Shown here piece by piece: positions 1 through 64,000 of a stretch of 64,000 nt of DNA; positions within the stretch are counted from its first letter, which is position 1; each line of letters begins with the position of its first letter. This DNA is from Pseudomonas sp. RSB 5.4 (GTDB taxonomy: Bacteria; Pseudomonadota; Gammaproteobacteria; Pseudomonadales; Pseudomonadaceae). The notes beneath the pieces are model-generated. The model saw only the letters and a list, made by a program, of their open reading frames with translations. It had not been told where the DNA came from and did not search any database. The position numbers and the translations under genes are program-made. The stretch is from positions 1,578,501-1,642,500 of the forward strand of contig NZ_CP146986.1 of the NCBI RefSeq assembly GCF_037126175.1, given 5' to 3'.

Positions 1-2918
1 TCGTCGATCACCAGAATATTCAGGCTTTGCCCGGATCCACGGTTTTCGGTTTCTGCCGGCGGCAGTTCCGCCAGCGGTTCGAGGGTGGTCAGATCCAGCG
101 TGACTTCGATCTGCGTGCCCTTGTGCAACACACTGGTCAGGGTCAACTGGCCGCCCATCATTTCGCACAGCGTGCGGCTGATCATCAGCCCCAGGCCGGA
201 ACCGCTGCGTGCGGACTGGTTGTGGTTGGCGGCCTGGGTGAACGGACTGAACAGGCGTTTCTGATCCTCTTCACTGATCCCGTGCCCGGTATCTTCGACC
301 CGGATGACCACACTCAGGTGCTGATCATCGGCTTGAGGCTCGACCCGCACGCTCAGGCGCACCTGCCCTTCGGCGGTGAACTTGATGGCGTTGCTCAACA
401 GGTTGGAAATGATCTGCTTGAAGCGCAAGGGATCGACCAGCACATCACGATTGGCCCGCGCATCCAGGTCCAGTTGCAGTTGCAGATGCTTCTGCCGCGC
501 CAGCCCTTCGAAAATGCGCACCACCGATTCGAGCAACTCGCGCAAGTTGGCGCGCTCCGGCGCCAGCGACAGGCGCCCGGATTCGATGCGGGCAATGTCG
601 AGGATATCGCCGATCAAATCGAGCAAGCCGCGGGCCGCGCCGGAGGCGACTTCGATGGCAAAGCGATCCATCACCCCTTGATCGGCTTTTTTCAGCGCCA
701 GTTCCAGCATGCCGATCACCGCATTCATTGGTGTACGGATTTCATGGCTCATGGTCGCGAGGAACGTAGTCTTGGCGCGGTTGGCGTCATCGGCCCCCTC
801 CTTGGCTTCGCGCAACTCGGCAAGCAAACGCTGGCGCTCGCTGACGTCGATCCAGCCGGCAATCATCCCGCTGACGTCGCCATTGCTGCTGCGATACGGC
901 AGCATCCAGTGGTAAATGGTCAGCACCCGACCGTCGACCACGCTCAGGCTGCGATCCTGGATCTGTGGCAAGCCATCCTGCATGACCTGCTGGTAATCGC
1001 GGTGATAGGTCGCCGCTTCATCCGGATTGCCCAGCACGCCTTCAAGTACCGTCTTGCCGATCACCTGCTCGCGCTCGACACCGAACACCTGCAGATAACC
1101 GGTGTTGCAGATCAACAAGCGCCCGTCACGATCGCGCACATAAATCGGATGCGGCGTGCCGTCGATCAGTACCCGCATGAACTCGACCTGATCGTTCAAC
1201 GCCTGCTCGGCCTGCTTGCGCTTGCGCATCAGCATCCGCAGGTAGGCGATCCAGCCCAGCGCAATCAACAACAATGCGGCAGCCGCGACAAAGCCCTGAA
1301 TGATCGCCGTGCGATTACGCAGCCAATAGCTGTCGCCCACCACCACTTCACTGCGCCAGCGGTTGGTCAATTCGTCCATTTCTTCCGGGGCGATACTCAG
1401 CAAAGCCTTGTCCAGAATCGAATACAGCTCCAGCGAGCCACGGGCGGTGGCAAATGCGATCCGGGCATTCATCACCCCCACGGTGCTGGTAATGCGCAGG
1501 CGATCACGGTACTGACGGGAAATCATGTAACGCGCGGTAATCAGCGAATTGACGGCCGCGTCGGCCTCGCCGTTGACCACCATGGCCATGGCGTCCTGAG
1601 CGTTATCGGCGTCGACCAGGTGGATGTTCGGGTATTGCTCGGTGAGCATGTCGCGCGTGGCATTGCCGGTGATCACCGCCAGGCGTTTGCCGGCCATGTC
1701 GTCCAGCGTGCTCGGGCTGCCGGCGGTTGTGCGGCTGACCAGGACAAAGGGCGTGGCGAGGTAAGGCCGGGTGAAGCGCAGGACATTTTCGCGCTCGGCG
1801 CTGGGCGTCAGAGTGATCAGCAGGTCAGCCTTGTTGCTGACGATCGATTCGATCATTTCGCCAACCGAGTTCACCCGCTGCACATCGAACTTCAACCCGG
1901 TGCGCAGCGAAACCTTGGACAGCACGTCGGCGCTGATCCCGCGAAACTCGCCTTCCTCGGTATAAAAGGACAACGGCAGAAAACTGTCGTCGACGACCAC
2001 GCGCAGCCGTGGATGCTTGTCCAGCCAGCGCTGTTCGCTGACGCTGAAATGCAACTGATGCTGGCCCGGCATGCTTGCGCCGCCGGCGCTCCAGCGGCGC
2101 AGGATGGTCATGCGTTCGGTGACCGGAATCTCCAGCAGCGCGGCGTTGATGATGCGCAGCAGACGCGGATTGTTGCGGCTCAGGGCGAACGAGAAGTTGC
2201 TCACTTCCATCCGCGAAAAGTCGGCCAGTTGCACGTTGTTCAGGTAGTTCTTGTTGATCAGGTAATTGGCACTGATCGCATCGCCGAGGTACACATCAGC
2301 CTGCCCGAATGCCACCGCACCAAGAGCACTGAGCGTTGACGGATACAGCTGCAGCTTCGCTTTTGGATAAAAGGCTTCGACGGTCTCTGGCGGCAAGTAG
2401 TGATAGAGCATGGCGACACGCTTGTCGGCCAGCTCCGGATCAAGGTTCTGGCTGTCGCCCACCCGGCTGACCAGCGTCGGCTGATCTTCGGCGTAGGCCT
2501 CGGACAGCACCAGTTCGGGGTCGGCGGCTTCAAACTCGTTGGCATTGCCCAGCAGGTCGATGTCACCGGCCTTGAGCGCCGACAACACCTCGGCCCGCGA
2601 TGAATAGCGCTGCACTCTGACTTTGACGTGCAACAGCTCGCCGAGCAAATGGGCGTAGTCGGCCGTTACGCCTTCATAATCCCGACCATTGGTGGTGATA
2701 CTGAACGGCAAGTAATCCGGTGCCGCAGACCCGAGCACCAACGTGCCTTTGCTGCGCAGCCAGCTCCAGTCGGCCTCATCCAGGCCGACGCTGTAATCGC
2801 CCACGCTGGAGCGCCCGAGCAGGTGCAGGCTCTGTGGCGGAGCCGCCCACGCCAAGCCGCTGGCCAGTGAGCAGAGCAAGACTGCGCCTGCCAGGCATCG
2901 TTGAAGAAGTCTGTTCAT
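1..2918 (-). CDS. BvgS/RocS-like hybrid sensor histidine kinase, 3' end outside window
   Basis: This is an unorthodox inner-membrane sensor kinase whose C-terminus runs off the left edge. About 972 codons are visible. A signal peptide (MNRLLQRCLAGAVLL...) is followed by two tandem periplasmic solute-binding (venus flytrap) domains, roughly residues 45-270 and 285-510, and a transmembrane helix near 535-555. Next come a PAS domain near 575-700, a HisKA domain with MSHEIRTPMN (His725) and an ATPase domain with DTGHGIS and GSGLGL motifs. The last visible residues, LNILVIDD, open a receiver domain. BvgS, EvgS and P. aeruginosa RocS1 share this architecture. The ATG directly abuts the TGA of the response-regulator gene, so the two are translationally coupled. 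With the neighbouring REC-EAL gene and fimbrial operon it probably senses a periplasmic cue controlling adhesion. Confidence 0.93.
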   Translation of the reverse strand, partial: MNRLLQRCLAGAVLLCSLASGLAWAAPPQSLHLLGRSSVGDYSVGLDEADWSWLRSKGTLVLGSAAPDYLPFSITTNGRDYEGVTADYAHLLGELLHVKVRVQRYSSRAEVLSALKAGDIDLLGNANEFEAADPELVLSEAYAEDQPTLVSRVGDSQNLDPELADKRVAMLYHYLPPETVEAFYPKAKLQLYPSTLSALGAVAFGQADVYLGDAISANYLINKNYLNNVQLADFSRMEVSNFSFALSRNNPRLLRIINAALLEIPVTERMTILRRWSAGGASMPGQHQLHFSVSEQRWLDKHPRLRVVVDDSFLPLSFYTEEGEFRGISADVLSKVSLRTGLKFDVQRVNSVGEMIESIVSNKADLLITLTPSAERENVLRFTRPYLATPFVLVSRTTAGSPSTLDDMAGKRLAVITGNATRDMLTEQYPNIHLVDADNAQDAMAMVVNGEADAAVNSLITARYMISRQYRDRLRITSTVGVMNARIAFATARGSLELYSILDKALLSIAPEEMDELTNRWRSEVVVGDSYWLRNRTAIIQGFVAAAALLLIALGWIAYLRMLMRKRKQAEQALNDQVEFMRVLIDGTPHPIYVRDRDGRLLICNTGYLQVFGVEREQVIGKTVLEGVLGNPDEAATYHRDYQQVMQDGLPQIQDRSLSVVDGRVLTIYHWMLPYRSSNGDVSGMIAGWIDVSERQRLLAELREAKEGADDANRAKTTFLATMSHEIRTPMNAVIGMLELALKKADQGVMDRFAIEVASGAARGLLDLIGDILDIARIESGRLSLAPERANLRELLESVVRIFEGLARQKHLQLQLDLDARANRDVLVDPLRFKQIISNLLSNAIKFTAEGQVRLSVRVEPQADDQHLSVVIRVEDTGHGISEEDQKRLFSPFTQAANHNQSARSGSGLGLMISRTLCEMMGGQLTLTSVLHKGTQIEVTLDLTTLEPLAELPPAETENRGSGQSLNILVID

Positions 2919-3545
2919 TCAGATGAGGTTGTTACGCTTGGCGAAGTCAGCCAGGTACACCACCGACTTGACGTTGAGCTTTTCGATCAGGCGGGTTTTG
3001 TAAGTGCTCACGGTCTTGTTGCTGATCAGCATCGCGTCACCGATTTCCTTGTTGGTCAGCCCCATGGAGAGTTGCTGCAGAATCACCAGCTCGCGGTCCG
3101 ACAGACTTTGGATCAACTCCAGATCGGTCGCTTCGACATCGCTGCGGCGCACCGAGCTGTTGGCCAGATTGGGGAAGAAGGTGTAACCGTCCATCACAGT
3201 CTTGATCGCCTTGACCAACTCATCCAGCTCATTGGTCTTGGAAATGAAACCGGCGGCGCCGGCCTTCATGCAGCGCATCGAATAGAACAGCGCTGACTGC
3301 GAGGTCAGCACCAGAATCTTGCTGGGCAGGCGCAATGCGGCGATACGGCTGAGCACTTCAAGCCCATCGAGCCTTGGGATGGCGATGTCGAGAATGATCA
3401 GATCCGGCAAGTGTTCGCGGGCCAGTTGCACGGCGTCGGCACCGTTGTCAGCCTCGGCGACCACTTCGAACTGCTCGTGCTGCAACAGCATCTTGACCGA
3501 AGAGCGAATGAACGGATGGTCATCCACAATCAAAGCTTTATACAT
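2919..3545 (-). CDS. BvgA/RocA-like LuxR-family response regulator
   Basis: A 208-residue response regulator. The receiver domain (about 1-120) has the acidic pair VDD, phospho-acceptor Asp53 (LIILD) and a switch Lys in ISKTNE. A C-terminal LuxR-type helix-turn-helix (about 145-205) contains LSDRELVILQQLSMGLTNKE. Closest architecture is BvgA, EvgA and RocA1. I start at MYKALIVDDH because the in-frame upstream extension has no resemblance to a receiver. The gene lies between the REC-EAL gene and the hybrid kinase on the same strand. It is the best candidate to bind the TGTAGGAAATTTC motifs found in this locus. Known relatives activate or repress fimbrial genes; the target here is inferred. Confidence 0.93.
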   Translation of the reverse strand: MYKALIVDDHPFIRSSVKMLLQHEQFEVVAEADNGADAVQLAREHLPDLIILDIAIPRLDGLEVLSRIAALRLPSKILVLTSQSALFYSMRCMKAGAAGFISKTNELDELVKAIKTVMDGYTFFPNLANSSVRRSDVEATDLELIQSLSDRELVILQQLSMGLTNKEIGDAMLISNKTVSTYKTRLIEKLNVKSVVYLADFAKRNNLI

Positions 3546-3657
3546 GTAAACCCCTGTAAGACACGCCGGATGACTCCGGTGACAAGACGTCCATGGTGCA
3601 ACGATGAACCCGTCGGCCAGTCGATAGCTCAACAAAAGTACACGAACCCGACTGAAT

Positions 3658-3670
3658 TGTAGGAAATTTC
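3658..3670 (-). promoter_or_regulatory. Candidate BvgA/EvgA-type box upstream of response regulator gene
   Basis: The 13-bp sequence TGTAGGAAATTTC (plus strand) lies about 113 bp before the response regulator start, just after the stop of the REC-EAL gene. It is identical to the copies at 4975-4987 and 10111-10123. TAGGAAA is the complement of the TTTCCTA heptad bound by BvgA. Binding by the local regulator is inferred; an autoregulatory site is the simplest reading. Confidence 0.55.
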
Positions 3671-3684
3671 TGGAAAGCGTCCGC

Positions 3685-4890
3685 CTAATCTGAGGGCACG
3701 TTCTGCGCCTCGAATGCTGCCTGGTGCAACCATTGCAGCAGGTCGTGCCCGGACATCGGCCTGGCCAGGTAAAAACCCTGGCCAATCTGGCAGCCCATGG
3801 CGACCAGTGCATCACGAATTTGCCGGCTGCTGACACCTTCGATCACCAGGGTCATGTCCAGCGACCGGGCCAGTGCCAGTGTGCTGGCCACCATGGCGCG
3901 ATTTCGCGGTTCACTCAAGTTATGCACGAACTGGCCATCGAGCTTGATCTGGTTGAATGGCAGTTGGCACAACAGCTTCAGTGACGAGAAACCCGAGCCG
4001 AAATCATCGATCGACAGACCACACCCCAGCATGCGCATGTGCAGCAGGTTTTCCTGAACCTGGGCATGCAGATCCAGCAGACCGTTCTCCGCCAGCTCGA
4101 ACATCAGGGCCGACCCGCAAATGCCATGACGCTGCAAGGTGCGCTGAATGTGCTCGATCAGACTCGGGCTGGACAATTGCGAAGCGTGCAGGTTGAACGC
4201 CAGTTCCAGGGCAATTCCCTGTCGGCGCAAAATACCGAGAATGTTCAGCCCCTGCTCGAACAACTGCTTGAACATCTCGTCAATCAAGTCGTAGGCGAGC
4301 ACCGCAGCGAGAAAGTCCTTGGGTAACAACAGTCCTTTTTCAGGATGTTCCCAGCGCACCAATGCCTCGGCACCGGCCAGCCGGCCGTCCCTCATCACAC
4401 GCTTGGGCTGGAACCAGCCACGGAACTCGCCCATGGCCAGGCCCCGGCGCACCTCTTCCTCGCTGGGCAACTCGGTGACGGCCAACGCCTGCAATAGAGG
4501 TGGCGGCGGACAACGGTAACGCTTGAGCAGCCGGCTCAGCGCACCCAATTGCAACGGCACATCGAGAACACCGAGCAATTGCAGGCCCGACAGACTCGCC
4601 ATCTGCCCCACCGCACGACGCAATTCCGGCTGGTGTTCGCTGAACAGGGCCACGGCTTTGACCAGTCCGATCGGACTGGCATAACGCAACAGCTCCAGGC
4701 AGTCGAGCCCCTTGCCCCCGAGGTCACACAGAACGATATCGACGCCGCCGCTGCGTTGCATGGCGATCATCGCCTGCTCGGCATCTTCGGCTTGCAGCAC
4801 GTCATGTATGCCGAGTTGGCGCAACATCCTGCCCAGAATATTGCGCTCGAACCCATGTTTTTCCATCACCAGAACACGTGGGGTGGTCAT
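3685..4890 (-). CDS. RocR/PvrR-like REC-EAL cyclic-di-GMP phosphodiesterase response regulator
   Basis: A 401-residue protein with an N-terminal receiver domain (about 1-125, Asp56 in IVLCD) and an EAL domain (about 150-390). Catalytic signatures are mostly retained: QP at 161-162, EAL at 175-177 within GAEALVRWEHP, FNLHASQL, IDDFGSGFSSL, KLD, IEGV and QGFYLARPM. It should therefore hydrolyse cyclic-di-GMP in the cytoplasm. P. aeruginosa RocR and PvrR have the same architecture and counteract cup fimbria expression next to BvgS-like kinases. The chosen ATG has a strong Shine-Dalgarno sequence, GGAGGT, four bases upstream; earlier in-frame starts precede or overlap it. It lies between the fimbrial operon and the response regulator, all on the same strand. 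Confidence 0.93.
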   Translation of the reverse strand: MTTPRVLVMEKHGFERNILGRMLRQLGIHDVLQAEDAEQAMIAMQRSGGVDIVLCDLGGKGLDCLELLRYASPIGLVKAVALFSEHQPELRRAVGQMASLSGLQLLGVLDVPLQLGALSRLLKRYRCPPPPLLQALAVTELPSEEEVRRGLAMGEFRGWFQPKRVMRDGRLAGAEALVRWEHPEKGLLLPKDFLAAVLAYDLIDEMFKQLFEQGLNILGILRRQGIALELAFNLHASQLSSPSLIEHIQRTLQRHGICGSALMFELAENGLLDLHAQVQENLLHMRMLGCGLSIDDFGSGFSSLKLLCQLPFNQIKLDGQFVHNLSEPRNRAMVASTLALARSLDMTLVIEGVSSRQIRDALVAMGCQIGQGFYLARPMSGHDLLQWLHQAAFEAQNVPSD

Positions 4891-4952
4891 CGTCACCTCC
4901 ATTATTTTGCAAACCTGAAGGCACAATGATGGCGGTTAGGCGGGCCTTTCGA

Positions 4953-4987
4953 GGAAGGATTTATCCCTGCGTCATGTAGGAAATTTC
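4953..4987 (-). promoter_or_regulatory. Candidate paired BvgA/EvgA-type boxes upstream of REC-EAL gene
   Basis: TGTAGGAAATTTC occurs at 4975-4987. Exactly 22 bp further toward the gene (4953-4959) is a degenerate copy, GGAAGGA (TCCTTCC on the coding strand). The site sits in the 139-bp gap between the adhesin stop and the REC-EAL start, about 85 bp before the start codon. BvgA dimers are known to stack at about 22-bp intervals, which matches this phasing. Function is inferred. Confidence 0.55.
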
Positions 4988-5029
4988 CCAAGACTTGTTC
5001 CGGCGTCCTCTGTGCCCAAGCCGTCGCGA

Positions 5030-6067
5030 TCAGTGATACACGACCTGCACCACCACGATGGCATTGAACGGCCCGACCTGCGGGTCACCCAGCGACACCA
5101 TGGACGCGCTCAATGGCACGTCGATATGGCTCACGTCCGCGGCAAAACTGGCCAGGTCGAACGGTTCGTTGATCGGCAGCAAGTTGTTTTTCGCATCGCG
5201 GATCTGGATCGCGAACTGGCTGTCCGCCGCCGGCAGAATGTTGTATTCGCCCTGCTGGTTGGCCGTCACGAACGTCGCACCGATATTGACCGGCGTGCTG
5301 CAATGCTTGTCCAGCGCCAGGCTGAACGGCTTGGTCGGGTTGGGCGGCGAGAAACCGGTGCTGGTTTTCTGCACCACGCCGAAGTCGACGATGCCCGGCT
5401 CCGGCGTCACTGTGACATCAACCGTGCAGGCAGTGCCGACGATGTTCTGCAAACCGCTGAGCTGATAACGGAAGTTGCCGAACGGGTTGGACGGCCCGCC
5501 GTTCAGACCGTATAGACCGTCGAACTGGAACACGTCGTAGGTATCCTGCGTCGGACGCTGCAACGGTAGCAGTCCGCGTTTGCGGATCACCACCTGAAAC
5601 GCAATGTTGGGGTAGACCATCGAACAGGCTTTAACCTCATCGGCGGTGCCCGCCGTCGGACATCCCGGAGAAACGAACCCGGTGTTGACGCCCATCGCCG
5701 GGTTGGAACTCCAGTCGCCATCCCACGCCGTGACGCCTCGGTACACCAGACCGAACTCGATGCCCCATGGCGTGGCGTCCAGGCGTGCCGGGTTGCCGTA
5801 GAAATAGATCGGATCATTTTCGGCAAAGTGTATATCGTACGGCTTCCAGCACTGGGCCGGCACCACCTGGGTTCTTGAACGCCAGATGATCGTACCGTCG
5901 GGCACACTGTCCGGCACCGATACTGGGCCGATGTATTCGCTCAGATAGTCGCCATTGGTCATCGACTTGCAGAACAGCGCCATCGACGCCTGGGAAAACC
6001 CCAACAGCAACGACGCGACGCACACTTGCAGCGCCTTGCGTCGATGCCGGCGCAACCAGCCCGTCAT
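5030..6067 (-). CDS. Fimbrial tip adhesin / minor pilin
   Basis: A 345-residue exported protein, last gene of the fimbrial operon. A twin-Arg-rich N-terminus and hydrophobic stretch (about residues 10-35, ending near SMALF) form a signal peptide. The N-terminal half is a unique, presumably ligand-binding lectin-like domain. The C-terminal part (from about VGTACTVDVTVTPEPG) looks like a pilin domain with the usual Cys pair (ACTVDV...KHCSTP) and a terminal donor-strand-type beta pattern ending VVQVVYH. This two-domain layout is typical of tip adhesins. The ATG overlaps the chaperone stop as ATGA, so I reject longer in-frame starts. The bound receptor cannot be predicted. Confidence 0.85.
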   Translation of the reverse strand: MTGWLRRHRRKALQVCVASLLLGFSQASMALFCKSMTNGDYLSEYIGPVSVPDSVPDGTIIWRSRTQVVPAQCWKPYDIHFAENDPIYFYGNPARLDATPWGIEFGLVYRGVTAWDGDWSSNPAMGVNTGFVSPGCPTAGTADEVKACSMVYPNIAFQVVIRKRGLLPLQRPTQDTYDVFQFDGLYGLNGGPSNPFGNFRYQLSGLQNIVGTACTVDVTVTPEPGIVDFGVVQKTSTGFSPPNPTKPFSLALDKHCSTPVNIGATFVTANQQGEYNILPAADSQFAIQIRDAKNNLLPINEPFDLASFAADVSHIDVPLSASMVSLGDPQVGPFNAIVVVQVVYH

Positions 6068-6801
6068 TTCTGCACGCCCTTGCACACGTTGGCGGCGCAC
6101 TGGAACAGCGAATCAGTCTGACCACCGAAGTCGTTCATGTTCAGCACCCGCAAGGTGTTGAACCCGGTTTGGCTCAACGCAAAACGGGTATTGCTCATCG
6201 GTTTGAGCATCACCGTGTCGATCGGCATCGCGGTCTTCTCGGGGCCTGCCTGCAATCCGACGATGGTGATGTGAAACGGCGTCGGATTATCCACCAGCAA
6301 CGCCTTGGCAGCCGGGTCGATCCTGATGTTCAGCCCCAACGCCAGATCGGCGCCCCGCTCTCTCTTCACCCCGCTGGGACGGTAGAACAGTTTGATTTTC
6401 GATTGCAGCGCAATCTGCATCGCGTTGACCGCCTGAGTCTTGGGCGGAATCTCGCGGATGTTCAGGTAGAACACCGATTCGCGATCCGTGGGCAACACGG
6501 TATCGGGCAGTTTGACGATGCGCAGAATCGTGCTTTCCTTGGCCTCGATCCGTTGCAGCGGCGGCAGCACCATGAATGGCGAGCTGATTTTCTTGCCGCT
6601 TTCATCCTCGATCCATGACTGAATGACGAAGGGCAGTTCCGGGCTGCGATTGCCGACGGTGACACTCACCGACGGCGCGCCTTCTTCGAAAATCACCCGG
6701 GTCCGATCCGGCACCACCGCGGCGTTGGCCAGTAGCGGCAGACTCATGGACAGCGTCAGGAGCAGCGATTTGCAGCGCTGCAAGTTGGGTTTGCAATTCA
6801 T
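6064..6801 (-). CDS. Periplasmic fimbrial chaperone (PapD family)
   Basis: A 245-residue PapD-like chaperone that would bind pilin subunits in the periplasm and donate its G1 strand until usher delivery. A signal peptide ends near LLANA. The mature part starts with the typical VVPDRTRVIFEEG strand. It continues with FVIQSWIEDESG, the conserved PPLQRIEAKES...LRIV subunit-binding segment and FYLNIREIPPK. The second domain contains LYRPSGVKR-like KLFYRPSGVKRERG. Two Cys near the C-terminus (FQCAANVCKG) may pair. An SD-like GGAGAT precedes the ATG. It lies between the usher and adhesin genes and overlaps the latter by four bases. Confidence 0.93.
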   Translation of the reverse strand: MNCKPNLQRCKSLLLTLSMSLPLLANAAVVPDRTRVIFEEGAPSVSVTVGNRSPELPFVIQSWIEDESGKKISSPFMVLPPLQRIEAKESTILRIVKLPDTVLPTDRESVFYLNIREIPPKTQAVNAMQIALQSKIKLFYRPSGVKRERGADLALGLNIRIDPAAKALLVDNPTPFHITIVGLQAGPEKTAMPIDTVMLKPMSNTRFALSQTGFNTLRVLNMNDFGGQTDSLFQCAANVCKGVQK

Positions 6802-6832
6802 AGGAAATCTCCAGAAAAGTCAGGGCGCCGCC

Positions 6833-9280
6833 CTACAGGCAGCGCAAGGGATGCGAGACATTGGTCACGATGTCTTCGACGGGCAGTTCGGCCAGGGCGC
6901 AGCTTTTGCTGTCGTCCCAACGCGCCACAAGGCGAGCGTCGGTTTTCACGCCCAAGAGGTACGTCACTCCGTCCTCGCCGACGATGCCCACTTCCTTGTT
7001 GGTATTGCTGTCCTGAATCGAGGCCCCGAACGGCACTGCACTGCCATCTGCCAACAGCAGCGTGACGAACGCGTTGTGCCCCTGCCCCGCGGGGAAATTC
7101 ACGTAGCCGATCGCGCCTTCGGTCAGCGCCAGCCGTTGAATCGGGTTGCTGACTTCAGTGTTGAGCGGCAGCTTTTCCATGTTGACCCGGGCCTCGTAGG
7201 CCTGAAACGACGGCAGGCCATCCATGACGGCGTAACCGTCCTGGTTGGTTCGGGCACGACCGGCAAACGCCACGTCCGGCACGCCGTCGGTGGACACCAG
7301 CAATCGGGTATCGCCGTTCGAGCCGTTGCCGTGGGCCGCCACGCCATAGCGGGTCACCACCAGCGAGCTATCAATTTCACCGGTGGCCGAGCTGTAGGTA
7401 CTGCCATCGGTGGTGACCGAGGCATTGGCGCGATACGTCGAGGTGCGTTTGCCGACGTAGGCATTGACGTAGCGGTTGTCGCCGACGCCGCCGTAAACCT
7501 GATAATTCACGCCCTCGCCAGTGTCGTGGCTGTAACCGACATTGCCGGCATAGCCGCCGGAACCGCTGTGCTGGATGTTGCTCGACATCGTCGAATTGCC
7601 GCCCAGCGGGATGGTCACTCCGAGGTAGATCTGCGAGTCGTTCTGCAAGGCATTGCGCGTCTGGTACGCCGACAGGTTGACGTTGATGTTCTTGACGTTG
7701 CCCAGGGAAAAACTGCGCGCCAGCGACACGCCGACCCGATCGGCATCCGGCGCATCCCAATAGGTGGAATGGTCGAAGGACAGGCTGGTGGACAGCCACG
7801 GGAAACTCTTGGCGAGGATCACCGAATAGCGCTGCTTGCCGGCGTTCATCGAGTAGGAGTCGGGGTCACCGATAAACTGCGAAAAGTTGGTGAAGGTCTT
7901 GTCGGAAAAGCGATAACCGAGGAAGCGCAGATCGGTGCCAATGCCATCGAAGTGCTTGGAATAGTTGATGCGGTACGAGTTACCGGTGACTTGTTCACCG
8001 TTCCAGCGCAACTTGGCGCGGGAGGTGGTGACGTCGGCCGACAAGGCGCCGAACGCGCCCAGATCCTTGCCCAGCCCGACGGCATGAGCCAGATAACCCG
8101 AGGAAGCGAGGACGCCGCCATACGCGGTCCAGTCATGGGGCAAGCCGTACGCCAGTTCCGAGGCGACAAAACCCGGTTCGATCCCGCGCGCGCCGTCCAG
8201 CCGTGGCTGGCCGCCGGACAGCTTGTAGCGCAACTCGCCTTCACGGGCGAGGAACGGCACCGCTGCGGTGGATACGGTAAATTTCTGCTCGGTACCGTCC
8301 TCTTCGCGCACAGTGACGTCCAGCGTGCCCTGGGCGCTGCTGTTCAAGTCCTGAATGCTGAACGCGCCCGGAGTCACGGTGGTGGAATACAGCACGCGCC
8401 CCTGCTGGGAAACCGTGACGGTGGCATTGGTGCGTGCCAGACCACTGATCAACGGCGCATAGCCGCGCAGATTGGGCGGCAACATACGGTCGTCACTGCT
8501 CAGGGTAGCGCCACGCAGGGCGAAGGTATCGAACACGTCCGAGTTCAGGTAATCCTCGCCCACCGACAGTTTCGAGCGGATCGAGGGCAGCGCGCGATAG
8601 GCGTACAAGCGGTTCAGCTGAAACGGCTTGTCGCCGATGTCATCACCCTGGCTGTCGTTGCGTACTTGAGCCTGATAGTCCGCACGCACGCGCCAGGTAT
8701 CGAAGTTCAGACCGGCCGTGCCGTAGCTCTGCACCGAATTCGAACGAGTGGAATTGCCAGACGCCGATGACTGACGCGAGTTGGCGATCACCCGGTAATC
8801 GAGCAGCGCGCCATTCAAGCCATTGCTCCAGGCTGCCGGCGGAATGTAGTTGGGATCGTCGTACTCGAACGACGCCTGGGGAATACTGATTGCCAGGCGT
8901 GCCAGGTTCTTCAGGTATTTGATGCTCACGCCGGGCACGCTGGCCAGATCCACGCACTGCCCGTTCGCCGTACGCGGCAGGCTTTCCAGCAGTGGCGGCT
9001 TGAGGCCGAAGGTTTGCACCAGATCCAGCGTCAGACAGGCATAACTCTGCTGTGGGTCAGCGCCGGGTTTGAATTCAATCGAGCGCGTGCCGAAGTACCG
9101 TTGGTTGACAGCAATGTCGAGCAAGTAAGTGCCGGGCACGGTGTAGTCGGCATGCACAAATTGCCCGAGGCTGACATTCTTGTCGTTATCAATATTCAGA
9201 AAGTCCGAATTGAACTCGACAGCCTGTGCCTGGCTGATTGCCAACCAAAGAGAGGACAGAATGAAAGTGCGACGATACAA
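6833..9280 (-). CDS. Outer-membrane fimbrial usher (PapC/FimD family)
   Basis: An approximately 815-residue outer-membrane usher that would assemble and secrete the pilus. A signal peptide (LYRRTFILSSLWLAISQAQA) precedes an N-terminal domain opening VEFNSDFLNID. Then come the 24-strand pore, with typical GEDYLNSDVFDTFALRGATLSSDDRMLP and GYAPLISGLARTNATVTV segments, a plug, and a C-terminal domain ending with two Cys (KSCALAEL...PLRCL). No ATG is available near the N-terminus. I prefer a TTG at 9280 preceded by AGGG. A GTG at 9331 is in frame, but it lies in the loop of the terminator hairpin after the pilin gene and would add an unlikely leader before the signal peptide. Confidence 0.9.
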   Translation of the reverse strand: MYRRTFILSSLWLAISQAQAVEFNSDFLNIDNDKNVSLGQFVHADYTVPGTYLLDIAVNQRYFGTRSIEFKPGADPQQSYACLTLDLVQTFGLKPPLLESLPRTANGQCVDLASVPGVSIKYLKNLARLAISIPQASFEYDDPNYIPPAAWSNGLNGALLDYRVIANSRQSSASGNSTRSNSVQSYGTAGLNFDTWRVRADYQAQVRNDSQGDDIGDKPFQLNRLYAYRALPSIRSKLSVGEDYLNSDVFDTFALRGATLSSDDRMLPPNLRGYAPLISGLARTNATVTVSQQGRVLYSTTVTPGAFSIQDLNSSAQGTLDVTVREEDGTEQKFTVSTAAVPFLAREGELRYKLSGGQPRLDGARGIEPGFVASELAYGLPHDWTAYGGVLASSGYLAHAVGLGKDLGAFGALSADVTTSRAKLRWNGEQVTGNSYRINYSKHFDGIGTDLRFLGYRFSDKTFTNFSQFIGDPDSYSMNAGKQRYSVILAKSFPWLSTSLSFDHSTYWDAPDADRVGVSLARSFSLGNVKNINVNLSAYQTRNALQNDSQIYLGVTIPLGGNSTMSSNIQHSGSGGYAGNVGYSHDTGEGVNYQVYGGVGDNRYVNAYVGKRTSTYRANASVTTDGSTYSSATGEIDSSLVVTRYGVAAHGNGSNGDTRLLVSTDGVPDVAFAGRARTNQDGYAVMDGLPSFQAYEARVNMEKLPLNTEVSNPIQRLALTEGAIGYVNFPAGQGHNAFVTLLLADGSAVPFGASIQDSNTNKEVGIVGEDGVTYLLGVKTDARLVARWDDSKSCALAELPVEDIVTNVSHPLRCL

Positions 9281-9310
9281 GGGAGAAACCCTATCGAATG
9301 ATTCAAACGC

Positions 9311-9337
9311 AATAAAAAAAGGGGTTTGCACCCCTTT
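9311..9337 (-). terminator. Intrinsic terminator/attenuator between pilin and usher genes
   Basis: On the minus strand AAAGGGG and CCCCTTT pair (7 bp, 6-nt loop) and are followed by a run of T. This is a canonical rho-independent terminator inside the fimbrial operon. Partial readthrough would give far more pilin than usher, the usual stoichiometry for fimbriae. Confidence 0.8.
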
Positions 9338-9340
9338 CTC

Positions 9341-9370
9341 TTACAACTGATAAAGGCTTATCAGTTGTAA
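9341..9370 (-). promoter_or_regulatory. Perfect 13-bp stem-loop overlapping pilin stop codon
   Basis: TTACAACTGATAA and TTATCAGTTGTAA are perfect inverted repeats around a 4-nt loop. The left half on the mRNA includes the tandem TGA TAA stop codons of the pilin gene. It lies just upstream of the terminator and could protect the pilin mRNA 3' end from nucleases. Confidence 0.7.
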
Positions 9371-9894
9371 GCCACTGTGAAGTTGGCAACGCTGTCAGCT
9401 TCACCGGTAGTGACGGTGGCCGCCGTCGCTTCGTACATGGCAGCAAACGAAACGGTGTTGTTGCCGTTCTGCAGAACTACCGGAGCCACTTGTTCTTTAC
9501 CGTTGTCGAGCATTTCGCCAGCACTGGCCTGCAGGCGGATCCCGACGTTCTGCGCCAGACCGGTAGTAGCGAACAGCTCTGGAACGGTTGGATCCTGCAC
9601 ACCGGTGAAGGTGAAACGGGCGTTTTTCTGGGTCGAGGTGTCGCACTCGGTGAGGACGATGTCGAACTTCTCAGGGCTCGAACGATCGCCGATTGCCTTG
9701 AAGGTGTTGGCAGGTACCTGACCCAATGGAACGGTCTGGTCCAGGGAGTTGGCATCGATACCGCACGCGCCGGAAACGATCTCACCGGTGAAGCGAATAG
9801 TGCCCGGGTTGCCAGTAGGCGGAGTGGCGGCGTTCGCCAGGGAAGCCAGACCCATTACAACGGTAGCGGCAGTAACAACGACAATCTTTTTCAT
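9361..9894 (-). CDS. Major fimbrial pilin subunit (type 1/Cup family)
   Basis: A 177-residue type 1-type pilin. A signal peptide (MKKIVVVTAATVVMGLASLANA) is followed by a short N-terminal extension that would serve as the donor strand. The Ig-like pilin domain has the conserved Cys pair (SGACGID and LTECDTS). The C-terminus, NFTVAYN, shows the alternating pattern and penultimate Tyr expected for chaperone recognition. It is the promoter-proximal gene of the operon, followed by a stable stem-loop and an attenuator. The upstream 300-bp region carries two boxes resembling BvgA-family sites. Confidence 0.94.
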   Translation of the reverse strand: MKKIVVVTAATVVMGLASLANAATPPTGNPGTIRFTGEIVSGACGIDANSLDQTVPLGQVPANTFKAIGDRSSPEKFDIVLTECDTSTQKNARFTFTGVQDPTVPELFATTGLAQNVGIRLQASAGEMLDNGKEQVAPVVLQNGNNTVSFAAMYEATAATVTTGEADSVANFTVAYN

Positions 9895-10088
9895 GACTGA
9901 ATCTCGATGGGATAGTTATTTTTGAAACAACTACTCGCCCTTCTGAGTTCGCACCTGAAATACATTGAAAACACACCGTCGATTGTTTGACTTGTAACGG
10001 TCGATGCTGACAGCGGATCTTTCAGGGCGTAGAAAATGACGAGCACTTTGTTCCGCTGAAAATCATCGCTGACGGCCACTGGCGAACA

Positions 10089-10123
10089 TGTAGGATTCGT
10101 CACTGCAAACTGTAGGAAATTTC
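10089..10123 (-). promoter_or_regulatory. Candidate paired BvgA/EvgA-type boxes upstream of fimbrial operon
   Basis: TGTAGGAAATTTC at 10111-10123 and TGTAGGA at 10089-10095 are spaced exactly 22 bp apart, about 195-220 bp upstream of the pilin start. The longer copy is identical to those at 3658 and 4975 beside the regulator genes. The rest of the interval between the pilin gene and the transporter gene (9895-10266) shows no gene. Confidence 0.6.
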
Positions 10124-10266
10124 CCGCTTAACCTGCCCGGGCCGGTGCACGTCCGGGTATGCGTCTATAGTCAAACCCGTGGCAACGCCTCTTCAGGCGT
10201 TTCTGAATCCTGTTGAAAAAAACATCATTCAAAACAGGTGTGGCAGTCCTTCTCCCTGAGAAAAAA

Positions 10267-11562
10267 ATGAACAATAAAACGCCCATCGAGAAGCCTGCGG
10301 TTGTCAGCCACGGTTCATGGGTAAAAAAACTCGGGCCCGGGCTTATCACGGGTGCGGCGGATGATGATCCCAGCGGGATCGCCACCTACTCGCAAGCCGG
10401 CGCACAATTCGGCTTGAATACCCTCTGGACCCTGTTTTTGACGTTTCCGTTGATGGTCGGCATTCAGATCATCAGTGCCAGGATCGGTCGCGTCAGCGGG
10501 CATGGGCTGGCGACCAATATTCGAAGGCATTACCCTCGCCCGTTGTTGTTCGGGATCGTCACGCTGTTGATGTTTGCCAATACCATCAATATTGCAGCGG
10601 ACATCGCCGCCATGGGGGCGGCACTGAAGCTGTTGATCGGCGGATCGCCGCACTTCTATGCCGTTGGCTTCGGCATCGTGTCCCTGCTGCTGCAGGTGTT
10701 CATTCCCTATAAGCGTTACGTGCGCGTACTCAAGTGGCTGACCCTGGTGCTGCTGGCCTATGTGGGGATCGTGTTTGCCGTGCACATTCCCTGGGGCCAG
10801 GTCGTTGAGCACACTGTCTGGCCTCAGCTGTCGTGGAAACCGGCGTACATCACCATCGTGGTGGCCATTTTTGGCACGACCATCAGCCCTTATCTGTTTT
10901 TCTGGCAGGCATCCCAGGAAGTCGAAGAACTGGAGGCCGATCCGCAGGCGCAGTCACTGATCGATGCGCCAAACCAGGCAAAAGCCAACTTCACCCGCAT
11001 CAATACCGACACCCTGATCGGCATGGGGATCTCGAATATCGTCGCGTTTTTCATCATGCTGACCACCGCTGTCACCCTGAACCTGCATGGCCTCACGGAC
11101 ATCCAGACGTCCGAGCAGGCCGCGAGTGCCTTGCGACCGATTGCCGGCGAGTTCGCCTTCTGGTTGTTCAGCGCCGGCATCATTGGCACAGGACTACTGG
11201 CGGTTCCCGTCCTCGCAGGTTCTGCGGCGTACGCCGTTGCCGGAACATTTCACTGGCGCAACAGCCTGTCGGCCAAACCCCTGGCCAACAAAGCGTTTTA
11301 CAGCATCATCGCGGCGTCGACCTTATTGGGTGTGTTGATCTGCTTTGCACCGATTGACCCGATCAAGGCGTTGCTGTGGAGCGCTGTCGTCAATGGTGTG
11401 ATTGCAGTGCCGATCATGTTCATCATGATGTTGATGGCATCGCACCCGAAGATCATGGGCTCCTTTGTCATTGCGCCCGGGCTTAAAGTTCTGGGCTGGA
11501 GTTGCACCGCGGCGATGGCGGTCGTGGTCATCGGCATGTTCTGGGGCCTGTTTGCAGCGTAG
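10267..11562 (+). CDS. NRAMP-related divalent metal transporter
   Basis: A 431-residue polytopic inner-membrane protein of the NRAMP family with about 11 transmembrane helices. It begins with LGPGLITGAADDDPSGIATYSQAG, the position of the family's TM1 metal-binding DPGN motif. Here the motif reads DPSG. The TM6 region reads AVPVLAGSAAYAVAG, where classical Mn/Fe NRAMPs have a Met-Pro-His triplet. Absence of that Met suggests a different ion preference, as in NRAMP-related magnesium-type carriers; the actual substrate is unknown. The ATG at 10267 is chosen over an upstream in-frame TTG because MNNKTPIEK is a normal cytosolic start. No operon partner is evident. Confidence 0.85.
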   Translation: MNNKTPIEKPAVVSHGSWVKKLGPGLITGAADDDPSGIATYSQAGAQFGLNTLWTLFLTFPLMVGIQIISARIGRVSGHGLATNIRRHYPRPLLFGIVTLLMFANTINIAADIAAMGAALKLLIGGSPHFYAVGFGIVSLLLQVFIPYKRYVRVLKWLTLVLLAYVGIVFAVHIPWGQVVEHTVWPQLSWKPAYITIVVAIFGTTISPYLFFWQASQEVEELEADPQAQSLIDAPNQAKANFTRINTDTLIGMGISNIVAFFIMLTTAVTLNLHGLTDIQTSEQAASALRPIAGEFAFWLFSAGIIGTGLLAVPVLAGSAAYAVAGTFHWRNSLSAKPLANKAFYSIIAASTLLGVLICFAPIDPIKALLWSAVVNGVIAVPIMFIMMLMASHPKIMGSFVIAPGLKVLGWSCTAAMAVVVIGMFWGLFAA

Positions 11563-11578
11563 CGCCTGGATATCCGCG

Positions 11579-11959
11579 TTATTCGCACTGGGGATGGCGA
11601 AGCTGATTGGCATTGATGCGCATCCATTCAGCCAGCGAGTCCAGCGTCCCTTGCAGAGTGCTCCCCAGAGCCGTGATCCGGTATTCCACCCGGGGCGGTA
11701 CCTGCGCGAAAACCGTGCGCGTCACCAGCCCGCGTTGTTCAAACAGGCGCAACTGGCGCGTCAGTTCCTTCTGGGTGATGGGCGCCACCGCACGCTGCAG
11801 ATCACTGAAGCGCACAGGGCAGTCCAGCACGATCAGCCGGTACAGGATCGGAATGGCCCACTTGCCGGAAATCAGATTGACGAAATCGACCATCGGGCAA
11901 CCCGCGGGCGGTTTCAGCGGCAAATCCGTGGTGTCTGGCAGCGGTTGTTGAGTGTTCAT
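11579..11959 (-). CDS. HxlR-family transcriptional regulator
   Basis: A 126-residue winged-helix regulator of the HxlR/YybR/MarR-like type. The signatures are CPMVDFVNLISGKWAIPILYRL (the family's early Cys and SGKW motif), RFSDLQRAV, ITQKELTRQLRLFEQRGLV and the wing VPPRVEYRITALG. HxlR proteins often sense electrophiles or thiol oxidation through the N-terminal Cys and control a divergently transcribed oxidoreductase. That matches the short-chain dehydrogenase gene 100 bp away on the other strand. I use the ATG at 11959; a TTG nine bases upstream is possible. Confidence 0.92.
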   Translation of the reverse strand: MNTQQPLPDTTDLPLKPPAGCPMVDFVNLISGKWAIPILYRLIVLDCPVRFSDLQRAVAPITQKELTRQLRLFEQRGLVTRTVFAQVPPRVEYRITALGSTLQGTLDSLAEWMRINANQLRHPQCE

Positions 11960-12059
11960 GAGGATCAAGTCCGTCCCTTGGTATGCAAAAGGTGCCTACT
12001 GGTCAAAGGATACTAATGCTCTGAGAATAGCTATCCAACCCGTTGCAGAGGCGCAAGAC

Positions 12060-12809
12060 ATGTCGAGGCTGAAAAACAAATTCGCGTTGATCACTGGCGG
12101 GACCTCCGGCATCGGCCTGGAAACCGCACGCCAGTTTGTGCTGGAAGGCGCGACAGTCGCAGTCACTGGACGCAGCGCAAGTGCCTTGCAGGCTGTAAGG
12201 CACGAACTGGGCGATGCCGTTCTCGCGATCCAGAGCGATGCGGGTGACAGCGTTGGCCAACAGACGCTGGCGCGCAAACTCGCCGGGGTCTGGCCGCGGC
12301 TGGACGTGCTGTTCGTCAACGCCGGTGACGTCACTCACCGCTCTATCGAAGATTGGGACGAAGCGGCATGGGATCAGCTCATGCAGATCAACCTCAAGGG
12401 CCCGTTCTTCCTGATCCAGGCGCTGATGCCGCTGCTGGCCAATCCGTCGTCGGTGATCCTCTGCGGTTCCGTCAGTGCCAGGATTGGTCTCGCGCAAAGC
12501 AGTGCGTATGCCGCCAGCAAGGCCGGGCTGCTGTCGCTGGCGCGCACGCTTTCCGGCGAACTGATCCAGCGAGGCATTCGCGTCAATGGCCTCAGCCCCG
12601 GCCCTACTGAAACGGCGGCGCTGGACAAACTCGGCTTGCCTGCCGCCGAGCAGCAGGCGTTGCGCGAGCGGATTCGTCAACTGGTGCCGATCGGCCGTAT
12701 GGGAACCCCGTGGGAACTGGCCAAAGCCGCCGTTTACCTGGCCTCTGATGAATCGGCTTACGTGGTCGGGACCGAATTGCTGGTGGACGGCGGCGTCGGC
12801 AATTTGTGA
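12060..12809 (+). CDS. Short-chain dehydrogenase/reductase (SDR)
   Basis: A 249-residue classical SDR. It has the Rossmann glycine motif TGGTSGIG (about 12-19), the NAG-type motif FVNAGDVTH and the catalytic Ser (CGSVSARIG) with YAASK (Tyr-x-x-x-Lys). C-terminal NGLSPGPTETAA and the common ending VGTELLVDGGVGNL are also present. Substrate is not predictable. It is divergent from the HxlR regulator, and the 100-bp gap between them presumably holds both promoters and the operator. The start MSRLKNKFALITGG is chosen because the reading frame upstream would cross that regulatory gap. Confidence 0.92.
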   Translation: MSRLKNKFALITGGTSGIGLETARQFVLEGATVAVTGRSASALQAVRHELGDAVLAIQSDAGDSVGQQTLARKLAGVWPRLDVLFVNAGDVTHRSIEDWDEAAWDQLMQINLKGPFFLIQALMPLLANPSSVILCGSVSARIGLAQSSAYAASKAGLLSLARTLSGELIQRGIRVNGLSPGPTETAALDKLGLPAAEQQALRERIRQLVPIGRMGTPWELAKAAVYLASDESAYVVGTELLVDGGVGNL

Positions 12810-12835
12810 TTGAAACCAGCGCCCGCAGACGTCAT

Positions 12836-15133
12836 TCAGAAATCATAACGCGCGGTCATTCCCAGGGTTCGCGGCGTACCCAGCACGCCGGTATACGCAC
12901 CGTTGGGTGAGTTCCACAGCGTCGTGTAGTACGTCTTGTCGAAGGCGTTTTTCAGCCACAGCGAAACGTCCCACTGCCCCCTGCCCCAGTCGCCGCGCAC
13001 ACCGGTGGCGACGTTCACCAGGCCGTATCCCGGCAACTGACCTTGCGCAGAGTCATCCACCGTACCGACTGCATGGGAACGCCACGCGTAGCTACCGCTG
13101 ACGTAGGGCTGCAAGCCGTCTTCCAGATTCCATTGGTAGGCGGCGTTGCTGTTGAGGATCCATTTCGACGCGCCCACCACGGCATGCCCGCTCAGATCGC
13201 AGGCCGCCGGCGCCCCCGGACGCAAGGCGATCTCGGCCGGGCATGGGGCATCCTCGTAAGACAGATAACGCACATCGTTCCATGATCCATTGAGGTTGAT
13301 CGTCAGGCCCCGCAGCGGGCGCCAACTGCTGTCGAGTTCCAGCCCGCGACTGCGTACCGAGCCGGCATTGGTCAGATAGCTGGTGAGATTGACGTCGTCG
13401 TAGGCATTGGTCTGATAGCCATGCACCACCGTCCAGAACAGGTTGGCGTTGAGCAACAGGCGTTGATCGAGCAACGTGGTTTTGATGCCCAGCTCGGCGT
13501 CGTTGGCCCTTTCGCTGCCGATCAACAATGAGTCGGCACCGGCGACCGGGGCACTGGCGACGCTGAGGTTCACACCACCCGACTTTTCGCCGTGGGACAG
13601 CGACGCATAGCCCAGCACCTGATCGTTCACATGCCAGGCAAGGCTTGCCAGTGCCGATGGGCTGAAACTGTACAGGCTCAAGTCACCGGAATCGTAAGCG
13701 CCGACCCTTCCGGCCCGGGCACCCGCTGCGGCGCCGCTGACCGGACTGCCGCCCAAAGGCGCGTTGCGGGTGACCTCTGCCAGCTTGCGCTCATACGTGC
13801 CGCGCAGGCCCAAAGTGAAATCCAGGCGAGGGGTCAAATGCCAGGTGCCCTGAGCAAATGTGGCGAAGCTGTCGGTATCGACATTGCCATGCCCTACGCT
13901 GGTGACGTTGTTCAATGCACCTTGCGGGGTGCCGTTCCAGGTATCTGCCAGAGGGCCGTAGTCGGTGAAAACGCTGTTGTTCATTTCCTGACGGAAGTAG
14001 TAAGCACCGAGCACATAGTCGAAATGTTCCCCCACCGGGGAGGCCAGTCGCAGCTCCTGCGAGTACTGTTTATCGCGAGCGGACTGCCCGACGTTGTGCA
14101 TCACATCAACGTTGAGTTCGTCATCATTGCGCGGGGTGAAATCCCACCACCGATAAGCGCTGATCGACGTCAGCGTGTAGCCATCAGGCAGATTCCAGTT
14201 CGCCTCCAGCGAAGTACCGCCCTGAAACACCTTGACGCTCTGATCGGCGTCCAGATTGACCCGGCGACCGCTGACCAGCGTTGCCCCGACCGCCGCTGCA
14301 CGCTGTTCGTAGCGGTTGACGCCACTGATGGTCGGCCCGGTGCTGAACAACGAACGTGTGCCGGCGCTGGAATCCTCTTCGTGATAATCAGCCAGCCAGC
14401 GCAGATTGAAGTCCTCGTTGGGTTGGAACAGCAACTGCCCGCGCGCGCCCTGACGAACGCCGCCGCCCAGCGTGTGCCCGTCGTACTCGTTGTTCACGTA
14501 GCCGTTTTCATGAGTGCGATAAACCGCAAGGCGCCCCGCCAACGTGTCATTGAGCGGTCCGGAAAAACTCGCCTGATTTTGCGTGTAGCCATCCTCGCCC
14601 ACCGAGGTGGAGAGGCTGCCTTGCGGCGTAAACGATGGGCGGCGCGTGGTGATGTTCAGCACCCCGGCCGTGGTGTTCTTGCCGAACAAGGTGCCTTGCG
14701 GGCCGCGCAGCAATTCGATCTGCTCGACATCCAGCAAATCGAACACTGCCATGCCGGGACGGCCGAGATAGACGTTGTCCAGGTAGATGCCGGCGCTGCC
14801 CTCCAGGCCGTCGCTGGCCGGGTTGTTGCCCAAGCCGCGAATCGACAGGCTCGATTGCCGCGCGTGCATGAACGCGACGTTGACGCTGGGCATCGCCTGC
14901 TGCAAATCCTGCAAGCGATACAGGCGCTGTTCCTCAAGGGTTTGTGCGCCGAGCACGCTCATCGCCGTGGGCACTTGCTGGGCATCTTCGCTGCGGCGTC
15001 GGGCCTCAACCGTGACCGTCTGCAGCACATCGGAATTGGCCGGCAGGTCATTGGCCGTTGCCGGCAAAAACGGCATCAGCGAGAACAAGCTCAGTGCGCC
15101 AGCATTAAAGGTGCGCGAATAAAGAAGATTCAT
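12836..15133 (-). CDS. TonB-dependent outer-membrane receptor
   Basis: A 765-residue outer-membrane receptor. A signal peptide (ends near LPATAN) is followed by a TonB-box-like segment (LQTVTVEARR). The plug domain follows, with VPTAMSVLG, LSIRGLG and LLRGPQGTLFGKNTTAGVLNI. A long beta-barrel ends in the C-terminal Phe (MTARYDF). Its gene is the last of three on the minus strand after a sulfonate-type binding protein and an arylsulfotransferase-family protein. The likely ligand is therefore an organosulfur compound rather than a siderophore; this is contextual inference. The start MNLLYSRTF has AGGA eight bases upstream. Confidence 0.92.
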   Translation of the reverse strand: MNLLYSRTFNAGALSLFSLMPFLPATANDLPANSDVLQTVTVEARRRSEDAQQVPTAMSVLGAQTLEEQRLYRLQDLQQAMPSVNVAFMHARQSSLSIRGLGNNPASDGLEGSAGIYLDNVYLGRPGMAVFDLLDVEQIELLRGPQGTLFGKNTTAGVLNITTRRPSFTPQGSLSTSVGEDGYTQNQASFSGPLNDTLAGRLAVYRTHENGYVNNEYDGHTLGGGVRQGARGQLLFQPNEDFNLRWLADYHEEDSSAGTRSLFSTGPTISGVNRYEQRAAAVGATLVSGRRVNLDADQSVKVFQGGTSLEANWNLPDGYTLTSISAYRWWDFTPRNDDELNVDVMHNVGQSARDKQYSQELRLASPVGEHFDYVLGAYYFRQEMNNSVFTDYGPLADTWNGTPQGALNNVTSVGHGNVDTDSFATFAQGTWHLTPRLDFTLGLRGTYERKLAEVTRNAPLGGSPVSGAAAGARAGRVGAYDSGDLSLYSFSPSALASLAWHVNDQVLGYASLSHGEKSGGVNLSVASAPVAGADSLLIGSERANDAELGIKTTLLDQRLLLNANLFWTVVHGYQTNAYDDVNLTSYLTNAGSVRSRGLELDSSWRPLRGLTINLNGSWNDVRYLSYEDAPCPAEIALRPGAPAACDLSGHAVVGASKWILNSNAAYQWNLEDGLQPYVSGSYAWRSHAVGTVDDSAQGQLPGYGLVNVATGVRGDWGRGQWDVSLWLKNAFDKTYYTTLWNSPNGAYTGVLGTPRTLGMTARYDF

Positions 15134-15236
15134 CGGTGGTTCCTGGAGCGGCCTCAAGCCGCTCTTCGAGAGGAGTCGATACTTCGCTGCGCGTGGCTTG
15201 CGTGAGCGTGATCGTTGCGGTGGGTTGAGTGGGTGT

Positions 15237-16355
15237 TCAGTCACGCAGCCATGGAAGGTCCTGACGCTGATAACGGTGCGCACGGAATATCGCGTTGTTC
15301 TCGCCCGGCAAGTAGCGTCGCGATGGCGCATCGGGATAGCTGGCGAAGTGCGGATTGACGTATTCCCACACCACTTCGCCGGCCTGGGTGACCTCGAACA
15401 ACCGACCGAAGTTAGCCTCGGTCACCAGCGTGTTGCCGTTGTGCAGACGTTGCGCGCCGCCCATGAACGGCGTGAAGAACGCGTAGCCCGGCGTGTCGGC
15501 GTATTGCCATTCGATGCATTGGGTGGCCGGGTTGATTTCAACAATGCGCGAGTGCGGCATGCTGATGTGGGGGCGGAAGATGCCGTTGTCGAACACCAGA
15601 ACATTGCCGTTTTCCAGTTCGCTCGGGCAATGCTGTTGCGCGACCAGATCGTGCCCCAGACGCCACAGCACTTCACCGCTGCCACGTTGCACGGCAATCA
15701 CTGAGGAAACGCTGCGCAGGCTGAGAATCACCTTGCCGTCGCGCCCCGGCGTCACGGCGTTGGTCATCGGCCAGTGATGACGCTCGAAGCATTCGTGCAA
15801 CGGGTAATCCTCGGGACGCAGGTGCTCCCAACTGCGCCACTCCCAGACCACGTTGCCCTGACGGTCGACCTCCTTGACCACGTCGGCATAGATCACCCCG
15901 CCCGGCGCCTCGCTGCCGGGAATACCACCGAGCACACGCCGGGCCAGATCCGCACTCAAGGGCTCGGCGGTGGTGTACAGCAGGTGGCCGTTATCCAGCC
16001 ATTGCGCGTCGTGGTGATGCAGCAGATCGGTGTGCTCCCAGACCACCTCGCCTTCGGGGGTGACTTCGCTGAACGCACCGCCGTGCCACACCGACCAGCC
16101 CGGAAACAGGTCAGGCGAATCGGTATGGTTGCCGTTGTAGCCAAGGTTGCCGTTGCGCAGGATCACTGCGTCGCGGCCCGGGCGCTGAGGCAGTTTCCAG
16201 CGATGGACGATCTCGCCGTCAAGGTCGATCAAAAACACTTGGCCGTCCGCCGTTTGCGGGGCGAACAAGGTATAGCCGCCGGCACTGCGGGCATGATCGA
16301 CAGCGATCAGGCCGGTCTTCTGGCGTTTGAGCGTGGTGGTTTGCACAGCAGGCAT
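15237..16355 (-). CDS. Arylsulfotransferase-family protein (ASST-like)
   Basis: A 372-residue protein with repeated beta-propeller-type motifs such as VFLIDLDGEIVHRWKLP, EVTPEGEVVWEHTD, EVDRQGNVVWEWRSW and FEVTQAGEVVWEYVNP. These are typical of the arylsulfate sulfotransferase (ASST) superfamily. Conserved His clusters (LLHHHDAQWLDNGHLLYT and ERHHWPMTNAV) resemble the catalytic His region. ASSTs transfer sulfate between phenols. No signal peptide is visible, so the protein may be cytosolic, unlike the classical periplasmic enzymes. The ATG has GGAG nine bases upstream. It lies between the sulfonate-type binding protein and the TonB receptor genes, pointing to sulfur scavenging. Confidence 0.8.
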   Translation of the reverse strand: MPAVQTTTLKRQKTGLIAVDHARSAGGYTLFAPQTADGQVFLIDLDGEIVHRWKLPQRPGRDAVILRNGNLGYNGNHTDSPDLFPGWSVWHGGAFSEVTPEGEVVWEHTDLLHHHDAQWLDNGHLLYTTAEPLSADLARRVLGGIPGSEAPGGVIYADVVKEVDRQGNVVWEWRSWEHLRPEDYPLHECFERHHWPMTNAVTPGRDGKVILSLRSVSSVIAVQRGSGEVLWRLGHDLVAQQHCPSELENGNVLVFDNGIFRPHISMPHSRIVEINPATQCIEWQYADTPGYAFFTPFMGGAQRLHNGNTLVTEANFGRLFEVTQAGEVVWEYVNPHFASYPDAPSRRYLPGENNAIFRAHRYQRQDLPWLRD

Positions 16356-16427
16356 AGCTTTTCTCCAGACGTGTAAGCCCCGGCCGCCAGCGCAGCAGCA
16401 CGGTGAACGGGGCATGAAAAAAGGGAT

Positions 16428-17408
16428 TCAGGGCGTGGGCAGCACGGGGTTGAAGCGGTCGTCGAACATTTGCTCAACCTGCAGCGGATGGGGGATCAGG
16501 CGTTCGGTGGCAAACATGTCCGCCAGACGCTGCTGCGAGGCAATGACTGAAGGCTCAATTCGCACGTACCGCAGGTTCTGATGAGCGAGCATTTCACGCA
16601 CCAGCTCGACGGGAAGCCGCGTGGTTTGCGCGAACACCCGGGCCCAGTCTTCAGGATGGGCCGTGGCCCAGTTCTGAGCACGGGCCAGCCTGGCCAGCAG
16701 ATCACTCACCTGCCCTGCGCGCTCGGGATCATCCAGTGCAGGCTGGCTGGCAACGGTGAAGTTCAGACCGGTTTCCGGCCAGGCGCTGCCATCAAGCAGA
16801 ATTCGCGCTCCCCGCGAAGTCGCCTGACCGACGAAGGGATACCACACCGACCAGGCATCGAGTTTGCCGCCGGCAAAAGCGTTCTGCGCGTCCACCGGGC
16901 TGACATAGGCAATGCTCACCTCACGCGGTGTGAGGCCGGCCTGATGCAGCGCGGCCAACAACAGATAATGACCGCTGGTGCCTTTGGCGACTGCGATTCG
17001 CTTGCCTCTGAGGTCAGCCACACTGCGCACCTCGGAGCCTTCGGGCACCAACAGCGCATTGTTGTTTTGCGCACCGCTGGCCACGCCGATGATCCGCACC
17101 GCGTAGCCGCCGGCCTGGGCAAACACTGGCGGCGCGTTGCCCACCACACCGACGTCGATCGCCCCGGCGCTCAGCGCTTCGAGCAGCGTGGTCCCGGCGA
17201 GAAACGGATGCCACGACAACCCGTAGGCCAGATCCTGATCCTCGCCCGCCGCGTGCAGCAATGCCTGAATCAAACCGCTCTGATCACCCATCTTCAACGG
17301 CCCGGCGATGGCAGAAACTGCCGGGGTCAGCAACAACGCGGCGCAGCACAGCAGCGCTTTCAGGCGCGCGGTTAGCGGATGCTTGGCAGCAGCAGTTTTT
17401 ATCGGCAT
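16428..17408 (-). CDS. ABC transporter substrate-binding protein, aliphatic sulfonate type (SsuA-like)
   Basis: A 326-residue periplasmic binding protein with a signal peptide (ends near AVSAIAG). It has an NMT1/SsuA-type fold: GDQSGLIQALL, LSWHPFLAGTTLLEALSAGAIDVGVVGNAPPVFAQ, LRGKRIAVAKGTSGHYLLLAALHQAGL and LDAWSVWYPFVGQA. Such proteins feed sulfonates, sulfate esters or related molecules to SsuBC-type importers. No permease or ATPase gene is beside it, so it is an orphan here or works with a transporter elsewhere. It is the first gene of the arylsulfotransferase/TonB receptor unit and is transcribed away from the AraC-type regulator. Confidence 0.9.
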   Translation of the reverse strand: MPIKTAAAKHPLTARLKALLCCAALLLTPAVSAIAGPLKMGDQSGLIQALLHAAGEDQDLAYGLSWHPFLAGTTLLEALSAGAIDVGVVGNAPPVFAQAGGYAVRIIGVASGAQNNNALLVPEGSEVRSVADLRGKRIAVAKGTSGHYLLLAALHQAGLTPREVSIAYVSPVDAQNAFAGGKLDAWSVWYPFVGQATSRGARILLDGSAWPETGLNFTVASQPALDDPERAGQVSDLLARLARAQNWATAHPEDWARVFAQTTRLPVELVREMLAHQNLRYVRIEPSVIASQQRLADMFATERLIPHPLQVEQMFDDRFNPVLPTP

Positions 17409-17440
17409 TGTCGCGCTCTCACTTGTGCATTGATTTCAGT

Positions 17441-18553
17441 ATGTCGAGGCCCGCCGTGCCGCTCCATGCCAAACACCCCTCCTTTGCTGCCATGTCGGAC
17501 ATCCCGCGCACCGTCGTGGTATTGGCGTTCGATGATCTGCTGTTGCTCAATGCGGCGGGGCCGCTTGAGGTGTTTGCCGCGATACCGCGAGTGCTGGCCG
17601 GAGACTTCACGGCAAATCCGCCCTATCGGTTGCTGGTCGCTTCACCGCAGGGTGGCCAGGTCATGTCGATCTCGGGCATTACCGTGACGACCTGTTCACT
17701 TGGGCAGATCGACCAGATGGCTGCGTTGATCGACACGTTGATCGTCGCGGGCGGCCCGGGCATGGCCGCGCTGGAAGCCGACCAGCAAGCCTGCGACTGG
17801 TTGCGTCGTCGCGCACCAGACATCCGCCGGCTCTGCTCGATCGGTACCGGCAGCTTTGCCCTTGCCGCCGCGGGACTGCTGGATGGCCGCAAGGTCGTGA
17901 CCCACTGGAAGTTCGCTGACGAGTTGCAGGCGCGTTATCCGTCAGTGCAATGCCAGACCGATGCGCTTTACCTGCATGACGGCAACCTCTGGACCTGCGG
18001 TGGTGCCACGGCCGGTATCGACCTGGCGCTCGGCCTGGTCGAACAGGATCTGGGCGCCCACGCGGCGTTGGCGCTGGCTCGCTACTTCACGGTGTTTTTG
18101 TGGCGCAGCGCCGAGCAACCGCAACTCAGTGCTCCACTCAACGCCCAGTCCAAGGCGCTGCGCACCGATCCGGATGTACGTCTGGCACGTTTGCATGGGT
18201 GGATTGCGGCAAATCTGAACGGCGATTTGCGCGTGGAGCGGCTGGCCGAACAGTTCGGCATGAGCCCGCGGCACTTTGCTCGCGCCTATGTCGCCGCGAC
18301 CGGTGAGACTCCGGCGCAAGCCGTGGAGAACCTGCGCCTGGAGGCGGCGACCTGGTTGCTCAAGACCACCCGCGAGCCGATCAAGCGAATCGCCGAAACC
18401 GTTGGCTTTGGTCGGGAAGAACGCATGCGCCGAGCCTTTCAGAAGCATTTGGGCTGCAGCCCGAACGCTTATCGCAGTCAGACCAATGCCCCGCTGGCCG
18501 GGCCTCGCCAGACAAGCACCGTGACCATCGCCCTTGAGGGACTGGCCCGCTAA
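17441..18553 (+). CDS. GlxA-like AraC-family regulator with DJ-1/PfpI domain
   Basis: An approximately 370-residue regulator. The N-terminal DJ-1/PfpI-like domain (about 20-200) contains VVVLAFDDLLLLNAAGPLEVF and IVAGGPG. The position usually holding a nucleophile reads SIGTGSFALAAAG, that is Thr-Gly, so it is probably non-catalytic. A C-terminal AraC helix-turn-helix pair (about 255-345) contains LRVERLAEQFGMSPRHFARAY and IKRIAETVGFGREERMRRAF. It is divergent from the sulfonate-binding protein gene and is the likely local regulator. Start is uncertain: ATG 17441 leaves only about 30 bp to the divergent gene, ATG 17492 leaves more promoter room, and neither has a good Shine-Dalgarno. Confidence 0.9.
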   Translation: MSRPAVPLHAKHPSFAAMSDIPRTVVVLAFDDLLLLNAAGPLEVFAAIPRVLAGDFTANPPYRLLVASPQGGQVMSISGITVTTCSLGQIDQMAALIDTLIVAGGPGMAALEADQQACDWLRRRAPDIRRLCSIGTGSFALAAAGLLDGRKVVTHWKFADELQARYPSVQCQTDALYLHDGNLWTCGGATAGIDLALGLVEQDLGAHAALALARYFTVFLWRSAEQPQLSAPLNAQSKALRTDPDVRLARLHGWIAANLNGDLRVERLAEQFGMSPRHFARAYVAATGETPAQAVENLRLEAATWLLKTTREPIKRIAETVGFGREERMRRAFQKHLGCSPNAYRSQTNAPLAGPRQTSTVTIALEGLAR

Positions 18554-18559
18554 GCTCGA

Positions 18560-19744
18560 TCAATGCTCCAGCGCATAACGCCGGCAATGTTCCAGATAAC
18601 CTTTCTCATGTTTGCCCACCAACTGCACGACACTGGTCCACAACCACGACGGCGCATCGAGTGTCTTCGAGCGACACGCTTGTAGTTCACGCATCCATGA
18701 GGCACGGGTGCTCATGTCCATCTGCCGGGCATGGGCCAGCCCCACGACGCGGGCCAGATAACCGGCGGCGAGCATCGCGTCGGTCTGGCTCAACTGGTCG
18801 AGTTCCAGTTTCATGTCCTGAGGCAGCAGTTCGCGGATGAAGAAGCCGTGATCGAGCACGCGGGTGGCGATCATCCGGTTGCCCAGGCCCGGCGAGAGAA
18901 ACCGCGCACCTTCGACCACACGTTTGCCGTTGTCGCGCGGCATCGCCGCACGGGCCACCCGGGGGGCGGCGGCGGCAACTGCCTCCTTGATATCCAGCAG
19001 GCAAAATTCCTGATCGTCGCCCTCGCCCACGCCCAGCAACACCGCATAACGCTTGAGCCCCAGCGAGCTGCAGCCTTTGACCCAATAGGCTGAATCGAGC
19101 ATCTTCACCCGATCATCCTTCGAGCGGCCTTTCAATGACGTCACCAGCGTATGGACGTCAGGCGTTGCGCAAAGCGACTTCAGCGCGCTGCGTTCTTCAC
19201 GTGACAGCGACCAGAAATGCTTGCCCAGCGGAATGGTCGGTTTGGTGTTCTCGATGCGTTCCTGCGCCAGATGCTTCCACGTGCGCTGCACGGCGCTGCG
19301 CATGCCGGCCTTCACTTGCGCGGGTCTTGGCGGCTCTTTGTCGACATCGTCTTCAAACGCCTGCTCATAGCCGCGCATCATCTCTTCCAGCATGCGCGCG
19401 GTGGCCACGCCGGGCAGATCCGAGCCACGGGCGGCCGTGGCCAGTGACAGCGCCAGACGGACCAGATCGTGCGCAGGATTGCCGATAACCGTTTGGTCGA
19501 GATCGCGAATGTGGATGTCGATCCGCCCCTTGAGATCGCCCGTCGGCCCAAGATTGCCGGCGTGACAATCGCCGCAGATCCATACCGCCGGCCCCTTAGG
19601 CAGGTTGCGGCCCGGCTGGCTGTGCAGCCACTCATAAAACTGCACCGTACTGCCGCGCACATAGGCATGCGCGGAACGGGCCATTTTCAGATTGCGCAGT
19701 TGTGACAGTGGTTCGAGACGTTCGGAGGGCCGTGGGGTTTTCAT
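18560..19744 (-). CDS. DUF2252 family protein, kinase-like fold
   Basis: A 394-residue cytosolic protein of the DUF2252 family. The conserved WICGDCHAGNLGP (about residue 57) and IHIRDLDQTVIGNPAHDL (about 77) resemble the catalytic loop and metal-binding motifs of aminoglycoside phosphotransferase-type kinases. A central QEFCLLDIKEAVAAAAPR and a C-terminal region LAAGYLARVVGLAHARQ are also family-typical. Substrate and role are unknown. It is convergent with the AraC regulator (six bases apart) and lies 62 bp downstream of the histidine kinase gene on the same strand, so it may belong to that transcript. Confidence 0.85.
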   Translation of the reverse strand: MKTPRPSERLEPLSQLRNLKMARSAHAYVRGSTVQFYEWLHSQPGRNLPKGPAVWICGDCHAGNLGPTGDLKGRIDIHIRDLDQTVIGNPAHDLVRLALSLATAARGSDLPGVATARMLEEMMRGYEQAFEDDVDKEPPRPAQVKAGMRSAVQRTWKHLAQERIENTKPTIPLGKHFWSLSREERSALKSLCATPDVHTLVTSLKGRSKDDRVKMLDSAYWVKGCSSLGLKRYAVLLGVGEGDDQEFCLLDIKEAVAAAAPRVARAAMPRDNGKRVVEGARFLSPGLGNRMIATRVLDHGFFIRELLPQDMKLELDQLSQTDAMLAAGYLARVVGLAHARQMDMSTRASWMRELQACRSKTLDAPSWLWTSVVQLVGKHEKGYLEHCRRYALEH

Positions 19745-19806
19745 GGACGCTTCTTGCAGAGAATGTGTCCTGTTGACCGCCGGCCGCTCGCAAATGTTTC
19801 AAAGTA

Positions 19807-21135
19807 TTACAGCGGCAATTCCACCCGGGCCAGCAAGCCACCGCTACTGCGATTGCTCAATGTCAATTCGCCGCCCTGCTCCCGCACGATTGCCCGCGCC
19901 GCCGACAACCCGAGCCCGACACCACCGGTTTCACGGTTGCGCGAAGTTTCCAGGCGGAAAAACGGATCGAACACCCGCTGCAACAACGCTTCGGGGATCC
20001 CCGGCCCATCGTCGCTGACGTCGATGCAGACGCTGTAGCCGTCGCTGCTCAGGGCTATGGCGGGCTGCTGCGCATACTTCTCGGCGTTTTCCAGCAGGTT
20101 GACGATCACCCGCTTGATCCCCAGCGGCCGGCCCTCATAGACCAGATGCGCCGGGCCGTTGAAATCGATCGCGATGTTCTGGTCGCGGTAGTCGTCGATG
20201 ATGGTCTGCAGCAACTCCGACAGGTCGAACGCGGTGCTTTGCTCCGGCTGGGTGTCTTCACGAAAGAACGCCAGTGCCGCGTTGATCATCGACTGCATTT
20301 CTTCGATGTCGCGGATCAGTTTGCTCTGGTGATCAAGATCCTCCATGAACTCGCTGCGCAGGCGCATGCGGGTCAACGGTGCGCGCAAATCGTGGGAAAT
20401 CGACGCCAGCATGTGCGTGCGCTCGCTGATGTAGTGCTGAATCTGCGCCTGCATGGTATTGAACGCGATGATTGCCTGGCGGATCTCGTCCGGGCCTTCG
20501 ACGTTGATCGGCGGCGCGCGCAGATCACCGCCAAAGCGGCGGGCGGCGCTGGCGAAACGCTGCAGCGGCTTGGCCAGTTGCTGCGTGGCAAGCCAGGCCA
20601 CCAGCACGGTGGCAATCAGGCCCAGAGCGATGATGATTGCGATGCGCGTGCCGATGTCCAGGCCCCAGGAGCGCTCGGGCGAAGAGAACAGCAACCAGCT
20701 GGCATCCGGCAGTTGAATCAGCGCCGCGTAACGGGCCAGCGGACTGCCGCTCGGCCAGTCAGCGGGATTGAACACCCGAATGTCTCGCTCATCGCCCAAC
20801 AACTGATGCAACCCGGACGTCTTGTCGGCGATGAGCGGCGTACCACCTGTGGGCAATCCGAGGTCGGCGCGTTGCGCACTCCACCGCACACCCTGCGTCG
20901 GGCCGCTGGCCGCTTGCGCCAGTTGCGCGCGCAAAGGCGCCGGGGCTGCCTCAATCACCTTGACGGTTGCGGCAATCTGCTCCAGCAACCCGGTGCGTTC
21001 AATCGGTGGTCGCGCCCAGGTCCCGGCAACCTCCACGAACAGAAAATTGAGTGCCAGCGAAGCGAGCATGGCCGCGACGATGGTCAGGGCAATCCGCCGA
21101 CTCAACGGATCACGGCGCAGGAATCGACGGATCAT
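19807..21135 (-). CDS. EnvZ-type sensor histidine kinase
   Basis: A 442-residue membrane kinase. TM1 (about 15-35), a periplasmic sensor region (about 40-160), TM2 (about 163-185) and a HAMP domain (about 186-240) come first. HisKA follows with ASISHDLRAPLTRMR (His248). The ATPase domain has NLLENAEKYA, DDGPGIP and GGVGLGLSAARAI. EnvZ-like features include the short dimerisation helix with Pro after the His. The ATG overlaps the stop of the response regulator gene (ATGA), showing translational coupling. The stimulus is unknown. Confidence 0.93.
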   Translation of the reverse strand: MIRRFLRRDPLSRRIALTIVAAMLASLALNFLFVEVAGTWARPPIERTGLLEQIAATVKVIEAAPAPLRAQLAQAASGPTQGVRWSAQRADLGLPTGGTPLIADKTSGLHQLLGDERDIRVFNPADWPSGSPLARYAALIQLPDASWLLFSSPERSWGLDIGTRIAIIIALGLIATVLVAWLATQQLAKPLQRFASAARRFGGDLRAPPINVEGPDEIRQAIIAFNTMQAQIQHYISERTHMLASISHDLRAPLTRMRLRSEFMEDLDHQSKLIRDIEEMQSMINAALAFFREDTQPEQSTAFDLSELLQTIIDDYRDQNIAIDFNGPAHLVYEGRPLGIKRVIVNLLENAEKYAQQPAIALSSDGYSVCIDVSDDGPGIPEALLQRVFDPFFRLETSRNRETGGVGLGLSAARAIVREQGGELTLSNRSSGGLLARVELPL

Positions 21136-21848
21136 GAACGAGTGACCTTTGCGGTGAACATGTAACCGCCGTTGCGCACCGTGCGAATCAGATCCGGGCG
21201 CTTGCTGTCCGGTTCGATCTTGCGGCGCAGGCGGCTGACCTGCACGTCGATGCTGCGATCAAAGGCGTCGTGGCCCTGACCGCGAGACAAGTCGATCAGT
21301 TGCTCGCGGGTGAGGATGCGCTGCGGGTGTTCGAGAAACACCACCAGCAGATCGAACTCGCCACCGGACAGCGGAATCATCACGTTTTCCGGGGAGCGCA
21401 GCTCGCGACAGGTGATGTCCAGATGCCAACCGGCGAAGGCGATCACCGGCCGTGACGGCTCGCTCGCGGGGCTGACCTGCTCACCGGCGCGACGCTGCAC
21501 GGCGCGCAGGCGAGCCAGCAATTCACGCGGGGCGAACGGTTTGGTGACGTAGTCATCGGCGCCCAGTTCGAGGCCGACAATCCGGTCGCTCAATTCGCCC
21601 ATGGCGGTCAGCATGATGATCGGAATGCCCATCTGCGCCCGCACTTTCTGGCACAGGCTCAGGCCACCTTCGCCGGGCAGCATCAGGTCGAGAATGATCG
21701 TGTCCGGGCGCTGCTGCGCAATCGCCGCCCACATCGCTGCGCCGTCAGCGGCGACATCGACCTCGTAGGCGTGCTGGACGAAGAACTTCTTCAGCAGGGC
21801 GAGAATTTCCACGTCATCGTCGACGATCAGCAGTCTGCTCACGGGCAC
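21132..21848 (-). CDS. OmpR-family response regulator
   Basis: A 238-residue regulator with a receiver domain (VDDD near 10, Asp54 in TIILDLMLPG, Lys in YVTKPFAP) and a C-terminal winged helix (about 135-235) with LSGGEFDLLVVFLEHPQRILTREQL and RLRRKIEPD. It starts with GTG preceded by GAGGA; a second GTG two codons later is possible. It is the first gene of a two-gene unit with the EnvZ-type kinase. It is divergent from the hypothetical gene at 22007, so the 158-bp gap probably holds its promoter. Confidence 0.93.
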   Translation of the reverse strand: MPVSRLLIVDDDVEILALLKKFFVQHAYEVDVAADGAAMWAAIAQQRPDTIILDLMLPGEGGLSLCQKVRAQMGIPIIMLTAMGELSDRIVGLELGADDYVTKPFAPRELLARLRAVQRRAGEQVSPASEPSRPVIAFAGWHLDITCRELRSPENVMIPLSGGEFDLLVVFLEHPQRILTREQLIDLSRGQGHDAFDRSIDVQVSRLRRKIEPDSKRPDLIRTVRNGGYMFTAKVTRS

Positions 21849-22006
21849 AGGATCCTCAGGCCAAAAAAGAACGCATCTAAAACTATTCTGGCGGGCGGGT
21901 CATATATTTCAATCGAGCAACATTCCTTCTCCCCGGACATCAAGCGGACATTCTGCGGCAAAACCCCTTTGGCACCCTGCACGCCATCGACAACCGGGGG
22001 CATTCA

Positions 22007-22324
22007 ATGAGCGCATTGCACAACCGTTATACCGCCGAGGGCCACGACGCCCGCTATCCGTTGATTCTCAGCCAGCGCACCACCGCGCCTGAACACGATA
22101 CGCCGCTGTTGTTCCAGGAGTTTTGCCTGGGCCTGTCAGATGATCAAAGCCGTATCGTCCTGCGCCGCTATTTCGAGCAGTACGGTCCGGCTGATTCGCA
22201 ATGGGTGGAGTACGTGCATTCGATTCCGACCGCCGACCTCATCCAATGGATCATGAGCCACGGCCGGCTGCACATCGAATGCTCGGACAATACCCCGTCG
22301 GCCGGGCAAGGTTTGGCCCGATGA
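22007..22324 (+). CDS. Hypothetical protein, 105 residues
   Basis: I do not recognise this family. The protein is soluble, without a signal peptide, with a mixed helical sequence (FCLGLSDDQSRIVLRRYFEQYG and WVEYVHSIPTADLIQWIMSHG). Its stop overlaps the ATG of the downstream lipoprotein gene (ATGA), supporting real translation and coupling. Divergent from the OmpR-type regulator. Confidence 0.7.
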   Translation: MSALHNRYTAEGHDARYPLILSQRTTAPEHDTPLLFQEFCLGLSDDQSRIVLRRYFEQYGPADSQWVEYVHSIPTADLIQWIMSHGRLHIECSDNTPSAGQGLAR

Positions 22325-22989
22325 GAAGTCATTGCCTGATGACCTTGCTCTGCACCGCGTCCTTGAGCATGTCGGCCTGCAGCAATAAAAAGGTCGAACC
22401 CGAGAAGCCTCGCGGTTTTCTGCGTGACTACAGCGTGCTGAGCGAACGCCAGTCGCCTTCAGGGCAGCCTGTTCTGAGCTGGGTCAGCCCGGCATTGGCC
22501 CGGGGGCGTTACACTCAGGTGTACCTGGCGCCCAGCCAGATTTACCCCAAGACCGAGCCGACTCAACGGATTCCGCTCAGCACGCTTTCCGGTGTGACCG
22601 ATTACTACGACGCGGCCCTGCGGCTCGAACTGGGCAAGGTGGCACAACTGGTATCCAGGCCAGGCCCGAATACGCTGACCGTCAGACCGGCGATCACCCG
22701 GGTGGCCGCCAGCACCCAGGGCCTGCGCTTTTATGAATGGCTACCGGTGACGCTGGTCGCTGCGGGTGTGAGCACCGCCACCGGCATTCGCGATCAGGAC
22801 AGCGAAATCACCACCGAAGTCTCCTTCGAAGACGGCTCGACCGGCGAAGTGGTCGCCGAAGTCGTGGGCAAAGGCACCGGAATGCCACTGGAAAACGACA
22901 AGCAGGTGCTGACTGCCGATGACGTCAAGGCTGTTCTCGATGGTTGGGCCGGCGACCTGGGCCAGGCATACCTGGCGATCCGCCGCTAG
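22321..22989 (+). CDS. DUF3313-type lipoprotein
   Basis: A 222-residue exported lipoprotein. The signal peptide ends in the lipobox-like SMSAC (Cys near 20), followed by a short linker. The mature region with GFLRDYSVLSE, LSWVSPALARGRYTQVYLAP and a late VSFEDGSTGEVVAEVVGKGTG is characteristic of DUF3313 lipoproteins. Role unknown; probably envelope-associated. It is translationally coupled to the upstream 105-residue gene. Confidence 0.82.
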   Translation: MRSHCLMTLLCTASLSMSACSNKKVEPEKPRGFLRDYSVLSERQSPSGQPVLSWVSPALARGRYTQVYLAPSQIYPKTEPTQRIPLSTLSGVTDYYDAALRLELGKVAQLVSRPGPNTLTVRPAITRVAASTQGLRFYEWLPVTLVAAGVSTATGIRDQDSEITTEVSFEDGSTGEVVAEVVGKGTGMPLENDKQVLTADDVKAVLDGWAGDLGQAYLAIRR

Positions 22990-22995
22990 ACATTT

Positions 22996-23091
22996 TGTGG
23001 CGAGGGAGCTTGCTCCCGCTGGACTGCACAGCAGTCCTCCTCAACAGCGGGGCCGCTTCGCGCCCCAGCGGGAGCAAGCTCCCTCGCCACA
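22996..23091. repeat. REP palindrome pair (GAGGGAGCTTGCTCCCGC type)
   Basis: Two inverted copies of TGTGGCGAGGGAGCTTGCTC, each itself palindromic, flank a short spacer. It lies between two convergent genes. The same family recurs at 50925, 57988 and 61181. Confidence 0.9.
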
Positions 23092-23093
23092 GT

Positions 23094-23723
23094 TCATTCG
23101 TTGGGTCGGGAGTATTTTTCAGTCGTTTGCAATCGTTGAATCCACTCATGCTCGGGATGCAACCGAGCCAAATGTTGCACCAGCCATTTCCGGTCTTCGC
23201 GAGATAAATTCGGCAATGCCTGACTGAAATCGGTTTGATCCTTGGGACGCGTGTATTTGGCCTTGAACAGCAGAATCGCCGCAGGCCTGAGATAGGGAGT
23301 CCCCGTATCACTCAGTGCCACCATCGCCGCGCGTGGATAGACAATCGACGGATCTCTTTTATAGACCCACGTATCGGTCGTGCCAGATTCAAGCATCAGA
23401 TCTACTCGCCAGACATGGGCAACGGCATCATATCCCCACACCTGAAAAATCTCCGCGCCTGGCGTCTGCCCCACTGGTAAAAACGCCAGTTCACCGTCCC
23501 GGACGGTATAGAAGTCCAGCTCGGCCAGCGCTTGCCGGAAGCGCTGAAAGTCGTCCCGCAGGAGGGTGAACTCCAGATCGCTGTGCGCACGGGTTGACCG
23601 GCCCAGCCATAAATCCAGCGCCCATCCGCCCACCACGCACCACGGGCGCGAGACGTGTTTCAGGCGTTGCGCCAATTGCTCGGGCGTCCACGGCTGCCAT
23701 GCTTGTTGATCCGGTACGCTCAT
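23094..23723 (-). CDS. Nucleotidyltransferase-like protein (aminoglycoside adenylyltransferase-type)
   Basis: A 209-residue protein. The segment VVGGWALDLWLGRSTRAHSDLEFTLLRDD (about 31-60) matches the GGWxxD...R.HxDLE signature of LinB/AadD-like nucleotidyltransferases, with DLE as the metal-binding site. It continues with VDLMLESG and a C-terminal FKAKYTRPKDQTDF, common in this group. Chromosomal members usually have unknown substrates; resistance should not be assumed. The start MSVPDQQAW has GGAG nine bases upstream and is preferred over an earlier in-frame start. Confidence 0.78.
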   Translation of the reverse strand: MSVPDQQAWQPWTPEQLAQRLKHVSRPWCVVGGWALDLWLGRSTRAHSDLEFTLLRDDFQRFRQALAELDFYTVRDGELAFLPVGQTPGAEIFQVWGYDAVAHVWRVDLMLESGTTDTWVYKRDPSIVYPRAAMVALSDTGTPYLRPAAILLFKAKYTRPKDQTDFSQALPNLSREDRKWLVQHLARLHPEHEWIQRLQTTEKYSRPNE

Positions 23724-23816
23724 GCGCCCTGCTCCTTGTTCGCCACCAGTCGGCCTCGGCATTTTAATCAGCTAGCCTTGGTTTCTGTGACTGAAGAAAT
23801 TCAGCAAGGAGCTGCC

Positions 23817-24413
23817 ATGTTCAAGTTCATCAAAACCACCGTGATTGGCGGGTTGCTGTTCATTCTGCCCCTGGTGCTGATTTTCGTCCTGCTGGAAAAA
23901 GCCATTCACCTGTTGCGTGGTCCCGTGGAAAAACTGCTGCCGATGTTTGCCGGGCACGACATTGCCGGCGTGACCCTGATCACGCTGGCTACGTTATTCG
24001 GCTTGATTGTGCTGTGTTTTCTCGCCGGGCTGCTGGCCCGGACTTCGACGGCGGCACGAGCGATTGAAGCCACCGGCGACAAGGTGTTGAGCAACCTGCC
24101 CGGCTACCAGTTGATCAAGGACACCACTGCGCGGTTTGCGGGGATGGAGACTCCCGACGGTGCGAAGGTCGGCATGATTGCCGAAGAACAAGGCTGGCGC
24201 CTGTGTCTGGTGGTGGAGAGCGTCGGCGACTGGATGACGGTGTACATGCCGGATGGCGGAACGGCCGGTGGCTCGGCGGGCGAAGTGCGCTTGCTGCACG
24301 CCTCTGAGGTGATCATGACCGAACTGTCGTGGCTGACCCTCGCGGCCGGACTGCGTCGTGGCGGACGTGGGTTGCTGCAACAGATGCAACCGTGGTTGCC
24401 GAAAGGCTCGTAG
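23817..24413 (+). CDS. DUF502 family membrane protein
   Basis: A 198-residue inner-membrane protein with two N-terminal transmembrane helices (about 6-28 and 52-74). A soluble region follows with LPGYQLIKDTTARFAG, VGMIAEEQGWRLCLVVESVGDWMTVYMPDGG and LHASEVIMTELSWLTLAAGLR. These match the DUF502 family of unknown function. The ATG has a good AAGGAG upstream. It is divergent from the nucleotidyltransferase-like gene. Confidence 0.87.
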   Translation: MFKFIKTTVIGGLLFILPLVLIFVLLEKAIHLLRGPVEKLLPMFAGHDIAGVTLITLATLFGLIVLCFLAGLLARTSTAARAIEATGDKVLSNLPGYQLIKDTTARFAGMETPDGAKVGMIAEEQGWRLCLVVESVGDWMTVYMPDGGTAGGSAGEVRLLHASEVIMTELSWLTLAAGLRRGGRGLLQQMQPWLPKGS

Positions 24414-24443
24414 AACCCTCCGCCCATTGCGTAACGGAGGGTT
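24414..24443. terminator. Stem-loop between convergent genes
   Basis: AACCCTCCG and CGGAGGGTT form a perfect 9-bp stem with a 12-nt loop directly after the DUF502 stop. No strong T-run follows, so termination is likely but not certain. It separates the DUF502 gene and the convergent small lipoprotein gene. Confidence 0.55.
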
Positions 24444-24461
24444 CAGGTCAGACCGCTGCGC

Positions 24462-24647
24462 TTATTGCGGCAGCTTGTCTACCGGACCGCAGCCACCAAT
24501 GATTTTCGAGACCGAAACCGAAGGGTGGAACAGGTAATCGTAGGTGCAATTCTTCGGTTGGTTGTAGACCTGGCCGGTGCAGCCCGACAGCAGTGCGACG
24601 CCGGTGACAACAGTGATGGCGATCGTTGCCTTGAAAATGCTTTTCAT
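24462..24647 (-). CDS. Small YhfL-like lipoprotein
   Basis: A 61-residue lipoprotein. The signal peptide MKSIFKATIAITVVTGVALLSGC ends in the lipobox LSGC (Cys23). The short mature part with NCTYDYLFHP, VSVSKIIGGCGP resembles the enterobacterial YhfL family of unknown function. The two further Cys may form a disulfide. The 178-bp region upstream (24648-24825) holds a small GCC/GGC hairpin near 24670 and no other gene. Confidence 0.78.
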   Translation of the reverse strand: MKSIFKATIAITVVTGVALLSGCTGQVYNQPKNCTYDYLFHPSVSVSKIIGGCGPVDKLPQ

Positions 24648-24825
24648 ACTGGATTCCTATAATTGTCGATGCGCCGCCTTCATGGCGGCTCAATTACTGA
24701 CGCCCATCTGCAAGCTGCAAATGGGAGTCACTGCTGCCCCACCCGGTCTGGCCAGGTGAGTTGCAGCAGAGGAATGTTGAGGGGCGCGCGGGATTAGCGT
24801 CTGTAGGCCTTTTCCCAAGATGCAT

Positions 24826-25431
24826 TCAATGCGCGAGCATGCCGTGACACAGCAGGCTCAGAACACCGCGCATGTGTTCGGCGTGTGCAGCCCGATCCGG
24901 CTCAGGCTCGGTGGCCAGACGGATGAACGCCAGGTTCGCGTACTGATTGAACAGCGTTGCCGCCACGTCGATATCGACCGACTCGCGCACTTTGCCGAGG
25001 GTCTGGAAGTGCACCAGCAATGCCTTGGTTTCCTCGATAACCGCCGCATTCCACGGCTCCAGGGCCTGCGCCAGTTCGCCGGAAAACAGAAACGGTGCCA
25101 GTTCCCGCCAGAGTGATGCCGGCATGGCCTGCAACTGGTAACGGGTCATCAGCCCTTCGAACTCGCACAACGCCTCCAGTGGATCGCTGTCGTCATCCAG
25201 ATTGGCCCTAGCATCGCGCATCGCCTGCTCGTCCGGTTGCTTGAGCAACGCCAGCAAAATCTCCTGTTTGCCGCCGAAATAGTTGACCACCGTCGGCGCG
25301 GAAACCCCGGCCTGATTGGCGATCTGCTCCAGCGTGGTGGCGCCGAAGCCGTTGCTGATGAACAGCTCCAGCGCTGCCTGCGCGATGACTTCCCTGCGCT
25401 GTTCCTTTTGCCGTTCTCTGAGCCCGCTCAT
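24826..25431 (-). CDS. TetR/AcrR-family regulator
   Basis: A 201-residue regulator with an N-terminal TetR helix-turn-helix (about 10-57: IAQAALELFISNGFGATTLEQIANQAGVSAPTVVNYFGGKQEIL). A helical ligand-binding domain follows. It is divergent from the class III aminotransferase gene, so it probably represses that gene and itself. The ligand is unknown, possibly an amine. The gap between the genes is AT-rich and contains a repeated GACAAATATT. Confidence 0.92.
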   Translation of the reverse strand: MSGLRERQKEQRREVIAQAALELFISNGFGATTLEQIANQAGVSAPTVVNYFGGKQEILLALLKQPDEQAMRDARANLDDDSDPLEALCEFEGLMTRYQLQAMPASLWRELAPFLFSGELAQALEPWNAAVIEETKALLVHFQTLGKVRESVDIDVAATLFNQYANLAFIRLATEPEPDRAAHAEHMRGVLSLLCHGMLAH

Positions 25432-25487
25432 GGTGCTGGTGTCCTGTGTTGCTGATGGGCGTCAGCCTACGGATTTCTTTTTTCACC

Positions 25488-25530
25488 GACAAATATTTTC
25501 TTTACAAAAATTTTTTTAGTGACAAATATT
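25488..25530. promoter_or_regulatory. Candidate TetR-family operator: direct repeat GACAAATATT
   Basis: GACAAATATT occurs at 25488-25497 and 25521-25530, 33 bp apart, in a markedly AT-rich stretch between the divergent TetR and aminotransferase genes. The core AAATATT is near-palindromic. A promoter or operator role is inferred from position only. Confidence 0.4.
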
Positions 25531-25589
25531 GGCCGTGCACCGCAGGAATGAACGCGCACCCACTTGCCCCGTTTCTCTGGAGAACCGCC

Positions 25590-26972
25590 ATGTCCGCCGA
25601 ATTCGATCCGACCCGCAGCACCCGCGATTACCAGGCCGCTGACGCCGCCCACCACATTCACGCGTTCGTCGACCAGAAGGCCCTCAACGAGGAAGGCCCG
25701 CGGGTGATGGTCAGCGGTGATCGCCTGGCGCTGTGGGACAACGACGGCAATCGTTATCTGGACGGCATGTCCGGCCTGTGGTGCACCAACCTCGGTTACG
25801 GGCGCAAGGATCTGGCCGCCGCTGCCACCGCGCAGCTGCAACAACTGCCCTACTACAACATGTTCTTCCACACCACTCACCCGCAGGTGATCGAGCTCTC
25901 CGAGCTGCTGTTCAGCCTGTTGCCCAAGCACTACAGCCACGCGATCTATACCAACTCCGGTTCCGAAGCCAACGAAGTGCTGATCCGCACCGTGCGCAGG
26001 TTCTGGCAGGTGATGGGCCAGCCCGAGAAGAAAATCATGATCGGCCGCTGGAACGGCTACCACGGCTCGACCCTCGCCGCGACGGCGCTGGGCGGCATGA
26101 AATTCATGCACGAGATGGGCGGCACCATCCCCGACGTCGCGCACATCGACGAACCGTACTGGTTCGCCCACGAAGGCAACCTCAGTCCGGAGGAGTTCGG
26201 CCTGCAAGCGGCGCGGCAACTGGAAGACAAGATCCTCGAACTGGGCGCCGACAAAGTCGCTGCGTTTGTTGCCGAACCGTTCCAGGGCGCTGGCGGCATG
26301 ATTATTCCGCCCGCCACCTATTGGCCGGAAATTCAGCGCATCTGCCGTAAGTACGACGTGCTGCTGTGCGCCGACGAAGTTATCGGCGGTTTCGGCCGCA
26401 CCGGCGAATGGTTTGCGCATCAGGCCTTCGGTTTTGAACCGGACACCCTGTCCATCGCCAAAGGCCTGACTTCCGGCTACATCCCTATGGGTGGGCTGAT
26501 TCTGTCGCGGCGCATGGCCGAGGCGCTGGTGGAAAAAGGCGGCGTGTTCGCCCACGGCCTGACCTACTCCGGACACCCGGTGGCGGCTGCGGTGGCCATC
26601 GCCAACCTCAAGGCCTTGCGCGATGAAGGCGTGGTCACTCAGGTGAAAAACGACACCGGCCCGTACCTGCAGAACTGCCTGCGTGAGGTGTTCGGCAACC
26701 ATCCGCTGGTGGGTGAGGTTCAGGGTGTCGGGCTGGTGGCGGCATTGCAGTTCGCCGAAGACAAAGCCACCCGCAAGCGCTTTGCCAACGAGAACGACAT
26801 CGCCTGGCGCTGCCGCACCATTGGTTTTGAGGAAGGCTTGATCATTCGCTCGACGCTGGGCCGGATGATCATGGCCCCGGCGCTGATCGCCACGCGGGCG
26901 GAGCTGGATGAACTGGTCGACAAGACGCGCATCGCGGTGGATCGCACAGCGCGCGAGTATGGCGTGTTGTAA
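25590..26972 (+). CDS. Class III omega-aminotransferase (polyamine/beta-alanine:pyruvate type)
   Basis: A 460-residue PLP-dependent transaminase. Signatures are LWDNDGNRYLDGMSGLWCTNLGYGR, YTNSGSEANEVLIRTVRRF, GRWNGYHGSTLAATALGG, LLCADEVIGGFGRTGEWF and SIAKGLTSGYIPMGG, which holds the PLP Lys near 290. It resembles Pseudomonas SpuC-type putrescine:pyruvate and beta-alanine:pyruvate transaminases; the exact amine donor cannot be set from sequence. The ATG (MSAEFDPTRS) has GGAG upstream and excludes the AT-rich regulatory region that an earlier start would translate. Probably controlled by the divergent TetR regulator. Confidence 0.93.
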   Translation: MSAEFDPTRSTRDYQAADAAHHIHAFVDQKALNEEGPRVMVSGDRLALWDNDGNRYLDGMSGLWCTNLGYGRKDLAAAATAQLQQLPYYNMFFHTTHPQVIELSELLFSLLPKHYSHAIYTNSGSEANEVLIRTVRRFWQVMGQPEKKIMIGRWNGYHGSTLAATALGGMKFMHEMGGTIPDVAHIDEPYWFAHEGNLSPEEFGLQAARQLEDKILELGADKVAAFVAEPFQGAGGMIIPPATYWPEIQRICRKYDVLLCADEVIGGFGRTGEWFAHQAFGFEPDTLSIAKGLTSGYIPMGGLILSRRMAEALVEKGGVFAHGLTYSGHPVAAAVAIANLKALRDEGVVTQVKNDTGPYLQNCLREVFGNHPLVGEVQGVGLVAALQFAEDKATRKRFANENDIAWRCRTIGFEEGLIIRSTLGRMIMAPALIATRAELDELVDKTRIAVDRTAREYGVL

Positions 26973-26979
26973 CCCGAAA

Positions 26980-27028
26980 CCCATTGCCCATTGCCCATTG
27001 CCCATTGCCCATTGCCCATTGCCCATTG
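26980..27028. repeat. Seven perfect tandem copies of CCCATTG
   Basis: A 7-bp unit is repeated seven times without error, eight bases after the aminotransferase stop. It runs into an inverted repeat (TTGTGGGAG at 27026 and CTCCCACAA at 27049). Copy number is likely to vary by replication slippage; no gene crosses it convincingly. Confidence 0.93.
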
Positions 27029-27200
27029 TGGGAGTCGTCGCACCGCCGCTCCCACAAGGGATTTGTGCTGCGCTAAACAGCCTTGTTTAAGCAACACTTG
27101 CAGACACTCTCGCAGCCTACACATCCTTGCGTCGTTGCCTACGGCTACGCCAGAATCCGCCGGCTTGTGCGCTTTGGAGCGGGTCTCTATCGTTTCCGGG

Positions 27201-27425
27201 TCGCTGACTCATTCAGCGATCGGGTTTAGCGACTCGGGTTCAAATAGGCGCACTCAGCATTTCAAGCTTCATTACAGATTCCGTGTCTGTGATTTCGCTA
27301 TGGTGGCTGTATGCGGGAGACCTCCGGGTCTACCGGGTGCCTATTTCCGGTTCGCTAACCCGCGTACAGCCGCCACCCTTACCTGTTTAGCGACGGGTTA
27401 TGGCGGCTCCATTGCTAATAGGAGC
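27201..27425 (+). ncRNA. Structured leader (candidate cis-regulatory RNA) of small gene
   Basis: The noncoding region before the gene at 27432 is unusually rich in helices. TCGCTGA/TCAGCGA form a hairpin at 27201-27219. At 27302-27377, GGTGGCTGTATGCGGG pairs with CCCGCGTACAGCCGCCACC (3-nt bulge). That stem encloses two adjacent perfect 5-bp hairpins, AGACC/GGTCT and ACCGG/CCGGT, making a three-way junction. Finally GCTCC (27406-27410) pairs with GGAGC (27421-27425), which is the Shine-Dalgarno of the gene. GTTTAGCGAC occurs twice (27224 and 27385). This looks like a translation-controlling leader; ligand or partner is unknown, and a mobile repeat origin is the alternative. Confidence 0.5.
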
Positions 27426-27431
27426 TTCACC

Positions 27432-27788
27432 ATGTTCAAGGTAACGCCCAACCCGCCGATGTCAGACCCGATCTCGCCGTACGAATCCCTCGACTCGAAA
27501 AAACTCCACGAAGCCGCCGACCGCGCCCTCGACCATTACCTCAAACCGCCCACACCAGACATCACCCGCCAATCCAGCAACCTGTTCCACGTCAATCCCG
27601 CCGCCGACAACGAAACCCTGCTGGTACACGCCAGTGAATCGCTGGCCTCGGCCAGCGTCATGCTCAGTGATTTCGCCGGTTTGCTGGATGCCCCCTACCG
27701 CAACACCCTGCTGGGCATTCAGCAAGTCGTGATGCTCGGCGAACTGACCGTCAACCGCGCCCTCGACAACCTCTACCCGCCCGCCTGA
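27432..27788 (+). CDS. Small DUF6124-like Pseudomonas protein
   Basis: A 118-residue protein starting MFKVTPNPPMSDPISPYESLDSKKLHEAADRALDHYL, a pattern I recognise from small Pseudomonas-restricted paralogous proteins of the DUF6124/DUF3077 type. It has no signal peptide or membrane segment and is mainly helical in its C-terminal half (LLVHASESLASASVMLSDFAGLL). Function is unknown. The ATG is preceded by GGAGC, which is held in a predicted hairpin. Longer in-frame starts would translate the structured leader and are rejected. Followed by a REP element. Confidence 0.8.
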   Translation: MFKVTPNPPMSDPISPYESLDSKKLHEAADRALDHYLKPPTPDITRQSSNLFHVNPAADNETLLVHASESLASASVMLSDFAGLLDAPYRNTLLGIQQVVMLGELTVNRALDNLYPPA

Positions 27789-27801
27789 AAACCCGATCCC
27801 C

Positions 27802-27890
27802 TGTAGGAGTGAGCCTGCTCGCGATGGCGGCCGATCAGCCGACTTTGAGGTTAATGATCCACCGGCCATCGCCAGCAGGCTCGCTCCAAC
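27802..27890. repeat. REP palindrome pair (GAGCCTGCTCGCGATGGC type)
   Basis: TAGGAGTGAGCCTGCTCGCG and its inverted, slightly diverged counterpart flank a short spacer after the small DUF6124-like gene. Beyond it (27891-28072) I see no gene. Confidence 0.85.
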
Positions 27891-28072
27891 TAGTGGATTG
27901 AGTGACATTTTGAACATTGCATCATTGGCGGACGCAAGCCGACCTGCGTTATTGGCTAGCCAAATGCCACTACATCACTTAGTCTGCGCGCCCCGCAAAA
28001 ACGTTTGGCCAGGAAGGCTTTGATTGGCCTTCGCAACTGAACGTCATCAATCACGCAGATTCAGGGATGTTC

Positions 28073-28726
28073 ATGTTTCATGTCTTCAAAATAGTGGCCG
28101 CCGGCCTGCTGGCCTCGCTGCTCAGTGGTTGTATCACCCAAAGCGCGTCGTGGGTCAGCGAACCATTGCAGGCCAAGGCCAACGAGCCTGTGGCTTATTT
28201 GATCGGGTCCATCGGGCCGCGCTCGCTCAAACTGTCTCCGGCGGATAACCAACGCCTGTTTATTCGCAAACGTGGTTCCCAGTACGGCGCTGCCGGTATC
28301 TGGAAAATGGCCGGTGCCTATTCAACGCCGCAGGATATTCAGGACGGCAGCGGTGCCGCGAGTGTCTTCGTCCTTGCTTTGAAACCGGGCGACTACGAGT
28401 TCTACGATTTCCAGTTCTTCTCTGCGCGATACACGCCGGGGCTTGGCACCGTTTACAGTTCGATGGAAGCGCGCGAGAAATTCAACCTCCCGCTGCGTCT
28501 TGAAGCCGGAAAAGCCTATTACATGGGTGAATATCGCTCGCTCTGCCCCAACGGCATCGGCTGCACCTTCCTCTGGCGCGATCAGCGCGCCCGCGACGCC
28601 GTGATCGCCCAGCGCCAGGTTCCCGGACTACCACCTCTGCAATCACTGAAGCTCGATCTGAAAAGCGCCGAACCCTATATTTTTGCCGATACCCCGCCGG
28701 GTGTTGCCGCGGACATCAAACCATGA
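28073..28726 (+). CDS. Putative lipoprotein, first gene of a three-lipoprotein operon
   Basis: A 217-residue exported protein. The signal peptide ends in lipobox LLSGC (Cys near 20). The mature region has an extended beta-rich pattern (VAYLIGSIGPRSLKLSPADNQRLFIRKRGSQYG, FVLALKPGDYEFYDFQFFSA, LPLRLEAGKAYYMGEYRSLCPNGIGCTFLWRDQ). I do not recognise a named family; the domain resembles DUF2846-like lipoproteins in style. AGGG before the second in-frame ATG favours 28073 over 28067. Its stop overlaps the next ATG (ATGA). Confidence 0.78.
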   Translation: MFHVFKIVAAGLLASLLSGCITQSASWVSEPLQAKANEPVAYLIGSIGPRSLKLSPADNQRLFIRKRGSQYGAAGIWKMAGAYSTPQDIQDGSGAASVFVLALKPGDYEFYDFQFFSARYTPGLGTVYSSMEAREKFNLPLRLEAGKAYYMGEYRSLCPNGIGCTFLWRDQRARDAVIAQRQVPGLPPLQSLKLDLKSAEPYIFADTPPGVAADIKP

Positions 28727-29244
28727 AAAAAGTCACCACGCTTGCCACCGTCGCTCTGCTGGCCGGTTGTACCGCCACCAACACCTTGCCAGAGCGCACA
28801 CTGGCCGACGGACAGGATTATCTGGCACCGATCCACGTCATGATCGACGACCCTCTTCAGTCTTCGTCGTTGCGCAATCATCTGCGCGAAACTGGCGTAT
28901 TTCGTAACGTCGAAACTGGGTCCGGCCAAAACGATGCGTACAACGTCCAAGTCAAATTGAACATGCAACGCGAGTTCCCGCCGTTCCCGGTGGTGTTGTT
29001 GAGTTGTGCCACATTGTTCATGCTGCCGCTTTCGAAGGAATACGACACGCAGGCCGAGTTCTCGGTGTATCAAGGCGACAAGCGCCTCAAGCAGTACACC
29101 TATCGCAATAACACCCGGAAATACACCTGGTTGCTCGATCAGGGTGGCGAGTTGGAAGTACAGAACCTCAGCCGTATTGCCCGGGCCTTCGCCCAGGACG
29201 TTCAACATGACCGGTTGATCCCTGTCGTTGGGAGTGCCCAATGA
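28723..29244 (+). CDS. Putative lipoprotein, paralogue of the next gene
   Basis: A 173-residue lipoprotein with lipobox LLAGC (Cys near 16). Family unknown. It aligns along its length with the downstream 173-residue protein: both have a REtGVFrNV/kNSGAFSML-type segment, a hydrophobic LFMLPL/LFTLPV stretch (about 100-110), then a basic VYQGDKRLKQYTYR-type strand and a C-terminal helix ending LIPV. It overlaps both neighbours by four bases, so the three genes form one translationally coupled operon. Confidence 0.78.
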   Translation: MKKVTTLATVALLAGCTATNTLPERTLADGQDYLAPIHVMIDDPLQSSSLRNHLRETGVFRNVETGSGQNDAYNVQVKLNMQREFPPFPVVLLSCATLFMLPLSKEYDTQAEFSVYQGDKRLKQYTYRNNTRKYTWLLDQGGELEVQNLSRIARAFAQDVQHDRLIPVVGSAQ

Positions 29245-29762
29245 AGCTGCCCTGGATCAAGACCGGTGCCCTGCTCAGTGCGCTAATGGCACTCGGCGGT
29301 TGCGCCAACACCCTGCCGCCCCTCGATTATCACGCCACGCAAGCCTATGTGCCGGTGACGTTGAGCCTGGGTCAGGCCAATACCCGGCACGAAGAATATC
29401 GCCAGGGCGAAACCATTTCTGCACTGAAAAACTCCGGTGCGTTTTCCATGCTCGACGGCGGTTACACCCGCAACGGCTACAGCCTGCTGATTACCCAGCC
29501 GTGGTCGGGCGAAACCCATTATCTGGCCATGTTCAATGTCCTGACCCTGTTCACCCTCCCTGTGCCTTATCACTACCAGAACAACTTGCGCGGCTCGGTC
29601 TTCAAGGACGGAAAACTGCTCAAGACCTATAACTATTCCCGCGAAGGCTGGAGCGTGTTGGCTTGGTACGTGCCGATCCCGGACAACAAGAACAAGCAGC
29701 AGATGCTGGATCAGTTTCTGGAAGAGTTGGAGAAGGACAAGCTGATTCCCTATCAGCCTTGA
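29241..29762 (+). CDS. Putative lipoprotein, paralogue of the previous gene
   Basis: A 173-residue lipoprotein with lipobox LGGC (Cys near 21). Same length and pattern as its upstream neighbour, so the pair probably arose by tandem duplication. Conserved parts include ISALKNSGAFSMLDGGY, VLTLFTLPVPYHYQNNLRGSVFKDGKLLKTYNY and the C-terminal LEELEKDKLIPYQP. Function unknown; a heteromeric envelope complex is one possibility. The operon converges on the tRNA-Sec gene, 54 bp away. Confidence 0.78.
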   Translation: MKLPWIKTGALLSALMALGGCANTLPPLDYHATQAYVPVTLSLGQANTRHEEYRQGETISALKNSGAFSMLDGGYTRNGYSLLITQPWSGETHYLAMFNVLTLFTLPVPYHYQNNLRGSVFKDGKLLKTYNYSREGWSVLAWYVPIPDNKNKQQMLDQFLEELEKDKLIPYQP

Positions 29763-29816
29763 CCGTTGGCTTTGCGCCGCCACAGCGAGCATTACTGCGG
29801 CGAGCACGAGAATAAT

Positions 29817-29912
29817 TGGCGGAAGGCAGCCGGAGTCGAACCTGCCCGGGAACGGATGCCGTCCCCAACCGGGTTTGAAGCCCGGCCGCGCCACCGGGCG
29901 CGATTGCCTTCC
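29817..29912 (-). tRNA. selC: tRNA-Sec (anticodon UCA)
   Basis: A 96-nt selenocysteine tRNA including encoded CCA. The acceptor stem is 8 bp (GGAAGGCA with TGCCTTCC), longer than in ordinary tRNAs. The anticodon arm GGGCTTCAAACCC carries TCA (complement at 29876-29878). A long variable arm and a T-arm with GGTTCGACTCC are present. It starts 7 nt after the selB stop on the same strand, so it can be transcribed as the tail of the formate dehydrogenase/sel operon. Confidence 0.96.
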
Positions 29913-29919
29913 TTTGAAC

Positions 29920-31832
<1,913 letters not shown>

Positions 31833-31836
<4 letters not shown>

Positions 31837-33245
31837 GACTCGACCTGCAACTGCGGCAACTGCGCCAGCCACGCCGGTTCGTCGTCGAGTTGCCGTAGAT
31901 CGAGCCACAGCGCATCGTCGTCAATTCGACCCAGCACCGGAATCGGCAAACCACGCAACGCAGCTTCCAGGTTCAGCAGAAAACGCCCGCGCAAGCGTTT
32001 CGATACCTGCGGGCGCAGGCAAAGCGCTGCACTCGGCAGACGCGCCACCGGTTGGCTGCCGCTGCCGATCATGCCCAACGCCTGCACGGCGCTGACCTGC
32101 CAGGGTTCGCCCAAGACTTCAGCCATCGCCGGTTGCAGGCGGGAAGCCTGGGCGAAGATCTCAGCTTGCGGGCGAGTCAACAGCCGTAAACTCGGCAGAC
32201 GTTCGGCGAGGCGATCGGGATCGCGATACAGGCCGAGCACCGCTTCCAGCGCCGCCAGGGTCAACTTGTCGACCCGCAAGGCGCGCTTCAGCGGGTTCTT
32301 CTTGATCTTCGCGATCAAGTCTCTGCGCCCGACTATCAACCCGGCCTGCGGCCCGCCGAGCAATTTATCGCCGCTGAAGGTGACGATGTCCGCGCCATCA
32401 AGCAGCGCTTGCCGTACCGTCGGTTCCGCTGGCAGGCCCCAACGGGTCAAGTCCAGCAGACTGCCGCTACCCAGATCCTCCAGCAGCGGCAAGCCGTGCC
32501 GATGCGCCAGCTCGGCCAGTTCGGCGGTGGGCACCCGGGCGGTAAAGCCTTCGATGCTGTAGTTGCTCGCATGCACGCGCATGATCAAGCCGCTGCGCGG
32601 GCTGATCGCTGCTTCGTAGTCGCGGGCGTGGGTGCGGTTGGTGGTGCCGACTTCATGCAGGCGCACGCCGGCGCGGGCCATGATGTCGGGAATGCGGAAC
32701 GCGCCGCCGATCTCGATCAGCTCGCCACGGGAAATGATGCCTTCCTTGCGTGCGCCGAGGCTGTTGAGGGTCAGCAGCACTGCTGCGGCATTGTTGTTGA
32801 CCACGGTGACGGCTTCGGCGCCGGTCAGTTCGCGGATCAGGCCTTCGATCAGATCATCGCGATCACCGCGCTTGCCGCTGGCCAGATCGAATTCCAGATT
32901 GAGCGGGTAACGTGCGGCCATCTGCACCGCTTCGATGGCCTCTTCGGGCAGCAAGGCGCGGCCGAGGTTGGTGTGCAGCACCGTACCGGTCAGGTTGAAC
33001 ACCCGGCGCACGTTGCTGCGCTGTTGCTGGGTCAGGCGCTCGCCGACGCGGCCGGCGAGCACTTCGGGGCTGATTTCAATGGCAGACAGTTGACCTTGCA
33101 ACACGCTGAGCCGCAGCTCATCAAGCAACTGCCGCAAGCCGCTCAGCAACGCCTCACGGCCATAACGCTCGGCCAGCGGCAGACAGGCCGGGTGACGCAA
33201 CAAACCATCAATGGACGGCAACCGCAGGGCAACACTCGAAGACAT
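31833..33245 (-). CDS. selA: L-seryl-tRNA(Sec) selenium transferase SelA
   Basis: A 470-residue PLP enzyme that converts Ser-tRNA(Sec) to Sec-tRNA(Sec) using selenophosphate. Motifs are [61 protein letters not shown] and [17 protein letters not shown] with the PLP Lys near 294. Length fits the family. ATG 33245 has GGAG eight bases upstream, and an in-frame extension upstream is an fdhE-antisense artefact. SelB begins within its stop codon. selD (selenophosphate synthetase) is not seen in the window. Confidence 0.96.
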
Positions 33246-33292
33246 CAGCCACTCCCGAAAACAAGACTCTCCGGCGAGTGTAGACGCTCTGG

Positions 33293-34219
33293 TCATTCGT
33301 CTCCCGGTGCCAGCATCAGATTCGGTGCCAGACGCTGATAACCGTCCTGCGCCAGACGCATGTCGAGCAGCAGGCTGCCGAGATCCGCCGACAACGCTTC
33401 GCCTTCGGCATCGTTCTCCAGATAGACCAGTTTCAGGTAGCTGTTGCAGCTGGGGCAGACCTCCGCGCGAATCGGCGCCTGATTGGAGGCGTGGCGATCG
33501 TCCTCCAGGCTCAGGTAATCGAGGCCTTTGCTCGACTCGCAATACACGCACTTGACCCGCACCACGTGCCATTCGCAGGCGCACAGCGAACACACCAGAT
33601 AGCGCAGACCGTTGTGTTTGCCGCGATGGCGGATCACCCCGGCCATCGCCGGCGAACCGCAGCCCGGGCACTGGCTGAGGCTGTCGCCGGGTTTCAGTTG
33701 CAAGTTCGCTGCGCTGAGCAGCCAGTGGCTCCACGCCGCTTGCAGGCCGGCGCCGAGAAACGGCACCAGCGCCGCCGGCACCATTGAATACTGGCCGCTG
33801 ACCAGCGCCACCGCCCACGCACGCAACTGGCCGGCACTGGCCTCCCGCAGCGTGGCCAACGCGTCGAGCACCGCCGGCTGTTCCGATGGCACATAGCGTT
33901 GCAGCAAAGCATCCAGATACGCCTGCCAGCCGTCCTCGCGCACCAGCGTATCGGCGGCAAATGGCGGCAAGCCGTGGCGCTGACAGACTTCAAGGCGTTG
34001 CACGTCGATTGGCACCGTCAAGGGCGGCTCGTCCATCACCTGCTGCTGAGCCCGGCACAATCCGGCAATCAGCTGCAGATAATCGGCCAGCGGATGCCCT
34101 TCGGCCAATTGCTCCAGCCGCTGGGCGCGCAAAGTAAACAGGTTGTGCGGTGGCAGGTACAGAAACGGCGGCGAACTGGCCGCCGCCTCGATTTCCCCGG
34201 GTTCAAGAATGGTTGCCAA
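33293..34219 (-). CDS. fdhE: Formate dehydrogenase accessory protein FdhE
   Basis: A 308-residue cytoplasmic factor needed for formate dehydrogenase maturation or quality control. Four CxxC motifs in the C-terminal half ([32 protein letters not shown]) would bind iron or zinc as in FdhE rubredoxin-like domains. No suitable ATG exists at the N-terminus; translation most likely starts at a TTG (34219), three bases past the fdnI stop, with AGGG upstream. It lies between fdnI and selA. Confidence 0.93.
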
Positions 34220-34222
34220 AGT

Positions 34223-34888
34223 TCAGCCCTTTTTGGTGATCGGTCGCTCCGGCACGTCCGGATTGCGTTCATCGCGGGTGATGTCGCGATACCAGAGTTC
34301 GTGGTGTTTCCTCGCCCAGGCGCGGCTGACCCAACCATGCAGCATCGCGTCCACTGAACCCTTGATCCACAGGCCGGCGTAGATGTGAATGATGATGCTG
34401 AGGATCAGTACAAACCCGGCCAGCGCATGCAGGAGCATGGCCCAGCGGATCACGGTGATGCCGAAGTACGCGCTGAAATACGCACGCCAGATCACAAGTC
34501 CAGTGAACAGCAAGCCAAGCATGCACAGCAGTAAAGTCCAGAACAGCATCTTCTGCCCGGCGTTGTACTTGCCCACCGGCGGTACGCTTTCTTCGTCGTT
34601 GACCAGCACCCGATCGATGCGGCGCATCCACTTCCAGTCGTTGTCGATGAAGAAATTCGCGCGCCAGAAGCGGAACACCAGGCCGAGGAACAACACGAAC
34701 ATCAGCACGCCCATGAACGGGTGCAGAATCCGCGTCCACGGCCCGCCGCCGAACAGGTTGGTCAGCCAGAACATCGACGGATGAAACAACGCCAGCCCGG
34801 ACAGTCCGGCCATGAAGAACAGAATCGCCACCAGCCAGTGATTGGTGCGCTGGTTGGCGGTGTAGCGCAGGATCGTCTTGTTGCTCAT
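34223..34888 (-). CDS. fdnI: Formate dehydrogenase-N/O gamma subunit, cytochrome b556
   Basis: A 221-residue inner-membrane cytochrome b subunit with four transmembrane helices (about 17-38, 53-75, 111-135, 148-172). Conserved His residues in [35 protein letters not shown] and [26 protein letters not shown] are the expected heme b ligands. It passes electrons from the beta subunit to quinone. The ATG overlaps the fdnH stop (ATGA). Confidence 0.95.
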
Positions 34889-35820
34889 GGCCGGTCCTCC
34901 CCGCGTGGATCGAAGGTGTGCACCGCCGGATCGACGACATGCACCGAAGTATCCGGTGGCGCCGGATGATCATCCTCCTCGGTGCGGTTCGGCCCGATGC
35001 GCACATAGTGAAAGAACCCGGCCAGTACCGCCGCGCCCATCGCCAGCAGGCCCAGCGGTTTGCTGATGCCTTTCCACAAGCCCAGCAGCGGACTGATGGC
35101 CGGCGCCTCCGGCAACCCGGCGTAGATCTTCGGTGTGTCGGCGTGGTGCAACACGTACATCACATGAGTGCCGCCGACGCCTTCCGGGTCGTACAGACCG
35201 GCGTTGTCGAAGCCACGGCTTTTCAGGTCGACGATGCGTTCGGCGGCGTGTTCCTTCATGTCTTCCTTGCTGCCGAAGACGATGGCCCCGGTCGGACAGG
35301 TTTTCACGCACGCCGGTTCCAGCCCTACCGCGACGCGGTCGGAACACAAGGTGCATTTGTAGGCCTTGTGATCCTTCTGCGAGATCCGCGGAATGTTGAA
35401 CGGGCAACCGGTGATGCAGTAGCCGCAACCGATGCAGTGATCCTGATCGAAATCGACGATGCCGTTGGCGTGTTTGATGATCGCCCCGGGACTTGGGCAT
35501 GCCGCGAGGCACCCCGGCTCGGCGCAGTGCATGCAGCCGTCCTTGCGGATCAGCCACTCGAGGTTGCCGGCGTCGGTTTCGTGTTCGGTGAAGCGCATCA
35601 AGGTCCAGGTTTCTGCGCTCAGGTCCTGCGGGTTGTCGTAGGTGCCGTGGTTGTGGCCGACTTCGTCGCGCAGCTCGTTCCATTCCGAGCAGGCGACCTG
35701 GCAGGCCTTGCAGCCGATGCATTTGGTGGTGTCGATCAGCTTGGCGACTTCCTGCTGATTCCTCACCGAGGGCGGCACCGTGGTGGTGGCCGAGCGGGCA
35801 ATGATGTCTTGGCTGGCCAT
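34885..35820 (-). CDS. fdnH: Formate dehydrogenase-N/O beta subunit, iron-sulfur protein
   Basis: A 311-residue subunit with four [4Fe-4S] ferredoxin-like Cys groups ([55 protein letters not shown]). A C-terminal transmembrane anchor (about 250-270) has the [17 protein letters not shown] pattern. It carries electrons from the molybdenum/selenium subunit to cytochrome b. Its ATG starts on the base after the fdnG TAA. Probably exported together with FdnG through the Tat system. Confidence 0.96.
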
Positions 35821-38800
35821 TTACAGTTTCTCCACGTTGACCAGGAATGACTTGGATTCCGGGGTCTGTGTGTTGCCATCGCCGAGGAACGGCACCAGGG
35901 TGTTGGTCAGGTAACCGTGGCGCGTCTGGCCGGTGAATCCCCAGTGCAGCGGGATGCCGATCTGATGCACCACCTGGCCGTTGACCTGCAGCGGCCGGAT
36001 GCGTTTGGTCACCACCGCCACCGCCTCGATGAACCCGCGCTTGCAGCTGACCCGCACCCGATCTCCGGCAGCGATGCCCTTCTCCTTCGCCAGCACTTCG
36101 CCGATTTCGACGAACTGCTCGGGCTGGGCAATCGCATTCAACTTGCAATGCTTGCTCCAGAAGTGGAAGTGCTCGGTCAGCCGGTAACTGGTGCCGGCGT
36201 ACGGGAAGTCCTTGGCTTCGCCGAGGCTTTCCCAGACCGAATCGAAGATCCGCGCCGCCGGGTTGCTGGTGGCTTTCTTGTTTTGCGGGTGCAGCGGGTT
36301 GATGCCGATCGGCGTTTCGAACGGCTCGTAGTGCTCGGGAAATGGCCCCTCGTTCATCTTGTCAACGGCGAAAAACCGCGCCACGCCCTCGGGGTTCATG
36401 ATGAACGGGTTCATCCCGGCTTCCGGCGGCACATCGGCCTTGTAGTCCGGCACATCGGTTCCGCCCCAGGCCTTGCCGCTCCACCATACCAGGCGCTTTT
36501 TCGGATCCCACGGTTTGCCCGAGACATCCGCCGAAGCGCGGTTATAGAGAATCCTCCGGTTGGCCGGCCACGCCCAGGCCCAGCCCAGATGCTGGTGCAT
36601 GCCATACGGGTCGGCATTGTCGCGCCGGGCCATCTGGTTACCGGCTTCGGTCCAACTGCCGGCGAAGATCCAGCAGCCGGAGGCGGTGCTGCCGTCATCC
36701 TTGAGCTGAGCGAACGCGGCCAGTTGCGAGCCGGCCTTGACCGTCGCACCGCTGGCATCGGTGAAGTCGGCCATGGCGCTGCCGTTGATCTCCTTGGCCA
36801 GTTCCTCCGGCGAAGGCTCGTCCGGGATCTTGTATGGCCACGACAGTTTCAGCAGCGGATCGGCGAACTTGCCACCCTCGGCCTGATAACGCTTGCGCAG
36901 GCGCAGGAACAATTCGCTCATGATGCGGATGTCGGTCTGCGCTTCGCCGGGGCCATCGGCGCCCTTCCAGTGCCATTGCAGCCAGCGGCTGCTGTTGACC
37001 AGCGAACCGTCCTCCTCGGCAAAGCAGGTGGTCGGCAGGCGAATCACTTCGGTCTGGATCTCGGCGCTTTTCACGTCGTTGTACGGCCCGACGTTGTGCC
37101 AGAACTCCGAGGTCTCGGTGGCCAGCGGATCCATCACCACCAGCCACTTGAGCTTGGCCAGTGCGCCCATCACCCGGTTCTTGTCGGGCAACGCGGCAAT
37201 CGGATTGAAGCCCTGGCACATGTAGCCGTTGACCTTGCCCTGGCTCATCAGGTCGAACATCTTCAGGACGTCGTAGTTGGGGATGTCGAGTTTCGGCAGA
37301 TAGTCGTAATTCCAGTTGTTCTCCAGCGTGGCGTTGGCGCCGTACCACGACTTCATCAGGCTGACGTGGAATTTGCTGTAGTTCTGCCAATAGGACAGTT
37401 GCCCCGGACGCAACGGCATTTGCGTACGTTTTTTGATAAAGGCGTTGTAGTCCTGCTCGCCATCGCTGCCCAGGGTCAGATAACCCGGCAACGAGTTGGA
37501 CAGCAACCCGAGGTCGGTCAGGCCCTGAATGTTCGAGTGTCCGCGCAAGGCATTGACGCCGCCGCCCGGCATGCCGACGTTGCCCAGCAGCAGTTGCACC
37601 ATCGCCGCGCTGCGGATGATCTGTGCGCCGATCGAATGCTGCGTCCAGCCGAGCGCATAGAGAATGGTCATGGTCTTGCCGGGCGTTGAGCACGTGGCAA
37701 TCTCATCCCAGATTTTCTGCATGGCATCGACCGGCATCCCGCAGATCTGGCTCGCCAGATCAATGTTGTAGCGGCTGTAATGCTGCTTCATCAATTGATA
37801 GACGCACTGCGGATCCTGCAGGGTCGGGTCGACCTTGACGAAGCCGTCTTCACCCAGCTCGTAACCCCAGCCGGATTTGTCGGTGTAGCTGCGCTTGGCT
37901 GCGTCGTAGCCGCTGAAGATGCCGTCTTCAAAGCCATAGCCGGCTTTGACGATGAACGACACGTCGGTGTAATTGCGCACGTATTCGTGCTGGATCTTGT
38001 CCTGGGTCAGCAGGTAATTGATCAACCCGCCCATGAAGGCGATGTCGGTACCGGTGCGGATCGGCGCGTAATAGTCGGCCACCGAAGCGGTCCGGGTAAA
38101 ACGCGGGTCGACCACGATCAGCCGGGCAGCGTTATGCGCCTTGGCCTCGGTCACCCATTTGAAGCCGCACGGATGCGCTTCTGCTGCGTTGCCGCCCATC
38201 ACCAGGATCAGATTCGCGTTGGCGATATCGGTCCAGGTGTTGGTCATGGCTCCACGGCCGTACGTCGGGGCAAGACTTGCCACCGTCGGGCCGTGTCAGA
38301 CACGCGCCTGGTTATCGAACCCCAGCATGCCGAGACTGCGAATCACCTTCTGGGTGATGTAGCCTGCTTCGTTGGACGCAGCCGACGCGGCGAGGAATCC
38401 GGTGGTCAGCCAGCGATTCACCGTTTGCCCGGTGGCGTTCTTCTCGATGAAGTTGGCGTCGCGGTCGGCCTTCATCAGGTCGGCGATGCGATCCAGCGCT
38501 TCATCCCAGCTGATCCGGGTCCACTCGCTGCTGCCGGGTTTGCGCACCTGCGGATATTGCAGGCGGCCCGGGCTGTGAATGAAGTCCAGCAGCCCCGCGC
38601 CTTTTGGACACAGGGTGCCGCGGTTGACCGGGTGGTCGGCGTCGCCCTCGATGTGGATGATGTTTTGCGCGACGTTCTTCGCGGCATCGCCCTGGCTGTA
38701 CATGATCAACCCGCAACCGACCGAGCAATACGGGCAGGTGTTGCGGGTTTCATGGGTGTGGGCAAGCTTGAAGTGACGCACCTGCTCGGCGAAGGCCAGC

Positions 38801-38886
38801 GTCGGGGCCATGCCCAACGCGCCCAGGCTAGAGCCTGCAAGGCCGATACCGGCGACCTTGAAGAATTGACGACGGCTGAGATCCAT
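35821..38886 (-). CDS. fdnG: Formate dehydrogenase-N/O alpha subunit, selenocysteine-containing
   Basis: A 1021-residue molybdenum bis-MGD catalytic subunit oxidising formate in the periplasm. A Tat signal (MDLSRRQFFKVAGIGL) is followed by an N-terminal [4Fe-4S] motif (NTCPYCSVGCGLI). The catalytic residue is encoded by an in-frame TGA at 38296-38298 (residue 197, context QARV-Sec-HGPTVASL). A SECIS-like hairpin begins immediately after it. The reading frame then continues for about 820 codons to the MGD-binding C-terminal domain (FVEIGEVLAKEKGI...). Without selenocysteine decoding it would end at 196 residues. CAGGAG precedes the ATG. First gene of the fdnGHI-fdhE-selAB-selC unit. Confidence 0.97.
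38253..38295 (-). promoter_or_regulatory. Bacterial SECIS hairpin after the fdnG UGA codon
   Basis: On the coding strand CACGGCC, directly after TGA, pairs with GGCCGTG 43 nt later. The apex is GGCAA-GTC-TTGCC, a short stem with a G/U-containing 3-nt loop. This is the position and shape recognised by SelB in E. coli fdhF and fdnG. Confidence 0.9.
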
Positions 38887-38909
38887 CGTGCACTCCTGAT
38901 CAGGTGGAA

Positions 38910-38974
38910 CCCGGTACTTGAGCCGGGCTTTTTCTGGACAAACACGGTTACGGCAGAATGCCTGCCGGTTTTTT
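38910..38974 (+). terminator. Two terminator-like hairpins in the fdnG-patB intergenic region
   Basis: Plus-strand CCCGG/CCGGG (38910-38927) followed by CTTTTT, and CGGCAG/CTGCCG (38951-38967) followed by GTTTTTT, both look like short intrinsic terminators. No plus-strand gene ends here. They may stop antisense transcription from the fdn side, or act as leader hairpins in the divergent fdn mRNA. Confidence 0.4.
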
Positions 38975-39059
38975 CACTGTAGACAATGACCACACGTTCT
39001 GTGTGAAAACCGACCGTCGGCCGTTTGTCGGTACATCCGCCAACAAACGCAAAAACCCT

Positions 39060-39150
39060 GTGGGAGCTGGCTTGCCAGCGAAAGCGGTGGATCAGTCAAC
39101 ACTAATAGCGACAGTGACGACGCCATCGCTGGCAAGCCAGCTCCCACAAG
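39060..39150. repeat. REP palindrome pair (GGAGCTGGCTTGCCAGCG type)
   Basis: GTGGGAGCTGGCTTGCCAGC and its inverted copy flank a spacer in the 321-bp gap between the divergent fdnG and aminotransferase-like genes. The remainder of the gap holds the two plus-strand hairpins and no gene. Confidence 0.9.
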
Positions 39151-39207
39151 GATCGCGTAGGGCTTAGAATGCCCGGCAGGACCCATCCCGCCTTCACGAG
39201 ACCGCGC

Positions 39208-40362
39208 ATGACTTTCGATTTTGATCAGGTATTCGACCGCCACAACACCGGCAGCACCAAGTGGAGCCGCTACCCGACCGATGTGTTGCCGATGTGGGTC
39301 GCTGATATGGATTTCGCCGCGCCTCCGGTGATCATCGAGGCGTTGCAGCAGCGCCTGCTGCACCCGCTGGTGGGCTATAGCGTGGCGCAGGACAATCTGC
39401 GTGAAGCCATCGTCGCCGACCTGTGGAACAAGTTCGCCTGGAAGGTCAAACCACAGGAACTGATTTTCCTGCCCGGCGTTGAATCCGGTTTCAACATGGC
39501 TTTGAAAGCCTTGGTGCAGCCGCAGCAGAACGTCGTGGTGCAAGTGCCGAACTACCCGCCGCTGCGGCATGCGCCGGGGCATTGGGGGCTGAACAAGGTT
39601 GAGCTGGAATTTGTCGCCCAGGCCGATGGCACTTACGCCACGCCGCTGGAGACCCTGCGCGAATCGCTGAACGGTGGCGGTGCCCTGCTCCTGAGCAACC
39701 CGCACAATCCGATCGGCAAAGTGTTTACTCGTGAAGAGCTGCAAGCCGTAGCCGATATCTGCGCCGCGCAGGACGCCTGGATCATCTCCGACGAGATCCA
39801 CGCCGAGCTGTGCTTCGACGGCCGCGTACATGTTCCGACCGCCTCCCTCAGCTCGGAAATCGCCAAGCGCACCATCACCCTGATGTCGGCGAGCAAGGCT
39901 TACAACATCGCCGGCCTCAAAACCTCGTTCATGATCATCCAGGACGCCGCCCTGCGCGAGCGCGTCAACCATGCACGTTGTGGCATGGTCGATAGCGTCA
40001 ATCCGTTGGGCATGGAAGCCACCCGCGTCGCCTACAGCGAAGGCGCGCCGTGGCTGGCCGAACTGAAAACCTATCTGCAGGCCAACCGCGACTGGCTGGT
40101 GGACGCGGTGCGCAGCCGCTTGCCGGGCGTGACGATCAATGTGCCGCAAGGGACGTATCTGGCGTGGCTCGATTGCTCGGCGCTGGAGCTGGGCAATCCG
40201 CAGCAGTTCTTCCTCGAACAGGCCAAGGTCGGTCTGAGCGCCGGGGTGGATTTCGGTGATCAACACCAACAGTTCGTGCGCCTGAACTTCGGCTGCCCAC
40301 GGTCGTTGCTTGAAGAAGGCATCGCTCGCATGGGGCGCGCCCTGAACAACCGCAATACCTGA
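39208..40362 (+). CDS. MalY/PatB-family PLP enzyme (cystathionine beta-lyase-type)
   Basis: A 384-residue fold-type I PLP enzyme of the MalY/PatB branch. Signatures are TKWSRYPTDVLPMWVADMDFAAPPVI at the N-terminus, LLLSNPHNPIGKVF, WIISDEIHAEL and SASKAYNIAGLKTSF with the PLP Lys. PatB enzymes cleave C-S bonds in cystathionine or cysteine conjugates. The exact substrate is unknown. I choose MTFDFDQVF at 39208 because it matches the family's usual start. Flanked by REP elements on both sides, with no clear operon partner. Confidence 0.9.
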   Translation: MTFDFDQVFDRHNTGSTKWSRYPTDVLPMWVADMDFAAPPVIIEALQQRLLHPLVGYSVAQDNLREAIVADLWNKFAWKVKPQELIFLPGVESGFNMALKALVQPQQNVVVQVPNYPPLRHAPGHWGLNKVELEFVAQADGTYATPLETLRESLNGGGALLLSNPHNPIGKVFTREELQAVADICAAQDAWIISDEIHAELCFDGRVHVPTASLSSEIAKRTITLMSASKAYNIAGLKTSFMIIQDAALRERVNHARCGMVDSVNPLGMEATRVAYSEGAPWLAELKTYLQANRDWLVDAVRSRLPGVTINVPQGTYLAWLDCSALELGNPQQFFLEQAKVGLSAGVDFGDQHQQFVRLNFGCPRSLLEEGIARMGRALNNRNT

Positions 40363-40378
40363 ATCCACAGTAGAGCCC

Positions 40379-40473
40379 CCTGTGGGAGCGAGCTTGCTCG
40401 CGAAAGCGTTGGTTCAGTCAACCTTGATGTCGGCTGAAACACCGTATTCGCGAGCAAGCCCGCTCCCACAGGG
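40379..40473. repeat. REP palindrome pair (GGAGCGAGCTTGCTCGCGAA type)
   Basis: TGTGGGAGCGAGCTTGCTCG and its inverted copy flank a spacer directly downstream of the PatB-like gene. The same family recurs at 52995. Confidence 0.9.
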
Positions 40474-40577
40474 TTTTGCATTGCCATCGCAAAAAATGCA
40501 GCGCAAATCCGATCGAACTCACGGCAAACCGTCCGGGTCAACCGCCCATACCTGCCCTGAGACCTCGGAGATTTGTG

Positions 40578-41435
40578 ATGACCGACTACCCAAAACCGCC
40601 CTTCCCCGCACAAGCCCAAGCTGTCCCCGGTGCGCAAAGCAAAATGCAGCCCTACCCCGATTGTGGCGAACAAAGCTACGTCGGTTCCGGGCGCCTGTCC
40701 GGCAAGATCGCGCTGATCACCGGTGCCGACAGCGGCATCGGTCGCGCGGTGGCGATTGCCTTCGCCCGTGAAGGCGCCGATGTGGTCGTGGCTTATCTGA
40801 ATGAACATGAAGACGCCAAAGAGACCGCACGCTGGGTCGAACAGGCGGGCCGTCAGTGCCTGCTGCTGTCCGGCGACCTCGCGCACAAAGCCCATTGCCA
40901 GGAACTGGTCGACAAGACCGTCGAACGCTTCGGGCGCATCGACATTCTGGTCAACAACGCTGCGTTCCAGATGACCCACGAAAGCTTCGAAGAAATCCCC
41001 GATGACGAATGGGTGATGACTTTCGACGTCAACATCACCGCGATTTTCCGCCTGTGCCAAGCGGCGATCAAACACATGCGCCCCGGTGCCTCGATCATCA
41101 ACACCAGTTCGGTCAACTCGGACATGCCCAAACCGACCCTGCTCGCCTATGCCACCACCAAAGGCGCGATTGCCAACTTCACCGGCGGGCTGGCGCAGAT
41201 ACTCGGGCCGAAAGAAATCCGCGTGAACTGCGTGGCCCCCGGACCGATCTGGACGCCGCTGATCGTCTCGACCATGCCCGATGAAGAAGTGCAGAATTTC
41301 GGCAGCGAAACCCCGCTCGGTCGCCCCGGACAACCGGTGGAAGTGGCGCCAATCTATGTGCTGCTGGCCTCTGATGAAGCCAGTTACATCACCGGTCAGC
41401 GCTACGGCGTCACCGGCGGCAAGCCGATGTTGTAA
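40578..41435 (+). CDS. Short-chain dehydrogenase with N-terminal extension (YghA/YhdG-type)
   Basis: A 285-residue SDR with an extra 40-residue N-terminus (MTDYPKPPFPAQAQAVPG...YVGSGRLSGK) typical of the stress-linked YghA-like group. Rossmann motif ITGADSGIGRA (about 48-58), NNAA, active-site Ser in INTSSVNSD and YATTK as the Tyr-x-x-x-Lys pair. Substrate unknown. GGAG lies eight bases before the ATG. The next gene, an antiporter, starts five bases after its stop, so the two are co-transcribed. Confidence 0.92.
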   Translation: MTDYPKPPFPAQAQAVPGAQSKMQPYPDCGEQSYVGSGRLSGKIALITGADSGIGRAVAIAFAREGADVVVAYLNEHEDAKETARWVEQAGRQCLLLSGDLAHKAHCQELVDKTVERFGRIDILVNNAAFQMTHESFEEIPDDEWVMTFDVNITAIFRLCQAAIKHMRPGASIINTSSVNSDMPKPTLLAYATTKGAIANFTGGLAQILGPKEIRVNCVAPGPIWTPLIVSTMPDEEVQNFGSETPLGRPGQPVEVAPIYVLLASDEASYITGQRYGVTGGKPML

Positions 41436-41440
41436 GCCTC

Positions 41441-42784
41441 ATGAGCTTTGTCATTTGGGTCGCGGTGCTGGGCGCCGTCTTGCTGACCCTTGCGCTGACC
41501 TCGTCCTACCTGCGCTGGATGCCGGTCACCACCTCGGCCGTGTGCCTGTTGCTGGGGATTGGCATCGGCCCGAGCGGGCTGGATCTGCTGAAACTGTCAC
41601 TGGAAAACGCGTCCGTATGGATGGAACACCTCACGGAAGTGGCGGTGCTGTTTTCGCTGTTTGTCTGCGGGCTCAAGCTGCGTTTGCCATTGCGCGACAA
41701 GCGCTGGCGGATTGCTTTCGGGCTGGCCGGCCCGGTGATGGTGTTGACCATCGCCGGGGTCAGCGTATTGCTGCATTGGGGCCTGCAACTGCCTTGGGGG
41801 CCGTCACTGCTGATCGGCGCGATTCTCGCACCGACCGACCCGGTGCTGGCCGCGCTGGTGCAGGTCAACGACGCACGGGATGTCGACAGCGTGCGCTTTG
41901 GTCTTTCCGGTGAAGCCGGACTGAACGACGGCATCGCGTTCCCGTTCGTGATTCTCGGCCTGCTGCTGGTGCAGGCCGATGCTCATCCCGGCGCGCTGAC
42001 CGATTGGGTGCTGCACGGTTTGCTCTGGGCGGTGCCGGTCGGCTTGCTCACCGGTTACTGGATGGGCCGCGGCATCGGTCGGTTGACGCTGTCGTTGCGA
42101 ATCCGCAACGACGACAGCACCCTGAGCCCGAATGATTATCTGGCGCTGTCGCTGATTGCCCTGGCCTACGTCGGCGCAGATGCCATCGGCGGTTACGGCT
42201 TTCTGTCGGTGTTCGCTGCCGGCCTTGGCTTGCGTCAGGAAGAAGTCAAATCCACCGGCGCCAGCCAACCGCCCGCCGAACATCTGGTGCAACCGGTGGT
42301 GGGCCATCAGAACATCGAACCGCAGCACGCGGTACACGGTGATACCGAACGCCTGGAAAGCAGTCAGGTCGCCGCCGGGATCATGATGGGCGACATGCTC
42401 TCGTTCGGCAGCCTGGTGGAACGGGCCATGGAAGTGTTTCTGGTGACCCTGCTCGGCGTGGTGCTGGTGCCGCATTGGGACTGGCGGGCGTTGATCATTG
42501 GCGCGGTGCTGTTCTGCGTGGTGCGTCCGGCCTGCGTGGCGTTGATGCCATGGGGCACCTTGCTCGACGGTGGTCAGCGCCTGTTGATCGGCTGGTTCGG
42601 CATCCGCGGGATCGGCAGCCTGTTCTATCTGTTTTATGCCTTGAACCACGGCCTGAGTCCTTCAGTCGCGACGCTGTGTACCAACATCACCCTGTCCGTG
42701 GTGGCACTGAGCATTTTGCTGCATGGCATCAGCACCCAGCCACTGCTGGCGCGCTACGAACAACGGCAAAAACGAAAAAACTGA
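41441..42784 (+). CDS. CPA1-type cation/proton antiporter
   Basis: A 447-residue polytopic membrane protein with about 12 helices (Na/H exchanger domain). The motif LIGAILAPTDPVLAALVQV (about 126-144) and LSGEAGLNDGIAFPFVILGLLL (about 155-176) carry the paired acidic residues used for ion exchange. A hydrophilic loop (about 265-310, VKSTGASQPPAEHLVQP...) interrupts the helices. Ion preference (Na or K) cannot be told. Probably cotranscribed with the upstream dehydrogenase, which may link redox stress to pH homeostasis. Confidence 0.9.
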   Translation: MSFVIWVAVLGAVLLTLALTSSYLRWMPVTTSAVCLLLGIGIGPSGLDLLKLSLENASVWMEHLTEVAVLFSLFVCGLKLRLPLRDKRWRIAFGLAGPVMVLTIAGVSVLLHWGLQLPWGPSLLIGAILAPTDPVLAALVQVNDARDVDSVRFGLSGEAGLNDGIAFPFVILGLLLVQADAHPGALTDWVLHGLLWAVPVGLLTGYWMGRGIGRLTLSLRIRNDDSTLSPNDYLALSLIALAYVGADAIGGYGFLSVFAAGLGLRQEEVKSTGASQPPAEHLVQPVVGHQNIEPQHAVHGDTERLESSQVAAGIMMGDMLSFGSLVERAMEVFLVTLLGVVLVPHWDWRALIIGAVLFCVVRPACVALMPWGTLLDGGQRLLIGWFGIRGIGSLFYLFYALNHGLSPSVATLCTNITLSVVALSILLHGISTQPLLARYEQRQKRKN

Positions 42785-42971
42785 TTTTTCAGGCGGCAAT
42801 ATCTTGGGCAATCCATCGAAGTTTTTTCTGAAAATAAATGGATCCCTCTGCAGATTCCGGCAGTCACAACCATAACCCCTCGCTGTAAGCACTCGGCGGG
42901 GTCCGGCAGGTTCGGTTCCCCTGCGGCTTGCAGCCCATGAATAGGAATCTTTGGATAACAAGGTCACGGTC

Positions 42972-43268
42972 ATGAAAGAATGCTCGACTCCGGCACAAAT
43001 CAAGGCTTGCAGGGCTTTGGCCCTGGAACGCAATCGTCAACTGTTCGAAGACGCCCACGCCCTCAACCGCGCCGCTTACGAGTTGCTGGAGGCGGACAAT
43101 CTGGATCTCGAACAGTTTGAGCACTATCGAGCCATGCGCCGCAAAGCCGATGCGAAGTTCGCCGAAGCCATCGACCATTTGTGCGTCCTCAACGAGGACT
43201 TCCCGCCGATTCCGATGTCGCCGCATCACTCGCAGGAGTTGCGCCGGCAGCTTGAAACCGTCGAATAA
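42972..43268 (+). CDS. Small hypothetical helical protein
   Basis: A 98-residue soluble protein, mostly charged helix (KACRALALERNRQLFEDAHALNRAAYELLEADNLDLEQFEHYRAMRRKADAKF). Family not recognised. ATG 42972 is preferred; a TTG at 42951 with AGGA upstream is possible. It is followed immediately by a strong intrinsic terminator. The upstream gap (42785-42971) shows a GC-rich hairpin region near 42895 but no gene. Confidence 0.7.
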   Translation: MKECSTPAQIKACRALALERNRQLFEDAHALNRAAYELLEADNLDLEQFEHYRAMRRKADAKFAEAIDHLCVLNEDFPPIPMSPHHSQELRRQLETVE

Positions 43269-43275
43269 AGCGCAC

Positions 43276-43312
43276 AAGAAAAAGCCCGGCTGCGAAGTCC
43301 GGGCTTTTTCTT
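43276..43312. terminator. Strong bidirectional intrinsic terminator
   Basis: AAGAAAAAGCCCGG and CCGGGCTTTTTCTT form a perfect 14-bp stem with a 9-nt loop, with T-runs on both strands. It ends the small-protein gene on the plus strand and the convergent membrane-protein gene on the minus strand. Confidence 0.95.
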
Positions 43313-43322
43313 TGGGCGGCGT

Positions 43323-43859
43323 TCAGCCCCCTGGGTTGGTTACCTGAATGAACACCGCGTAAGCCCCGAGCAGGATCCAGAACGTGGCGAAGATCCACGG
43401 CGTGCGCACCGAAAACAATAGCGACTTGCGATAGCCCTTATGGCTGGATTCCATTTCACTGAACAGCGGCGACTCGTCGTACGCCATGCCCATGATCGGC
43501 TCGCTGCGCAACAACTCGCTCTGCTTGTAGTGCCAGTGATCGATGATGTCGTACGCCGCACGAATCCCCGGCCAGGCATTGAGCGAACTGAGCAGCCCGA
43601 GCAGTGCGAGGAACGGCGGCACCACCAGCGTAAACAGCTTGCCCCACTCAGGGTTGAGGTTGGCCATGCACGAGGCAAAGGCAATCACCAGAAACGACTG
43701 CGCCGCCAGATAGGCGTCAGTGCGGTTGGCGAGGATGCTGGTTTCGTACTGGATTTCCTTGCGATAGAAATCCAGCCGTTCCTTGGGTGAGCCGAACATC
43801 TTGGCGTCGTGTTCGGTCAGGTGCTCTTCTGCGGTGGGCTGGGTCAGTATGCGAGGCAA
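43323..43859 (-). CDS. Hypothetical membrane protein
   Basis: A 178-residue protein with about three hydrophobic segments (AAQSFLVIAFASCMANL near 52-68, KLFTLVVPPFLALLGLLSSL near 73-92 and TPWIFATFWILLGAYAVFIQV near 152-172). A soluble loop with EMESSHKGYRK lies between them. The N-terminus is charged and cytosolic-looking. No named family recognised. It lies between a terminator and the PAS hybrid kinase gene, on the same strand as the kinase. Confidence 0.7.
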   Translation of the reverse strand: MPRILTQPTAEEHLTEHDAKMFGSPKERLDFYRKEIQYETSILANRTDAYLAAQSFLVIAFASCMANLNPEWGKLFTLVVPPFLALLGLLSSLNAWPGIRAAYDIIDHWHYKQSELLRSEPIMGMAYDESPLFSEMESSHKGYRKSLLFSVRTPWIFATFWILLGAYAVFIQVTNPGG

Positions 43860-43925
43860 GGGACGCGCACTCCATGGCGGGGAAACCTTTTAGAAGGCCC
43901 TCGCCACGGACAAGTTCAGGCGGAT

Positions 43926-45848
43926 TCACTTCATCGACTGCGCGATGATTTCCACCAGGTTCAACTGAGTAAAAGGCTTGGGCAGACGTGGCAGTTGCGC
44001 GGCGAAGCCTTCAAGACGTTCGGCGTAGCCGGTGGCCAGAATGATCGGCAGATCCGGCTTGAGCAGACGCACTGCATGCGCCAGTTGCGCGCCGCTCATC
44101 TGCGGCATGGCCATGTCGGTGATCATCAGGTCGATGACTTCACCTTGCTCGAACAGCGTCAGCGCCTTGGCACCGGATGTCGCGCTGATCACACGATGGC
44201 CAAGATCTTCGAGCAGCAGCGTGGTGCTGGTCATCACCAGCGAGTCGTCGTCGACCACCAGCACGCTGAGGCGTGGCACCAACACCGGTTTGACCGCCGG
44301 GTAAAGGTTTTTTGTCTTCTCCCCTGCCAGCGCCACCGGTATCCACATTTCTGCGCGGGTGCCATGGCCTTTTTCGCTCTTGAGAATGAAACGGCCACCC
44401 AGTTGCTCGATAAAGCCATGCACCATCGACAAGCCCAGCCCAGTGCCCTTGCCCACGCCCTTGGTGGTGAAAAACGGATCTCTGGCCGAACCCAGCGTGG
44501 CTTCGTCCATGCCCTCACCCGTGTCGATCACGCTCAGGCACACATAGCGCCCCGCCGCCATTGACGAAAGGCTTTGCTCAAGCACCACTTCCGGCTGCGC
44601 GGTAATGGTCAGGCTGCCACCGTCGACCATGGCGTCGCGGGCGTTGGTTGCCAGATTGAGCAACGCCAGTTCCAGTTGGTTGCTGTCCGCCAGCACCGGT
44701 TGCAGATCCTCGGGAAACCGCGTTTCGATACGAATCCCCGGTCCAATCGAACTGCGCAGCAGCCCGGTGATGCCTTGCACCAATTTCGGAATATCGACCG
44801 GTTCGGTCTTGAGTTCCTGCCGTCGGGCAAAGGCCAGCATGCGCTGGGTCAGCGATACGCCACGCAGTGCACCCTGCGTGGCGTTTTCCAGCAGCCGACT
44901 GTTTTTCGGATCGTCACCGATGCGCTTTTGCAGAATCTCCAGATTCCCCAGAATCACCGTCAGCAGATTGTTGAAGTCATGGGCGATGCCGCCGCTGAGC
45001 TGACCGATGGCCTGCATCTTCTGCGCCTGGAACAGCGCTTCACGGGTTTTCTCCAGAGCCAGGTGCGACTCATGGGCTTCGGTGACATCGCGGGTGATCT
45101 TGGCAAACCCGAGCAGCGTGCCGGTTTCGCCGCGAATGGCATCGACCACCACGTGCGCCAGAAACCGCGTGCCATCCTTGCGCATGCGCCAGCTCTTGTT
45201 TTCGAAACGACCCTCGCGGGTGGCAATCTCCAGCGCTCGTTGCGGTTCGCCGGCGATGCGGTCTTCAGGGGTGTAGAAAATCGAAAAATGCTGGCCGATG
45301 ATTTCTTCCGGCTTGTACCCCTTGATCCGCTGGGCGCCCTGATTCCAGTTGCTCACGCGACCTTCGGGGCTGAGCATGTAGATCGCATAATCGGTGACAC
45401 CCTGCACCAACAGGCGGAACTGCTGCTCGCTTTGCCTGAGGGTTTCCTCGGCCATCTTGCGATCAGTCAGGTCGCGGGTGATCTTGGCGTAGCCGAGCAG
45501 TTTGCCGTTGGGATCGATGATCGGATCGATGACCACGTGACACCAGAAGTTGGTGCCATCCTTGCGCACCCGCCAGCCCTCGCCTTCGAATCGTCCTTCG
45601 TGCAGCGCGGTGTCGAGCGCGCGTTGCGGCAGGCCCGCCGCACGATCAACGGCGGTATAGAAGCGCGAGAAATGCTCGCCGAGAATTTCCGCCTCTTCGT
45701 AGCCCTTGAAGCGTTTCGCGCCGGAGTTCCAGCTGGTGATGATGCCGTCCGGGTCGATCATGTAAATCGCATAATCGACCACCGCATCGATCAGCAGACG
45801 GAAACGCATCTCCTCGATCGCGGCAGTTTTGCTCGGGTTGTCACTCAT
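43926..45848 (-). CDS. Soluble hybrid histidine kinase with two PAS domains
   Basis: A 640-residue cytosolic kinase. Two similar PAS/PAC domains (about 15-135 and 140-265; both contain YAIYM..P.G...WN.GA.R.KGY and the motif GYAKITRD or GFAKITRD) suggest an internal duplication. HisKA follows with GGIAHDFNNLL (phospho-His near 305), then an ATPase domain with NLATNARDAM, DTGEGM and GLGLSMVHGF. The C-terminal receiver has DLMITDMAMP as phospho-Asp site. No membrane helix. Start MSDNPSKTA is preferred over a GTG three codons earlier. It may be a sensor for light, redox or a cofactor via PAS; the ligand is unknown. Confidence 0.93.
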   Translation of the reverse strand: MSDNPSKTAAIEEMRFRLLIDAVVDYAIYMIDPDGIITSWNSGAKRFKGYEEAEILGEHFSRFYTAVDRAAGLPQRALDTALHEGRFEGEGWRVRKDGTNFWCHVVIDPIIDPNGKLLGYAKITRDLTDRKMAEETLRQSEQQFRLLVQGVTDYAIYMLSPEGRVSNWNQGAQRIKGYKPEEIIGQHFSIFYTPEDRIAGEPQRALEIATREGRFENKSWRMRKDGTRFLAHVVVDAIRGETGTLLGFAKITRDVTEAHESHLALEKTREALFQAQKMQAIGQLSGGIAHDFNNLLTVILGNLEILQKRIGDDPKNSRLLENATQGALRGVSLTQRMLAFARRQELKTEPVDIPKLVQGITGLLRSSIGPGIRIETRFPEDLQPVLADSNQLELALLNLATNARDAMVDGGSLTITAQPEVVLEQSLSSMAAGRYVCLSVIDTGEGMDEATLGSARDPFFTTKGVGKGTGLGLSMVHGFIEQLGGRFILKSEKGHGTRAEMWIPVALAGEKTKNLYPAVKPVLVPRLSVLVVDDDSLVMTSTTLLLEDLGHRVISATSGAKALTLFEQGEVIDLMITDMAMPQMSGAQLAHAVRLLKPDLPIILATGYAERLEGFAAQLPRLPKPFTQLNLVEIIAQSMK

Positions 45849-45919
45849 CAGGTTCACCGCTGGTTTTCATTAGCGCAAGTATGCGGCAATCCAGCGCCAT
45901 GGGAAGGTGCAAACGCGCT

Positions 45920-48205
45920 TCAATTCACGCTTTGATCTGAGGCCGGGTCTGTACCGAGCGCCCACCAGCGCGGCAACAGTTGCTGAATGCGCGGTTCGGC
46001 GAAGCGGTCATCGATCAGCATCACCACGCCGCGATCCTGCCGCGTGCGGATTACTCGCCCGGCGGCCTGCACCACTTTCTGCACACCCGGATACAGATAG
46101 GTGTAGTCGTAACCGGCACCGAAAATCGCTGCCATGCGCCGTTTCAACTGCTCGTTGACCGGGTTGAGCTGGGCCAGTCCCAGGGTCGCAATGAACGCGC
46201 CGATCAGCCGTGCGCCGGGCAGGTCGATGCCCTCGCCGAACGCACCGCCCAACACGGCGAAGCCGATGCCCTGACTGTCGGCGGTGAACTGATCAAGAAA
46301 GGCCTGACGCTGCCCTTCGGCCATACCCCGGGACTGCTGCCACAGATTGATCTGCGGATGGCGTTCGGCGAGCAGGGTCAGCACCTGTTGCAGGTAATCG
46401 AAGCTGCTGAAGAACGCCAGGTAATTGCCCGGACGCTCGCTGAACTGGCGGGCGATCAGCTCGACGATCGGTTCCAGCGACGCCTGCCGATGATTGAAGC
46501 GTGTGGAAATGCGGCTGACGATCTGCACCTGCAGTTGATCGGCGCTGAACGGCGATTCGACGTCGATGCATACCGTTTCGGCGGGTGTACCGAGCAGATC
46601 GGCGTAATAGCGCCGCGGGCTCAGCGTTGCGGAAAACAGCACGCTGCTGCGCGCCGCTTTCAGGCGCGGGCCGATGAACGCTGCCGGCACCACATTGCGC
46701 AGGCACAGCTGCGACAGCGGCCGTTTGCGCTCGAGGTCACGCTTGCTGATATCGAACAGGTAATGCTCGTCGAACAGCTCCGCCACCCGGCCAAACTGCA
46801 GTATGTCGAAGTAGAAGGTTTGCAGCGCGCTGTCGAGTCCCTGCGGATGATCATTGAGGTAATCGCCAATGGCCGCGCTGCACAGGGACACCGCTTGCAG
46901 CAGTTTCTCCGGAGCCTTGTCGTAGGCCTGATACGGCGCCAGTTGCGGCTGATGCAGCGCGTTCCATTCGCGGTTGACCCGTTGCAGGGATTTTTTCAGC
47001 ACCTCGGGGGCCGTCTTGCGCACACTGGCCAGCGCGGCCTGATCGAGACTGGCGCTGTACATCGAACGTCCGCGCTCGACCAGGTTGTGCGCTTCATCCA
47101 CCAGCACCGCGACTTTCCATTGATTGAGCTGGGCCAGACCGAACAGCAACGCACTGAAATCGAAGTAATAGTTGTAGTCCGCCACCACCACGTCGGCCCA
47201 ACGGGCCATTTCCTGGCTCAGGTAGTACGGGCAAACCGTGTGCTGGCGAGCTACTGCGCGCATCGCCGCTTGATCGAGCAGATTGATCCGGCTGGCCGCT
47301 TCACGGGCGGCGGGCAGGCGATCATAGAAGCCTTGGGCCAACGGGCAGGACTCGCCGTGACAGGCTTTGTCCGGGTGTTCGCAAGCCTTGTCGCGGGCGA
47401 CCATCTCCAGCACCCGCAACGGCAAGCGTTCAGACTGATCGAACAACACCTGACTGGCGTCCAGCGCCAGTTTGCGCCCCGGGGTCTTGGCGGTCAGGAA
47501 CAACACCTTGTCCAGTTGCTGCGGCGCCAGCGCCTTGAGCATCGGGAACAGTGTGCCGAGGGTCTTGCCGATCCCGGTGGGCGCCTGCGCCATCAGGCAA
47601 CGGCCGGTGCTGACGGCTTTGAACACCGACTCGGCCAGATGCCGCTGGCCAGGGCGAAAGTCAGCGTGGGGAAAGCTCAATTGCTGCGCGGCACGATTGC
47701 GCGCCTCGCGATGGGCCATTTCCTGCTCGGCCCAGTTCAGGAACAACCGGCATTGTTGTTCGAAAAAGTCTTGCAAGACTGGCGCAGTGAAGGCCTCGAC
47801 CACACAGGTTTCCTTCTCGCTGACGATGTCGAAATACACCAGCGCCAGATTGATCTGCTCAAGCTCGAGCTTGCGGCACATCAGCCAGCCGTAGACTTTC
47901 GCCTGCGCCCAATGCAGCTGGCGATGGTTGGCCGGCTGCTTGCTCAGGTCACCGCGATAGGTTTTGACTTCTTCCAGACAGTTCTGCGCTGGATCGTAGC
48001 CGTCCGCCCTGCCCCTGACTCTCAATTGCAGAAACTCGCCCTCCAGCGCCACTTCGCTCTGGTACTTGTCGCTGCGCCGCGAGGCCACGGTGCGGTGCCC
48101 GAGCATGCCTTCGAGCGCAGTCGGCGAAGGGGTAAAACGCAGGTCGAGGTCGCCGGTCTTGGCGGTGAACTCGCATAGGGCACGGACGGCAATGCTATAG
48201 CTCAA
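45920..48205 (-). CDS. XPD/DinG-like iron-sulfur DNA helicase with N-terminal nuclease-like domain
   Basis: An approximately 761-residue superfamily 2 helicase. The N-terminal 130 residues look like a PD-(D/E)XK nuclease fold (GRADGYDPAQNCLEEVKTYRGDL with the E-V-K signature). The helicase part has Walker A QAPTGIGKTLGTLFP (about 208-222), a four-Cys iron-sulfur segment (KACEHPDKACHGESC ... VCPYYLS), a DEAH box (VLVDEAHNLVERGR) and motif VI-like QAAGRVIRTRQDRG. XPD-family enzymes unwind DNA 5'-to-3' in repair. TTG 48205 overlaps the FAN1 stop; ATG 48223 is an alternative. Coupled to the FAN1-type nuclease gene. Confidence 0.9.
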   Translation of the reverse strand: MSYSIAVRALCEFTAKTGDLDLRFTPSPTALEGMLGHRTVASRRSDKYQSEVALEGEFLQLRVRGRADGYDPAQNCLEEVKTYRGDLSKQPANHRQLHWAQAKVYGWLMCRKLELEQINLALVYFDIVSEKETCVVEAFTAPVLQDFFEQQCRLFLNWAEQEMAHREARNRAAQQLSFPHADFRPGQRHLAESVFKAVSTGRCLMAQAPTGIGKTLGTLFPMLKALAPQQLDKVLFLTAKTPGRKLALDASQVLFDQSERLPLRVLEMVARDKACEHPDKACHGESCPLAQGFYDRLPAAREAASRINLLDQAAMRAVARQHTVCPYYLSQEMARWADVVVADYNYYFDFSALLFGLAQLNQWKVAVLVDEAHNLVERGRSMYSASLDQAALASVRKTAPEVLKKSLQRVNREWNALHQPQLAPYQAYDKAPEKLLQAVSLCSAAIGDYLNDHPQGLDSALQTFYFDILQFGRVAELFDEHYLFDISKRDLERKRPLSQLCLRNVVPAAFIGPRLKAARSSVLFSATLSPRRYYADLLGTPAETVCIDVESPFSADQLQVQIVSRISTRFNHRQASLEPIVELIARQFSERPGNYLAFFSSFDYLQQVLTLLAERHPQINLWQQSRGMAEGQRQAFLDQFTADSQGIGFAVLGGAFGEGIDLPGARLIGAFIATLGLAQLNPVNEQLKRRMAAIFGAGYDYTYLYPGVQKVVQAAGRVIRTRQDRGVVMLIDDRFAEPRIQQLLPRWWALGTDPASDQSVN

Positions 48206-49854
48206 GCGCTCTGCTCCGCCCATTGCACGTAGCACACGGCGACCGGCATCTGATGTTGGTGGCAGAACTCCAGCCAGCGCAGTTGGTTGTCCTGCAGGCG
48301 GTCACCGGGGCCTTTGACTTCGATCATCCGGTAGGTCTTGTGCTGCGGCCAGAACTGGATCAGATCGGGCATGCCGGCGCGATTGGCCTTGATGTCGAGC
48401 AGCAGGCGATTGAACCAGTGCTTGAGATGTTCGGCCGGCAAGCACGCCAGCGCCTGCTCCAGCAGTTGCTCATTCAAGGCGCCCCAGAACACGAACGGCG
48501 ACTGCACGCCCCATTTGGCGACGAAGCGCTCACGAATGGTCGCCGCATAACGGCCATCGTCGAGTTGGTCGAGGCAGGCCTGGAACAGTTCGGCGCGGCG
48601 TTGCTGGAAGTCTTCGTTGAGCAGATCCACCGGCCCGCGTTGAAACGGATGGAAGAACGCCCCCGGCAGCGGCGCAAAAATCGCCGGCCAGCACAGCAGG
48701 CCGAACAGCGAGTTGATCAGGCTGTTCTCGACGTAATGCACCGGGCCGCTGTCTTCGTGCAGATGCGCCTGCACATAAAACTCCACCGACAGCGACGGAT
48801 CGGTGCGCGGCAATTGCAGATCGAGGCGTTCAACCGGGCGCGGCGTTGCGCGCTTGAGCGGTGGCCCGCCGAGTTTGCGTCGCAGCCGGGGCAGCATCCG
48901 GTGCAGGCTCTGCTGTTCGGCGGCGCTTTCCGGCGCCTGTTCGGCGAGAGTGGCAAGCTCCAGCGCCAGTGCGTATTCGCCGCAGCGCTCCAGCACCCGG
49001 ATCATTCGCTGGCGGGCACCGGGGTAGGCGCAATCGCGGTAAATGCTCAGCGCCAGGGCGAACTCCGTGATGCGCTCGCAATACTGGCCGATCTGGAACA
49101 GCACCTTGCCGCGTCGCCGTTGCAGCCACGGGTTGGCGAACTGCAATGCTCTGACCTGCTCGACAATGGTTTCCAACGGTTCACCGGCCTCGAAGCGTTG
49201 CTGGCACTGATGCAGGAACAGGCAGGCGTCAACGTCTTCACGGCTGCGCAGGCCACGGGAGTCGGCGCAGAACTCGACTTTTTCGTAGGTAAAGATGCCG
49301 AGGTCGGCGAGGACGAATTCCGACCAGTCCTGGTACAGGTTGCCGAAGAACATCAGACGCAGGCGGTCGCACAGGTCCATGATGGTCAGGCTGAGCAAGC
49401 GCTCGCCGAGCGTCGGCGCCCAGTCGTACAGGCTGCGCGACTCGCTGAATTGCTCGGCGAGCGCTGGCAGCCAGTCGTCCTTGCGCCCCTTGGGTTGTTC
49501 GATAAAAACACCGAACGCTTGCAGGAGTTCGGCCTTGAGCAACACGTCGAACACTTCGGCCACGCTCAACAGAGCCTGATCGTCGAGCCAGCCGTGACCC
49601 AGCAACGGCTGCGCGGCGTCGCTGATGTCCCCGATTTCCGGGTAGTTGAGTTTGCCGAGGCGGAAATGCACGCCCTTGCGCATTACCATGCGCACCAGCA
49701 GACCCTGTGAGGCGCGTGGCAAAGCTTTGAAGTCGCGGATAAAGCCGTGCTCGGATTCGCTCATCACATCGGCATAGCGCAGCTCAAGCCAATCAAGCAC
49801 TTGCCGGAAGTTGTTGAGGTAATAGAACGGATCGTCGAGCGGGTTGGCAGTCAC
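48202..49854 (-). CDS. FAN1-type VRR-NUC structure-specific nuclease
   Basis: A 550-residue nuclease related to bacterial FAN1 (P. aeruginosa FAN1 cuts flap and crosslink-associated structures). An N-terminal winged-helix/SAP-like DNA-binding part (YYLNNFRQVLDWLELRYADVM, ALPRASQGLLVRMVMRKG) is followed by a TPR-like helical middle. The C-terminal VRR-NUC domain has the catalytic GMPDLIQFWPQ and EVKGPGDRLQDNQLRW motifs (about 480-530). It begins with a GTG and no strong Shine-Dalgarno. It is transcribed before the iron-sulfur helicase with a four-base overlap, suggesting that both act in one repair reaction. Confidence 0.92.
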   Translation of the reverse strand: MTANPLDDPFYYLNNFRQVLDWLELRYADVMSESEHGFIRDFKALPRASQGLLVRMVMRKGVHFRLGKLNYPEIGDISDAAQPLLGHGWLDDQALLSVAEVFDVLLKAELLQAFGVFIEQPKGRKDDWLPALAEQFSESRSLYDWAPTLGERLLSLTIMDLCDRLRLMFFGNLYQDWSEFVLADLGIFTYEKVEFCADSRGLRSREDVDACLFLHQCQQRFEAGEPLETIVEQVRALQFANPWLQRRRGKVLFQIGQYCERITEFALALSIYRDCAYPGARQRMIRVLERCGEYALALELATLAEQAPESAAEQQSLHRMLPRLRRKLGGPPLKRATPRPVERLDLQLPRTDPSLSVEFYVQAHLHEDSGPVHYVENSLINSLFGLLCWPAIFAPLPGAFFHPFQRGPVDLLNEDFQQRRAELFQACLDQLDDGRYAATIRERFVAKWGVQSPFVFWGALNEQLLEQALACLPAEHLKHWFNRLLLDIKANRAGMPDLIQFWPQHKTYRMIEVKGPGDRLQDNQLRWLEFCHQHQMPVAVCYVQWAEQSA

Positions 49855-50059
49855 GGGAATTCAGGGCCATGGCGAGCGAATACTGGTTATGCGTACAGAT
49901 ACCAGCTCTGCCCCGTCGCGTGCAAACGGAAAAAGATCAGTGGCAGCGGCAATCGGGATTTTTTCAGGGTGCCATCGAACTTTTCCCGGCTGGATGGCAC
50001 CAACCGCGTTAGAGACCGAAGTCGGTCAATTGATATGGAATGAGGTATTTGAGGTGGGT

Positions 50060-50284
50060 ATGAAGATCAAGACTCTGGGTATTCCCCTGGCGGTAGCGGC
50101 CCTGCTGGCATTGGGCGGCTGCTCGACGCCGACGGTGGTCACCTTGCAGAACGGCACCCAGTATTTGACCAAGGACATGCCGAAAACCAAGAACAAGGAT
50201 GGCTTCTATGAATTCGAGGATATTTCCGGGACCAAGGTGAGAGTCCGCGGCGACGAGGTCGCGACGGTGCGCAAGGAAGACTGA
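50060..50284 (+). CDS. YgdI/YgdR-family small lipoprotein
   Basis: A 74-residue lipoprotein. The signal peptide ends LALGGC (Cys near 21). The mature part, VTLQNGTQYLTKDMPKTKNKDGFYEFEDISGTKVRVRGDEVATV, matches the small SH3-like YgdI/YgdR domain. GAGGTG sits well before the ATG. Divergent from FAN1 across about 205 bp of otherwise empty sequence. Confidence 0.9.
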   Translation: MKIKTLGIPLAVAALLALGGCSTPTVVTLQNGTQYLTKDMPKTKNKDGFYEFEDISGTKVRVRGDEVATVRKED

Positions 50285-50298
50285 CCACCCTGCTGTAC

Positions 50299-50400
50299 GT
50301 GTAGGAGCTGCCGAAGGCTGCGATCTTTTGACTTTGTTTTTCAAGATCAAAATCAAAAGATCGTCCGATCGCGGCCCGAGCCTGCGGCAGCTCCTACAGG
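50299..50400. repeat. REP palindrome pair (GGAGCTGCCGAAGGCTGCGATC type)
   Basis: TGTAGGAGCTGCCGAAGGCT and an inverted counterpart flank an A/T-rich spacer between convergent genes. The spacer contains CTTTTGACTTTG and its near-complement, extending the hairpin. Confidence 0.85.
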
Positions 50401-50419
50401 GGAAGTGTTATCCCCTGGG

Positions 50420-50794
50420 TTATTCGAAAGCAGGCAGGCCCACAATGCTGTGATCGCAACTGAAATGCTGCTCACCGCGCCGCGCCAGTTCTGCTTGCAG
50501 ACGCCGGCAGCGTTCCAGATCCAGCTGGGTCATGCGATCAATGCTCAGGTTGCCAGTGGCTTGCGCTTGTTTGCCGTCACCCGGCCGGAACGTCACGAAC
50601 GGCTGTTCGGGCTGAATCTGAAACAGGCTTTTCTCTTCCACCGGCTCGACCACTTCGGTCTTTTCCGGTTTCGGCAGTTGATCGGTACTGATCCCGTAGC
50701 GGCTCAGAATCGAGGTTGGCGGCAGATCGGCCCAGGCATTGGCCGATAACAGCGCCAGTCCGACAATCCCGACATACCCCTTGAACCTTCTCAC
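50420..50794 (-). CDS. Exported hypothetical protein
   Basis: A 124-residue secreted or periplasmic protein with a signal peptide (MRRFKGYVGIVGLALLSANAWA). The mature region is acidic and Pro-rich (LPKPEKTEVVEPVEEKSLFQIQPEQPFVTFRPGDG), then helical (IDRMTQLDLERCRRLQAELARRGEQHFSCDHS) with two Cys that may pair. Family not recognised. The 238-bp gap to the lipase gene on its other side holds one REP element. Confidence 0.75.
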   Translation of the reverse strand: MRRFKGYVGIVGLALLSANAWADLPPTSILSRYGISTDQLPKPEKTEVVEPVEEKSLFQIQPEQPFVTFRPGDGKQAQATGNLSIDRMTQLDLERCRRLQAELARRGEQHFSCDHSIVGLPAFE

Positions 50795-50924
50795 GTGTGA
50801 ATCTCCTGTACTCGATGGCGGCTAGCTATAGAACGTGTGGGCACGTGCTGGCTTTAGGCCGCTTTTGCTGTTTGCACAGCTTTTGAGTCAGGGTGTGGCT
50901 ATCGAGTCACTTTTGATACTGGGT

Positions 50925-51020
50925 TGTGGCGAGGGAGCTTGCTCCCGCTTGAGCGCGTAGCGCGCACAAAGTCTTCAGGGCCGCTTCGCGACCCAGCGGG
51001 AGCAAGCTCCCTCGCCACAG
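50925..51020. repeat. REP palindrome pair downstream of pueA
   Basis: TGTGGCGAGGGAGCTTGCTC and its inverted copy, same family as at 22996, lie 13 bp after the lipase stop. This may stabilise or terminate the lipase mRNA 3' end. Confidence 0.92.
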
Positions 51021-51032
51021 GTTACGGGTGCA

Positions 51033-52886
51033 TCAGGCGATCACAATTCCATCGGCACTGAGGCTATTCAGCGCCACTCCAACCAGCGTCACCGAGTCAG
51101 CGCCAAACTTCAGCACCGTGTCCTGCCCCACCATCGAGGCATGCGCGCGGAAGTCGTCGTTAGGCAACACGCCCTGCACGCCAAGGAACACCAGTTTGTC
51201 GTTGGACGTAAAACCCACCACCCGATCCTGACCAAACGCGCCGTTGAACAGGAACGTATCCGCTCCGCCGCCCGACTCCATCAGGTCATTGCCGGCGCCA
51301 CCGACAAACACGTCGTTGCCGGCACCGCCGATCAAGTGGTCGTTGCCGTCCAGACCGAACAACCAGTCACCACTGGCGTGGGCCTTGAGCGTATCGGCGC
51401 CGCTGGTGCCTTTGACGCTGGACGCGTACTGCGTGACGTTGTTGCCGACCTTCAGGCCGCTGGCCGTCACGCTGTGGGTCACGTCGTCCTTGAACAGGCC
51501 CCAGAGGAAGCCCGGCTCCTTGGTGACGATGCTGCCGATGTCGCGGGTGATACTGATCCCGCCCTTGGCATCGCGGATGTACAGGTTGCCGGCGCCGTCG
51601 TTGGCGAAGTCGAATTTGCTCACCGACTGCTGCAAGTCGAGGGTGTTGTTGCCGGCGCCGCCGAGAATGACGTTGTAGCCGCCACTGTCACGGAAGGTGT
51701 CGTTGCCGGCGCGACCTTCGAGGTAGTCGTTGCCGCTGCCGCCCTGGATCAGGTCGTTACTGTCGCTGCCGATGATGAACGTGCTGCCCTTGTGGGTTTC
51801 AGCGTTGCGGTTCAGGTCCTGCACCCAGGTGTTGGCCCGCGCCGGGTCCGACAGGTTGGCGACGATGATTGTCGAGTCCTTGCTGGTCAGATCGTAGAAC
51901 TTCGACTCGATGATCCGGTTCATGCCGTCGCCGTAAGCAGTCGGCAGATGCGAGATCCAGGTCGGGATGTTGAGAATGGAGAACGGCAGCAGATTCCACG
52001 CGGTCGAGGCGTAGTGATCGTTGAAGCTGACGATGTTGTCGGTGGCCGATTCCTTGGGCGCGTCGTGCACGCCGACCGAGGCGCCGGTGAAGGTCGAGCC
52101 GTCGAGGGCGCGGAACACCGGATCGTTTTCGTAACCGACGTTGAGCACCTTGTCGGTGCCGCTCTGGGTCGGCGAGGCGTAGGCAATATAGTTGGAATCG
52201 GCGAAGAACCCGCCCCACTTGCCGCCGCTGAGGTCGGCCATGCTGTTGACCGCCAGCCCGCCGAGGCTGTGGCCGCTGACCAGCACGTCCTTGCCACTGA
52301 GGCCGTTGGCCTTGGCGAACGCCACCACGTCATTGAGCAGATTGCCGAACGCTTCGCCGACGTAATTCTTTGCGTAGTCCTTGGGACCGAAGGCTGCCAG
52401 CAGATCGTTGATCACATCGCCGATGGAGTCGAGGATCAGGTTTTCCCGTGGGCCGCTGGTGCCGCGAAAGGCGATGCCGATTTCCGTGAGATGGCCCTGG
52501 GCGTCGTACTTGCCGAGGATTTCCACTTGGGCGGTGGTGTAACCGGCCTTCTCGCCGAAGAAGGTTCCGCGCGCGTCGGTCTTGCCGTCGTAGCCCAGTT
52601 GCGAGGCGGTGATCGGAGTCCAGCCAGCTTTTTTCACCGCGTCGAGGGCGAGTTTTTCCGAGTCGGGGTTCCACGGAATACCGGGGATCACCCCTTGCGA
52701 ATCGGTGCCGCCGAGCAGCGCGGTCACCAACGTGGCGGGCAGGCCGAGGCCGAAGCCGTTGTGCTGATAACCGGCGGCAAAGCCGTTATCGAGGTTGTGA
52801 TAGGAATACAGCGTGATCGCCATGGCATCGCTGAACAGCGCCTTGGAATCGGCTGTGCCGAAGTTCTTGTAGTCATACACACCCAT
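51033..52886 (-). CDS. pueA: Family I.3 RTX lipase / polyurethanase (PueA-like)
   Basis: A 617-residue secreted lipase, the length and N-terminus (MGVYDYKNFGTADSKALFSDAM) of Pseudomonas family I.3 lipases and PueA polyurethanase. The catalytic triad sits at the family positions Ser207 (VSGHSLGG), Asp255 (YENDPVF) and His313 (WISHLP). RTX calcium-binding repeats follow at about 370-400 (GGSGNDYLEGRAGND) and 520-550 (GLDGNDHLIGGAGNDVFVGG). The C-terminus DGIVIA is a type I secretion signal; there is no N-terminal signal peptide. Export would need AprDEF. It hydrolyses triglycerides and probably polyester polyurethanes. Confidence 0.93.
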   Translation of the reverse strand: MGVYDYKNFGTADSKALFSDAMAITLYSYHNLDNGFAAGYQHNGFGLGLPATLVTALLGGTDSQGVIPGIPWNPDSEKLALDAVKKAGWTPITASQLGYDGKTDARGTFFGEKAGYTTAQVEILGKYDAQGHLTEIGIAFRGTSGPRENLILDSIGDVINDLLAAFGPKDYAKNYVGEAFGNLLNDVVAFAKANGLSGKDVLVSGHSLGGLAVNSMADLSGGKWGGFFADSNYIAYASPTQSGTDKVLNVGYENDPVFRALDGSTFTGASVGVHDAPKESATDNIVSFNDHYASTAWNLLPFSILNIPTWISHLPTAYGDGMNRIIESKFYDLTSKDSTIIVANLSDPARANTWVQDLNRNAETHKGSTFIIGSDSNDLIQGGSGNDYLEGRAGNDTFRDSGGYNVILGGAGNNTLDLQQSVSKFDFANDGAGNLYIRDAKGGISITRDIGSIVTKEPGFLWGLFKDDVTHSVTASGLKVGNNVTQYASSVKGTSGADTLKAHASGDWLFGLDGNDHLIGGAGNDVFVGGAGNDLMESGGGADTFLFNGAFGQDRVVGFTSNDKLVFLGVQGVLPNDDFRAHASMVGQDTVLKFGADSVTLVGVALNSLSADGIVIA

Positions 52887-52994
52887 TGCTATTGCCTCTC
52901 TTTTGTTGGAATTGTCAGAGATAGCTCACAGCCAGGGCGCCCCTCGCGGGCACGCCCCGGAGCATTTCAGTACTACTTGTTGCAGATCTTCCCT

Positions 52995-53083
52995 TGTGGG
53001 AGCGGGCTTGCTCGCGAAAGCGGCGTATCAGCTACAGCAATGTTGACTGACACGGCCCCTTCGCGAGCAAGCCCGCTCCCACT
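52995..53083. repeat. REP palindrome pair between the two lipase genes
   Basis: TGTGGGAGCGGGCTTGCTCG and its inverted copy flank a spacer between pueB and pueA. It sits just past the pueB stop. Confidence 0.92.
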
Positions 53084-53089
53084 TTGGAG

Positions 53090-54778
53090 CTAGGCAAACA
53101 CGAAAGACGAGTCCGACAGGTTAGCCACCCCAACCCCGACCAGGGTCACGGCATATTCGCCAATCTTCAGCACCGTATCAGCCCCCGACTGTGCAGCATG
53201 CTGCTTGTAGTCGTAGCCCTGCCCCGCGCCTTCGACGCCCATGAACACCAGTTTGTCGCTGCCTTGGTAGCCATTGATCGCATCGAATCCGAACGCGCCG
53301 CTGAACAGGAAGGTGTTGTTGCCACCCACCGCCGTCATCACGTCATTGCCGGCACCGCCGACGAAGGTCACGTGGCCCTTGTCGCTGATCAGCTTGTCAT
53401 CGCCGCCCAGGCCGAACAGCCAGTCCCCCTCGGCACTGGCGTGCAGTGCATTACCGTACGCATCGCCGTTGAGCGAATGGGTGTACTGGGTCAGGTCGTT
53501 GCCATTGGTCAAACCCTTGGCCGTGACGCCCCAGGTGATCTCCTTGCTGCCCCACCACGAACCCGATTCCTTGCTCACCAGCGCGCCGATGTCGCGGGTC
53601 ATGCTGATACCGCCGTAGGCGTCGCGCACGTAAAGCGTGCCGTCGCCGTCGTTGGCAAAGCTGAAGTTCTGCAGCGGTTTCTGCAGCTCGAAGGTGTTGT
53701 GGCCCTGACCGCCGAGCAGGATGTTGAAACCACCGTCATCGCGGAACCGGTCATCGCCGCCCAAGCCTTCGAGGAAGTCGTTACCCGCCCCGCCCTTGAG
53801 CCAGTCGTTGCTCTGCGTACCAATGATGAACGTGCTGCCGGTGTGCGGCTCGCCGCTGCGCCCCAGATCCTCGACCCAGGTCTTGCCCCGGGACGCTTCC
53901 TCTAGGTTGGAGACGATGATGGTCGAGTCCTTGTGGGTCAGGTTGTAGAACTTCGAGTCGATCACCCGATTCAAGCCATCGGCATAGCCCAACGAGCCAT
54001 GGGCCGACCAGCTCAGCGGATTGGCAATGCTGAACGGCACCAGGTTCTGCGCGGTGGACGCGTAATGGTCATTGAAGTTGACGATGTTGTCGGTGGTCGA
54101 CTCATGCGGCTTGTCGTGCTTGCCCATTGAGCTGCTGCTGAAGGTGGTGCCATCGAGCACACGGAACACCGGATCGTTTTCGTAACCGATGTTCAGCACG
54201 TTGTTGCCGGTGCTGCTCTGGGTCGGCGAAGCGAACGCAATGTAGTTGGCGTCCTTGAAGAACCCGCCCCAGTTGCTGGCGCTCAACTCGGCCACGCTGT
54301 TGACCCCGAGCCCGCCAAGGCTGTGACCGCTGATCAGTACATCTTTGGCGGCAATGCCGTGTGATACCGCGAACGCGGCGACAGCCTTGAGCAGATTATC
54401 GAAGGCATTTTTCGCGTAGTTGCTCGCGTAATCCGATGGCCCGATGGCGGCCAGCAGGTTGTTTTTCAAGTCGCCGAAGGTGTCGCTGAAACCAAGCCCG
54501 CCGGTACCACGAAAGGCCACACCGATACCGGTCAGCTTGCCTGTTGCGTCGTATTTGCCAAGCACTTCGGCTTCGGCGCTGGTGAAGCCGTCCTTCTCGC
54601 CGAAGAACGTGCCCTGCGCCCCGACCTTGCCCTGATAGCCCAGCGCTGTCGCACTGAGCGGTTTCCAGGCCGTGCCCGGCAATGCTTGCCCGGTCGGGGT
54701 GTAGGCATACAGCGTCAGCGCGATAGCGTCGCTGTACAACGCTTTGCCATCGGCATTCTTGTAATCGAACAGTCCCAT
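53090..54778 (-). CDS. pueB: Family I.3 RTX lipase / polyurethanase (PueB-like)
   Basis: A 562-residue secreted lipase paralogous to its neighbour. It lacks the roughly 45-residue segment present after residue 30 in the other lipase. The triad corresponds to Ser153 (ISGHSLGG), Asp202 (YENDPVF) and His260 (WSAH). RTX repeats occur near 325-350 (GGAGNDFLEGLGGDD) and 465-495. The C-terminus SDSSFVFA fits a type I secretion signal. The shorter length matches described PueB-type enzymes. It lies between pspB and pueA on the same strand. Confidence 0.92.
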   Translation of the reverse strand: MGLFDYKNADGKALYSDAIALTLYAYTPTGQALPGTAWKPLSATALGYQGKVGAQGTFFGEKDGFTSAEAEVLGKYDATGKLTGIGVAFRGTGGLGFSDTFGDLKNNLLAAIGPSDYASNYAKNAFDNLLKAVAAFAVSHGIAAKDVLISGHSLGGLGVNSVAELSASNWGGFFKDANYIAFASPTQSSTGNNVLNIGYENDPVFRVLDGTTFSSSSMGKHDKPHESTTDNIVNFNDHYASTAQNLVPFSIANPLSWSAHGSLGYADGLNRVIDSKFYNLTHKDSTIIVSNLEEASRGKTWVEDLGRSGEPHTGSTFIIGTQSNDWLKGGAGNDFLEGLGGDDRFRDDGGFNILLGGQGHNTFELQKPLQNFSFANDGDGTLYVRDAYGGISMTRDIGALVSKESGSWWGSKEITWGVTAKGLTNGNDLTQYTHSLNGDAYGNALHASAEGDWLFGLGGDDKLISDKGHVTFVGGAGNDVMTAVGGNNTFLFSGAFGFDAINGYQGSDKLVFMGVEGAGQGYDYKQHAAQSGADTVLKIGEYAVTLVGVGVANLSDSSFVFA

Positions 54779-54835
54779 GTTGTGCTCTCTCTTCCTTCAA
54801 AACCGGCAGCCCCCAAGGAACTGCCGGCATTGCCT

Positions 54836-57800
54836 TTAGAACTGCCAGTCGAGCGTCAGACCCACACCGTGATCCTTCTCGTTGTTACCGATCAGTCCGT
54901 TATAGTCCAGGTTAACCCGGACATCGCGATTGAGCGCCAGCCCGGCGCGTACACCGACCACGGCAGCATCACGATCCATCGACACACTCTGCACGGTGAA
55001 CGCGCTGTTGCCATTGGCGAAGGCCAGGTGGCTGTCAGCATCGACACTGCTCAGGTTGTGCTGCCAGCCCAGGGTCGCGCCCAGTTCCAGCTGATGTTTG
55101 TCCGACAGCGCGAAGGTGCGCTTGGCGCGTACGCCAAGGGTCGACAGCACCACATCGCGATTGTCTTCACTACCCTTGAGCGCCGCCGCATCACCCTTCT
55201 CGGTGAAGCTGTCGGTGTTCAAGTGCACGTACGACAGATTGGCGAACGGCTCCAGATTCATCGGTTGCAGGCGCAGATCATAAGCCGCTTCGGTGAACAC
55301 TTGGGTAGTCGCCGCATCGTGCTTGGTTTTCTGCTTACCGCTGACGTCACCGAATTGCAGGTCACGCTTCACATCCACGCGATGCCAGCTGTAGGCCGCA
55401 CCGGCGGTCAGACGCAGCGCATCGATCTGATGCCCCAGGTACGCACCCAGGTGGTAGCTGTCGACCGAGGCCGACGAATGCGTGCCGCCGCCCATACCCA
55501 ACGAGCTGTCGCTATAACCGGTAACGAAACCCAGACGCGTATCTTCAGCAATCAAGCCGTCGACGCCAGCCAGCAGCCCGCTGATGGAGCTGTTGGAGTC
55601 GGCATTTTCATGCCCGCCATCGCTCTTGCCCCACGAACCCAGGACCTTGACCCAGGCGTTGCTGCGATCGTCGGTCGGCGCGTTGGCATTGAACAGATCA
55701 CGCTCACGCAAACGCTCGCCCACGGCTTCACGCAGGTAGCGGCTGTCGTTGATCAGCAGCGTGCCGATGGCTGGATGGATCTCGCCGGACAGTTGCTGGA
55801 ACGCTTGTTGCGCCGACGCCGCGTTCGGCGACAACAGCAGGGTTTCGAACAGCGCATTGCCCGCGCCCAGACGCTCGGCAGCCGCGCCGACCGCACGCTG
55901 GTTCGGCGTCAGACCGACACTGGCGAACGACGCGCCATTGCGCCCCACTTCCAGTTGTACGCCGCTCGCCGAGTACGCCAGGGTGCCGCCGAGGAACGCG
56001 TAATTCGGCAGCACTTGCCCGAACTGCCCTTGAATGCCACCGGCCGCTTGCAGGATGTTGAACTGCGTGCCGAGCAGGCTCTGCACTTCAGTGGTGGTCA
56101 GCAAGGTCGGGCTGTTTTCCAGCGACAGACTGACCGTGGCGCCATCGATCACCGCTTTGCCGCCGGCAACGATCTTGTCGCTGCTGGTCGGCGATACTTC
56201 TACCGCGTAGGTCGAACCCGGTTCAAAGGTCACGTCACCGGCGACGTTCAGCGTGCCGATCGAGTTGCCCGGCGCGACGGTACCGCCGCTTTTCGCGGTC
56301 AGTGCGCCGATGCGGCCGTTACCGCCGAGGATCCCGCTGTCGTTGACCGTGACCGCCGAAGCCAGCGAGCCGTTGATCGCCAGACGCCCCTGATTGACCA
56401 GGGTCGGGCCGCTGTAGGTGTTGTTGCCGGTCATCACCAGGGTGCCGATACCTTGCTTGGTCAGACCGCCGTGACCGGAAATGTCGTTGCGCCAGGTGTC
56501 GAGGCCGCAGGTGATGTCGGTGCACAGGCGCTCGGTCGGTTTGCCCTTGTCGATGATCGCGCCAATGCCCGGCAAGTCCGCGACGAACTGCCCGGAACCG
56601 TAGGCACCCTGGATGCGGAATTCTTCCGGGATGTCTTTCTCGGTGACGAACATCGCCGGACCATCGATGCCCTTGCGCAGGTTGATCATGCCCCAGCCGT
56701 ACAAGGCGTCGATGCCTGGTGCGCCGAGGTCGGTGGCGGTAGTGCGCAACACCGTGGCGACCTGATCGCCAGTCATGTACGGGAAGCGCTCCATCAGCAC
56801 CGCCATGGAGCCGGCCACGTGTGGCGCGGCCATCGAGGTGCCGTTGTAGTTGGCGTAGCCAGTGGTCAGATTGTCAGCGTTGGTGCCGCTGATGATCGAG
56901 CTGTAGATCTGCGTGCCCGGCGCCGAGACGCAGAAGCTCGCGGTGTAGCCGCAACGCGAAGAGAACGTACTCATGATGTACGGATTGGCGCTGGCCAGGT
57001 CCGGGTTCTTCTGCAACGCAGCGACGGTGATCCAGTTTGGCGCGATGTCCGGCACGAAGTAACCGAGGCCGGCGATGGCGTCCGGGTTGTTCAGGTTGTA
57101 ATCGTTACCGGCGGCGAAGATCGTCACGATACCGCTGCGGGCGGCGGCGATGGCGCCGTCGTAGGCACCGCCGGGCTTGGTGCCGAGCAGTGTGCGGATT
57201 TCGTTGAACTGCAATTGCGCGTCGTTGACGGTGAAGTGCGGATACGCCGGGTTACGGCCGCCGAGGTCGAAACGGTCGGTGATGCCGATGCCCCAGCTGT
57301 TGTTGATGATCCGCGCGCCGCTGGCGATCAGCGCATCCCAACCGGCCTTGTACACCGCGCCGTCGTTGCCACGGACGATGCCGTCTTCCGGTCCCGGGTC
57401 ACCGTTGTCGGCGCTGATGATCTGCGCACCGAACGCCACCCCGTGCATCGGCCCGCCGTCACGGCTGCCGGCGGCAATACCGCCGACGTGGGTGCCATGG
57501 GCGCCGAGCTTGCCGTTGGAACCGACCGAGGGCGAACCGTCATAGCGGAACGCGTCCCCGGCTTTGACCGGGATGTACGGGTCGGTGTATTCGCGGATCC
57601 CGCTGGTGACCAGGGTGATGACTTTGTTAGCGCCGGAAAACTCCGGGTGGGCGGCGTACACCGGCTGGTCAAAGATCCCCAGTTTCACGCCTTTACCAGT
57701 GTAACCGGCGGCGTAGGCGTAATCCGCGCCGATGGCGCCCAGGCCCCAGTCAGCCTTGAATTCGGCACTGCGCCAACTGGCGGGATCGCCAGTGCGGCCG

Positions 57801-57922
57801 CTTTCCACATAAGGCGCCGCGTGTGCGCTGCCCCAAGTGGTCAGCGCACAAATCACGGCGCAATTGAGCGTTTTCATGGCGAAGCGACCGCCCGTTTGCG
57901 CGGGGGTTTTGTTGTTATTCAT
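54836..57922 (-). CDS. pspB: Subtilase autotransporter PspB
   Basis: A 1028-residue secreted serine protease. A signal peptide (about 1-35, ending SAHA) leads into an S8 subtilase domain with Asp in LGIFDQP, His in GAHGTHVGGIAAGS and Ser in YNGTSMAAPHVAGSM. The passenger stem contains LVMTGNNTYSGPTLVNQGRL and VAPGNSIGTLNVAGDV autotransporter repeats. A C-terminal beta-barrel (about 760-1028) ends with Phe (LDWQF). It is about the same design as PspA and probably arose by duplication. Secreted through its own barrel, not the AprDEF exporter, although it sits in that cluster. Confidence 0.93.
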   Translation of the reverse strand: MNNNKTPAQTGGRFAMKTLNCAVICALTTWGSAHAAPYVESGRTGDPASWRSAEFKADWGLGAIGADYAYAAGYTGKGVKLGIFDQPVYAAHPEFSGANKVITLVTSGIREYTDPYIPVKAGDAFRYDGSPSVGSNGKLGAHGTHVGGIAAGSRDGGPMHGVAFGAQIISADNGDPGPEDGIVRGNDGAVYKAGWDALIASGARIINNSWGIGITDRFDLGGRNPAYPHFTVNDAQLQFNEIRTLLGTKPGGAYDGAIAAARSGIVTIFAAGNDYNLNNPDAIAGLGYFVPDIAPNWITVAALQKNPDLASANPYIMSTFSSRCGYTASFCVSAPGTQIYSSIISGTNADNLTTGYANYNGTSMAAPHVAGSMAVLMERFPYMTGDQVATVLRTTATDLGAPGIDALYGWGMINLRKGIDGPAMFVTEKDIPEEFRIQGAYGSGQFVADLPGIGAIIDKGKPTERLCTDITCGLDTWRNDISGHGGLTKQGIGTLVMTGNNTYSGPTLVNQGRLAINGSLASAVTVNDSGILGGNGRIGALTAKSGGTVAPGNSIGTLNVAGDVTFEPGSTYAVEVSPTSSDKIVAGGKAVIDGATVSLSLENSPTLLTTTEVQSLLGTQFNILQAAGGIQGQFGQVLPNYAFLGGTLAYSASGVQLEVGRNGASFASVGLTPNQRAVGAAAERLGAGNALFETLLLSPNAASAQQAFQQLSGEIHPAIGTLLINDSRYLREAVGERLRERDLFNANAPTDDRSNAWVKVLGSWGKSDGGHENADSNSSISGLLAGVDGLIAEDTRLGFVTGYSDSSLGMGGGTHSSASVDSYHLGAYLGHQIDALRLTAGAAYSWHRVDVKRDLQFGDVSGKQKTKHDAATTQVFTEAAYDLRLQPMNLEPFANLSYVHLNTDSFTEKGDAAALKGSEDNRDVVLSTLGVRAKRTFALSDKHQLELGATLGWQHNLSSVDADSHLAFANGNSAFTVQSVSMDRDAAVVGVRAGLALNRDVRVNLDYNGLIGNNEKDHGVGLTLDWQF

Positions 57923-57987
57923 CCAGCGACCTTCCTTAGTGTTGTTGCGAAAAATCCGTGTACTTCAATCTCATGAATGCTGCTTTT

Positions 57988-58110
57988 TGTGGCGAGGGAG
58001 CTTGCTCCCGCTGGGGCGCGAAGCGGCCCCCTGCATGTTTCCAGTCGAACCCGGTCTGGCGAATTTGCGACTGCTGCGCAGCCGAGCGGGAGCAAGCTCC
58101 CTCGCCACAG
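57988..58110. repeat. REP palindrome pair between pspA and pspB
   Basis: TGTGGCGAGGGAGCTTGCTC and its inverted copy, with a longer spacer than usual, occupy most of the 224-bp gap between the two protease genes. Confidence 0.92.
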
Positions 58111-58146
58111 GTATGTGCTCCTACAGGGAGACGCGTACACCGTCCG

Positions 58147-61098
58147 TCAGAACTGCCAATTCAGGCTCAACCCAACCCCATGGCTCTTCTCGCGATTGGC
58201 CAGTTGCCCGTTGTAATCAAGGTTGACCCGCACGTCCTTGCTCAAGGCCAGGCTGGCTTGCACACCGACCAGCGCCGCATCACGCACCAGTGGCGAACTC
58301 CCGACCGAGTACGGTGTGCTGCCGCTGGCAAAACGCAGATGTTGTTCAGAGTCGATGTCGCTGAGGCTGTGCTGCCAGCCGAGATGCCCGCTCAGGTCCA
58401 GCGCCTGCTGGTTCGACAGGTTGAAGCGCTTGACCGCGCGCACACCGAGCGTACCGAGCACCGCATCACGCTGGTCGCCAGAGCTTTTCAGCGCCGCCGC
58501 GTCACCTTTTTCGGTGAAGCCGTCAGTGTCCAGATGCACGTAAGCGAGGTTGGCGAACGGCTCCAGTGCCAGCGGTTGCAGGTTGAGCCGGTAAGCCGCT
58601 TCACCGAAGACCTGAGCAGTGGTCGCATCGACCTTGGCTTTCTGTTTGGCGCTGACGTCGCCGTATTGCAGATCGCGCTTCACATCGGCGCGATGCCAGC
58701 TGTAGGCCGCGCTGGTGCTCAGGCGCCAGGCGCCGATTTCATGACCGGCGTAAGCGCCGAGGTGATAGCTGTCGACCTTGGCCGACGAGTGCGTGTCCGA
58801 GCCCATGTTCAGCGAGCTGTCGCTGTAACCGGTGACCAAGCCGATGCGGGTCTGCTCGTCCAGCGCACCGTCAACACCCGCGAGCAAGCCACCGATCGAT
58901 GTGCTGTAGCGCGCCGTGTCGTTAGCGGAGTCGGTTGAACCCCAGGCACCGAGGGCCTTGATCCAGCCATTGCTTTGTGAGGCGCTGGCATCGTGCAGAC
59001 GTTCGCCCACCGCGTCGCGCAACTGGCGGCTGTCATTGATCAGCATCGAACCGATTGCCGGGTAGATCTCCCCACTCAGTTGCTGGAAAGCTTGCTGCGC
59101 CGAGGCGGCAGACGCTGAGAGCAGCAGGCTTTCGTACACCGAATTGCCAGCGCCCAAACCTTCGACGGCAGCCGCTACGGCGCGCTGATTCGGGGTTTGT
59201 CCGACGCTGGCGAACGAGGTAGCGTTACGCTGGATGTCGAGCTGAATCGCGTTGGCCGCGTAGTCGAGGTTGCCACCGATGAACAGGTAGTCCGGCAGCA
59301 CCGCGCCGAACCGGCCCTGAATACCACCGGCCGCTTGCAGAATGTCGTACGAATGACCGAGCAGGCTGCGCGCTTCAGTGGTGCTGAGCAGAGTCGGGCT
59401 GTTTTCCAGCGACAGGCTGACAGTAGCGCCGCTGATGCTCGCGACGCCGCCGGCGACGATGCGGTCGCTGCTGGTCGGTGACAGCTCCACCGCGTAGGTC
59501 GAGCCCGGGGCGAAGGTCACGTCACCGGCCACGTTCAAGGTGCCGATGGAGTTGCCCGGCGCCACACGGCCGCCGCTGTTGGCGAGCAACGCGCCGATGC
59601 GCCCGGAGCCGCCCAAGGTGCCGCTGTCGTTGACCGTCACCGCCGACGCCAGCGAACCGTTGACGCTGAGCAAGCCGCCATTGACCGTGGTCGGGCCGCG
59701 GAAGGTGTTGTCGCCGGTCAACAGCAAACGCCCTGCTCCGGACTTGATCAAACTGCCCTGATAGACCCGGGTCGCCGCGGCGGCATCACGCGCCATACCG
59801 ACCGCGTAGTCGGTCTGATCCTGCTGACTGGCGCCGGCCGCAATGCCGTTCTGCCAGCCCTTGTCCTGCAGGGTTTGCTGCCAGGCGCTGTGTTCTGCGA
59901 GGTCTTCGCGCTGACGCTGAATCAGTGCCTTGTCGGAGATGTCATTGCTCCAGACATCGCTTTGCCCGGCCGCCAGGTTGGCATCGAACGCGCCAAGCAA
60001 CTGCCCCGGCCCGCGCATCGCCCGATTCAGGTTGGCCACGCCCCAGCCGACCCGCTCGGTGGGTGCATCGGTGACCGAGCCGTCGAGTTGCGTGGCGGTG
60101 GTCAGCAGCACTTCGAGCGCCTGCTGATTGTTCATGTACGGATAGCGTTCCATCACCAGCGCCAGTGCCCCGGTGGCGTGCGGCGCGGCCATCGAGGTGC
60201 CGGACTTGATCGCATAATCGCCACCCGGAATGGTGCTGTCGATCTTCGCCCCCGGTGTGGTGATGCACCAGTATTTGGCGATGCCGCACTGGTTGTACTT
60301 CTGCTGATTACTCTGATCCAGCCCGGAGACCGCCAGCCAGTGGCCTTCGAGATCCGGCTGAAAGTACGGCAATGCCGAGCGCACGCTGGCGTTCGGATAG
60401 CCGCTGTTGCCGGCGCTGAACACGTTGATCACGCCACGGCGCGAGACGTCCGCCGCGGCATCGAGCCAGGTGCCCTGATTCCAGTGTTGAGCATAAGCGG
60501 CATGCAGATCGGCCAGGGTGCGATAGCTGACATCCGGCGGCTGACTGCCCCAACTGTTGTTGATCGCGCGCACGCCGGCAGCGGCCAGGGCGTCGTAGGC
60601 CGCTTTGAAATAGCGCGGATCGGGTTTGGGGCCGAACAGAAAGCTGTCGTTGTTGTTGGTGTTGCCGACGTAGATTTGCGCGTTGTACGCCACGCCGTGC
60701 ATGCCGGTGCCATCACGACTCGCGCCCATGGTGCCGACCACGTGAGTGCCGTGGGAATCGTTGTTGGGGTTGAGGGTGCCGTTGACACTGAACAGCGAAC
60801 CATCGACGTAACTGCCGGAGGCCAACACCGGGTGATAGCGGTCGCTGGCGAACTCGGGATGGGCGGCATCGAAGCCGGAGTCGAGAGCGCCGATCTTCAC
60901 GCCTTTACCGCTGATGCCGGCGGCGTAGGCCTGATCCGCCTGCATCCGCGCCAGGCCCCAGTCGCGCTGGAATTCGGCGCTGCGCCAACTGGCGGGATCG
61001 CCGGGCTTGCCGGTTTCCAAGTACTGCGCGTTGGCTTGCGCAATGGAAACTGCGAGCAACAGAGTGCCGACCGCTGCCGGCTTGATGCGTACGTCCAT
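58147..61098 (-). CDS. pspA: Subtilase autotransporter PspA
   Basis: A 983-residue secreted serine protease. A signal peptide (MDVRIKPAAVGTLLLAVSIAQANA) leads into the S8 domain with Asp in IGALDSGFDAAHPEF, His in DSHGTHVVGTMG and Ser in KSGTSMAAPHATGALA. The stem has LLLTGDNTFRGPTTVNGGLL and VAPGNSIGTLNVAGDV repeats. The C-terminal beta-barrel ends in SLNWQF, the usual terminal Phe. The ATG at 61098 is preferred over a GTG pair three codons upstream. It follows aprF in the cluster, with a REP between. Confidence 0.93.
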   Translation of the reverse strand: MDVRIKPAAVGTLLLAVSIAQANAQYLETGKPGDPASWRSAEFQRDWGLARMQADQAYAAGISGKGVKIGALDSGFDAAHPEFASDRYHPVLASGSYVDGSLFSVNGTLNPNNDSHGTHVVGTMGASRDGTGMHGVAYNAQIYVGNTNNNDSFLFGPKPDPRYFKAAYDALAAAGVRAINNSWGSQPPDVSYRTLADLHAAYAQHWNQGTWLDAAADVSRRGVINVFSAGNSGYPNASVRSALPYFQPDLEGHWLAVSGLDQSNQQKYNQCGIAKYWCITTPGAKIDSTIPGGDYAIKSGTSMAAPHATGALALVMERYPYMNNQQALEVLLTTATQLDGSVTDAPTERVGWGVANLNRAMRGPGQLLGAFDANLAAGQSDVWSNDISDKALIQRQREDLAEHSAWQQTLQDKGWQNGIAAGASQQDQTDYAVGMARDAAAATRVYQGSLIKSGAGRLLLTGDNTFRGPTTVNGGLLSVNGSLASAVTVNDSGTLGGSGRIGALLANSGGRVAPGNSIGTLNVAGDVTFAPGSTYAVELSPTSSDRIVAGGVASISGATVSLSLENSPTLLSTTEARSLLGHSYDILQAAGGIQGRFGAVLPDYLFIGGNLDYAANAIQLDIQRNATSFASVGQTPNQRAVAAAVEGLGAGNSVYESLLLSASAASAQQAFQQLSGEIYPAIGSMLINDSRQLRDAVGERLHDASASQSNGWIKALGAWGSTDSANDTARYSTSIGGLLAGVDGALDEQTRIGLVTGYSDSSLNMGSDTHSSAKVDSYHLGAYAGHEIGAWRLSTSAAYSWHRADVKRDLQYGDVSAKQKAKVDATTAQVFGEAAYRLNLQPLALEPFANLAYVHLDTDGFTEKGDAAALKSSGDQRDAVLGTLGVRAVKRFNLSNQQALDLSGHLGWQHSLSDIDSEQHLRFASGSTPYSVGSSPLVRDAALVGVQASLALSKDVRVNLDYNGQLANREKSHGVGLSLNWQF

Positions 61099-61180
61099 GT
61101 TCACCACTCACTTTTCTTATGTTTTTGTTATGACCCGTTTCGCCGGGCGAGCACTTCTTGAAATATCGAGCGAGTCTATT

Positions 61181-61272
61181 TGTGGCGAGGGAGCTTGCTC
61201 CCGCTGGCTGCGCAGCAGCCCAAAATCTTGTGAGCGCTACGCACTCAAGCGGGAGCAAGCTCCCTCGCCACA
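61181..61272. repeat. REP palindrome pair between aprF and pspA
   Basis: TGTGGCGAGGGAGCTTGCTC and its inverted copy lie just downstream of the aprF stop. It may mark the end of the aprDEF transcript. Confidence 0.92.
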
Positions 61273-61288
61273 GGTTCGGTGCCAAGCA

Positions 61289-62647
61289 TTAACGCGAGTT
61301 GCTTTTCGGGCCTTGTCCGAACGCCTCATCCACCCGCGCCAGATCCTGTTCGTTCAAGGTCCCCGCGTAGTAATGCAGCTTGGTCCAGGCCATCAAGTAG
61401 TCGTAGCGTGCCTGAGCCAGATCGCGGCGGGTGGTAAATAGTTGTTGTTCGGCGTTCAGTGCGTCGAGGTTGGTCCGCTCACCGCCAAGAATGCTTTGCT
61501 TGGTCGACACCACCAGCGCTTCAGCCGAGGCCAAGGCCTTCTGGTACGCGCGCAGCTTGTTGACACCCGACAGGCAGGCGCTGAACTGGCGGCGCAATTC
61601 GATCAAGGTTTCGCGAGTCTTGCCGTCGAGTTCATATTCCGCCTGCTCCATGGTGCGGCTGGCCTGACGGGTCGAAGCCGATACCCCGCCACCGGCATAC
61701 AGCGGCACGTTGACTTCAAAACCGATGGTATTGGTGTCATAGCGCTGGTTATAGGTGTTGCCGCTGTCCGATTCAGTCTGGCGGATCGAAGCATAGGCAC
61801 TGACTTTCGGCATGTGCCCGGCGCGGTTGCGCTCCACTTCGTACTTGGCCACTTCAACCGCCTGACGCTGCGACGCCAGGTTCGGGTTGTTGCTGATCGC
61901 CAGTTCGTGCCAGGTGTCGTAGTTGGCGGGCATCAGCGCGAAGGTCTGGAAGTTCTGATCCAGTGGCGCCAGTTCGCTGATGTCCACCGTCGGCACACCG
62001 ACCAGCGCCCCCAGCTCCCGCAGCGCCGCGTCCTGTTCGTTGCGCGCTTCGATCTCCTCGGCGGTCGCCAGCTCATAGCGCGACTCGGCTTCAAGGATGT
62101 CGGTGCGTGTGCCCTCGCCCTGCTTGAACATGTGTTCGTTCTGCTGGAACTGCTGCTCGTAGGCTTTCTTCTTGGCCTGGGCGATGTCGATCTGATCCTG
62201 GGCGAACAAGGCTTTGGTGTAGTTATCCAGCACCCGCACCAACAGCTCCTGACTCTTGCCGCGAAACGCCTCGTCGGCGAACAGCGACTGGGCCACGCCT
62301 TTGCGATATGCCGCGTAGGCTTCGTAGTCGAGCAACGGTTGCTGCAAGGTCAGAGTCGAGCCGTAGCTGTTGTAGTTGCGGTCTTCGGTGAGGTTGCCGC
62401 GATTGGTCAGTTGCGTGGCCTTGGAGGTGTTATGACCACGGTTGTAGTTGTAACCCAGTCTCGGCAATAGCCCGGCGCGGCCGATGATGCGGTTTTCCAG
62501 GCCCGCGTCGCGCTCCTTGATCGCGCCGAGGAACACCGGGTCGTTGCGCAATGCCTGCTCGTAGATCTCGAATGGCCCCATGGCCGCCAGCGCGCTGTTT
62601 CCTGCGAGCAGCGCGAACGCTGCTCCCAACATCGAAAGCTTATTCAT
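61289..62647 (-). CDS. aprF: Type I secretion outer-membrane protein AprF (TolC family)
   Basis: A 452-residue TolC-like protein forming the outer-membrane channel of a type I secretion system. A signal peptide (MNKLSMLGAAFALLAGNSALA) is followed by two OEP domains (about 25-230 and 240-440). Typical motifs are IYEQALRNDPVFLGAIKERDAG, EGTRTDILEAESRYELATAEEIEARNEQD and GERTNLDALNAEQQLFTTRRDLAQARYDYL. The start may instead be ATG 62659, two bases past the aprE stop. It should complete an AprDEF exporter for the two RTX lipases. Confidence 0.93.
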   Translation of the reverse strand: MNKLSMLGAAFALLAGNSALAAMGPFEIYEQALRNDPVFLGAIKERDAGLENRIIGRAGLLPRLGYNYNRGHNTSKATQLTNRGNLTEDRNYNSYGSTLTLQQPLLDYEAYAAYRKGVAQSLFADEAFRGKSQELLVRVLDNYTKALFAQDQIDIAQAKKKAYEQQFQQNEHMFKQGEGTRTDILEAESRYELATAEEIEARNEQDAALRELGALVGVPTVDISELAPLDQNFQTFALMPANYDTWHELAISNNPNLASQRQAVEVAKYEVERNRAGHMPKVSAYASIRQTESDSGNTYNQRYDTNTIGFEVNVPLYAGGGVSASTRQASRTMEQAEYELDGKTRETLIELRRQFSACLSGVNKLRAYQKALASAEALVVSTKQSILGGERTNLDALNAEQQLFTTRRDLAQARYDYLMAWTKLHYYAGTLNEQDLARVDEAFGQGPKSNSR

Positions 62648-62661
62648 ACAGCCGAACATCC

Positions 62662-63997
62662 TTATTCTTCGGTCAACGCGGAGCCGGCCCGATCGAGCAG
62701 CGGTTTGAACAGGTAGTTGAGCAGTGAGCGTTCGCCAGTGCGCACGAACATTTCCGCCGGCATACCGGGCTTGATCACCAGACCGTGAAGCTTCTCCATG
62801 GCCTGGTCACTGACACTGCTGCGCAACACGTAGTACGGCACGCCGGTTTTCTCGTCGACCATCTGGTCGGCGGAAATCAGAACTGACCTCACCCGGCACA
62901 CGCGGGGTCTTGCTCTGGTTGAACGCGGTGAAGAGGATATCGACCGGCAGATGCGTGCCGACCTTGTCGATCAGGTTGATCGGCAAGTGCCCTTCGACTT
63001 CCAGGGTGGTGCCTTGCGGGACGATCTCCAGCAGGGTTTCGCCCTGACGCACCACGGCGCCTTCGGTGTGCACGCCGAGGTTGACCGCCACACCATCGGC
63101 GGTGGCAAGGATCTCGCTGTGTTGCAGGTCGAAACCGGCAGAAGTCAGTTGCTCGGACAGGGTCACGCTTTTCAGCTGCGCGTCGGCCAGTTGCGTGCGC
63201 ACTTCCTTCTGGTATTCCTCGCCATGCTGTTGCAACTTCAGGCGCGACTCGAGAATGCCCTGCTCGACCCGGCCGCTTTCACCGGTGTTTTCCGCCAGTT
63301 GCTGCTGCACTTGCGACAGCTGCCGCTGGTACTCCATCAAACGGTTGCGCGGGATGTAGCCGTTGTCCGCCAGCGGTTGCAGGTTGCTCAGTTGCTGTTG
63401 CAGCGAATCGGCCTGGGCATTGAGGTCGGTGCGCGCGCGTCGCATGCCCGCCAGTTGCGCGGTGGCGCCTTCGATGCTGGCGCGCAGGCCGGCCTGCTCG
63501 CGGTAGAACGCTTCGCGGCGGCTGCTGAACAGTTGACGCTGGCCTTCCAGCACCAGTGCCAGACGCGGGTCCGGGTCGTTGCTCAGCTCGGCGGGAAAGG
63601 TGATTTCTTTGAGGTTGTCGCGTTCGGCCTGCCAGCGCGCGAGGCTGGCCCACGCCATGCGGTATTGCGCCTGCAGCGACTGCACGTCGGCGGCGACCTG
63701 GGTCTGATCGAGGCGGAACAACGGTTGCCCCTGCTTCACGATTTCGCCTTCACGTACCAGAATCCGGCTGACCACGCCGCTGCTCATCGACTGCACAGCC
63801 TTGCGCTTGCCCGACACCACCACGGTGCCCTGCACCGGAATGCCTTGGTCCAGCGGCGCCAGTGCGGCCCAGGTGAAGAAGCTGCCGGCGCCGACGATGG
63901 CCAGAATCCAGCCCATGCGCGCGAAGAATTTCGCATCGCGCTCCGGGCGCTCGGTGACGTACGCGTGTTCCATGGAGGCTTCGTTTTCAGTGTTCAT
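62662..63997 (-). pseudogene. aprE: Type I secretion membrane fusion protein AprE, frameshifted
   Basis: An HlyD-family adaptor, with a transmembrane helix (about 28-48, GWILAIVGAGSFFTWAALAPL), a lipoyl-type VVSGKRKAVQSMSSGVVSRILVREGEIVKQGQPLFRLD segment, long coiled coils and a beta-barrel. The frame stays open for about 371 codons to ...TPRVPGEV and is then lost. The downstream frame continues with ...ISADQMVDEKTGVPYYVLRSSV to the normal C-terminus. One extra base near 62881-62884 (AGTTCTGATT where AGTCTGATT would be in frame) accounts for it. The total length, 1336 bp, is one base over a multiple of three. Either a real mutation that would block lipase export or an assembly error. aprD lies beyond the right edge. 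Confidence 0.85.
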
Positions 63998-64000
63998 GCT

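Follow-up and report, generated by a model that had tools for sequence, protein, structure and literature searches.

A BvgA-like box recurring in a Roc-type locus of Pseudomonas sp. RSB 5.4 suggests common control of two fimbrial operons, a phosphodiesterase and their regulator

Gene content of the locus

The window analysed here, a stretch of 64,000 nucleotides from Pseudomonas sp. RSB 5.4 (NZ_CP146986.1, positions 1,578,501 to 1,642,500), covers part of a locus that we identify from its genes as a Roc (regulation of cup) system, with a RocS-type kinase, a BvgA/EvgA-type regulator, a REC-EAL phosphodiesterase and two chaperone-usher operons, fim1 and fim2 (Table 1). Each of the two operons combines a pilin, a PapD chaperone, an usher and a tip protein. 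The kinase contains SBP_bac_3 in two stretches followed by PAS, HisKA, HATPase, REC and Hpt domains; it is an unorthodox kinase with SBP_bac_3 sensors adjoined by a NarL/LuxR-type RocA, and the Roc1 system of P. aeruginosa (rocR-rocS1 / rocA1) likewise has an unorthodox kinase with such sensors. RocA matches RocA1 of strain PA7 (NarL family) at 55%, and the REC-EAL protein matches PA7 RocR at 43%. Unlike Roc1 and cupC of P. aeruginosa, the regulators and both fimbrial operons lie together here and, again unlike Roc1, rocR and rocA-rocS run in the same direction.

The regulator had been described as BvgA-like from the sequence, and this is borne out: its closest solved relative is EvgA of Escherichia coli, with an almost identical recognition helix (SNKTVSTYKTRLIEKL in RocA, SNKTVSTYKSRLMEKL in EvgA). 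It scored 181.6 bits against the NCBIfam EvgA equivalog NF007419, under the cut-off of 251. The REC-EAL protein scored 228.3 bits against the PvrR equivalog NF052596 (cut-off 580), a model under whose cut-off PA7 RocR also falls, at 255.4 bits.

Table 1. Features of the Roc-type locus in the window, with candidate regulatory sites.
Feature	Position	Strand	Remark
rocS-type unorthodox histidine kinase	1..2918	-	Extends 724 bp left of the window
rocA-type response regulator (REC and LuxR/GerE HTH), BvgA/EvgA family	2919..3545	-	Candidate binder of the boxes
Candidate RocA box before rocA	3660..3673	-	CCAGAAATTTCCTA as read on the gene strand; 12/14 against TARGAAATTTCYTA
rocR-type REC-EAL protein	3685..4890	-	EAL catalytic residues kept, receiver changed
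Putative -10-like hexamer (rocR)	4926..4931	-	CATCAT; distance to the centre of the rocR box, 55 bp
Weak phased partner of the rocR box	4955..4968	-	22 bp nearer the gene; 8/14
Candidate RocA box before rocR	4977..4990	-	TGGGAAATTTCCTA, 13/14
fim1 tip protein, C-terminal Fimbrial domain	5030..6067	-	Probable adhesin
fim1 PapD-type chaperone	6064..6801	-	
fim1 usher	6833..9331	-	True start may lie inside the open frame
fim1 major pilin (Fimbrial domain)	9361..9894	-	
Putative -10-like hexamer (fim1)	10062..10067	-	GATGAT; distance to the centre of the fim1 box, 55 bp
Phased partner of the fim1 box	10091..10104	-	Repeat of TGTAGGA, offset by exactly 22 bp toward the gene; full palindrome matched at 7/14
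Candidate RocA box before fim1	10113..10126	-	CGGGAAATTTCCTA, 12/14

A rare 13-mer confined to one island of its genome

The initial annotation had pointed to a 13-bp motif, TGTAGGAAATTTC, at 3658, 4975 and 10111, and three exact copies are indeed present in the window, all on the plus strand (3658-3670, 4975-4987 and 10111-10123). Counted over the whole genome of 6,243,169 bases (6.24 Mb), the motif has four exact copies, at 1576214, 1582158, 1583475 and 1588611, which all fall within one island of 12.4 kb; the fourth copy lies 2.3 kb left of the window, upstream of fim2. Copies with one mismatch numbered 14 and were scattered over the genome, and the reversed 13-mer, taken as a control, gave no copy genome-wide at up to one mismatch. 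With the one-mismatch neighbours as calibration, the expected number of copies is 0.36 for a genome and 0.0007 for the island, the limits of which were set after the copies had been seen. In 100 dinucleotide shuffles of the window, searched with up to two mismatches, the mean was 0.48 matches and at least three matches occurred in 4 of the 100; the genome-wide rarity is a much stronger test than these shuffles.

Within this genome all four exact copies thus fall in the island; in other genomes of the genus the 13-mer is often found at a distance from roc/cup genes. The exact 13-mer was found in 128 of 249 Pseudomonas genomes, and among 29 loci examined (one per genome, in the order of the 13-mer genome listing) roc/cup homologs lay within 1.5 kb of it in only 6. 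The 13-mer alone was rejected for this reason as a marker of Roc targets in other genomes. Searching the literature with the letters of the site returned, among the matches listed, papers that were all on other subjects by title.

Likeness to BvgA and EvgA operators

The part of PMC7250471 used here gives the primary site of Pfha, TAAGAAATTTCCTA, as the high-affinity BvgA site, and 22 bp as the spacing of dimers. All four copies of the 13-mer belong to inverted heptads near this site, with 11-12 of 14 positions identical and 2-3 of 14 differing, and share with it the 11 letters GAAATTTCCTA, which upholds the initial proposal of heptads of the BvgA/EvgA type. Against TARGAAATTTCYTA, the four match at 12-13 of 14 positions. 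When the BvgA site was made into a consensus, with G/A permitted at one position and its mirror, it found 28 sites genome-wide at up to two mismatches; 4 of them, among these two of the three highest-ranking, were in the island. Its reversed form, the control, found 17. Beyond the four exact copies, a weaker site stands before a lipoprotein/OmpA pair.

The resemblance to Bordetella operators extends to the TGTAGGA repeat 22 bp away at two of the island boxes, and absence of a good sigma-70 promoter is common to both; no consensus sigma-70 promoter was found in the three stretches scanned here. Pfha has three dimers according to the portion of the source at hand, unlike the island, with one strong site and one weak partner, and no partner at rocA. 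TGTAGGA and TTCTTAC half-sites are visible upstream of evgA in E. coli MG1655. In a 6-kb evgA region no convergent palindrome exceeded 10/14, so the half-sites seem to be arranged differently from those of the island.

Position and conservation of the boxes

The box centres lie 121 bp upstream of the rocA start, 93 bp upstream of the rocR start, a position shared by most relatives in its clade, and 225 bp upstream of the fim1 pilin start. From one list of 80 loci, only L119-L137 at its top were used, namely those of Pseudomonas and Achromobacter and one cyanobacterial locus; the latter, a MAG (L136), was scanned and excluded from the upstream-box count, as was L241. Looking up to 300 bp upstream, we found a box of at least 12/14 before rocR in 13/19 and 11/15 genes of two sets of relatives (and 1/1 for the own gene) and before 13/19 pilin genes matching fim1A or fim2A. 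Among other ORFs the figure was 8/209, and none of 36 operon-internal fimbrial genes had a box at 12/14, two of them reaching 11/14. An 11/14 match before fim1C (L019:15301) was set aside because it overlaps a probable ribosome-binding site and because of this null count. The locus sets share genomes, so the counts of upstream boxes, -10-like hexamers and RocR-clade members are not mutually independent. At rocA, 12/14 was reached in only 2/15 genes of the 15-locus set, and the putative self-control site at 3658 is the weakest and least conserved of the island.

Comparison of the gaps among relatives had been proposed at the outset, and the boxes do recur before rocR and the first fimbrial genes, P. 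aeruginosa PA7 included. In PA7, one 12/14 site lies in the rocA1-rocR gap and another precedes the pilin gene of the presumed cupC operon by about 140 bp. According to the portion of the DAP-seq study of P. aeruginosa drawn on here, RocA regulators bind the roc1 locus, cupB, cupC and lepBA, and RocA1 and RocA3 are autoregulated (PMC12051241). A site at PA7 cupB, a known RocA3 target, was not convincing: nothing above 11/14 was found upstream in the stretch read, the 11/14 match being 327 bp upstream and the peak published for PA14, in the same portion of that study, at 214 bp (PMC12051241). Matches of 11/14 are also present at PA7 cupA, a presumed non-target.

The copies could be relics of promoter duplication, or chance, with no present function, and the many occurrences of the exact 13-mer away from roc/cup genes in the genus would fit this. 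It is nevertheless extremely improbable: the flanks of the four sites are unlike each other outside the heptads, box distances stay fixed in relatives with diverged flanks, and operon-internal genes lack the site at 12/14.

Phased partners and promoter geometry

A second copy of the core exactly 22 bp downstream of the last two copies had been reported. It does lie downstream in the direction of transcription, on the minus strand, and the two are uneven: at 10089, before fim1, TGTAGGA is repeated exactly, whereas at 4953, before rocR, only AGGA and some flanking letters agree. The fim2 site also has TGTAGGA repeated exactly 22 bp away, with 8/14 to the full palindrome; the rocA box has no phased partner, 5/14 being the best. 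The gene-side partners of the four island boxes thus score 8, 8, 7 and 5 of 14, and none of them counts by the rule of at least 9/14 that was applied to the relatives. By that rule, 31 of 64 strong sites in relatives have a partner 21 or 22 bp away, compared with 0-3 at seven control spacings, and the claimed phasing of about 22 bp is therefore real across related loci. At unselected 13-mer loci of the genus the 22-bp partner was rare (3/25; controls 0-2).

Of 13 fimbrial promoters, 9 have a -10-like hexamer at a distance of exactly 55 bp from the box, the mean per offset being 0.23. For rocR promoters, the best -10-like hexamer was at 55 bp in 5/30 and at 33 bp in 4/30. The boxes might accordingly be read as operators for RocA as a repressor, or for control of both signs with the fimbriae activated and rocR or rocA repressed; this near-even split at rocR and the lone box at rocA make the geometry non-uniform. 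We consider such repression quite unlikely, since RocA1 and RocA3 are described in the portion of PMC12051241 used here as activators of cupC and cupB, and the 55-bp geometry of the fimbrial promoters fits a dimer that adjoins the -35 region, as at Bvg-activated promoters in the portion of PMC7250471 used here.

A model for control by RocA

One sequence stands upstream of both fimbrial sets, the enzyme gene and the regulator gene, so a single protein probably controls them all. From the gene identities and the computed sites, with their rarity, spacing, position and conservation, we infer binding, activation, the direction of feedback and the activity of RocR; the reading we prefer, at a probability of about 80%, is that phosphorylated RocA binds phased dimer sites at the boxes and activates the fimbriae, the phosphodiesterase and itself. 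The 13-mer would then be most of a BvgA-class operator, inverted heptads with the ideal TAGGAAA-TTTCCTA, for one head-to-head RocA dimer. The RocS-type kinase would phosphorylate RocA, a first dimer would occupy the strong box, and a second, 22 bp closer to the promoter, would take the weaker partner, on the same helix face and beside the -35 position. Both dimers would recruit RNA polymerase to promoters with no good sigma-70 sequence, switching on fim1, fim2 and rocR, and probably rocA-rocS too through its single weaker site. RocR would then lower c-di-GMP. In P. aeruginosa, this lowering counteracts cup expression, and the circuit would thus couple self-activation with a delayed brake.

Alternatively, the boxes might be read mainly by another RocA/EvgA-family regulator, or several, and the circuit would not close on the local RocA. 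The genome has three RocA paralogs, 47-55% identical (496813, 2679225 and 3263771), which keep a similar, nearly identical recognition helix, and weaker phased sites lie upstream of two of them; moreover, the DAP-seq motifs of P. aeruginosa RocA1, RocA2 and RocA3 are highly similar in the portion of the study cited (PMC12051241). The same portion describes their in vivo targets as mostly separate (PMC12051241). We regard control by a paralog as unlikely, because the paralog sites deviate in the centre (e.g., TAGGACTTATCCTA, AAAGACATTCCCTA), which in the island is GAAATTTC throughout, and because the four exact copies are all grouped around the local regulator.

Returning to control by the local RocA, most of what can be computed favors the closed circuit of fimbriae, phosphodiesterase and regulator proposed in the initial annotation. 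The circuit appears larger than proposed, with the fourth exact site before fim2 and the weaker one before the lipoprotein/OmpA pair, and its self-control site at rocA stands without a partner. The strong box, 22-bp partner and -10 at 55 bp offer a concrete candidate operator of recurring geometry for Roc regulators, one that would help to predict regulons in environmental pseudomonads and allow the mechanics of BvgA from Bordetella to be tried on fimbrial promoters elsewhere.

A phosphodiesterase with a changed receiver

Systems of the Roc kind are already known, and what differs here seems to be a phosphodiesterase with changed control. Its receiver has EK as the acidic pair (E8 and D9 in our alignment labels, residues 10 and 11 of PA7 RocR) and Val in place of the conserved Lys, and keeps the phosphoacceptor Asp; the Pfam REC model gives 23.3 bits, under the cut-off of 30.2. 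PA7 RocR keeps the receiver residues that this protein has lost. The alignment of RocR proteins, from which matches covering under 300 residues or with a late start were left out (L295 and L296 included), had 55 rows and 54 different proteins, L297 and L245 being the same. In the clade of RocR (n=26) no member retains the second metal-binding acid together with the conserved receiver Lys, and so RocA may be the main control of RocR; the usual control by phosphorylation seems to have been lost. The Asp, kept in 21/26, and the Lys, kept in 6/26, argue against full decay of the receiver.

In the branched phosphorelay of P. aeruginosa, a single kinase acts in parallel on RocA1, the activator, and on RocR, the phosphodiesterase. 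RocR may have left this relay in the present Pseudomonas lineage, its receiver no longer switched by phosphate and the kinase reaching it only through RocA and the box 91-96 bp upstream, a possibility that we hold tentatively and put at somewhat under even odds. If true, what was a parallel branch of the phosphorelay would now act in series, braking two fimbriae with a delay, and the changed-receiver clade would offer a natural example of transcriptional control that may have taken the place of a phosphorelay branch. A box of at least 12/14 is centred 91-96 bp upstream of rocR in 17/26 clade members, the distance being counted from where the aligned protein begins. The rocR box is also present in the group with intact RocR and therefore did not arise with the receiver loss.

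A Roc-type island with four copies of one box

The initial annotation had proposed that a BvgA-like regulator acts through a 13-mer on the fimbriae, a phosphodiesterase (REC-EAL) gene and itself. It was right about the site, and this predicted circuit is the best reading. Our analysis adds a fourth site with a second operon, measured geometry and recurrence at known Roc loci, together with a weak self-control site, weak partners and a changed RocR branch.

All genes of the island lie on the minus strand. The RocS-type kinase combines SBP_bac_3 (two stretches), PAS, HisKA, HATPase, REC and Hpt domains, the best solved relative of the RocA-type regulator is EvgA (E 4.8e-40), and that of the REC-EAL protein is P. 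aeruginosa RocR (3sy8). The composition is that of the P. aeruginosa Roc system. There, according to PMC12051241 and PMC3083521, cupC is activated by RocA1 and cupB by RocA3, both are counteracted by RocR, and RocA1 and RocA3 are reported to form autoregulatory loops.

The three 13-mer positions in the window were recovered exactly on re-scanning, and the suggested genome-wide count gave four exact copies in the 6,243,169-base single-contig genome, all on the same strand and inside the island (1576214-1588623). The reversed control was absent from the genome, and the 14 one-mismatch copies were scattered; calibration on these neighbours predicts 0.36 exact copies for a whole genome and 0.0007 for the island, which was delimited after the copies had been seen. 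The fourth copy precedes a second chaperone-usher operon, fim2, with the box centred 156 bp before the pilin gene. Four ushers in the genome were above the cut-off, and around the two outside the island no box of at least 11/14 (letters matching the 14-letter inverted-heptad consensus) was found within the 10-12 kb read around each. Between rocS and fim2, an 11/14 site without a phased partner lies ~125 bp before the lipoprotein/OmpA pair; this OmpA protein is LptF-like, scoring below the LptF cut-off.

Features of the island and other candidate sites (box sequences on the gene strand)
Feature	Content	Position	Strand
rocA box	CCAGAAATTTCCTA	13-mer at 3658	
rocR box	TGGGAAATTTCCTA	13-mer at 4975	
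fim1 box	CGGGAAATTTCCTA	13-mer at 10111	
fim2 box	AAGGAAATTTCCTA	2.3 kb left of window	
fim1 operon	pilin, usher, chaperone, tip protein		-
roc genes	rocR, rocA, rocS		-
Gene pair	DUF4398 lipoprotein, OmpA	between rocS and fim2	-
fim2 operon	pilin, chaperone, usher, tip protein		-
Site before gene pair	TGTAGGACGTTTCCCA	L019:7618-7633 (left of window)	
Transporter-gene pair	TGTAGGA twice	507923-507951 (L236:13924-13952)	
Paralog site pairs	heptad sites	L237:6492-6527; L238:7094-7129	
Achromobacter sites	TAGGAAATTTCCTA	L132:3080-3093; L135:3098-3111	
Further rocR		L236:955-2115	

Resemblance to the BvgA operator

The 13-mer covers a complete heptad and the greater part of the mirror heptad. According to PMC7250471, the primary BvgA site in Pfha has the sequence TAAGAAATTTCCTA; dimers bind it head to head, and additional dimers follow at 22-bp steps. 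The final 11 letters of this site are identical in all four island boxes, which differ from it at two or three of 14 letters. For a genome-wide scan the BvgA site was relaxed to TARGAAATTTCYTA, permitting A or G at the third and mirror places; 28 places fit at up to two mismatches (17 for the reversed pattern). The island boxes are four of these and include two of the three one-mismatch places; for a single fixed stretch of 12.4 kb the chance of such clustering is 3e-7, this stretch having been chosen post hoc.

Phasing and promoter geometry

The initial annotation had also noted a core repeat 22 bp downstream. TGTAGGA is indeed repeated exactly at fim1, and at fim2 22 bp nearer the gene, but the gene-side partners of the island boxes are weak (8, 8, 7 and 5/14, under our 9/14 threshold). 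In roc/cup loci, a partner of at least 9/14 stands 21 or 22 bp from 31 of 64 distinct strong sites, against 0-3 at seven control spacings; the figures for 25 unselected sites elsewhere in the genus are 3 and 0-2. This genome contains five TGTAGGA pairs with a spacing of 12-36 bp, three of them at 22 bp (reversed control, two pairs). When one listed pair was taken from each of 30 genomes, 22 bp was again the most frequent spacing (6/28 distinct strings), followed by 33 bp (4). In the genomes G039 and G100, tandem repeats built on an 11-bp unit, TGTAGGAGCTG, are present at several places; they mimic 22-bp phasing and have to be left out of spacing counts.

The 13 non-redundant fimbrial promoters compared include two of the island; in 9 of the 13, a -10-like hexamer has its centre exactly 55 bp from the box (mean per offset, 0.23). 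The top offsets before rocR, 55 (5/30) and 33 (4/30), differ by 22; promoter and site sequences are mutually related, so that such counts overstate independent events. If the hexamer is a -10 element, the box would lie near -64 and the partner near -42, abutting the -35 position, as does the proximal dimer at Pfha (PMC7250471). No consensus sigma-70 promoter was found in the stretches scanned, as expected of activator-dependent promoters.

Outside the island, this genome has a 22-bp TGTAGGA pair ~50 bp upstream of the gene for a ShlB/FhaC-type two-partner secretion transporter, and a second roc-like gene set is some 7 kb away; among the matches listed, G016, G019, G055, G105 and G111 have the pair's 29 letters unchanged. 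PMC12051241 gives the two-partner system lepBA as a RocA1 target in P. aeruginosa. Two RocA paralogs of this genome (55% and 54%) are preceded by pairs of weaker heptad sites (10-11/14) exactly 22 bp apart, the nearer site ~100 bp before the paralog's own start. Their central letters differ, which would suit an operator variant specific to each paralog.

Sites at known Roc targets and in relatives

In P. aeruginosa PA7, whose locus was located through its RocR match, 12/14 sites occur in the rocA1-rocR gap and ~140 bp upstream of the fimbrial gene that opens an operon taken for cupC because its neighbours are HptA-like and hybrid-kinase genes, as published; another site precedes a rocR3-like gene. 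Upstream of cupB, a RocA3 target, only weak matches were found (best 11/14 at 327 bp); the published PA14 peak is at 214 bp (PMC12051241). The presumed non-target cupA has two 11/14 matches, and 11/14 alone therefore has little meaning.

Comparison of the gaps in relatives, also suggested by the initial annotation, showed boxes recurring before rocR and pilin genes. Within 300 bp upstream, a box of at least 12/14 precedes 13 of 19 rocR genes in an 18-locus set, 11 of 15 in a separate 11-locus set and the one in our genome. The corresponding counts for fim1/fim2-pilin matches are 6/11 (some distant, 24-38%, and possibly not first genes), 5/6 and 2/2; for operon-internal fimbrial genes 0/36, with two at 11/14; and for other ORFs 8/209. 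In the clade of the window RocR, the best box reaches at least 12/14 in 19/26, and in 17/26 the centre of that box lies 91-96 bp upstream of rocR. Aligned upstream regions retain the box while the flanks diverge.

The rocA box is weaker than the others. It is without a phased partner in our genome, and boxes of at least 12/14 precede rocA in 14/26 cases of the 18-locus set, often common to the adjacent rocR, and in 2/15 of the 11-locus set. Close relatives (84-88%, five loci) keep CTACA beside it, with a GTGTA block then T at a fixed distance, and at one of the five loci it scores 9/14 only. In two Achromobacter genomes, a perfect site stands upstream of both a fimbrial and a rocA-like gene.

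The RocR receiver

The window RocR retains the residues aligned with E175, N233, E265, E268, D295, D296, K316, E352 and Q372 of PA7 RocR, with the second Glu of EGVE replaced by Ser. In its receiver the acidic pair ED is EK and the conserved Lys is Val; in receivers generally, loss of such residues hinders phosphotransfer. A maximum-likelihood tree of 55 rows places it in a 26-row clade (support 100/100), where Asp stands at the second acid in 2/26, Lys in 6/26, both in 0/26 and the phosphoacceptor Asp in 21/26; in the remaining 28 distinct proteins the second acid is Asp in 27 and Lys is kept in 25. REC-EAL genes matching it at E <=1e-100 occur in 32 of 398 genus genomes, and this RocR type is therefore patchy. 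A further RocR of this genome, beside another roc-like gene set, has an intact receiver. In two genomes (L292, L294) a stop codon interrupts the rocR-like gene, and there the Roc phosphodiesterase branch may be decaying.
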